From Bifidobacterium breve (lineage in GTDB: Bacteria > Acidobacteriota > Vicinamibacteria > Vicinamibacterales > CAVVIG01): a stretch of 40,073 nt of DNA. Position 1 is the stretch's first letter; every line of letters begins with the position of its first letter. The DNA lies in assembly GCA_943328785.2 (NCBI GenBank), contig CALQBJ020000007.1:1-40073 (forward strand), in the 5' to 3' direction. The notes under the pieces were generated by a model. That model was not told the DNA's origin. It did not search any database and worked only from the letters and a program-made list of their open reading frames with translations. Shown here piece by piece: positions 1 through 40,073 of the stretch. The translations under genes were made by a program, and so were the position numbers.

Positions 1-156
1 GCGCTCGGCGCGCTCACCGGGCTGTGGCTCCTGCACGAGCAGTTGACGCTCGTGCACTGGCTCGGGATCGGCGCCGTAATGATTGCGTCGGCCGGCACGC
101 TCGGCAACGAGTCGGGCGTGGCCGACGTCGGCGACGAGCCGCCTACTTCCGCGTAA
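1..156 (+). CDS. EamA/RhtA-like transporter, C-terminal fragment (truncated by window start)
   Basis: Frame 1 reads ALGALTGLWLLHEQLTLVHWLGIGAVMIASAGTLGNESGVADVGDEPPTSA*, typical of the last TM helix of EamA permeases. Confidence 0.65.
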   Translation, partial: ALGALTGLWLLHEQLTLVHWLGIGAVMIASAGTLGNESGVADVGDEPPTSA

Positions 157-393
157 CGGTCACCGACGCCGCGGCCGACTTCGCCGGATCGGCGCTGGAC
201 CTACGGTCCCGAACGTCGAAGTGCTCGACTCGGACGGACGCTTGGCCCTGCTGATCAACCCGACAGCGGCGCGTGCCTCGAGGCTGAAGCAGATGGTCGC
301 CCGCCAGCGCGACCCGGTGGCACACTCCGCGCGCGCGTGCTGGCGCGGGTGCGGTCGCTCAGGGCGGGTAAGGCAGGACAGGTCGGGCAGGTA

Positions 394-410
394 TTACAGA
401 ACTCTTACAG
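394..410 (+). promoter_or_regulatory. Perfect 6-bp direct repeat TTACAG-N5-TTACAG (11-bp spacing) upstream of the desaturase
   Basis: gtaTTACAGaactcTTACAGtcg; spacing typical of OmpR-family regulator sites. Confidence 0.4.
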
Positions 411-486
411 TCGCCGCGCGGCACCGCCTCTAAGCTGAATCGACCTGTTTTACTCACGTCGACCCGCATTCTTAGAGGAAACCTTC

Positions 487-1344
487 GTGTCCAATCCCTA
501 TCTCGAGAAAGCCAAGCAGCAGTACAAGCAGGGTGTCAGCCCGGTCACCACCGGCGTCCTGATTGTCTTCCACGTGATGTCGCTGTTCGCCGTCTTCACG
601 TTCAGCTGGCGGAACCTCATCGTCGCGCTCGTCCTGCACTGGATGGCTGTAGGCCTGGGCATCAGCATGGGGTACCACCGCCTGCACACGCACCGCGGGT
701 TCAAGACCTACCTGTGGTTCGACTACTTCCTCGCGATCTGCGGCACGCTGACGCTCGAAGGCGGCCCGATCTTCTGGGTGGCGACGCACCGCCTCCACCA
801 TCAGTTCTCCGACCAGCCTGAAGATCCGCATTCGCCGCGCGTCAGCGGGTTCTGGGCGCATGCCGGCTGGATCATCTTCGGTGAGGCCCAGCACGACGAC
901 ACCGCGCGCCTGGCGCGCTACGCGCCCGACCTGAGCAAGGACCGCTTCTACCGCTGGCTCTCGGGCTACCACTGGGTGCCGCTCACCACGCTCGGCCTCG
1001 GGCTGCTCGCCTGGGGCGGCTGGGGGCTGGTGATCTGGGCCATCTTCCTGCGCGTCACCGTCGGCCTGCACGCCACGTGGCTCATCAACTCGGCGACCCA
1101 CATCTTCGGTGGCCGCCGCTTCGAGACCGACGACGACTCGCGCAACGTCTGGTGGGTGGCGCTGCTCACCTTCGGCGAGGGCTGGCACAACAACCACCAT
1201 GCGCATCCGGTGTCGGCGAAGCACGGCCTCGCGTGGTACGAGTTCGACTGGACCTGGGTGTCGCTGAAGCTGCTGAACGCGGTTGGCCTCGTGTGGGACC
1301 TGAAGGTCGCCAACGTCAAGTCGTTGGAAGAAGCCGCCGCCTAG
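487..1344 (+). CDS. Acyl-CoA / fatty acid desaturase (delta-9 type), GTG start
   Basis: Three His boxes: HRLHTH, HRLHHQ, HNNHH; several TM segments. Confidence 0.93.
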   Translation: MSNPYLEKAKQQYKQGVSPVTTGVLIVFHVMSLFAVFTFSWRNLIVALVLHWMAVGLGISMGYHRLHTHRGFKTYLWFDYFLAICGTLTLEGGPIFWVATHRLHHQFSDQPEDPHSPRVSGFWAHAGWIIFGEAQHDDTARLARYAPDLSKDRFYRWLSGYHWVPLTTLGLGLLAWGGWGLVIWAIFLRVTVGLHATWLINSATHIFGGRRFETDDDSRNVWWVALLTFGEGWHNNHHAHPVSAKHGLAWYEFDWTWVSLKLLNAVGLVWDLKVANVKSLEEAAA

Positions 1345-1359
1345 TCGTATCCTGACCCC

Positions 1360-2271
1360 ATGCGGTCAGGGGCTCTCCGGAAGTCGATCGTCTTCATCGT
1401 CCTGGGCATCCTGGGCGTTGGCGGCGCGATCGCCCTCAACATCGGATGGGTCATCTTCTCGTGGAGAGAGGCCGGGCTACTGATAGCCGGCCTCATTCTC
1501 TTTCCCCTCATCATCACTGGCGTCGTGCTGAACACCATCTTCCTGGTGCGCGAAATCCGCCGGAACGAACAGCACGAAAACTTCATCAACGCCGTCACGC
1601 ACGAGCTGAAGACGCCGATTGCGTCGGTGAAGCTGCACCTGCAGACGCTGCAGCAACGGCCGGTGGACGAGCCGAAGCGGCAGGAGTTCTACCAGGTGAT
1701 GGTGGACGACTGCGACCGCCTGCTCAGCACCGTCGAACAGGTGCTGCGCGCCGGCCGCCTGCGTAACGGCCAGACGAAAGGCGGCTTCCGTCCCATCGAT
1801 CTGGGGCGCGTCATGGACGAATGTCTGGCGCTGGCCCAGACCCGCTACCGGCTCACGCCAGGCGAGCTCACCTACAATGCGACGTTCCCGGCCGAACGGC
1901 CGCCGCGCGTACTCGGTGACGAGGACGACCTCAAGGCGGTGGTGCTGAACCTCATCGACAACGCCATCAAGTACTCGGGCAACAGCGTGACGGTGGCCGT
2001 GGAACTGACGCAGTCCGGCACGCGTGCTGCCACCATCCGCGTGAGCGACCGCGGCCTCGGCATCCCTGTCGCCGAGCTGAGCCAGATCTTCAAGCGGTTC
2101 TACCGCATCCCCGGCGCGATGACCTCGCGCATCAAGGGCGCAGGCCTCGGCCTGTTCATCGTGCGCGCGGTGGTGGCGCGGCACGGCGGCACGGTGTTCG
2201 CTGAAAGCGACGGCGAGGGACTGGGCACGACCTTCACCGTGCAGTTGCCGCTCACAACGGTCACGTCATGA
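1360..2271 (+). CDS. Sensor histidine kinase
   Basis: H-box NAVTHELKTPIASVKLHLQTLQ; N-box NLIDNAIKYSG; G boxes DRGLGIP and GAGLGLFIV; N-terminal TM helices. Confidence 0.93.
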   Translation: MRSGALRKSIVFIVLGILGVGGAIALNIGWVIFSWREAGLLIAGLILFPLIITGVVLNTIFLVREIRRNEQHENFINAVTHELKTPIASVKLHLQTLQQRPVDEPKRQEFYQVMVDDCDRLLSTVEQVLRAGRLRNGQTKGGFRPIDLGRVMDECLALAQTRYRLTPGELTYNATFPAERPPRVLGDEDDLKAVVLNLIDNAIKYSGNSVTVAVELTQSGTRAATIRVSDRGLGIPVAELSQIFKRFYRIPGAMTSRIKGAGLGLFIVRAVVARHGGTVFAESDGEGLGTTFTVQLPLTTVTS

Positions 2272-3023
2272 GCCGCATCCTCGTCGTCGAAGACGAACGG
2301 CACCTGGCCGACGGCCTGCGGTTCAACCTGGAGGCCGACGACCACGAGGTCGACCTTGCCGACACCGGCGAGGATGCCCTGCGCCTGCTCACCGAACAGC
2401 CGCGCCGTTACGACCTGGTGGTGCTCGACGTCATGCTGCCCGGCATCAACGGCTTCGAGGTGACGGCCGAGTTGCGCCGGCAGCAGCTCTACGTGCCGGT
2501 CCTCATCCTCACGGCGCGCGGCCGGTCGGACGATGTGCTGAGCGGCTTCGGAGCGGGGGCCGACGACTACCTCACCAAGCCGTTCGAGCTGCCGATTTTC
2601 CTCTCGCGTGTACGCGGCCTGCTGCGCCGCCACGAGTGGTTCCGGCTCGACGTGCAGAACCAGCCCGGTCCGGCGACGCCGCCGCTCAGCGCATTCGCGT
2701 TCGGCGACAAGGTGATCGACTTCGAACAGCTCGAGGTGCGCGTGGGCGAGCGGCGGATGCCGCTGACGCTGATGGAAGCGGCCCTGCTCCGCTACTTCGT
2801 CGAGAACGAGGGCAAGCCGGTGGCGCGCAAGACGATCCTCGATCGCGTCTGGAACGTGCACGAAGACACCGACACCCGCGCCATCGACAACTTCGTGGTG
2901 CGCATCCGCCGCTACATCGAGGACGAGCCCGCCCGTCCGCGGCACCTGCAGACCGTTCGCGGCGTCGGCTACCGCTTCGTCGCCAACCCGGAACTGGTAC
3001 CAGGGGCTCCGCTACAGGTGTAG
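2268..3023 (+). CDS. OmpR-family response regulator
   Basis: Receiver (VVEDE, LVVLDVMLPG, LTARG, KPF) plus winged helix (VRIRRYIEDEPARPRHLQTVRGVGYRF); overlaps the HK stop by 4 bp. Confidence 0.95.
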   Translation: MSRILVVEDERHLADGLRFNLEADDHEVDLADTGEDALRLLTEQPRRYDLVVLDVMLPGINGFEVTAELRRQQLYVPVLILTARGRSDDVLSGFGAGADDYLTKPFELPIFLSRVRGLLRRHEWFRLDVQNQPGPATPPLSAFAFGDKVIDFEQLEVRVGERRMPLTLMEAALLRYFVENEGKPVARKTILDRVWNVHEDTDTRAIDNFVVRIRRYIEDEPARPRHLQTVRGVGYRFVANPELVPGAPLQV

Positions 3024-3072
3024 GCGGGCGGTGCGCCGGTCGGTCGCCATCCCCGGTATAGTCGGATACACA

Positions 3073-3708
3073 ATGCGTCGGACCGTGTTCATCAAGCTCG
3101 TCCTCGGGCTGGTTGCCCTTGGCATTTTCGGCGTGCTGTTCGTCCGCTCCGCGCGGAGCACCGGCTCCACCCCCTACACGATGGCGCGAGCCGGTCTGGC
3201 CGGGTGGACCGTCGCGCTGGCGCCAGATGCCGACACGTCAGGCGTGATGCTGGCGCTCTTCCCGCCGAACGGCATGGGCCGCCCGCTCTTCAGCCAGCTC
3301 TTCTCGCGGTCGGGCCTGTCGCTCAGCGGTCCGAATCCGGTGGCGATGCCGCTGGTGCTGAAAGGCGAATACGACCGGGCGTTGTCGACGACGGTGACTC
3401 CTGACGCGCTGCTCGCCCTGGCGCGCGAGAGCGGGCTCGAGTCGATCCAGCCGAAACCGGTCTGCATGGCGACACGGCGGGTGAGCGAGCCCGGACTGAC
3501 GCGCGAGCTCTTCTTCGTGCGCTTCGAGCACGCGCCGTTCGCGCCGTTCCGTCAGCAGGTCGCGGCACGCGCCGCGGGTCGCGCGTTCGAGGCCAGCAGC
3601 CTCTCGCCGGTCCTCATCATCGCGGCCACCGACGGCGCCTTCTCCACCTGGCTACCGCTCGAAGGCGACGGCACGAGCGACTGCCTGGCACCCCTCACGC
3701 TGGAGTGA
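3073..3708 (+). CDS. Hypothetical membrane-anchored protein
   Basis: ORF with N-terminal hydrophobic segment FIKLVLGLVALGIFGVLFV; no recognised domain. Confidence 0.65.
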   Translation: MRRTVFIKLVLGLVALGIFGVLFVRSARSTGSTPYTMARAGLAGWTVALAPDADTSGVMLALFPPNGMGRPLFSQLFSRSGLSLSGPNPVAMPLVLKGEYDRALSTTVTPDALLALARESGLESIQPKPVCMATRRVSEPGLTRELFFVRFEHAPFAPFRQQVAARAAGRAFEASSLSPVLIIAATDGAFSTWLPLEGDGTSDCLAPLTLE

Positions 3709-3729
3709 CTCGTCCAGAGCGCTCGAGAC

Positions 3730-4584
3730 TTACGGCGGGAACCCGAACGCCAGCTTGACCGCGGCGTACTCGGGGTGCACGTCGCCCGAGGCACTCCGGA
3801 TCACCAGCGCCGGCTCCACCCACGTCCGGCCGCGCATCTCCTCGGGGAGATCGCCCGACCGCATCATCGCGAACAACTCCACCAGCGGCGCATCGCCTTC
3901 ACGAAACACCACCGGCCTGCGCCGGACGATCACCGCCGCCGCGTCGGCGGCGGCTCGCTGCAGGCGGTCGAGTTGCTTCGAGGGGAACACGCAGGCGAAT
4001 AGTCCGCCAGGGGCGAGGTGCGCCGTCGCCACCCTGGTGTAATCCGCGATGTCGCCCCGCACTTCGAAGCGGCACTGGATCTTCTGTGGATGATCCCCTT
4101 CGTTGCCGGTGCCGAGCGGAAAGTAGGGGGGGCTGCCGAGCACCAGGTCGAACTGCTCGTCGGCGCCGAGCGCCTCGGGATCGCGGAAGTCGCCGAGCCT
4201 GATGTCGTAGCGCGCCGTCAGGCCGTTGTAGGCCGCCGACTTGCGCGCCAGGCGCACGCTCTCCTCTTGCGCCTCGATGGTGACGAACCGGGCGCCGGGC
4301 AGGCGCCACGCCGCCACCATGCCGACCGATCCGATCCCCGAGCCGAGGTCGAGCACACGGGACGCCGTCGGCGCCCAACTGCTGCCATACCACGCCGTCA
4401 GCACATCGTCGGTCGAGAAGCGATGCCCGGCGCGCAGTTGGAAGAGACGGAAGTGACCGCTGATGGCATCGAGCGACTCGCCGGGCGGGACGTCGGGCGC
4501 CGGTTCGCCGCCGGGCGGCATCGGTCCGGGCTTGGCCCATCCGCGGAAGTGGGAGCTGTGCAGGTGCATCGGGCGGTCGGCCAT
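3730..4584 (-). CDS. SAM-dependent methyltransferase, TrmN6/tRNA1(Val)-adenine-N6 type
   Basis: RVLDLGSGIGSVGMVAAW SAM motif and GSPPYFP (NPPY-like) motif. Confidence 0.85.
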   Translation of the reverse strand: MADRPMHLHSSHFRGWAKPGPMPPGGEPAPDVPPGESLDAISGHFRLFQLRAGHRFSTDDVLTAWYGSSWAPTASRVLDLGSGIGSVGMVAAWRLPGARFVTIEAQEESVRLARKSAAYNGLTARYDIRLGDFRDPEALGADEQFDLVLGSPPYFPLGTGNEGDHPQKIQCRFEVRGDIADYTRVATAHLAPGGLFACVFPSKQLDRLQRAAADAAAVIVRRRPVVFREGDAPLVELFAMMRSGDLPEEMRGRTWVEPALVIRSASGDVHPEYAAVKLAFGFPP

Positions 4585-4635
4585 CGTGCGTCCATCACAT
4601 CACGAGGCGGCGGGTTGGTGCCAGTCGGTATTGCG

Positions 4636-4652
4636 ATAAGGCCCCTTTAAGG
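4636..4652 (+). promoter_or_regulatory. Direct repeat ATAAGG-N5-TTAAGG (11-bp spacing)
   Basis: gcgATAAGGcccctTTAAGGttc, about 50 bp upstream of the 4702 ORF. Confidence 0.4.
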
Positions 4653-4701
4653 TTCGCCGGCCACACTCCTCACCAGGTTCTACAGGACAAGGAGATGTGC
4701 C

Positions 4702-5085
4702 ATGCACGGTTCCGCGAATCGATCAGTCGTCATCGTCTCGGGGTTACTCACGCTGCTGCTGCTGTGTGGAGCGACGCTGGCCCTCGCCCTTCATAACGGG
4801 TGGTTGCGCACCGGTGCGGACGCGCCGGTCGCCGACACCCTCTCGGCGCAGGCACCGCCCGCGGCCGATGGCGCCCAGGATGAGGTCGCGGCGTATCGCA
4901 CGAAGCTCGAGGACGCCTATCGCGCACTCGATAACGCCTACGTCCAGGTCCAGACCCTCCAGTCGGCGCAGTCGGCCGACGCGCCGCTCGCACGCCGCGG
5001 CGACCGCGTTGAACGTCGCGAGCATGACGATGATGACGGCCCTCGCGAGCGCACGGTTGGGCGGCAGCGTTCGGAGCGCCACTGA
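4702..5085 (+). CDS. Small single-pass membrane protein with periplasmic coiled-coil-like region
   Basis: Preceded by AAGGAGATG-like RBS (caaggagatgtgccATG); N-terminal TM; AAYRTKLEDAYRALDNAYVQVQTLQ. Confidence 0.6.
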   Translation: MHGSANRSVVIVSGLLTLLLLCGATLALALHNGWLRTGADAPVADTLSAQAPPAADGAQDEVAAYRTKLEDAYRALDNAYVQVQTLQSAQSADAPLARRGDRVERREHDDDDGPRERTVGRQRSERH

Positions 5086-5133
5086 CCACGCCGTGCCCGG
5101 CACCGCCACACTGCTGCAGGGGAGACGCACGTC

Positions 5134-5469
5134 ATGACACCCACACCGCACACCAGCTCACCGAACGGTCAGCCGGCCGCCAACCACACAGCGCCTGCCG
5201 CCGGTGCCAGCCAGTGGTGGAAGGCGTGGCTGCTGCTCACGAGTCTCGGCGTCACCGCCCTCGGATGGGTGGCGTTTCCGGAGGCTGAGCACACGGCCGC
5301 CAGCGCCGTCGCCTCGACCCTGCCGCCCGCACCGGCCGCGCCGGGCAGTGTCGTACGCGTCCCGGTTGCAGGCGGCATCGCACGTCGCCCAACCAACGCC
5401 ACTGCCCTGCGCGCCATTCCGCAGCAGCCCGTGTTCCGGACGCCGGTGACGCGCACGCGGCGCTCGTGA
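5134..5469 (+). CDS. Small single-pass membrane protein, Ala/Pro-rich
   Basis: TM segment WWKAWLLLTSLGVTALGWVAF; stop overlaps the next gene's GTG start (GTGA). Confidence 0.6.
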   Translation: MTPTPHTSSPNGQPAANHTAPAAGASQWWKAWLLLTSLGVTALGWVAFPEAEHTAASAVASTLPPAPAAPGSVVRVPVAGGIARRPTNATALRAIPQQPVFRTPVTRTRRS

Positions 5470-6425
5470 GAGCCATGCTGCTCGAACATCACTGTCGCGC
5501 GATGAACACGAGCGTCGACCTCTGGGTGTGGTCCGCCTCGCCACAGCAGGAGGCGCACGTGCGTCAGTCACTCCTGTGGGCCGAGGGCGTCTTCGCGCGC
5601 GTCGAGCGCGAGCTGAGCCGCTTCCGCCCTGCCTCCGGGCTCAGCGCGGTGAACCGTGCGGCCGGCAGCGGACGCCACGCGGTGTCGCCGCTGCTGTGCA
5701 CGGTGCTCGGTGCCGCGCTGGATGCCGCGGCTGACAGCGGTGGCATCTACGACCCCACACTCCTGAAGACGATGGAGCGCATCGGATACGACCGGTCGTT
5801 CGAGACGCTCGCGCAGCAGCGCGACCCCGCGGTTGACGAGGCGCGTCCCACGCTGGGAGCGTGGCGGCGCGTCGAGCTCGACTGCCACGCCGGCCTCGTC
5901 TCGCTCCCGGCAGACCTGGCGGTCGACCTCGGGGGTATCGCGAAAGGCTGGACCGTCGACCGTGTGGCGACGGCGCTCGCACCGCTGGGTCCGGTCCTCG
6001 TCGATGCCGGCGGCGACCTGCGCGCCATCGGCACCGTTGGGGATGAGCCCTGGCCCATCGCTGTCCAGGATCCGTTCGAGCCGGACCAGGACCGGTCGCT
6101 CGTTCGCCTCGCAAGCGGTGCACTGGCCACCAGCAGCGTGGGCGGACGCCGCTGGAACCGCGGCACTCGCGTGTTCCACCACGTGGTCGACCCACGCACC
6201 GGCACCTCGGCCGACAGCGACCTCCATTCGGTGACGGTGCACGCCGCGCACGCCGTAGCGGCCGACGTCGCGGCCAAGGTGGTGCTGGTGCTCGGCAGCG
6301 AGGCGGGCGCCGCGTACCTCACCGAGCGACACCTGTCCGGCTTGCTGACCGACACGCACGGCCGCGAGATCGTCGTTGGCCACTTCGCGCACGAAAGGAC
6401 ACCACGTCATGCATCAACCCACTGA
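5466..6425 (+). CDS. apbE: FAD:protein FMN transferase
   Basis: DLGGIAKGWTVDRVATAL, LVDAGGDLRAIG, HHVVDPRTG motifs of the ApbE family. Confidence 0.9.
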   Translation: MRAMLLEHHCRAMNTSVDLWVWSASPQQEAHVRQSLLWAEGVFARVERELSRFRPASGLSAVNRAAGSGRHAVSPLLCTVLGAALDAAADSGGIYDPTLLKTMERIGYDRSFETLAQQRDPAVDEARPTLGAWRRVELDCHAGLVSLPADLAVDLGGIAKGWTVDRVATALAPLGPVLVDAGGDLRAIGTVGDEPWPIAVQDPFEPDQDRSLVRLASGALATSSVGGRRWNRGTRVFHHVVDPRTGTSADSDLHSVTVHAAHAVAADVAAKVVLVLGSEAGAAYLTERHLSGLLTDTHGREIVVGHFAHERTPRHASTH

Positions 6426-7086
6426 GCGTATCGAGAGCGCGGTCGCACCGGGCAGCCTGTTCCTGAGCGCGGTGGCGGGCGCCGCGCTGGCAGCCGGCGG
6501 CTTTGCGATCGGGGTCGGCGCCACCGGGGTCGCGGGCGAATCGACGTCGTTCTGGTATCTGAGCCGGGCGTCCGGATTCGTCGCCTACCTGTTGCTCTGG
6601 GGTTCGGTGATGTGGGGCCTGTTGCTCAGCACGGGAACCGGCCGCGCGTGGGCACGCCCGCCACAACTGCTCGGCGCACACGAGTACCTCAGCAGCCTGA
6701 GCGTCGGATTCGCCTGCTTCCATAGTCTGGTTCTGCTGGGCGACCGTTACGTGGCGTTCTCCCTCGGGGCCATCATCGTGCCGTTCGCCGGGCAGCACCA
6801 GCCGCTCCTGGTGGCCTGCGGGCAGGTGGCGCTCTGGCTCTCGCTGCTGCTGATTGGCAGTTTCCAGGTGCGGCGCCGGCTCGGCGGCCAGTTGTGGCGT
6901 CGGCTGCACTACGCCAGTTTCGTGGCGTTCTGGCTGGCGTTCGTCCACGGCGTGCTCGTCGGCAGCGAGACCGCAATGGTCTGGGCCACCGCCCTCTACC
7001 TCGGCACGGCGGGCACGGTGCTCTTCCTGACGATGCACCGGGTGCTGTCGACACCGCGACTGCAGACGATGATGGCCGGCTCGTGA
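6409..7086 (+). CDS. Ferric reductase-like transmembrane (cytochrome b-type) protein
   Basis: Multi-TM with spaced His residues (GAHEYLSSLSVGFACFHSL, LHYASFVAFWLAFVHGVLVG); overlaps the apbE end. Confidence 0.82.
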   Translation: MHQPTERIESAVAPGSLFLSAVAGAALAAGGFAIGVGATGVAGESTSFWYLSRASGFVAYLLLWGSVMWGLLLSTGTGRAWARPPQLLGAHEYLSSLSVGFACFHSLVLLGDRYVAFSLGAIIVPFAGQHQPLLVACGQVALWLSLLLIGSFQVRRRLGGQLWRRLHYASFVAFWLAFVHGVLVGSETAMVWATALYLGTAGTVLFLTMHRVLSTPRLQTMMAGS

Positions 7087-7112
7087 GCCCCCGCCGACGT
7101 CAACGGGAGGCG

Positions 7113-7129
7113 TTAAGGAACCTGTAAGA
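7113..7129 (+). promoter_or_regulatory. Direct repeat TTAAGG-N5-GTAAGA (11-bp spacing)
   Basis: gcgTTAAGGaacctGTAAGAttc, about 47 bp upstream of the 7176 start codon. Confidence 0.4.
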
Positions 7130-7175
7130 TTCACTGCCTACACTGGCTTTCGAGACTTAACACTTGGAGGCCGAG

Positions 7176-7583
7176 ATGAACACCACACACCACGGACACG
7201 ACCTGCGAAGCCTGACGAACCGGATCATTGCAGTCATCGACGATGCCGAGAATGCCCACGCCGCCGTCGAGACGCTCGAACGTGTCGGCATCCCGGAATC
7301 GGAAGTGGCCGACCTCTCCGGACCGGAGGCGCTGCACCAGGTGGACGCCGAGGGTGCGCACAGCGGCGGCTTGACGCATGCGCTGCGTGCCATGCAGAGC
7401 CTGCACATCGAAGGCAACCACCTTCGCCGCTATGAGTCCGAACTCGCCAGCGGACACCACGTCGTGGACGTGCACGTCCATGTCGGCGGCGACTGGGCCT
7501 CAATCGTGCAGGTGCTTCGCAACCATGGCGCCCATTTCATCAATGCCTACGGACAGTGGACCATCGAGCGTGTGGCCGCCTGA
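7176..7583 (+). CDS. Hypothetical cytoplasmic protein, general-stress-protein-17M-like N-terminus
   Basis: RIIAVIDDAENAHAAVETLERVGIPESEVADLSG; RBS-like ggaggccgag before ATG. Confidence 0.7.
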   Translation: MNTTHHGHDLRSLTNRIIAVIDDAENAHAAVETLERVGIPESEVADLSGPEALHQVDAEGAHSGGLTHALRAMQSLHIEGNHLRRYESELASGHHVVDVHVHVGGDWASIVQVLRNHGAHFINAYGQWTIERVAA

Positions 7584-7595
7584 TCAGGGAGTTTC

Positions 7596-8264
7596 ATGCG
7601 TGTGCTGATTGTCGAGGATGACCCGCTGCTTGGTGACGCCCTCAAGGCCGGACTCAAGCAGCGCGGCTTCGAGCCGGAGTGGGTACAGGATGGCCGCGAG
7701 GCACAGACCGCGATGGGCGTCGAGCCGTTCGCGGCGATCGTCCTCGACCTCGGCCTTCCCGGTATCGGTGGCCTCGACCTGCTTCGACGAGAGCGGGCCA
7801 GGGGCAACACGGTGCCGGTGCTGATCCTCACGGCGCGCGATGCCGTGCACGACCGCATCGCGGGCCTGGACAGCGGCGCCGACGACTACGTGGTCAAGCC
7901 GACCGACCTCGATGAACTGGCAGCCCGGCTGCGTGCGCTCGTCAGGCGCTCCCGCGGTGTGCCTGACCCGCTGCTGCGGGTTGGCGACCTGACGCTGGAC
8001 GCGGCCTCGCGAGGCGTCGCGCGGGACGGCCGCTCGGTCGACCTGCAGCCGAAGGAGTTCACGTTGCTCCAGGAGTTGATGCTCAACGCCGGTCGTGTGC
8101 TCTCGCGGGAGCAACTGGAGGAGCGCCTGTATCGCTGGGGCGAAGAGGTCGAGAGCAATGCCGTGGAAGTGCACGTGCATCACCTGCGGCGAAAGCTCGG
8201 CGCCGACGTCGTGAAGACGATTCGAGGCGTCGGCTATGTGCTGCCGAGAGGCGAACATGGCTAG
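7596..8264 (+). CDS. OmpR-family response regulator (QseB/PmrA-like)
   Basis: MRVLIVEDDPLLGDALKAGLKQRGFEPEWVQDG, LDLGLPG, LTARDAVHDRIAGLDSGADDYVVKP, KTIRGVGYVLP. Confidence 0.95.
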   Translation: MRVLIVEDDPLLGDALKAGLKQRGFEPEWVQDGREAQTAMGVEPFAAIVLDLGLPGIGGLDLLRRERARGNTVPVLILTARDAVHDRIAGLDSGADDYVVKPTDLDELAARLRALVRRSRGVPDPLLRVGDLTLDAASRGVARDGRSVDLQPKEFTLLQELMLNAGRVLSREQLEERLYRWGEEVESNAVEVHVHHLRRKLGADVVKTIRGVGYVLPRGEHG

Positions 8265-9624
8265 ACCCCGCCAGCGCTCCGTTCGCCGACAGTTGCTGGT
8301 CCTGCTGCTGACCGCCGTGTCTGTCGCGTGGATCGTCGCGGCAACGGTCAGCTTTCTCGACGCCAGGCACGAGGTGGCGGAAGTACTCGACGCGCATCTG
8401 GCGCAGACCGCGTCACTCATCAGCATCCAGAAAGCCGACGACGAGGACGCCGCCGTCGACACCGAACACGCACCGGTGCTGCACCGCTACGGCCGGCGGG
8501 TGATGTTCCAGCTGTGGAGGGAGGGGACGACGCTCGGGTTGCACTCGCAGAACGCACCGGACACGCCGCTCTCGACGGTGCGGGACGGCTTCAGCGACAC
8601 GACCATCGGCGGCAGTGACTGGCGCGTCTTCAGTACGTGGGACGCGCGCAATGGCGTGCTCGTGCAGGTGGCCGAGCAGCACTTCGAACGCGACGAGCTC
8701 GCGACCTCAGTCGCCCGGAACTTCCTCGTGCCTCTCGCGATCACCCTGCCCATCCTCGGCCTGCTCCTCTGGGGGGCCGTGGGCCGCGCGACGCAGTCGC
8801 TGACGCACCTCAATCGGCAGGTGGCGCGGCGCGAAGCGGACAACCTGACACCGCTCGACGCCGCGGACGCCCCGTCTGAGGTCGGCGCGCTCGTGTCGAA
8901 CCTCAACGTGCTCTTCGAACGGGTCCACGGGTTGATTGAACAGGAGCGCCGTTTCACGGCCGACGCCGCCCACGAGTTGCGGACCCCGCTCGCCGGCATT
9001 CGCGCGCAGGCACAGGTGGCCAGGGGCGCGACCGACGAGGCCGAGCGGTCCAGGGCGCTGGACGGCGTCATGGCCGGCTGCGACCGCGCGAACCATGCCG
9101 TGGAGCAGATGCTGACGCTGGCACGGCTGGCGCCGGACGCCGTCTCGTTCCGGCCGACGCAGGTCAACGTCGGCGCCGTGTTGAAAAGCGTACTCGGCGA
9201 TCTCGCGCACACCGCGCTGGCGAAGTCGATCGATCTCGAGCTGACCGGCAGCCAGGGCGCAACCGTCTCCGGCGACGTCGGGCTCCTCGGTATGCTTTTC
9301 CGCAACCTCATCGACAACGCCGTCCGCTACAGCCCTGGCGGGACCACAGTGTCTGTCGACGTGGACGTCGACGCCACCGCAGTGCGCGTCCATGTGCGGG
9401 ATGCCGGCCCAGGCATTGCCGCCGACGAGCGCGCGAACATCGGCCGTCGCTTCTACCGGCCCCCTGGCATGAAGGCACCCGGCAGCGGGCTGGGCTTGTC
9501 CATCGTCCAGCGCATCGTCGACCTGCACCGGGGGACGCTGGCGCTGCAGGCGCCAGTCTCGGGGGTCGGCCTCGAGGTTATCGTCACCCTCGGGCTCTGG
9601 CAGCGACCGTTGTCGTCCGGCTGA
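8257..9624 (+). CDS. Sensor histidine kinase (QseC-like)
   Basis: FTADAAHELRTPLAGIRAQAQVA, NLIDNAVRYSPGG, GSGLGLSIVQRIVDLH; 8-bp overlap with RR. Confidence 0.95.
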   Translation: MARPRQRSVRRQLLVLLLTAVSVAWIVAATVSFLDARHEVAEVLDAHLAQTASLISIQKADDEDAAVDTEHAPVLHRYGRRVMFQLWREGTTLGLHSQNAPDTPLSTVRDGFSDTTIGGSDWRVFSTWDARNGVLVQVAEQHFERDELATSVARNFLVPLAITLPILGLLLWGAVGRATQSLTHLNRQVARREADNLTPLDAADAPSEVGALVSNLNVLFERVHGLIEQERRFTADAAHELRTPLAGIRAQAQVARGATDEAERSRALDGVMAGCDRANHAVEQMLTLARLAPDAVSFRPTQVNVGAVLKSVLGDLAHTALAKSIDLELTGSQGATVSGDVGLLGMLFRNLIDNAVRYSPGGTTVSVDVDVDATAVRVHVRDAGPGIAADERANIGRRFYRPPGMKAPGSGLGLSIVQRIVDLHRGTLALQAPVSGVGLEVIVTLGLWQRPLSSG

Positions 9625-9645
9625 CCGAGCGTCATCCGCGCGCCG

Positions 9646-10530
9646 CTACGTTTCCGCCAGCAGCGTCCGCTTCGCGGCAGCCATGGCCCGCTGCGCGTCC
9701 TGGCTCGGCACCGGATAGTGCAGATCGAGTCCCTTCAGCGTCTCGACCAGGATTTCGGCGACGGTCCGCCGCATGAAGTCCTTGTCATCGGCAGGCACGG
9801 CATACCACGGCGCCCATGGACGCGACGTCTCGTTCAACGCGTCCCCGTACGCCGCCAGATACTTGCCGAACCGCCTGCGCTCGTTCACGTCGCCCGCCTG
9901 GAACTTCCAGTTGGCTTCGGGATCGGCAATCCGCGCCAGCAGCCGCTTCTTCTGTTCGGCCTTCGACACATTGAGGAAGAACTTGACGACCGTCGTGCCG
10001 TTGCGCGCGAGGTGTCTCTCGAAATCGCGGATCGACTCGTACCGTTCGCTCCAGAGGGCCTTCATCGACGGACGCTCCGGCAGACGCTGGCCATCGAGGA
10101 GCTCCGGATGCACCTTCACCACGAGCACTTCCTCGTAGTGACTGCGATTGAAGATGCCGATGCGGCCGCGCTCGGGCACATGCTGATAGGCGCGCCATAT
10201 GAAGTCGTGATCCAGTTCGTCGTCGCTGGGCTTCTTGAAGGCGTGCACCTCGCACCCAGCCGGGTTGATGCCCGACATCACGGCCTTGATCGTCCCGTCC
10301 TTGCCTGCGGCGTCGAGCGCCTGGAACACGACGAGGAGCGACCGGCGGTCGTTGGCGAGCAGGCGCGACTGCAGCTTCCGCATCGCACCGATCGACACGG
10401 CCAGCGCCTGTTCATTCGCGCCCTTGTCGCCCCGGCCACGCGGCGGCGTCGTCGGCGCCGTGGCGGCGCGGAATCCACCGGTGAACGGCACAAGATAGGG
10501 GCTGCGGGCGTGGACAAATCGGCTCGACAT
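9646..10530 (-). CDS. ppk2: Polyphosphate kinase 2 family protein
   Basis: VVFQALDAAGKDGTIKAVMSGINPAGCEVHAFKKPS, IGIFNRSHYEEVLVVKVHPELL, PWAPWYAVPADDK. Confidence 0.93.
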   Translation of the reverse strand: MSSRFVHARSPYLVPFTGGFRAATAPTTPPRGRGDKGANEQALAVSIGAMRKLQSRLLANDRRSLLVVFQALDAAGKDGTIKAVMSGINPAGCEVHAFKKPSDDELDHDFIWRAYQHVPERGRIGIFNRSHYEEVLVVKVHPELLDGQRLPERPSMKALWSERYESIRDFERHLARNGTTVVKFFLNVSKAEQKKRLLARIADPEANWKFQAGDVNERRRFGKYLAAYGDALNETSRPWAPWYAVPADDKDFMRRTVAEILVETLKGLDLHYPVPSQDAQRAMAAAKRTLLAET

Positions 10531-10587
10531 GAGCCGGACGTTATCACGTGGCGAAAGTAGGAGACTCCGTCGTCAGCGGCGGCCGCG

Positions 10588-10860
10588 GCGCAGGCGACCA
10601 TCGTCGACGACAGGGTGTACGTCGTCGATTGCGGCAACCTGGTCCTGCTGGTGTGGCCGATACGACGAAGAGCGATCGCCTGATCGAGTTGGCGCGCGGC
10701 GCCGACGTCCTGGTGCACGAGGCGATGTGGTTGCCGGGCATCGACCGGATCGTTGCGCGTGAGCCGAACGCGACGCCCTGCGGGAGCCGTTGCTCGACAG
10801 TCACACGGTGGCCGACGACTGTGGTCGCGTCGCTGCGGCTGCCGTCAGCGTTCTTGCTCG
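10588..10860 (+). pseudogene. Remnant of MBL-fold metallohydrolase in three reading frames
   Basis: AQATIVDDRVYVVDCGN (frame 1), VADTTKSDRLIELARGADVLVHEAMWLPGIDRIVAREPNAT (frame 3), LLDSHTVADDCGRVAAAA (frame 2); the middle of the domain is missing. Confidence 0.7.
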
Positions 10861-11795
10861 TCGGACACGTCGAACGTGTAGAGCGTCGACCGGCGATCCT
10901 CCGGCAGGAAGTAGACGCGAAGGCCGCCCGCTGTTGACGGGCCAGGCTCGACCCAGAACGGATTCTGCGTCATCGGCCGGCCCGTGTCGGTCCAGAGTTC
11001 GATCGGCAGCTGATGGATGGCGCGGCCCGTTCCCAGGCTGACGAGCTCCATCCCACCCAGCGCGAGCGGCGCCGGCGACCCGCCCACGCGGTAGCTGCTC
11101 ACCCCGCCGCACAGCATCTCGCCGCCGCCGAGCGCCTTGCAGTCCTGATAGTCGACGTAGAACGACACATTGCGCCGAATGGCCGGTGCGTCAGCGACGC
11201 GTCCGCGCACGTCGAGCGGCCAGCGCAGGAACCGGCGCGAACCCCAGGTGACCCCGTGCAGCGCGCGGTCCTCGGCGTCGTGAACGATGGCGCCGACGTG
11301 GTCTGGGTAGCGGAACAGCTCCGTCGCCGTCATCGCGACAGGGTCGACCCGGTAGACGATGGAGCGACTGTCGGGCCGGTATTCGGCCACCGGCACCCAG
11401 ATGAACTGCCCGTCGAAGTCGATGCCGCCAGGGTGATACATCGCGCCTTCACCAAGCGTCAGGTCCGCCAGCAGCCGTCCGTCGGCGTCGAACTTGAACA
11501 GATGGCCCCGCCCCTCGCCCGTGCTGCGATCGACACCGGCTACTGGCTGCGACACGCGTATCGGCGGCGTGATGACTTCCACCGACGACAGGAAGAACGC
11601 GTCGCCGATCTTCACAAGACCCTGCGGATGAAAGGTGTCGAAGGCGAGCATGCGTGCACCGGCCGGCTGCCACGCCGCCGCGCGCGTGAGCTGTTTGAAC
11701 CGCTCGCTCACGAGCCGGCCAGTGGACGCGGACGGCGCCAGGCTCATCAACCCGAGCGCGCAGGCGGAGCCGACGACAGCGCCGATGGCTTTCAT
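10845..11795 (-). CDS. Secreted beta-propeller-like hypothetical protein (possibly DUF6454 family)
   Basis: Signal peptide; AFDTFHPQGLVKIGDAFFLSSVEV, MYHPGGIDFDGQFIWVPVAEYRPDSRSIVYRVDP. Confidence 0.75.
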   Translation of the reverse strand: MKAIGAVVGSACALGLMSLAPSASTGRLVSERFKQLTRAAAWQPAGARMLAFDTFHPQGLVKIGDAFFLSSVEVITPPIRVSQPVAGVDRSTGEGRGHLFKFDADGRLLADLTLGEGAMYHPGGIDFDGQFIWVPVAEYRPDSRSIVYRVDPVAMTATELFRYPDHVGAIVHDAEDRALHGVTWGSRRFLRWPLDVRGRVADAPAIRRNVSFYVDYQDCKALGGGEMLCGGVSSYRVGGSPAPLALGGMELVSLGTGRAIHQLPIELWTDTGRPMTQNPFWVEPGPSTAGGLRVYFLPEDRRSTLYTFDVSDEQER

Positions 11796-11802
11796 GCTCG
11801 CC

Positions 11803-12816
11803 TCAGCGCCCCGCCGAAGGCGTCGTCGTCACCGTCAGTTCGTGCGCGAGTGCCTCGTACTGATCCGTGGCAATGAGATCGACGCCGGCGCTGATGGCCG
11901 CGCGCCAGCGTTCGCGCACCGCGCTGGTCGAACCGAAGTTGTAGCCCGCGGACCATCCCCGATCGTCGGCGGGCGCGAAACCGTCGAGTGTATAGAAGCG
12001 CAGCCACAGGCCGAGTTCGTGCGCGCGCGCCACGACCGCGCGCAGCCGATTGATGTCGGCGGCATCCCACGTTCCGGCGCGTCCCTGCCCGCCCCGTTCC
12101 ACCACCGCCCACGGAAAGTTCGCCCAGCGGCGGTAGTTGGTGGCGCCGGCCGGCATCAGCGTTGTCGGCGTCGCGGCGATCGCCGCATCGGACTGCGCGC
12201 CGGGCGTGCGCGAGGTGGTCAGCGACACGTTCGGCACGGTGCCGAAGATCAGCATCGGCGCACCCACCGGCAGCGACTCGTAGAAGTCGCGTTCCTGGCT
12301 CTCACCCGCTTCGGTCAGCACCAGCAACGGCCCCATCGTCAGCGCTCGCACGCGGTCATCAGCACCTCGCGTCGTCGTGGTCAGCCAGCGCTCGTATCGC
12401 GCCAGCAGCGACAGGACGTAGCGGTGATGCTCGGGCTCGTTGGTCTTGAAGTCGAAGTGCAGCACGATGAGGGGCCACGTGTCGGTGGCACCGGCGGCGA
12501 GCGCCTCGTCCAGCCTGGGTGCGACCACCTTGAAGAAGTGATCCTCGAGCGTCGGCTCTCCGCCTGCCAGCGTCGTGCTGTGTGCGACGACGGAGGTGCC
12601 GCCACCCAGTCCATCGGGCTTCCACACCAGATCCTGCTCGATGCCGATCGGCCGCTGGTTCGTGCCAAGGGCCCGCGCCAGGCGATCGGTCCACTTCCCG
12701 TCCTCCGGGTAGCAGTTGTGGGCGTCGACGATCGGGCCGCGGAGCGGAGTCGGCGTCGATGCGCCGAGAGACACGGCGGCGAGCGCCACCGCCACGAGCG
12801 TCAGCCGTCCGGTCAT
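11803..12816 (-). CDS. Secreted PI-PLC / glycerophosphodiesterase-like phosphodiesterase
   Basis: Signal peptide; IVDAHNCYPEDGKWTDRLARAL, GIEQDLVWKPDG, ISAGVDLIATDQYEAL near the C-terminus. Confidence 0.7.
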   Translation of the reverse strand: MTGRLTLVAVALAAVSLGASTPTPLRGPIVDAHNCYPEDGKWTDRLARALGTNQRPIGIEQDLVWKPDGLGGGTSVVAHSTTLAGGEPTLEDHFFKVVAPRLDEALAAGATDTWPLIVLHFDFKTNEPEHHRYVLSLLARYERWLTTTTRGADDRVRALTMGPLLVLTEAGESQERDFYESLPVGAPMLIFGTVPNVSLTTSRTPGAQSDAAIAATPTTLMPAGATNYRRWANFPWAVVERGGQGRAGTWDAADINRLRAVVARAHELGLWLRFYTLDGFAPADDRGWSAGYNFGSTSAVRERWRAAISAGVDLIATDQYEALAHELTVTTTPSAGR

Positions 12817-13916
12817 TTCCACCCCCACGCGTCGAGCATGATGTGAAACAGGTCGGTATTGGCGAGGTAGCCATGCACGCGGGAGGCGCCGGGGCCGCTG
12901 GCCGCGACCATCACTTCCTCGCCGGTATGTGTGTCGTCGATGCGCACGTTAGGCAGGCGCAGTGAGGGGTTGGCACGCGGCGAGGCCGGGTCGAGGCCAG
13001 CCAGCACGCTGTCGCCGTTCCTGCCGTCGTGAATGCGCAGGTCGAAAGAGTGATCGGCCGTGAACAGCATCAGCGTGTCGGAGGAGGCATGTTGCGCCAC
13101 GCGCTCGATGACACGATCGAACTCCACCAGGTGCCGCAGGCCCTGCTCGGGCCGGTCCGTGTGCGCATCAGATTCGACCATCAGGAAGTAGCCGTTCGGC
13201 TGCCGCGACAGGATGGCGATCGCGGTATCGACGGCACGCTGCAGGTCGAACTCACTGCCATCGGCGAAGACGAACGCACGTCGTGCGTCGGCGGGGACCG
13301 CATCGAGCGTGCGGTAGAGCGGGCGTGCGGCGCGGGCCGCCAGTGCGTCAAGGTCGGTGCCCGCCGCCGCGGCGGCCGCGCGCTCGCTCGCGGCGGAGCC
13401 GATCAGCACGTCGAGACCGTCGCCGCTGCGGGTCTCGAACGCCTGCACGACGATCTGCGCGAAGCGTGACCGGTCGTTGGCGTGCGCGTAGAGGGCCGCG
13501 GGCGTGGCGCCGGCAATCGAGTCGTTGGAGATGATGCCGGTCGCGAGGCCATGCTCCTCGGCGTAGTCGAGGAGTGTCTTGAGCGGCGTGCCGTCCTTCG
13601 TTCCGCGCACGGCGTCCGGCCCCTGTGCGATGACGCCGTTGTGGGTCTTGATGCCGGTGACGATCGCCGTCATGCCGGCGGCCGAGTCGGTCACCCACTC
13701 CGACGCGGTGCTGGTGTCGGACAGGCCGATGAACGGCAACCGCTGCACGAAGAGCCGCTGCGGCGCGCCGTAGCCCATGCGGCTCGCCGCGTTGATGGTC
13801 GGGATGCCCGCCGCGTCTGCGAGGAACAGCACCACGTTCTTGGCGCGCGATTCTTCAGCCGCCACCGGCAGGAACCACGCGCATACGGACAACACCACGA
13901 GCAGCGAGCGTTTCAT
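12813..13916 (-). CDS. Alkaline phosphatase
   Basis: KNVVLFLADAAGIPT, VTDSAAGMTAIVTGIKTHNGVIAQ, MVESDAHTDRPEQ, LMLFTADHSFDLRIHDGR. Confidence 0.93.
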   Translation of the reverse strand: MKRSLLVVLSVCAWFLPVAAEESRAKNVVLFLADAAGIPTINAASRMGYGAPQRLFVQRLPFIGLSDTSTASEWVTDSAAGMTAIVTGIKTHNGVIAQGPDAVRGTKDGTPLKTLLDYAEEHGLATGIISNDSIAGATPAALYAHANDRSRFAQIVVQAFETRSGDGLDVLIGSAASERAAAAAAGTDLDALAARAARPLYRTLDAVPADARRAFVFADGSEFDLQRAVDTAIAILSRQPNGYFLMVESDAHTDRPEQGLRHLVEFDRVIERVAQHASSDTLMLFTADHSFDLRIHDGRNGDSVLAGLDPASPRANPSLRLPNVRIDDTHTGEEVMVAASGPGASRVHGYLANTDLFHIMLDAWGWK

Positions 13917-14093
13917 GTTCACGGCGTCACGCTAGCAGCGCGATATTGCGTTCCTGTGACGGACACGACGTTGTACGGCGTTCGCATCGACTTCGCACGA
14001 ACGTGACGCGACGTTGACCGGTTCGTCGGACCCGGCCCCTACGCTGATGTCTCACGCGGACCGAGCCGTCCGCGCGTTCCCTGGAGATCAACG

Positions 14094-17000
14094 TTGCTGA
14101 TGAAGACCCTGTCCCGCCTTCTGTTCACGCTTTCCTGCGTGGGGCTCCTTGCCACCGCTGCCTTCGCGCAGACCGATTCCGGCGCCCTCCGCGTGCTCGT
14201 CACTGACGCCACACAGGGCATCGTCCCTGGCGCGACCATCGACGTGATCAACGCGGCGACGAACGACCGCCGCACCGGCGTCACCGACACCAGCGGCTAC
14301 GCGTTCTTCGTGCCTGTGTCGCGCGGCACGTATACCGTGACCGTTGCGCTATCCGGCTTCAGGACCATGGAAGTCGGCGACGTGACGATCGCCGTCAACG
14401 AGCGTCGCTTCCTGACCGTGCCACTGGAGGTCGCCTCGGTGGCCGAGACCGTACGTGTCGTCTCGACGCCAGCCGTCATCCAGACCGAGGACGGCTCCAT
14501 CGGGCAGGTAATACAGGGAGCGGTGGCGGTCGAACTGCCGCTCGCCGGCCGTCGCTATACGGAGCTTGCGCTGCTCGTGCCCGGCACGGCGCCCACCTCG
14601 CAGACGCTCGAGACGCGCGGCCCCGGCTGGTTCGTCAGTAACGGCAATTACCAGACGCAGAATAACTTCGTGCTCGACGGGTTCGACAACAACCAGGGCA
14701 CGACAAACGCCCAGGCGCTGTCGACGCAGGTCGTGCAGCCGTCACCCGATGCGATCGGCGAGTTCAAGGTGCAGACCAACAGCTTCTCGGCGGAGTTCGG
14801 CCGTTCGGCTGGTGCGGTCATCAACGTCTCGCTCAAGTCGGGCAGTAATCGCCTCGCCGGTTCGGCGTTCTACTACAACCGCGACAAGGCGCTGGCGAAC
14901 AAGTCGTGGCTCGCCGAGCAGAACAACCTGCCGAAGGAGAACCTCCAGTGGCACCAGGGCGGCGGCACGCTGGGCGGACCGCTCCGGCGCGACAAGATCT
15001 TCCTGTTCGGGTCGTACGAAGGGTTCAAGCGGACCTTCTCTAACAGCTTCGTCACCAACGTGCCGACGGCTGACCAGAGGAACGGTATCTTTGCCAGCAC
15101 CATCATCGACCCGCTGACAGGCCTGGCCTTCCCCGACAACACGATTCCCCGCGCCCGGTGGGACGCGCTCGGCAGCAAGCTGCTCGGTCTCTATCCCAAC
15201 GCCAACCAGCCCGGTCGCGCCGGCTCGGGTGGCCGCATCATCGAGAACTACGCGGTGCAGCGCGCCGGCAATGAACTGACCAACAAGACCGACCTGCGCA
15301 CCGACTACTTACTGTCGCCAGCGGACCGCCTGATGGTGCGCTACAGCTTCCTGCAGCAGGCCATCAACCGCGACGCGATCTTCCCGGGCCTGGCCGACGG
15401 CGTCGGCAATCAGGGCGAGCAGTACAACCGCAACAACAGCGTCGGCGTCACGTGGACGCGGGTGATCGGCGGCCGCATGGTGAACGAAGCGCGTGTCGGC
15501 TACAACCGCACGAACGCGCGGTTCGCGCACGCCACGGCAGGAGAGCAGACGGCGTCCGCCTTCGGCTTCGTCGGCATGCCGGAGTTCGTGAACACCACCG
15601 GTGGTCTGCCGCTCATCGATCTCACCAACTACAACGACCTTGGCACGCGCAACTTCCGTCCGCAGTTCCAGAAGCCGGTGCAGTGGCAGTTCGTCGACAC
15701 GCTGACGAGAACCTTCGGCACGCACTCGGTGCGCGCCGGCGCCGAACTCCGCCGCAAGCACAACCAGTTGGTCGACATCCAGCGGCGCACGCCGGCCTAC
15801 GGGTTCAGCGGCGCGGTGACGAACAACGACGTGGCCGACCTGTTGCTCGGTCAGGCTCGCTCACTGTCGGCGACGACAGCTCCGGTCGTCGAGTGGGCGC
15901 AGCAGGCGTACTCGGGCTTCATCCAGGACGACTGGAAGGTATCGCCGGCCCTCACGCTGAACCTGGGCCTCCGCTACGAATACGGCACGCCCTACTACGG
16001 CGCCGGCGAGAACAAGAACGTGAACTTCGACTTCACGACGGGCCAGCTGCTCTTCACGACCGAGAACGACAAGTACCTGATCAATCCCGACCGCAACAAC
16101 TTCGGTCCGCGGCTCGGCTTTGCCTGGCAGGCGCGGCCGGAGCAGGTCGTGGTCCGTGGCGGCTTCGGTGTCTTCTACTCGATCGAAGATATGCGCGGCA
16201 GCGAAGGCGTGATTGCGCTCAACCCGCCGTCGCTCGTCCAGGCCTCGGTTAACGGCACCGGCAGCCGCGGCGCAGCGGTGCTGCTCTCGGATCCGTTCCC
16301 GAGCAGCCTGCTCACGTCCTATAACCCGACGACCGTATCGGTGAAAGCGCAGCAGCGCACGCAGCAGGCGGCCACGGTCTATCAGTGGAATCTGGCGTCG
16401 CAGTTCATGCTGCCGGGCAAGACGACCTTCGAGCTGGCGTATGTCGGCAACGCCGGACGCAACCTCCTGTCGAACCTGGCGGTGAACGCCCCGGTCTTCG
16501 GGCTCGACGGCTCGGTGGCCGCGAATCGGCCCTATCCGGGCTGGCTCCAGATTGGCTACAACATCACCGAGAGCCAGTCGATGTATCACGGCCTCCAGGC
16601 GAAGCTCGAGCGCCGGCTCTCGAACGGCTTCTACGCGCTGGCGTCCTACACGTTGGCGAAGGCCGAAGATGAAACCGGTGCGTGGGACACCGGCAACGGT
16701 GTGCAGGCGTACATCAGCCCAGACCTGTCGAACGTCCGCGAGGCGCTCGCGGGCGAGCGCGGTCCGAACGGGCAGTTCCCGCGCCATCGCTTCACCACGT
16801 CGCAGGTGTGGGAGCTGCCGATCGGCCGCGGTCACGCCATCGGCAGCGACATGCCGGCGGCGCTCGATGCGCTGGTCGGCGGCTGGCAACTGTCGACGAT
16901 CTGGACGGCACGAACTGGGTTGCCGGTGAACGTCTCGCTCGCCACGAGCGGCACCGACCCGAACACCGGGCTGGCGTACAGCTTCCTGAACCGCAATGGC

Positions 17001-17354
17001 GGCGTCCTGCGGCCGAACCTGGTGGGCGATCCCAACCAGAACTCCGATGCCTCAACCGACCGCGTGCGCTACCTGACGGCTGCCGCCTACGCGCTGCAGC
17101 CGATCAACACCGCCGGCAATGCGCCGCGTAACTCGGCGTGGGGGCCCGGCCTGTTCACCGTGGACATGAGCCTGGTGAAGCGCTTCCACCTCGGCGGCAC
17201 CCGCGCGGCCGATGCGCGACTGGAAGCCTTCAACCTCACCAACCGCACGAACTTCCAGAACCCGAACGGCACGTGGGGTTCGTCGACGTTCGGTTCGATC
17301 AGCAACGCCAACGACAAGCGCGTCGTGCAACTGGCGGTGCGGTTCACCTTCTAG
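14094..17354 (+). CDS. TonB-dependent receptor, Oar-like with N-terminal carboxypeptidase-regulatory-like domain
   Basis: GALRVLVTDATQGIVPGATIDVINAATNDRRTGVTDTSGYAFF; plug QNNFVLDGFDNN; FQPSPDAIGEFKVQTNSFSAEFGRSAGAVINV-like region; terminal RFTF. Actual start may be 14103. Confidence 0.95.
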   Translation: MLMKTLSRLLFTLSCVGLLATAAFAQTDSGALRVLVTDATQGIVPGATIDVINAATNDRRTGVTDTSGYAFFVPVSRGTYTVTVALSGFRTMEVGDVTIAVNERRFLTVPLEVASVAETVRVVSTPAVIQTEDGSIGQVIQGAVAVELPLAGRRYTELALLVPGTAPTSQTLETRGPGWFVSNGNYQTQNNFVLDGFDNNQGTTNAQALSTQVVQPSPDAIGEFKVQTNSFSAEFGRSAGAVINVSLKSGSNRLAGSAFYYNRDKALANKSWLAEQNNLPKENLQWHQGGGTLGGPLRRDKIFLFGSYEGFKRTFSNSFVTNVPTADQRNGIFASTIIDPLTGLAFPDNTIPRARWDALGSKLLGLYPNANQPGRAGSGGRIIENYAVQRAGNELTNKTDLRTDYLLSPADRLMVRYSFLQQAINRDAIFPGLADGVGNQGEQYNRNNSVGVTWTRVIGGRMVNEARVGYNRTNARFAHATAGEQTASAFGFVGMPEFVNTTGGLPLIDLTNYNDLGTRNFRPQFQKPVQWQFVDTLTRTFGTHSVRAGAELRRKHNQLVDIQRRTPAYGFSGAVTNNDVADLLLGQARSLSATTAPVVEWAQQAYSGFIQDDWKVSPALTLNLGLRYEYGTPYYGAGENKNVNFDFTTGQLLFTTENDKYLINPDRNNFGPRLGFAWQARPEQVVVRGGFGVFYSIEDMRGSEGVIALNPPSLVQASVNGTGSRGAAVLLSDPFPSSLLTSYNPTTVSVKAQQRTQQAATVYQWNLASQFMLPGKTTFELAYVGNAGRNLLSNLAVNAPVFGLDGSVAANRPYPGWLQIGYNITESQSMYHGLQAKLERRLSNGFYALASYTLAKAEDETGAWDTGNGVQAYISPDLSNVREALAGERGPNGQFPRHRFTTSQVWELPIGRGHAIGSDMPAALDALVGGWQLSTIWTARTGLPVNVSLATSGTDPNTGLAYSFLNRNGGVLRPNLVGDPNQNSDASTDRVRYLTAAAYALQPINTAGNAPRNSAWGPGLFTVDMSLVKRFHLGGTRAADARLEAFNLTNRTNFQNPNGTWGSSTFGSISNANDKRVVQLAVRFTF

Positions 17355-17445
17355 CGCCGTTTCGGTTTCGGTGTAGTACGTAGTGTCCGGCTTTAGCCGG
17401 ACTTTCTGGGGTCCGCCTCAAGGCGGACACTACACCGACCTCGAA
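17352..17445 (+). repeat. 94-bp REPIN-like repeat, copy 1
   Basis: Hairpins gtccggct-tt-agccggac and gtccgcct-ca-aggcggac inside outer inverted ends GTAGTGTCCGGC/GCGGACACTAC; about 94% identical (6 differences) to the reverse complement of 35603-35696. Confidence 0.92.
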
Positions 17446-17457
17446 ACCGCTCGAGCC

Positions 17458-17489
17458 ACGGGCGGCCAGCACATCGGCCGCCCGTTTTC
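17458..17489 (+). terminator. Rho-independent terminator after the TonB-dependent receptor
   Basis: acgggcggcc-agcacatc-ggccgcccgt 10-bp stem followed by a T-rich tail (tttct). Confidence 0.85.
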
Positions 17490-17514
17490 TTTGTGAGCGT
17501 CTGACGGCGATTGC

Positions 17515-18531
17515 TCAACGGAGGTAGACGGCCGCGGCGGATGAGAACCCTGCGGTGATCGCGATCTGGTCGCGCACCACCTCGACGCGCAGGCGTCGCC
17601 CCTCGAGCAGTTGCGTCACCAGCAGGGCCACCTGCCGCGTGCCCGCTGGTCCGCCGGGCTCTCCCGCTTCGAGCAACCGATAGACAACCTGCCCTGTGCC
17701 GGGAGTGATCGCGGCGAAGTCGGGCGCATCGGGAGGCACGCCGTAGAGACCGGTGATGCCGAAGCCGCCGATCGAGACCCGCTGGCGATCCGGAAAGCGC
17801 ACATCGCGCGCGAAGGCAAGCTGGCGGCTGCCGACGTTCACGTCGTTGCTGCTGCTCGACGCCACCGGCAGATCCTCCGCGAACCAGTTGCCCGAGAGCG
17901 TGCCGTCGAGGTCGAAGCTGAGACGGCCATCGAGGTTGCCTCCCTCACGTTGCACCTTCGCATAGAACTGCGAACGCAGCGGATCGCTGAAGTACTTCAG
18001 CGGTGACTGGGCGTGCACGGTGTCCATGCCGTAGCGCGCGGGCGTGATGAAGCCGACGTCGAACCCCATGTCGCGCACCGCGAAGTCGAGCGCCGCGCCG
18101 CCGGAGGTGCCGAGCACGGCCCCCGCGTCCACTCGCGAGCCGGTGGCAAGGCCGCTCGCCAGCACGATGTGGTCGAAGTAGTAGGTGAATTGGCTGTTGA
18201 TGCGCACCCACACCTTCACTTCGCCGTTCAATCCTGGATACGTGTTCTCGACCGTGCCTGCGGCTGGAGCCAGCACAGGAATCGGCGTGAAGGTGCCTGA
18301 GCCGAGGTGGTGATAGAGATACGCGTGGTCGGTGGGAAACGTGTGCGCCCACGGGCCCATGTTGCCGATCGGCACGATGTACTGGAGTGCTGACGGCTCG
18401 ATTGGTGCGACGGTGAAGGTAGGCGGACCTGCCGGCTCGGAGGGCGAGGTGGGCGACGAGGACGACCCGTCGCCGCACCCGCCGCAGAACAGGCTGACAA
18501 GCGCGAGAACAACCGCCGTGGTCTGCCGCAT
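17515..18531 (-). CDS. Lipoprotein with M23-like (lysostaphin-fold) domain
   Basis: Lipobox-like LFCGGCGDGSSSS; VLAPAAGTVENTYPG...YYFDHIVLASGLATGSRVDAGAVLGTSGGAALDFAV resembles M23 core. Confidence 0.65.
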   Translation of the reverse strand: MRQTTAVVLALVSLFCGGCGDGSSSSPTSPSEPAGPPTFTVAPIEPSALQYIVPIGNMGPWAHTFPTDHAYLYHHLGSGTFTPIPVLAPAAGTVENTYPGLNGEVKVWVRINSQFTYYFDHIVLASGLATGSRVDAGAVLGTSGGAALDFAVRDMGFDVGFITPARYGMDTVHAQSPLKYFSDPLRSQFYAKVQREGGNLDGRLSFDLDGTLSGNWFAEDLPVASSSSNDVNVGSRQLAFARDVRFPDRQRVSIGGFGITGLYGVPPDAPDFAAITPGTGQVVYRLLEAGEPGGPAGTRQVALLVTQLLEGRRLRVEVVRDQIAITAGFSSAAAVYLR

Positions 18532-18655
18532 GGTCTCTCGAGCCGTATCGGGAGGAGATCGGTGCGGCGACAGGGGCCGTGTCCACGCGTGATGCCGTCG
18601 GGCTGGCACCAACGTGCTGGCGCACGGCGCGGTGAGGGGCGAACCGCCGCGGTCC

Positions 18656-19273
18656 TTAGTGCGGGAACTCCGCGGGAACGGCCAGGAGATCTGGCTCACC
18701 CAGCCCCGTCCGGATCGCGACGATGCGACGGCGCTCTTCGCCGGAGACCGCGCCGAGGATCCAGACGCCACCGGACGCCACCGCCACCGCTTCGCTGTGC
18801 TCGACGATTGCGGTGAGGCGCGTGCGGCGCGCGGCCGGGTCCATCGCCGCAAGCTGACGGCGCAGCACCTCGCGAGCCGCCGCCATGAGCGACTCGGACG
18901 GCGGGATGAAGAGGAACTCGGTCATCAGCGTCAGGCTGCGCGCCTCGGCGCGCGGGTCGGACGCCATCAGCACCCGCAGCTCGTGACGCTCGCGCACGTC
19001 GAGGTGGTCCACCCACGCCACATCGATGGCCGGCAGCCAGTCGAGCAGTCCGCTGTTCCCGGCGCGGAAGCCGGCGGCGTGGAGCGTGCCGAGCGAGCCG
19101 GCATCATGCACCCCGAGCGCGTCGGCCAGTTCGCGCGTCTCCCTGGCTAGCGCGCCTTCGGTCGAGGCCTGCTCGCGGGCCTGCCTCGCGTGCTCGGTCA
19201 GTTCGGCGTCCCGGCGCCGGAAGTAGTCGTCCTCGGCGAGTCGCGCGCGGTCGTTGGCGTTCGTGTTCGTCAT
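18656..19273 (-). CDS. Hypothetical cytoplasmic protein
   Basis: Intact 205-aa ORF with helical charged N-terminus; no recognised domain. Confidence 0.65.
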   Translation of the reverse strand: MTNTNANDRARLAEDDYFRRRDAELTEHARQAREQASTEGALARETRELADALGVHDAGSLGTLHAAGFRAGNSGLLDWLPAIDVAWVDHLDVRERHELRVLMASDPRAEARSLTLMTEFLFIPPSESLMAAAREVLRRQLAAMDPAARRTRLTAIVEHSEAVAVASGGVWILGAVSGEERRRIVAIRTGLGEPDLLAVPAEFPH

Positions 19274-19391
19274 GTCCGTGTCTCCTTCTGGTGTGATGGC
19301 AGGAGCGTAGACCGTGACGGCGACATAGACAAATAGGTAGTTTCGTCGATGTCTATAGTCGATCTAAATCAGACGGAACACCGCGCGCCGT

Positions 19392-19715
19392 TCACTTGGC
19401 CGCGGCGATGCTCTTTACGGTGATGACGCCGGTGGCGTCGTTGCGCGTCCCCACGACCGTGACCTTCTGCCCGGCGAACGGCGTCGCCGCCTTCTGATCG
19501 TCGAGGCGATGCGACGTCGTGCCGTCGTACAACAGCAGCGTAGCCTGGTGGTAGTCGACGCAGGCCTTCGCGCACTCGGCGGCCGTGTCGCCCATGTGCA
19601 TACCGCTGTGATTGCCGTCGGCACACTCGCTGTCGGTGATGACGCCCGAGAACGTGCGCACGGGCGGCGTGGTCTGCAGCAGCGCCAGCACGAGCGCGAA
19701 GATCGTTGTCAGCAT
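19392..19715 (-). CDS. Small secreted hypothetical protein (DUF5818-like)
   Basis: Signal peptide; TFSGVITDSECADGNHSGMHMGDTAAECAKACVDYHQATLLLYDG. Confidence 0.7.
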   Translation of the reverse strand: MLTTIFALVLALLQTTPPVRTFSGVITDSECADGNHSGMHMGDTAAECAKACVDYHQATLLLYDGTTSHRLDDQKAATPFAGQKVTVVGTRNDATGVITVKSIAAAK

Positions 19716-19806
19716 GTTCACTCCTTGGGGCGGCCGCATGATGTGCGCCGACGAGCTGCCGGCATCGTACTGCAGGTGCCGATGGGTCGCCAGTAGCCTC
19801 CCGGCT

Positions 19807-21666
19807 TCAGAGGTCGTGCGCGACGGTGGGGGGGAAAGCCGCACGCAGGGCGTTCAGCACCGCCAGGACGTCGATGACCTCCTGGCTGATGGCGCCGCCC
19901 ACTGGACTCAAGTGGCCGGTGGCGGCGAAGGCCATGCCAATGACGCTCAGCGCCATCCCGCCCACGGCGCTCTGGAGTGCGATGGAGCGCATCCGGCCGC
20001 TGATGTGCATGAACTCGTCGACCTTCTCGAGCGAGTTGTCCATCACCACCACGCCCGCCGCTTCGGCGGTCACATCGCTGTTCTGTCCGATCGCCATGCC
20101 GACCGTGGCCGCCATCATCGCCGGGGCGTCATTGATGCCATCCCCGACGTACAACGTCCTGGCCAGCGCGGTCTCCGCGCGGACGATGGCGAGCTTTTCT
20201 TCGGGACTCTGCTGCGCGTGAATGACGGTGATCCCCACCTGCTCCGCGAGATAGCGCACCTCCGACTCGCGGTCGCCGGACACGATCATCACCTTCTGGA
20301 TCTGGTGCCGTGGGCCCAGGTGCTTCACGAACGACAGACTCTCCGCACGAGGCGCGTCCCGAAAGCGCAGGGCCGCCGCGTAGCGCTGGTCGATGGCCAC
20401 CACGCACTCGAGGCCACCGGCGAGTGGCGGGAGTTGGTCGGCGCCAGGCATCTGTTGCGCGAGCAGATTACCCCGACTGGTGACCTGCACCTGACGACCA
20501 TCCACCGTCCCACGCAGTCCCTGGCCCGGCGCTTCGCTCACCTCGGTCACTTCCAACAACGGCAGCCCGGTCTTCGTCGCGGCCGCCAGAATGGCGCGCG
20601 CGAGCGGATGCTTCGAATAGCGCTCCAGGCTGGCGACGAGGCTCAGCACGTCCGGCGGTGAGAAGCCCGGGGCGATCAATTGCTCGGTCAGGGCGGGTTC
20701 GCCGTAGGTGAGCGTCCCGGTCTTGTCGAAGATCGCCGTGCGGCACTCGGCGATCAGCTCGAGCACGACAGGACTCTTCACGATGATCGCCCGCCTCGCG
20801 CACAGGGAAATGGAGCCGATGATCGCGATCGGGATGGCGAGGAGGAGCGGGCACGGCGTCGCGATGACCATGACCGCGAGGAAGCGAATCGGATCGCCCG
20901 TCATCACCCAGGCTGCAACGGCAACCGCCAACGCAATGGGCGTGTAGATGGCACCCAGGCGATCGCCAAGCCGGCGCAGCGTCGGCCGACTGGACTCGGA
21001 CTCGCGCATCACGTTCATGATCTTCGCGTAGCGCGAATCGGCGGCCAGTTGTGTGGTGCGAATCGTCAAGGCGGACTCGCCGTTGATGGATCCCGAGATG
21101 ACCGTCGAGCCACGGGTCTTGGTGATCTGGAACGGCTCGCCCGTCAGGTAGGACTCGTCCATCATGCCGTGGCCATCGACCACAACCCCGTCCACCGGGC
21201 AGATGTCGTGCGGGTAGACCACCAGCGTGTCTCCGACAGCCACCTCCTGCAGACCAACGTCCACAATCTCCGCATGCCGTTTCAGGTGGGCCACCGACGG
21301 CATCCGCTTGGCCAGCGCCGCCAGCACCGAGGACGCGCTGCGCAACGCGTAGCTCTCGAGCGCTTCACCTCCCGCGAGCATCAACACGATGATGGAGCCC
21401 GCCAGATACTCACCCAGCAGCACCGACGTGATGATCGAAATGCCGCCGAGCAGGTCGGAACCGAATTCCCGCTTCAGCAGGTTGCGCAACAGGTCGATGA
21501 GGAGCGGCACACCGCCGATGGCAAGCGTGATCAGCAGCGGAATCCGGGAGACGGCCGGAGCGGCACTGGCACCGAAGCGCAGCGCGAGGTGCGCCAGGAT
21601 CGCCGCAACACAGAGCGCCGCGATGACTGTGGTCTTGTGCTGCCACAGCAGCACGATTCTCCGCAT
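19807..21666 (-). CDS. Heavy-metal translocating P-type ATPase (P1B), TPC motif
   Basis: [43 protein letters not shown]; no N-terminal HMA domain. Confidence 0.92.
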
Positions 21667-21863
21667 GACATCAGCGTAGCGCCGGCGCGAGCGCCGCGCC
21701 ATGGCGTATTGCACAGCGGCGCCTCGCACTCCTGCCCGAACCGATCCGCAGGCTGTTCCGTGGTGACCAGGGAGTCCGCCGAGCGTCCGCATCACCACGA
21801 CCACCATCGGCGGCACTGCCCTGCACATCCTGCAGGGCGACCTGCCGATTCACCTGCGCGTGG

Positions 21864-22535
21864 TCAGCCGATCCCTTCTTGCCGGGGCCGGCGCCAGGCG
21901 AGCCGCGCGCACGTCTCCGCCAGTCCCCACGCGAGCAGCGCACCGCCGAACACCACGCCCCAGAGCTCGCCGGGAATGGCGGCTCGTCCCAGTAGCTCGG
22001 ACGTCCACGGCAGCGACGCCGCTGCGACCTGGATGCCGACGCCGAGGATGACCGCCGCATGGAGGTAGGCGTTGGGCAGCGGGCGCATCCACGTGTGACG
22101 CGACGGATAGGTCAGGAGCAACTGGCCGACGGCCATGAAGTGGAATGCGGCCGCTCGCGTGACATCCAGTGAGTATCCGAACAGCGGCAGGACGCCGAGC
22201 ACGGCGAGCGCGAGCACGGCCTTCATGCCGCCCGCCGCCACAACGTATCGGACCGACGGCCGGTCCAGCAGTGGCGCATTGGCCGGGCGAGGCGGCTGCT
22301 GCATGACCTCCGGTGTGCGGTCGAACGCGAGCGCCAGCGCGGGCACGCCGTCGGTCATCAGATTGATCCACAGGATTTGTGCGGCGGTGAGCGGCAGCAT
22401 CAGCGCCCCGGTGGTGTCACGAAGATCGAGGGTAAAGGCGAGAATGGCACCCGCCGCCACGAGCAGTACTTCCGAGAGATTCGTCGAGAACAGGAAGCGG
22501 AGGAACTTCTGGATGTTCTCGTAGATGCCGCGGCC
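21864..22535 (-). pseudogene. C-terminal part of a P2-type cation ATPase, separated from its N-terminal part by an inversion
   Basis: Minus strand reads GRGIYENIQKFLRFLFSTNLSEVLLVAAGAILAF...QILWINLMTDGVPALALAFDRTPEVMQQPPRP; begins mid-protein at 22535. Confidence 0.9.
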
Positions 22536-23318
22536 GATCTACATCTCGGAGCGGGTGGACAGCGAAGCCGAGTACGTCGGCCTGAAGCGGCCGTTCCGCA
22601 CGCTGGTGAGGTGGCTCTACCCCAGGGCGGACCACATCGTGGCCGTCTCGGAGGGCGTGCGTCAGAGCCTCGGGCGGATGGGCGTTCCGCTCGCACGCAT
22701 CAGCACCATCCACAACCCGGCTGACCTGGCCGAGATCAAGGCCGACGCGCGCCTCGCGGCACACGAGTCGCCGAGCCGGCGGCCGTTCCGGATCGTCATG
22801 GCCGGAAGGCTGACGCGCCAGAAGGACTATCCGACGATGCTGGAGGCGCTCGCCCTGCTGCGGAAGCAGCGCACGCTCGACGTGCGGCTCGTGATCCTCG
22901 GCGACGGCCCCGACCGTCCCGCCCTGGAAGCGAAGGCGCATCAGCTCGGCGTGGCCGACGGCATCGAGTGGTCGGGCTGGTGAAGAACATCCACGCCGTC
23001 ATGGCTCGGTGCGACGTCTTTGCGCTCACGTCGATCTACGAGGGCTTCGCGAATGTGCTGGTCGAGGCGATGGCGTGTGGACTCCCCGTCATCAGCACCG
23101 ACTGCCCCTCAGGACCGGCGGAGCTCCTGGAGGGTGGCACGCACGGTTTCCTGGTTCCTGTCGGGGACGCCGCGGCCCTTGCAGACGCCGTCCACGCCCT
23201 CAGCGAAGACCCCGCGGTCTACGCCGACTACCAGCGGCGCGCGCTCGCCCGCGCCGAGCGCTTCGACGTCTCGATCGCAGGCCAGCACTACCTGACGGTG
23301 CTGACCGGTCACGCCTAG
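22531..23318 (+). pseudogene. C-terminal part of GT4 glycosyltransferase with one frameshift, separated from its N-terminal part by an inversion
   Basis: RPIYISERVDSEAEYVGLKRPFRTLVRWLYPRADHIVAVSEGV...GRLTRQKDYPTMLEAL; frameshift at 22980; then NIHAVMARCDVFALTSIYEGFANVLVEAMACGLPVISTDCPSGP. Confidence 0.9.
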
Positions 23319-23396
23319 CGACGGCCGGCGATCAAGACGTCGACTGCGGTGATGGCGCGTGTTCGACCTCGCCCTGGTGCGCGCCCTGCTCGCGGC

Positions 23397-23515
23397 GTCA
23401 TGGCGCAGTCGCCGCTTGCCTGGATGTGCGTCGTCGTCTACCTTCTGATGGCCACCTGCATGGTCCTGAACCTGTTCATTGCGGTGGTGGTGAGCGCCAT
23501 CCATCCGCGTCCCAA
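23397..23515 (+). pseudogene. Remnant of voltage-gated-type ion transport protein (S6 helix)
   Basis: VMAQSPLAWMCVVVYLLMATCMVLNLFIAVVVSAI resembles the Ion_trans S6 segment; no pore or S1-S4 upstream. Confidence 0.55.
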
Positions 23516-23523
23516 CTACATCC

Positions 23524-23808
23524 ATGACCATCACGCACGACGACAACGGCACAAAAGGGCGCTTCTTCATCGGCGAGCCGCAGGCACCTGACGGACTCAT
23601 GACCTACGTGTGGGCCGGTCCGTCCTCCTTCATCATCGATCACACGGAAGTGGGTGAGCGCCTGGCCGGACAGGGCGCGGGCAAGCAACTGGTGATGGCC
23701 GCTGTGGCCTTTGCCCGCACGCGTCATGTGGCGATCCTGCCGCTGTGCCCCTTTGCCAGGAGCGTGTTCGATCGCGTGCCTGAGATCGCCGACGTGCTGG
23801 CGACGTAG
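23524..23808 (+). CDS. GNAT-family N-acetyltransferase (YjdJ/Acetyltransf_CG type)
   Basis: IIDHTEVGERLAGQGAGKQLVMAAVAFARTRHVAILPLCPFARSVFDRVPEIADVL. Confidence 0.85.
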   Translation: MTITHDDNGTKGRFFIGEPQAPDGLMTYVWAGPSSFIIDHTEVGERLAGQGAGKQLVMAAVAFARTRHVAILPLCPFARSVFDRVPEIADVLAT

Positions 23809-24037
23809 TCGCGTGCCTGGCGCCAGTTGAGGGGCTGATGAAGCCACGCATTACTCTGGGCCGGCACTCGATGACGCTCTTCGCGCCAGGCGGCGTGGCC
23901 ACGTGGCGCTGCCGGTGATGTCCGGCGGAGACACATCCTGAAACTGCTACAGGTTCGCGCAGAATTGCCGTTGCCCTCTGCCCCGCGCATCGGGTGAGGT
24001 CCGAGACACGGCCCACGACGCGCACCGAGAGGCCCAC

Positions 24038-25839
24038 ATGAGCGGACTGTCCACGGCTGACGCCACCGAACGACTCGCCCGCGTCGGGCCGAATGCGTTG
24101 CCCGAGCACGCTCCCGATCCCCTCTGGCGCCGGTTCGTGCGCCAGTTCCAGAGCCCGCTGGTCTACATCCTGCTGTTCGCGCTGGCCTTCGATCTCGTCC
24201 TCTGGCTCTCCGAAGGCGCGCACACCTGGCCCATCGAAGCGAGCGCCATCGGCCTGATCCTGCTGTGCAACGCCCTCCTCGGCCTCTACCAGGAACAGCG
24301 GTCCGAAGCCGCCTTGATGGCGTTGATGGCGCTCGCTGGCGCCCAGGCGTGGGTCCTTCGCGATGGCCGTCTCGTGCGTCTCCCCACACAGTCGCTGGTT
24401 CCCGGCGACGAGGTTCGTCTCGAGGCCGGTGACCGCGTTCCGGCAGACGGCACCCTGAAGGACGCGCGCGGCGCCATGCTGGACGAATCGATCCTCACCG
24501 GCGAATCCATGGCCGTCGACAAGGGCGACGGCGACGAGGCGTTCAGCGGCACTCTGCTCGTCCGCGGCAAAGCCCATCTCGAGCTGACGAGGACCGGTGC
24601 AGCCAGTGCCATGGGCCGCCTGGCCTCCATGCTCAGCGACATCACGGCGGCGAAGACACCACTCGAACGTCGCGTCGATCAGCTCGCCCGCCAGATCGCG
24701 CGATGGGTGCTGGTCCTGGCGGCGGCGCTTGGCCTGCTGGGTGTCCTTGCGGAAGGGGTCGACCGAGCGCCGGAGATGATCATCTTCGCGGTGGCGCTGG
24801 CGGTCGCGGCGGTGCCCGAAGGGCTACCGGCGGTGCTGACCGTCGCCCTTGCCCTCGGCGTCGAGCGCATGGCCAGGCATCGCGCGGTGGTCCGGCGACT
24901 CTCCGCGGTGGAGGCGCTTGGATCGGTCACGGTCATTGCGACCGACAAGACGGGGACCCTGACCGAGAGCCGCATGGATGTCCGGATGATCGACGCGTCC
25001 GATCTGCCGCGCACCCTCACGGCTATTGTGCTGGCCAACGATGCCGATCTGACGACCGGTGCGGGCGACCCACTGGAGTTGGGCCTGCTGCGCCATGCTG
25101 CGGCGAACCGCGTGGACATCGCGCAGGTGCGGCAGGCGCACCCAACCATCTCTGAACGGCCGTTCGACAGCGCCTGGAAGTTCGCGAGGGTCACCGTGCA
25201 GGAGCACGGCCAGCTGGTGAGCTATCTGAAGGGGGCACCCGAGCTCCTGTTCGGCCGCTGCACCTTGTCAGCGGAGGACCGCGATGCCTGGGGGGCGAAG
25301 GCCGAGGCGTACGCCGCAGAGGGATTCCGGGTCCTGGCGGTCGCCTGGGCCGAGGGTGATACCGAAGAGCAGCTCACGCTGCTCGGTCTCGTTCTGTTCT
25401 GGGATCCGCCGCGGCCAGAAGTGCCCGACGCCGTCCGCAAGGCGCAAGCCGCCGGGATCCGCGTCATCATGATTACGGGCGATCATCCGGCGACGGCCCT
25501 GGCGGTCGCACATCTGATCGGCATCCCCGGCGAGCGTGTGCTGACGGGTGAGAATCTGGACGAGTACGAGGGCGAGACGCTGAGCGAGGCGCTCGGCGAC
25601 GTGAACGTCTTCGCACGCGTGCGGCCGGAGCAGAAACTGCAACTCGTGGAACTGCTCCAGGCGCAGGGACAGATCGTCGCGATGACCGGGGACGGCGTCA
25701 ATGATGCGCCCGCGCTCAAGCGCTCGGACGTCGGAGTGGCGATGGGCCGGCGTGGCTCTGACGTCAGCCGGGAGGTCGCGGATCTCGTCCTGCTCGATGA
25801 CAACTTCGCCACGATCGTCGACGCCGTCGCGGAAGGCCG
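24038..25839 (+). pseudogene. N-terminal part of P2-type (Ca2+-ATPase-like) cation ATPase, cut by inversion breakpoint
   Basis: [67 protein letters not shown]; homology stops at IVDAVAEGR. Confidence 0.92.
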
Positions 25840-26169
25840 GCTGTTCCCCATCAATCGTGTGAGCAGGTGCGCGAGGTTCGACCGCGTGAGGAAGCTGAGC
25901 GTCGCGTCCGGCCGCTCGCGGCCGAGCACGGTCGCCAGCTCGAACGCCGCCAGCGGCAGGAACGCGAGCCGGCCAATCCCCTGCATCAGTCGGCCCGTGC
26001 GCAGGCGGTGCACGATGATGTCGGCGGGCAGTTGGTACGCGGTCGTGCTGCGCTGGAGCGTCACGATGACGACGGTGTGCCCCTCGGCACGATAGTGCCT
26101 CGCGAGGGTGCAGACCACCCGCTCTGCCCCGCCGCCTTCGAGGCTGTTGATGACAAACGCGATCTTCAA
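25835..26169 (-). pseudogene. N-terminal part of GT4 glycosyltransferase (TTG start), cut by inversion breakpoint
   Basis: LKIAFVINSLEGGGAERVVCTLARHYRAEGHTVVIVTL...LSFLTRSNLAHLLTRLMGNSRP; TTGA overlap with the upstream gene. Confidence 0.88.
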
Positions 26170-28793
26170 TGCAGCTCGACCCAGCAGCCCAGGTGCCGCA
26201 GATCCGTGTTGCCCGGCTCGGCCTGCGATGGACGAAAGCCGCTCGCCGACGTCAGGCGCAGCGTCGAGACTGTGCGGCCATCAGGGCTGGTCAGTGGCAG
26301 TTCACGTTGCTCGCCTGCCGCCAGCGCCAATTCCTGCCGCGCGCCGTCTACCTCGATCGTCACCGTGTTCGCGACCGCGGCGTTGCGAACAAACAGCGTC
26401 AGCTCGGGTCTGCCTCGGGCGATGACGAGCTGCGCACGACGTCCACCAGCGACCCAGAAGCCGGTTGGTTCCGGATAGGCGTTGTCGTCGAGGAAGAACG
26501 CATCGGCTGCCGGATAGCGCGCGGCTCGACTCGCCAACCCACTCTCGAATCTGCCAGCAGACGACGCGCCGCGGTCCGAGGCGATCGGCTGCAGCTGAGC
26601 CGAGACGACTGCGCGCAAGGCCGCGGCGTCGGCCTCAATCACCAGCGTGCGGGCGCCGACCAGCAGCACCAGCGTCCGGGCCGCGGCGCCGTCTGCGTCA
26701 CCGCCGGCCGCAGCCGGTAACGTCAGGAACGGCAGGCTCGTGTCGCCGACTCGCAACGTCAGCGTGCCTGCGGCGCCGTGTCTGGCGTCGACCAGGACTC
26801 GGTAGCGTCCCGGCGGAACCGCGAGCGCATTGAGCACATGGCTCTGGCGCGATCGCGGGCGTTGCTCATCGGACCGGACCGTCAGGCGGGCGCGCAAGGC
26901 GTCGGCCGAGATGAGCCGGCGCTGGTCGAAGTCCCAGGACCAGCGGTCGTTTCGGGACAACTGACGAAGCAACCCGGTTTCGGATCGCGCGGCACTGATG
27001 CCGCCCCTGCCGTCGATACGCCAGGCCATGGCGAGCCCGATCATCGGCATCCCCGCGATCAGCACGATGACCATCGCGGCCCGCGCGGACAGCGGCCGCA
27101 ACAGTGTCAGCGCTCCCCAGAACGCCGCAGCTACGGCCAGCCAGATCGACGCCTTCGCCAGCGCGATGATCGGTGTATCCGTGAATAAGCTTGGCGCCGC
27201 GCGAGCCAGCAGGAGATCGTCATGCGCCCATTCCAGCCACAGCGCAATCCCGTCGCGAAAGTTGATGAGCAGCCGGCCATCATCCGGTATCCAGAGCAGG
27301 GCCGCAATGAACAGGCTCACGCCAAGTCCGGCCGAGTACAGCATGCGCGTGGCGGCGGAGCCCTCGGTCCACAGCCGCGCGGCGCCGAGTCCGATCACGA
27401 GCGACAGCGGCGCCAGCAGACGGGCGGGGACGCTTGCCCCTCCCCACCACATCTGATACATCGCGACGCTGATCGCGTAGGGAACGATGAGCGCGAGCAG
27501 TTCGAGGCTCCAGCGCCGCAGGCGGAGCGCCGAGAAGATGCATCCTGCCAGCACGAGCCCGTACACCGGCGCATTCGGGATCAGGCCGAACTGCTGATCG
27601 AACAGCACGCCGGGCAGGCCGCGCAGCATGTTGGCCGCGCTCGACTGCGTCATCGCTCCATAGGGCGCCGCGGGATTCGGCGTGCCGTACACGGTGTAGA
27701 AGAACGCGAGCCAGCCGGCCGCACTGATGACTGGCAGCGTCGCGAACAGCACAACCTGACGGGGGCGACGCACGCGCGCCAGGAGCAGGATGGCGGACAC
27801 CGCGGCGAGTGACGCCAGCCGGGTCTGGAGCCACGGCAGCAGGGCGAGCGCGGCACCGGCCGCCAGCCACGCGACCGCACCTGGTGGTTGTGCCCGCGGG
27901 TCAGCACGACGCCGCTCGTCGAGATAGAGCGGTATCAGCCCGATGAGCAGGCACGTGGCCGCGAGTCCGTCCGGGAAGACCTCGGTCGCCAGAAAGAAGA
28001 AGGGCGCGGTCAGCGCGCAGCGGGCCCAGGCGAACCAGGCGGCCGCCGCGTCGCCGGTCAGCCGAAGCGCCAGCCACCAGACGAGCCCCGTGCCGAGCGC
28101 GGCCACGAGCCCCAGGAACGCAACCACGCCAGGATATCCGAAGAGCCACATCGCAGGGGCGATGACCACCGGCAGGCCCGGTGCGTGGATGGAGTAGATC
28201 TGGCCGTTGACGCCGCGCCGCAGGTAGTCGGGCTGCGCGGCCTGCAGCGAGTATTCCAGGTAGTCGCCGCGCCGGTGGTTGTTCTCGATCTGGATGTCGC
28301 CGTCCGTGATGAGGCTCTGGGCGAGGACCAGATAGTGGGGCGAGTCACCGTCAGGGAGCAACGGCGCCAGCCGTACGGCGCTCGCACCGTAGAGCAGCAG
28401 CGCAATCGCCGCAGCGACGACCGGCGCGCGTGACGCGTCGGTGAACCAGCGGCCCTGCACACGCGGCCAGCGCGCCTGAACGACCGCCGCAACCACGCAG
28501 ATCCAGATGAGGCCCGTCAGCGGTCCGGTCCAGAGATACGCAGATGGCGGCAATCGCACCGGCAGCCACGGCAGCAGCAGGATGGCGGAGCCGAACAGTG
28601 GAGACAACTGCGAGCCGGTCAGTCGTGCGGCGCGGACGAGGGCGAAGCAGGCGAAGACGATGAGCGGCAGCCACCACCAGGGTGGCAGAAGGCCGATGCG
28701 AGCCGTCGTGTCGGCGCCAGCGACGAATCCAATGGTGCCGAGTGAACACCACGCCGAGACCCCGGCGCACACCGAGGCGAGTGCGACTCTCAT
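26166..28793 (-). CDS. Large polytopic membrane protein, GT39/PMT-like glycosyltransferase candidate
   Basis: Many TM segments; DGDSPHYLVLAQSLITDGDIQIENNHRRGDYLEY resembles the first loop of GT-C enzymes; C-terminal beta-rich region. Confidence 0.75.
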   Translation of the reverse strand: MRVALASVCAGVSAWCSLGTIGFVAGADTTARIGLLPPWWWLPLIVFACFALVRAARLTGSQLSPLFGSAILLLPWLPVRLPPSAYLWTGPLTGLIWICVVAAVVQARWPRVQGRWFTDASRAPVVAAAIALLLYGASAVRLAPLLPDGDSPHYLVLAQSLITDGDIQIENNHRRGDYLEYSLQAAQPDYLRRGVNGQIYSIHAPGLPVVIAPAMWLFGYPGVVAFLGLVAALGTGLVWWLALRLTGDAAAAWFAWARCALTAPFFFLATEVFPDGLAATCLLIGLIPLYLDERRRADPRAQPPGAVAWLAAGAALALLPWLQTRLASLAAVSAILLLARVRRPRQVVLFATLPVISAAGWLAFFYTVYGTPNPAAPYGAMTQSSAANMLRGLPGVLFDQQFGLIPNAPVYGLVLAGCIFSALRLRRWSLELLALIVPYAISVAMYQMWWGGASVPARLLAPLSLVIGLGAARLWTEGSAATRMLYSAGLGVSLFIAALLWIPDDGRLLINFRDGIALWLEWAHDDLLLARAAPSLFTDTPIIALAKASIWLAVAAAFWGALTLLRPLSARAAMVIVLIAGMPMIGLAMAWRIDGRGGISAARSETGLLRQLSRNDRWSWDFDQRRLISADALRARLTVRSDEQRPRSRQSHVLNALAVPPGRYRVLVDARHGAAGTLTLRVGDTSLPFLTLPAAAGGDADGAAARTLVLLVGARTLVIEADAAALRAVVSAQLQPIASDRGASSAGRFESGLASRAARYPAADAFFLDDNAYPEPTGFWVAGGRRAQLVIARGRPELTLFVRNAAVANTVTIEVDGARQELALAAGEQRELPLTSPDGRTVSTLRLTSASGFRPSQAEPGNTDLRHLGCWVELH

Positions 28794-28910
28794 CCAGCCT
28801 GAATGGTAGTCGAATCCCGATGCGCCAGCAGGGGGCGCGATGGCACAATGCCGGACGTCGGGATGCCAGTTCGCCAGCTCGTCAACTGGCGACATTGCCT
28901 TGGGGGGCCT

Positions 28911-30104
28911 GTGTCTGTCCGTTCCTTCGCGTGCGTCCTCGCGTGCATCGTCACCACATGGGCCGTTGTGGGTGCCCAGGAACCGCCGCGTCCTACGCTG
29001 CGCGTGCCACCACTGGGCGCGGGTCCGTATGTGATGGACACCGCCGAACAACACAACCTCAGGGTGACCGTGATGGCGCGCGGCCTGGTGCACCCGTGGG
29101 CGATCGCCTTCCTGCCCGACGGCCGCATGCTCGTCACCGAGCGGCCCGGGCGGCTGCGCATCATCAGCGACGGCAGGCTGGAGCCGGCGCCGGTGTCCGG
29201 TGTGCCGACGGTCCGCGCCGCCGGCCTTGGCGGCCTCGAGGATATTGCGCTCGACCCGCGCTTTCCCGAGAACCACTTCGTGTACCTCACCTACGTCAAG
29301 CCGGTGGACAGCCAGCGAGGCACACCCGCGCTGGCACGGGGACGGTTCGAGAACGGCGCGCTCGTCGACGTGAAGGACCTCCTCGTCACCGATCCGGGTC
29401 CGGTCGGCTCGTCAGCGGTGAACAGCCGCATCACGTTCGGGCGTGACGGGCTGCTCTACATGTCGGCTGGTGGCAACATCGGCACACTGGCGCAGGAGCC
29501 GGGCAGCCTGCGCGGCAAGATCCTGCGCCTCAACGCTGATGGGTCGGTGCCGAACGACAACCCCTTCGTCGGACGCGCCGGCTACCGTCCGGAGATCGTC
29601 ACGATGGGGCACCGCAACTCGCTGGCGCTGATCGTCCATCCGACAACCGGCGAGATCTGGAACAGCGAGAACGGCCCCAACGGCGGCGACGAGATCAACA
29701 TCATTCGCGCCGGCCGTAACTACGGATGGCCGCTGGTGAGCTTTGGCCGCGACTACCCTGGGCCCCGCATCTCGGAGTATCCGACGCGCGAAGGTCTCGA
29801 GTCGCCGCTCGTCACCTGGATTCCCTCGATCGCCGCGTCGGGCATGGCGGTGTACACCGGCGACCGCTTCCCGGCGTGGAAGGGCCATGTCTTCGTCGGA
29901 GCGATGCGTCTGGGAGAGATCGAAGGGACCGGTCACCTGCAGCGCATTGTGTTCAACGCGAAGATGGAGGAAATCCGCCGCGAGTCGATGCTGACCGAAC
30001 TGCGGCAGCGGATTCGGGAGGTGCGGCAGGGACCTGACGGCCTGCTCTATTTGCTGACTGACGAGGAAGACGGCGCACTGCTGCGCCTCGAACCGGCGCC
30101 GTAG
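28911..30104 (+). CDS. PQQ-dependent sugar (aldose) dehydrogenase, YliI/soluble GDH-like
   Basis: GLVHPWAIAFLPDGRMLVTERPGRLRIISDGRL, LLYMSAGGN, GHRNSLALIVHPTTGEIWNSENGPNGGDEINIIRAGRNYGWPLVS. Confidence 0.92.
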   Translation: MSVRSFACVLACIVTTWAVVGAQEPPRPTLRVPPLGAGPYVMDTAEQHNLRVTVMARGLVHPWAIAFLPDGRMLVTERPGRLRIISDGRLEPAPVSGVPTVRAAGLGGLEDIALDPRFPENHFVYLTYVKPVDSQRGTPALARGRFENGALVDVKDLLVTDPGPVGSSAVNSRITFGRDGLLYMSAGGNIGTLAQEPGSLRGKILRLNADGSVPNDNPFVGRAGYRPEIVTMGHRNSLALIVHPTTGEIWNSENGPNGGDEINIIRAGRNYGWPLVSFGRDYPGPRISEYPTREGLESPLVTWIPSIAASGMAVYTGDRFPAWKGHVFVGAMRLGEIEGTGHLQRIVFNAKMEEIRRESMLTELRQRIREVRQGPDGLLYLLTDEEDGALLRLEPAP

Positions 30105-30168
30105 GGCGAGCCACCGCCGCGGCGCAATCCTCGTCACTCCTGCCTTCCGTATCGTAGCGTTCGTCGAC

Positions 30169-31368
30169 CTACCTGTTCGCGTTGCGGATGATGGTGGCGA
30201 CCTGCACGAGGCCATCGCTCAGGCTCTTCATCACGTCAGCCGCATGCGTCGCCGGCAGGCTGCCGCTCAGCCCGCCCTTGTGCGCGAGTAGCACCTGCGC
30301 GAGGAGCCGGGTCCGCTGGTACGAGAGCGTCGCCTCGGTCGTCGAGTAGATCGACCAGTCGTACCGCGATATGCACATTCCGCTCGGCAGCGTGGACGTC
30401 ATGACCGTGACGTGGACGTAGGTGTCCTCATCCGAGTTGCGGGCGACCTTCAGCCCGGCGTCTGTGAACGGCTTCGACGCAGCCGATTCCAGCGCGTTGA
30501 CGGTGAGGCCGCATCCAAGCGCCTGCGTCCCGAGCTCCTCTACGACGAGGCCCAGGCGCGTGAGGCCGGCAAACTCGGAACCGGCTCGCGGCATCGCCGC
30601 GGGTGGCGCGCCTGGCGCCGCGGAAACTTCGCCTGGCCCGCCGGCGCCTGACGCCGCATCGGTCGCTCTGGGCGCTGTCTGTTGGTCCGCCGTCGTATAC
30701 ACGCGGCGGACCGAGTCGCCCTGACCGCGCTCGAGAAACTGTGCGTCGACGACAAGGCGCGCGGGACTGTCCAGGCGACGGTACGTGTAGCGGATCTGAC
30801 GAAGGTCGGCGACCGAGTAGAGGACCACGAGCGTGCCGCCCTCGCGCCGTGCAACCGTCAACACCGGCACGGAGCCTATCTGCAGAGTCTCGGCGCGACC
30901 ATCTGGGTGGAAGCTCCGCGAGCGGCCGCTCTCGTCGGTGATGGTGACGACGTCAGCGGCGTCCACGGCAGTCAGCTGCGAGGGAGGCGTGCGGATTTCG
31001 CCAGTGAGCAGGTCCCGACGCTGCGCCGAGTCGTAGCTCTCGCCCTGAGGGCGAAGGGCCGGCGGCAGATTGCCGCCGCCTCGGCCTCCGCGAGGCCCGC
31101 TGTCGCCGCCGGGTGATGGGAGGAAGTCGGCGCCGAACCCGACCTCGCGCGGAAACGCGCTCGCCTCACGGTCGATGGACCAGGTACCGCTCAGCGAGCC
31201 ACCTGTCTGCGCGCGCACGGGCGTGCCAGACAGCAGTACCGCGGCAACGGCACTCGCCAGTGCCAGCCGAGCCAACCCGCTCTGCAACCCTTGCCTTCTC
31301 GCTATGGATGCGCACGCTGACGCCGTGCGCACTACGACGAGGACTCGCCAGGATTCTGCGCGGTTCAT
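30169..31368 (-). CDS. Secreted hypothetical protein
   Basis: N-terminal hydrophobic segment ending PVRAQ; GTWSIDREASAFP; no known catalytic motif. Confidence 0.7.
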   Translation of the reverse strand: MNRAESWRVLVVVRTASACASIARRQGLQSGLARLALASAVAAVLLSGTPVRAQTGGSLSGTWSIDREASAFPREVGFGADFLPSPGGDSGPRGGRGGGNLPPALRPQGESYDSAQRRDLLTGEIRTPPSQLTAVDAADVVTITDESGRSRSFHPDGRAETLQIGSVPVLTVARREGGTLVVLYSVADLRQIRYTYRRLDSPARLVVDAQFLERGQGDSVRRVYTTADQQTAPRATDAASGAGGPGEVSAAPGAPPAAMPRAGSEFAGLTRLGLVVEELGTQALGCGLTVNALESAASKPFTDAGLKVARNSDEDTYVHVTVMTSTLPSGMCISRYDWSIYSTTEATLSYQRTRLLAQVLLAHKGGLSGSLPATHAADVMKSLSDGLVQVATIIRNANR

Positions 31369-31512
31369 GAACCTATCCTATGCGCGAAGCGCGGCGTGCG
31401 CTTCCCCTGTTCGAGAGTCACGACGATCGTGGTGTGGGGTTCGAGTTCCCGGACGCGCTGCCATCCGGAAGTGGCTTTGCTCGCGCGGGCATGCCTGGTG
31501 TCGCGGTAGACG

Positions 31513-32697
31513 TCAGCTGCGACGTACGCGAAGCTGCCGCCGTGCATCCCTCGCGGCGGCTGCATCTCCGCCGCGTTCCGCGAATGCGAGTGCCGACTCG
31601 AAGTCGCGTCGAGCCTGATCAGGATTGCCCCGACGCAGCTCGATGATGCCGAGCTGCGCGTGTGCGCGACCGCTAATCCAGTCTCGAGGCTCCGCGGCGA
31701 GCGCCCGCCGCAGATCGACCTCCGCTTCGGCGAGTTGATGGCGGCGGACGCGAGCCGCACCGCGATGCGCGAACCACATGGCGGTCTCGCCGAGAACAGC
31801 GGGCGTTGCTGTCCGACACCCGTCCGCGAGTCGTTCCGACAGCACGCGGTCGGCCTCAATCGGGTCGTCGGCCTCCAACGCCGTCGCTCCATGATTCAGC
31901 CAGAGCAATCGATTGCCAGGATGTGCCAGTTTCAACTCGGTGAGGCGCCTCGTCGCATCCGTGTGCCGCCCTTCGCGGTTGTCGATGACCATCAACAGCA
32001 GCAAGGCGTCCGTCCGCGTTTCCGCCCCCGGAGCGGCCGCCTCTCTCATCAGTGCCAGACCCCGCTCGCGATTGCCGGACAACCCCTTGAGTCGGGCGAG
32101 CGAACGAACGGGCCAGGACATGGTGGAGATCGTGTATTCGGACATGCCGAGGACCAGAGCGGGTTCTGGTTTGCCCGGAGCCAGGCCACGCGCGCGCGCC
32201 ATCGCGTTCACCGCGCGCCGCGCATCGCCAAAGGCTCCAAGCGTGCGCCCCTCGACTGTCGCCGAATAGAGGGACGACACAATGGCGTTCGCTCCCGCCT
32301 GGTAAGCGGCGTCCGCCTGATTCCTTGTCGCCGCCGGTAGGTTCGACAACGTGGTCGCCACCTCCAGTTCCTGATGAAAGCGCGCGGCAAGTGCAGGTGG
32401 GACGGTCGGTCGCACGACGTCGTCTTTCGAAATCTCGCCCGTGAAGGCTTCGAACGTGGCCACGCCCTGCGCGAAGAGGATTTCGATCCAGGCCAGCGAT
32501 GCCATGGCCCGGTGTGGGGCAGGATCGAGAGGGTCCATCGCCATCGCGTCTGCCAGCGCCGCATAGCAGCGATCGAACTGCAAGTCGTAAGCGAGCGCGT
32601 ACGCCTGCTGCGTGCGCTCGCGTGAGGCCGGCGAGCCAAACGCTGACGTGGCACTGAAGACCGCTACCGTCAACAGCACGACTCCGCAGCTCCGCAC
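31513..32697 (-). CDS. Secreted TPR-containing protein
   Basis: Signal peptide; tandem helical repeats, e.g. AEAEVDLRRALAAEPRDWISGRAHAQLGIIELRRGNPDQARRDFESALAFAER. Confidence 0.78.
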   Translation of the reverse strand: MRSCGVVLLTVAVFSATSAFGSPASRERTQQAYALAYDLQFDRCYAALADAMAMDPLDPAPHRAMASLAWIEILFAQGVATFEAFTGEISKDDVVRPTVPPALAARFHQELEVATTLSNLPAATRNQADAAYQAGANAIVSSLYSATVEGRTLGAFGDARRAVNAMARARGLAPGKPEPALVLGMSEYTISTMSWPVRSLARLKGLSGNRERGLALMREAAAPGAETRTDALLLLMVIDNREGRHTDATRRLTELKLAHPGNRLLWLNHGATALEADDPIEADRVLSERLADGCRTATPAVLGETAMWFAHRGAARVRRHQLAEAEVDLRRALAAEPRDWISGRAHAQLGIIELRRGNPDQARRDFESALAFAERGGDAAAARDARRQLRVRRS

Positions 32698-32741
32698 ATC
32701 GCACCTGCCGCAAGGTCTACGAGATACCGCGATAGCGTTTC

Positions 32742-34478
32742 CTAACGGAGCCCGACTAGCGTCCTGTACCGGAGCGTATCGGGCATCTCGATCCGCAGTT
32801 CATAGACTCCCGGGGCAAGCCCCTTTGTCTGGAGGTTGTAGATCCAGTTCGTGCCCTGGGTGCGGAACACGCCGCCGATGTCGGCCACGGTCGCCGGTGT
32901 GGCGATCCCGTCGTCCAGGCCGCCGGAGGGCCTGACGTCGAGCAGGACCGGCGCGGCGACGTCCTTGTTCGTGAGCGCGTAGGCCCCGCACGTCAGGGCG
33001 AGCTTGAGGGGCAGGGTGCGACCTGCCTCGAAGAAGACCGAGGGAGACGATGGAAGTGGTGCCTGGATCAGCGTCAACGGCCCGAGTGGACTCTCCAGAC
33101 CCTGCACGCCCACCGTCACCAGGACCGGCGCCCAGGTTGTTCCGTCGAGTGTGCCGTCGCTGACCGTCAACGACACCTGGCTGGGGCCAATCGGGAATGG
33201 AACGTCGACCGCGGAGCCGGTGCGCGATCCGAACGGACCAGTCCACAGATACGCCAGCGTCTGGTGCTCTGCATCGCTCGAATGGCTGCCATCAAATGTG
33301 ACGGGGGTTCCCGCTGGCACGCTGCAGGCCGCGACGCCATTCGTGGGGCCGACGATGACCGCGGTGGGGGCCGTGTTCAGGATCTCTGGGAGCACGCCCC
33401 ACGCCCAGGTCTCGTCGAGGAAGGTCGTTTCGTAGCCTCCGAACAGCAGCAAGCCGCCGTATCCAGACACGTCTGAAAACGCGAAACCATAGTCCACCCG
33501 GGGAGCGGTCCACGGCTTGGTCGGATCCTGCGGGGGGCCCGGGAGCTGAGACCAATCGGTCCCGTTCCATTTCCAGAGCGCCGTCGGTTCGTACATGCCG
33601 CAGGCTGGACCGCAGCCGGCTGCCACGAGGTAGTTCCCCAGGCCGTAGTAGGCCAGCTGGTAGCCCCGATCATTCGCCGGCGGATGGTGGGCAGGCGCCA
33701 GCTCGGTCCAACTGGCGATGGCGCGGTCCCACCCCCAGGTATCGGTCAGGGTCTGCTCGCTGGTGCGGCACTGGTTGAACCCGCCGTGCAGCACGATTCG
33801 TCCGCTGGACCGGTCGTACGCCATCGCGCCGTACACACGCGCGGGTGGCGACACCGACGCCGCCGAAGCGCCCGAGGCGCCAGGACGCAGTGGCTGCACT
33901 GGCGGATGGCTGCCTGCCACCCAGGTCCACTGAGTACCGCCGGCGAGCACCCAGGTGTCGTCCATGCATGGGTTGTCGACGCCGGCCCCGGCGTCGCCTC
34001 CGAACAACAGCACCTCGCGGCTGACCTCGTCGAAGGCCAGCGAGAACCCAGGCTCGGCACGCAGTGCCGATGGTCCCGCCAGCGGAGTCCAGCGCTCGCC
34101 ATCCCAGAACCAGGTCTGCGGCCCAGGCTGGTAGATGTCGCTCGAGTAACCAACCAGGACGCTTCGGTGGTTCGCGCTGTCATAGACCATCCGCGCCCAT
34201 CTCATCGGCGGTGGCGAGGACGCGGTGGCTCGTTGCACCCATCCGCGGATGCTGAAGACCCAGGTGTCGCTGCGGTCGCCGCTGGCGTCGGTCCCGCCGA
34301 AGAGCACCATCTCGCCAGTCGCGGGAGAGGGGGCCATGGTGGCATCGACGCGTGCCGATGGCTGCTCGGTTCCGACGCCGCGCAGGTCCCACCACTGCGG
34401 TTCAGTCGTCTGATGGGCCAGGGCTGGCCCGCTCGTGACGGCAACCGCCAGCAGGGCGATCGCGATATGTGTTCGCAT
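32742..34478 (-). CDS. Secreted Kelch-repeat protein with PKD-like domain
   Basis: Signal peptide; repeats of MVLFGGTDASGDRSDTWVF / VLLFGGDAGAG..DDTWV / LLLFGGYETTFLDETWAW; VTFDGSHSSDAEHQTLAYLWTG. Confidence 0.88.
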   Translation of the reverse strand: MRTHIAIALLAVAVTSGPALAHQTTEPQWWDLRGVGTEQPSARVDATMAPSPATGEMVLFGGTDASGDRSDTWVFSIRGWVQRATASSPPPMRWARMVYDSANHRSVLVGYSSDIYQPGPQTWFWDGERWTPLAGPSALRAEPGFSLAFDEVSREVLLFGGDAGAGVDNPCMDDTWVLAGGTQWTWVAGSHPPVQPLRPGASGASAASVSPPARVYGAMAYDRSSGRIVLHGGFNQCRTSEQTLTDTWGWDRAIASWTELAPAHHPPANDRGYQLAYYGLGNYLVAAGCGPACGMYEPTALWKWNGTDWSQLPGPPQDPTKPWTAPRVDYGFAFSDVSGYGGLLLFGGYETTFLDETWAWGVLPEILNTAPTAVIVGPTNGVAACSVPAGTPVTFDGSHSSDAEHQTLAYLWTGPFGSRTGSAVDVPFPIGPSQVSLTVSDGTLDGTTWAPVLVTVGVQGLESPLGPLTLIQAPLPSSPSVFFEAGRTLPLKLALTCGAYALTNKDVAAPVLLDVRPSGGLDDGIATPATVADIGGVFRTQGTNWIYNLQTKGLAPGVYELRIEMPDTLRYRTLVGLR

Positions 34479-34773
34479 GATGCTCTCCACGCGAGAAAGG
34501 AGCGAGGCGGGGCAGGGCGCCCCGCAGACTGTTGAGGACGCGCTGTGGGTGACTGCAAATGCCAAGCCCGAAGACCGCCGTGAACCACGACGCGCTCGGT
34601 CAGCCGGAGGACGCTTAGCCTCTAGTACTTAGCGACCAGTGGATGGCCGGTGGCGCGTGCGTGCTGTGGCTTCGAGGGTCGCGTCGATGCGAAACGCCGA
34701 CATTCCGGCGAAGCCGGGTGCCGGTTCTGCAAGTTCGTCAGCCGGTACGGACAGCGCGACCGTGTGCGCGGGC

Positions 34774-35196
34774 TCATTGCTGTTTCCGCAACGTGACAGG
34801 TGCCGTCCTGGCCCATGGAACCGGCACGCCAGCGTTAGGCGTGATCGTGTGGCCCATACCAACCGTCCCGGTAATTGTGTCGCCGCTCAGCTCACCGGAG
34901 AAGGAATAGGAGTACGACGTCGTGCAGGGATTGACGCCGCACGGACCGCTGTTCGTCCAGCTCACGTTGATGGTGCCAGCCGGCGAGGAGAAGTCGTGCA
35001 CGTCTGCGGTCGTGTTCAAGTAGTTGGCCCCTGCACACGGCCCGGAGATGTAGGTGCCGGTCACAGCGACGTTCTGGACGCAGGGCGGGAGATTGTTCGG
35101 CGTGTTCGGGTCCACCGTTACCGCCGACATGGTGAAGGGCCCTATGTAGTTGGTCCAGTCGGTGCTGTTGCCGATGGCCCGCGTCGCCACGATCAC
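34774..35196 (-). CDS. Hypothetical Cys-containing beta-rich protein (GTG start inferred)
   Basis: GTG start overlaps the previous stop (GTGA); TVDPNTPNNLPPCVQNVAVTGTYISGPCAGANYLNTT. Confidence 0.5.
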   Translation of the reverse strand: MIVATRAIGNSTDWTNYIGPFTMSAVTVDPNTPNNLPPCVQNVAVTGTYISGPCAGANYLNTTADVHDFSSPAGTINVSWTNSGPCGVNPCTTSYSYSFSGELSGDTITGTVGMGHTITPNAGVPVPWARTAPVTLRKQQ

Positions 35197-35591
35197 CCCT
35201 CGAACAGCGGCTTCGCGCGCCACAGCGCCGCTGTCGGCACCATGAAGATCGCCGCGACCAGCACGCCGCCGAGCCACCCTCGCCCCCTGGGGTCGAGGAC
35301 GTTCCACACCAGCATGCCGATGGCGATCTGCGCCGTGTAGAGTGCCGCCCACGGCCACATCCAACGATGCATCCGCCAGAAGCCCCAGGCGCCGAGCGCG
35401 TAGATGATCCAGTGCAGCGGCTCGGTCGCCTTGGCCCACCAGCCTGACAGCGCAACGCCGAACCACACCTCGCGATCGTCAGCGACCGGCTTGAGGAACA
35501 TGTCGAACGGCAGGTAGACGCACGCCATGTACAGGCAGAACAGCCACATGACGTTCATCCACCAGGGGCGAGCGCGAAACAGTGAACCCAA
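35193..35591 (-). CDS. Small polytopic membrane protein
   Basis: Four hydrophobic segments: MNVMWLFCLYMACVYLPF, WIIYALGAWGFW, WPWAALYTAQIAIGMLVW, GGVLVAAIFMVPTAALW. Confidence 0.7.
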   Translation of the reverse strand: MGSLFRARPWWMNVMWLFCLYMACVYLPFDMFLKPVADDREVWFGVALSGWWAKATEPLHWIIYALGAWGFWRMHRWMWPWAALYTAQIAIGMLVWNVLDPRGRGWLGGVLVAAIFMVPTAALWRAKPLFEG

Positions 35592-35602
35592 CGCGATTCC
35601 TC

Positions 35603-35696
35603 TTCGAGATCGGTGTAGTGTCCGCCGTTAGGCGGACCCCAGAAAGTCCGGCTAAAGCCGGACACTACGTAGTCCACCGACACCGAAACGGCGCTA
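35603..35696 (-). repeat. 94-bp REPIN-like repeat, copy 2 (inverted relative to copy 1)
   Basis: Reverse complement begins TAGCGCCGTTTCGGTGTCGGTGGACTACGTAGTGTCCGGC and matches 17352-17445 with 6 differences and no gap. Confidence 0.92.
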
Positions 35697-36158
35697 GCGC
35701 GAGGCGACCCGGAAGACTCCCCATCCGGCCGATCGCGGCTCATCGGAACCCGGAAGCTTCACGGCTCTCGACGCCCACGCCCGATTCAGCGGCTCTTCGC
35801 CGACCACACGCGTGAGGGTCACCGGATAGACCGTCTGGCCCACCCGGACGCGGGCGTCCGGGTGCGCCGCCGCCGCCGTGGACCAGCGCTTGCCGTCGCA
35901 GTTGCCGCAGCTCAGATGCAGCGTGCCGTCGCTGTCGGACCAGCAGTTGAGATTCAGCGCATGCGGCAGGAGGCCCGTATCGACCTGGACCTGGCAGAGC
36001 GGCACCTGGTTGGCGAACGACCAGTCGGTGACCTTCTCCGTCGCCTGGATGCCGCGCAGGTACACCCCTGGTGTCTGGTCGCATGGACAGGACCAGGCCC
36101 AATAGGAGACCGCCATCACGGGAATGACCACCACCAGCGAGAGAATCAGCTTCTTCAT
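35694..36158 (-). CDS. Membrane-anchored PNPOx/nitroreductase-like hypothetical, similar to the 39126 gene
   Basis: N-terminal TM; DWSFANQVPLCQVQVDTG...LNCWSDSDGTLHLSCGNCDGKRWSTAAAAHPDARVRVGQTVYPVTLTRVVGEE. Confidence 0.65.
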   Translation of the reverse strand: MKKLILSLVVVIPVMAVSYWAWSCPCDQTPGVYLRGIQATEKVTDWSFANQVPLCQVQVDTGLLPHALNLNCWSDSDGTLHLSCGNCDGKRWSTAAAAHPDARVRVGQTVYPVTLTRVVGEEPLNRAWASRAVKLPGSDEPRSAGWGVFRVASR

Positions 36159-36195
36159 CCGTCTCTTTGCTCCACGTGTAGACAGCGTGCCGAGT

Positions 36196-39129
36196 TCAGA
36201 ATTCGACGCGCATGCCGAGTTGTCCGAGGCGCGCACCGAGCGTCCTGTTGCGCACCCGGAAGTTTGGGCTGCCGAGTATGGCCTGCGTCCGTGCGTCCGC
36301 GTAGGTGTTTCCGGTATTCAGCAGGTTGAACAGCTCGACAAAGAGCTGCACGTGGGTTCCGGCCCGCGTCACACCCTTCGCCGCGCGGAAGTCCCACGTG
36401 GCCCACGCTGGCTGATGATAGGGAAACCGCGGCAGCAGACGGCCGTCGGCGACCGGTCGGTCGGGCTGCAGTCCGTCGTTCACGACACCGTCGCCGTTGA
36501 CATCGGTGGCGCTGTAGACCGGGAACGCGAGCCCCGATCCAGCCGACCATGTCGAGGCAAACGTGATGTCCCCCGGCAGCGTCGCCACCAGGTACGACTT
36601 GAACTGATGACGCTGATCCAGCTCGTTGATGCCGTAATCGGCCTCGAGGTCGAACGGATCGGACGGGCCGAAGACCGCTTCGGTGTCGCGCTCGGTCGAG
36701 CCGTTGCCCATGCTCTTCGCGAGGGTGTAGTTCGCGTAGAACTGCCACCGGTTCTTCAGCGGTCTGGTGAGTGACAGCGTCAGCGCCTGATAGCGTCCGT
36801 GCCCGAAACTGGCGAGGGCGTTCGCCTGCGCAATCGTGGCGTCGGGCCGGCCTGCGGCCAGAAGGCCCACGCCCCGGCCGAACTGATCGACACGCGACGG
36901 CGCCGCCAGGTTGCGATCCCACGCCGACGCGCGGAACCCGCCGATCCGCAGGTTCCGGGAGTCGCTCTGCATGTAGCCGGCTTCGAACGACAGGCCGGCC
37001 ATCTGCCTGGTGAGCGAGCCGCTGAACTGCATCACCCGCGGATTCTGGAACGCCGGATCGACATACGAGATCGCGGGCGGTCCAAGAAGCGCCGCAAGGT
37101 TCGAGCCCGGCGCAATGGCCGATGGGAGTACCGCCGGAAATGTCACGCCCACGCGGGACACCGGAACGAAGAGCGTGGTGTTGCTGACACCGGCGCCGCG
37201 CATCGGGAAGTAGATCAGCGGCGTGCGTCCGTAATACAGGCCTGCGGAGGCCTTGATGAGCGTGCGTCCGTCAGGCCACTGATAGGCCAGCTCACTACGT
37301 GGCCCCCAGTTGTTCCGATCGTTCGGAATACCCTGCGGCACTGGCGCGTAGGTCAGCTGAACCTGGTTGCCAGAGCGGGTCGGTTGGCCAACCGGCACCT
37401 GCACGCCGGCAATGCCCGCCTGCGGCTGCGGGTTGATCTGCAGGTCGTAGCGGAGGCCAACGGCAATCGTCAGCCTCGATGTCGGCGTGATGCGGTCCTG
37501 CACGTAGGCGGCCGCCTCGTGCTGCCAGAAGCTGTCGAGGAGTGCGGCCCCTTGCGCGGTGTAGCCGTTCAAACCGAAGTTCTGGACATAGAGGAGCGGC
37601 TGGCGCGCGACGAACGACTCGAGCGTCGGAAAGACGTAGCCGCCGTTCAGTCCCAGCGCAAACGCGTTGTTGCGCATGTTGAACGCGTTGTAGTCGGCGC
37701 CGAAGCGGATGTCGTGCCTGCCGCGTGTGTGCACCGCACTCTCCGACACCTGGTAGCGGTACATGTCCTGGGTGCCCGGGAGGAACAGTGCGCTGCCGAA
37801 CGTGCCGGTGTCCGAGATCTGCACCTGTGGTCCGCTCGATTGCGCGTCTCGCGGCCGCGTCTCACGCGAGGTCTGCACCTTGGTTTCGAGTTGCAGCCCC
37901 TCGCCCAGTGGGCCGCTCAGGCTCGCGACGACCGAGGTTCCCTGGTTGCGGTAGGTCTCGAGGTTGGTGGTGGCCTGGCTGAGCAGCAGCCCACCGCCGG
38001 CCGTGTTGTCGCCGTAGGCGCGCGAGAACGTCCCACGGACGGTCAGCCGCTGACGCGGCGTGATCGCGTGATCGAGTTTCGCGAGCAGTGCCGTCACGTT
38101 GTCGTGCCGGGGATACTGGCCTTCGAGCCCCCCGAGATCGGCAATCCCGAGTTCCGGCACCGCGACACCGCGAACACTCCGCGCAAACTTCACCGTCAGC
38201 GGCGTCGTCTGGCGCTGCAGGTCCACGGCACCGAAGTAGAACGTCCGGTTCGTCACGAGCGGACCGCCCAGGCTTCCCCCGGCAAGGTGCCGAACGAGAC
38301 CGGCCGGCGCATTCCCGAATGCGTCGGTCGAGGCGAGGGTGTGATGACGCAGCGAGTAGCTGGCCGAGCCGTGCCGCGCGTTGGAGCCCGATTTCGTCAC
38401 CACGTTCACCAGCCCGCCGTTGGACCTGCCGGACTGGACACCCAGCCCCGCGGCGGTGACCTCGAACGCCGACACCGCCTCGAGAGGGATCGTGAAGTTC
38501 TGCCGTTCGATCGATCCGAAGAACTCGCCGAAGAAATTGTTTGTGAAATCGGCCCCGTCGACATTCAGCGCGAGGTAGTCGCCAGGCTGGCCGGCCACAC
38601 GAAAGGTGCCTCGAGTGCCGGTGATCGCTTCTGCGGTGGGAGACAGCAGCGCGAAGCCGCGGTAGTCGTGGCCGTTCAGGGGAAGACTCGAAATGGCGCT
38701 GGTGTCGAAGGCGGCGCCCAGCGCGGGCGCGGCATCTCCTGCCGCGGTGATGGCCAGTGTCTCGGTGAGCCCGGCGAGGCTCATCACGAGGTTCACGGCC
38801 AGCGCCTGGCCGACGCCCAACCGCAGTGGCTCACTCGACGCGCCCGCAAAGCCGGACCGCTCCGCCTGTACGACGTAGACGCCCGGCGACAGGAGCGGTG
38901 CCGAGAACCGGCCCGCGTCGTCGGTGACCCTCACCCGCTCGACACCAGTGGTGCTCTCGCGCAGGGTGACGGTGACGCCCGCGAGCGCCGCCCCCGTCTG
39001 GTCGCGAATCGTGCCGGCCACGTCGCCGCGGTCGAGCGACTGCGCGTCTACCAGCGGGACAGCGGCCACGAGCACGGCGAGCGCCACCCGCACGAGGAGT
39101 GCGGCCCATCGGAGTCTGTATTCCGTCAT
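36196..39129 (-). CDS. TonB-dependent receptor, Oar-like with carboxypeptidase-regulatory-like domain
   Basis: GTIRDQTGAALAGVTVTLRESTTGVERVRVTDDAGRFSAPLLSPGVYVV; LNVDGADFTNNFFGEFFGSIERQNFTIPLEAVSAFEVTAAGLGVQSGRSNGGLVNVVTKSG; terminal MRVEF. Confidence 0.95.
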   Translation of the reverse strand: MTEYRLRWAALLVRVALAVLVAAVPLVDAQSLDRGDVAGTIRDQTGAALAGVTVTLRESTTGVERVRVTDDAGRFSAPLLSPGVYVVQAERSGFAGASSEPLRLGVGQALAVNLVMSLAGLTETLAITAAGDAAPALGAAFDTSAISSLPLNGHDYRGFALLSPTAEAITGTRGTFRVAGQPGDYLALNVDGADFTNNFFGEFFGSIERQNFTIPLEAVSAFEVTAAGLGVQSGRSNGGLVNVVTKSGSNARHGSASYSLRHHTLASTDAFGNAPAGLVRHLAGGSLGGPLVTNRTFYFGAVDLQRQTTPLTVKFARSVRGVAVPELGIADLGGLEGQYPRHDNVTALLAKLDHAITPRQRLTVRGTFSRAYGDNTAGGGLLLSQATTNLETYRNQGTSVVASLSGPLGEGLQLETKVQTSRETRPRDAQSSGPQVQISDTGTFGSALFLPGTQDMYRYQVSESAVHTRGRHDIRFGADYNAFNMRNNAFALGLNGGYVFPTLESFVARQPLLYVQNFGLNGYTAQGAALLDSFWQHEAAAYVQDRITPTSRLTIAVGLRYDLQINPQPQAGIAGVQVPVGQPTRSGNQVQLTYAPVPQGIPNDRNNWGPRSELAYQWPDGRTLIKASAGLYYGRTPLIYFPMRGAGVSNTTLFVPVSRVGVTFPAVLPSAIAPGSNLAALLGPPAISYVDPAFQNPRVMQFSGSLTRQMAGLSFEAGYMQSDSRNLRIGGFRASAWDRNLAAPSRVDQFGRGVGLLAAGRPDATIAQANALASFGHGRYQALTLSLTRPLKNRWQFYANYTLAKSMGNGSTERDTEAVFGPSDPFDLEADYGINELDQRHQFKSYLVATLPGDITFASTWSAGSGLAFPVYSATDVNGDGVVNDGLQPDRPVADGRLLPRFPYHQPAWATWDFRAAKGVTRAGTHVQLFVELFNLLNTGNTYADARTQAILGSPNFRVRNRTLGARLGQLGMRVEF

Positions 39130-39617
39130 CGTGCGGTCCAGTAGAAGACCTCCCAGGTGTGGAGTGGCTCGTTGGTCCCCGGGATGATGTCTCCCGCGAA
39201 GTCGTATCGCATCGGCATCTTGTACTTGGCGCCGTATTTCTCCAGGTACGGGATGCGCGCCTCACCCACGACTTCCTTGGCGGCGACCGCGTAGGTGCGA
39301 TCGCCGAGCCTGATCCAGCCGTTCGGATTGGACCTGACCCGGCTGGCCCAATATCCACCGTCTGGACGGGTGGCGGTGATGATCCCGCCGGCTTCGCCCA
39401 CATTCCAGACGTGGATGACGAAGGGAGGGAATCCCTCCAGTTTCAGCAGCGCGACCTTCTCGCCATTGACGGTGCTCCAGTCAACTGGCGGTGGCGTCAA
39501 CTGCCCGCCGATGCGCACGCCTGGGAAGCGCGTGTATGGAGCCGTGAACACGTAGTAGGTGAATCCGAGCACCAGGGCCAGGCCCAGCGCCATCGCCGCA
39601 CGTCTTGTCTGTGTCAT
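39126..39617 (-). CDS. Membrane-anchored PNPOx/nitroreductase-like hypothetical, coupled to the TonB-dependent receptor
   Basis: N-terminal TM; VDWSTVNGEKVALLKLEGFPPFVIHVWNVGEAGG...WIRLGDRTYAVAAKEVVGEA; ATGA overlap with the TBDR start. Confidence 0.65.
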   Translation of the reverse strand: MTQTRRAAMALGLALVLGFTYYVFTAPYTRFPGVRIGGQLTPPPVDWSTVNGEKVALLKLEGFPPFVIHVWNVGEAGGIITATRPDGGYWASRVRSNPNGWIRLGDRTYAVAAKEVVGEARIPYLEKYGAKYKMPMRYDFAGDIIPGTNEPLHTWEVFYWTAR

Positions 39618-39698
39618 CGAGCGTCCCTCCGCAGGTCACGAAGCGTCACCGGGGTCATGCAACACGATACGAACGAAACACGGGGTGCGCGGCGCCAT

Positions 39699-40073
39699 TC
39701 AACGAGCGCCGGCGCCAGCGCTTGCCCGCACCGGGGCGATGGCGCGATCGACGATGGACGCGACGGTTGATAGCGCGAGGAGCACGGCACACGGACGCAC
39801 AAGCAGTTGCGCCAGGACGCTCAATCCCGGCAGGTGCAGCGCGGCGATGGCCATCATCACGAGCGGCGCGAAGTAGAAGACGCCGTTCCAGCGTCCGAGC
39901 GAACTCATACGCAGTTGCCGCTGGCGATGCAGGAAATACGAGTCGAACACGTACTGGCTGAAGGCGACCGGGACCAGCACCGGCAAGAGTACCGGCAGCA
40001 CGCCGGCCGTTGCCGCGCCGGCGAGTCCGGCCGTCACGAAGAGGCAGTCGGTTGAGTGGTCGAACAGCATGCC
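39699..40073 (-). CDS. CDP-alcohol phosphatidyltransferase family protein, C-terminal part (truncated by window end)
   Basis: GMLFDHSTDCLFV fits the GxxxDxxxD tail of the CDP-AP motif; polytopic membrane tail. Confidence 0.7.
   Translation of the reverse strand, partial: GMLFDHSTDCLFVTAGLAGAATAGVLPVLLPVLVPVAFSQYVFDSYFLHRQRQLRMSSLGRWNGVFYFAPLVMMAIAALHLPGLSVLAQLLVRPCAVLLALSTVASIVDRAIAPVRASAGAGAR

Follow-up and report, generated by a model that had tools for sequence, protein, structure and literature searches.

A 3.3-kb inverted segment divides a P2A-type ATPase gene and a GT4 glycosyltransferase gene in an Acidobacteriota draft genome

The window analyzed here is the whole of a 40,073-bp contig (C7) from a draft genome of 3.83 Mb in 312 contigs. 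Two of its genes are each present as halves on opposite strands. The 5′ part of the first, an ATPase gene (24038–25839, plus strand), matches the Pfam families E1-E2_ATPase, Hydrolase, and Cation_ATPase_N and encodes the N-terminus, M1–M4, and the A, N, and P domains, including the motifs TGES, DKTGT, and TGDGVNDAP. It has no stop codon at the breakpoint, and its reading frame runs on as nonsense to 26095. The 3′ part (21864–22535, minus strand) encodes M5–M10 with the Cation_ATPase_C domain (PF00689) and is joined to the 5′ part in relatives. Read together, the halves retain all three of these motifs along with PEGLP in M4 and NxxTD in M6, and the Listeria Ca2+-ATPase lmo0841 (LMCA1) is the solved protein closest to them (E 1.1e-106, given for the 5′ part). 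By these sequence features the joined product is a P2A (SERCA/LMCA1-like) ATPase, predicted to be of the Ca2+ pump type. Its nearest named relatives come from Acidobacteria MAGs, among them RIFCSPLOWO2_02_FULL_65_29 and 67_21. In the present arrangement M5–M10 are lost and, judging from what is known of the family, the enzyme should not work. Contig C84 encodes a further P2-type ATPase whose frame is intact (879 aa, 38%), and this enzyme could compensate for the loss.

The second divided gene encodes a GT4 glycosyltransferase. Its 5′ part (25835–26169, minus strand) covers positions 2–75 of the Pfam Glyco_transf_4 profile and ends at the breakpoint; at its other end, the TTG start codon overlaps the TGA that terminates the gene upstream. 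The 3′ part (22531–23318, plus strand) covers positions 119–169 of the same profile and carries a Glycos_transf_1 domain split over two frames. The Pfam assignments therefore do not place the two halves of either gene in different families, an outcome that would have spoken against a common origin of the halves.

A small GNAT acetyltransferase gene (23524–23808, plus strand; Acetyltransf_CG, PF14542, E 3.2e-20) lies between the breakpoints as an intact passenger. Upstream of the glycosyltransferase gene in the restored order is a large ORF without a Pfam match (26166–29276, minus strand; 1036 aa as called), and the broken ATPase gene adjoins a second P-type ATPase gene with an intact frame (19807–21828, minus strand; E1-E2_ATPase, Hydrolase), whose length and domain content suggest a P1B-like enzyme. 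Elsewhere in the window, 14094–17354 and 36196–39129 encode, on opposite strands, two large beta-barrel proteins of the outer membrane (OMP_b-brl_4) that carry CarboxypepD_reg domains, and each gene has downstream of it a copy of a palindromic dispersed repeat of about 95 nt. The two copies (17351–17445, plus; 35603–35697, minus) are inverted relative to each other (94%). The repeat, GTAGTGTCCGGCTTTAGCCGGAC...GTCCGCC..GGCGGACACTAC, has a predicted fold of -47.9 kcal/mol (z -4.7) and 37 matches in the genome, and other family members contain many related copies that have diverged further. Rfam and tRNA searches gave no match to it. It looks like a REPIN/MITE-like element located beside OMP-type genes.

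The original prediction held that both genes had been divided by one inversion of about 3.3 kb and that flipping the segment would restore each of them. Our analysis confirms the observation. Both pairs of halves break at the same two points, and when the segment from 22531 to 25839 (3309 bp) was reversed by script the halves rejoined there exactly to the base, giving frames continuous with homologues on both sides. No base is lost at either joint, and neither contains a gap or an N run. The restored ATPase passes from ...IVDAVAEGR to GIYENIQKFLRF... in a single open frame that extends from MSGLSTADA... to ...RRPRQEGIG (CDS of 2466 nt without the stop, 822 aa). The restored glycosyltransferase reads ...LTRLMGNSRP-IYISERVDSE... 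across its joint, and the frame stays open as far as GIEWSGW. After the flip the main genes between 19.8 and 28.8 kb all lie on the minus strand, again as predicted. A coding-state decoder given no hint of the breakpoints located them at 22535/22536 on the left and 25858/25859 on the right (0-based).

Restoration is thus complete for the ATPase and partial for the glycosyltransferase, whose frame is still disrupted near 22980 (22966–22983), about 450 bp away from the left breakpoint, by the loss of a single base that the original prediction had also noted. The lost base is consistent with TGGGTG having been read as TGGTG. This frameshift is independent of the inversion and may reflect either further damage to the gene or an error in sequencing; because of it, flipping the segment back would not by itself give a working glycosyltransferase.

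Comparison with relatives gives the rearrangement a direction. Six related genomes carry an intact ATPase gene to which the flipped gene aligns without a break at the junction, at 74.5–85% nucleotide identity, the best alignment (L032, from G011) reaching 85.4% over 2467 columns. The joint is ungapped in most of these alignments, with small gaps there in G040. Against G011, G014, G040, G029, G049, and G041 the unflipped window aligns as two pieces that abut and lie on opposite strands, whereas the flipped sequence forms one block with each. Full-length homologues of the ATPase are common in GTDB genomes. Since the ATPase is one block in relatives, the intact form is ancestral and the split form derived. 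For the glycosyltransferase we found no close orthologue in relatives, but more distant homologues (about 32–37% identity) match the flipped protein over residues 2–255/260 without a change of frame, and in one of them (L042) the match to the C-terminal piece follows on immediately. Homologues therefore do not stop at the breakpoints, as they would if the halves were naturally separate genes. A search of 27 family genomes found the exact left junction in the genome under study and in none of the 26 others; six look-alikes with two mismatches, in three of those others, look like chance matches.

Neither ATPase half contains a stop or a frameshift. Both halves show the same constraint, with dN/dS of 0.14–0.20 against four relatives, values that fall inside, or a little above, those obtained when the relatives are compared with one another (0.09–0.23). 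Equal constraint without lesions implies that the inversion is recent, polymorphic, or artefactual, and that the split gene is not an old pseudogene.

The breakpoints share five bases exactly as first described, CGGCC at 22531–22535 and its reverse complement GGCCG at 25835–25839, and the position of each break is ambiguous within them. This microhomology exceeds the length expected by chance, with a probability of 0.0097 that two random points in the flipped contig share at least 5 bp. Longer or imperfect inverted repeats were sought at the breaks and none was found beyond CGGCC, and local alignment of the 120-bp breakpoint contexts showed no better inverted similarity than random pairs (P 0.68). 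Two other candidates were rejected. The left joint contains the near-palindrome GTAGAT-N10-ATCTAC, which has no counterpart at the right, and it was dismissed as a recombinase site because it is made up of one Ile-Tyr codon pair from each gene, in direct orientation before the inversion. The copies of the 95-bp repeat at 17351 and 35603 were dismissed as inversion arms; their distances from the breaks are 5 kb and 10 kb, and they belong to a dispersed element.

The arrangement could in principle be an artefact of assembly, scaffolding, or amplification, in which a 3.3-kb piece was misoriented and no cell carries the inversion. The genome is a fragmented draft, most related records are MAGs, local assembly errors are known from metagenome assemblies (PMC7111523), and the frameshift lies close to the left joint. 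Chimeras formed during multiple displacement amplification (MDA) are mostly inverted, arise within 10 kb, and are often joined at 2–21 nt of homology (PMC1855051). Such chimeras, however, show one inverted joint accompanied by deletion of the sequence in between (PMC1855051), whereas the present locus has two exact joints and no deletion. In the 61 stretches scanned with the decoder (1.197 Mb, 31% of the assembly), exactly one stopless head-on junction of plus- and minus-strand genes was found, that of the present locus. The decoder recovered 18 of 60 spiked-in inversions (about 30%) and gave one weak match in 0.71 Mb of other high-GC loci, near the end of a Thermus locus. Joins of this kind are therefore not widespread in the assembly, although it could contain a few others. 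To our knowledge, a 5-bp overlap is far shorter than any assembler k-mer, and the sampled contigs contain no N runs. Base-exact joints without loss or N runs argue against amplification or scaffolding errors, and we regard the artefact, which was among the readings originally proposed, as an improbable explanation that still carries some weight.

A reversible DNA-inversion switch, turning the cation pump and the glycosyltransferase on and off together, was also proposed and fares considerably worse. The inversion is precise and reciprocal, it splits or joins both genes at once, and, in the part of the literature consulted, invertons often lie near cell-surface genes (PMC11892184). As in invertons operated by serine or tyrosine invertases, the orientation of the segment alters whether genes are intact. 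Unlike invertons, the locus has no recognizable recombinase sites at its ends, where inverted repeats of that kind were not found, and no recognizable invertase beside it; its breakpoints interrupt the coding sequences of two unrelated genes, of which one bears a further lesion. No recombinase was found among the scanned proteins of the contig. A genome search gave no match to the resolvase/invertase family PF00239 and hence no serine recombinase, while five matches to tyrosine recombinases (PF00589) are all on other contigs and none is tied to the inversion. The ATPase and glycosyltransferase genes are not neighbors in the relatives examined, and the matches listed within the assembly included no further copy of the locus in the opposite orientation. 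Taken together with the 5-bp homology, the dissimilar breakpoint contexts, the frameshift that survives the flip, and the junction unshared with other family genomes, these points make a two-gene switch very unlikely. We give even less credence to population-level flipping through the palindrome-like 5-bp core, which would make this an intragenic two-gene switch unlike known invertons.

Of the three readings originally offered, a recent microhomology-mediated inversion is thus the one best borne out, and we consider it likely that the locus records a one-off 3.3-kb event, recent or still segregating, that inactivated both genes and regulates neither. As in a reciprocal inversion, short inverted homology lies at both breaks with no bases lost, and relatives keep the ancestral orientation while the derived one is confined to one lineage among the genomes searched, as the ATPase side shows. 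We hypothesize that two breaks arose 3.3 kb apart, one in the P2A ATPase gene and one in the glycosyltransferase gene, and were joined at the inverted CGGCC microhomology by illegitimate end joining or template switching. A single reciprocal inversion, recent in the lineage or segregating in the sampled population, would then be carried by cells in which the cation-pump and glycosyltransferase genes were both cut and their functions presumably lost, with no regulation involved. The search of the genome for a Ku gene gave no match, which counts against this reading. Short-homology inversions in Salmonella likewise join at short inverted homology and need no dedicated recombinase, but in that chemostat study every inversion that was verified had 12 bp of homology or more, and the candidates with 7 and 9 bp failed (PMC3411829), so that 5 bp is unusually short. 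Our literature search returned little on microhomology inversions in bacteria or on intragenic invertons.

The truncated cation ATPase and truncated glycosyltransferase gene calls at this locus should not be taken as novel proteins. If the arrangement proves artefactual, the public record contains an assembly error that merits correction. If it is real, it would represent a clean case of a microhomology-scale inversion caught soon after breaking two genes in an uncultured lineage of Acidobacteriota.
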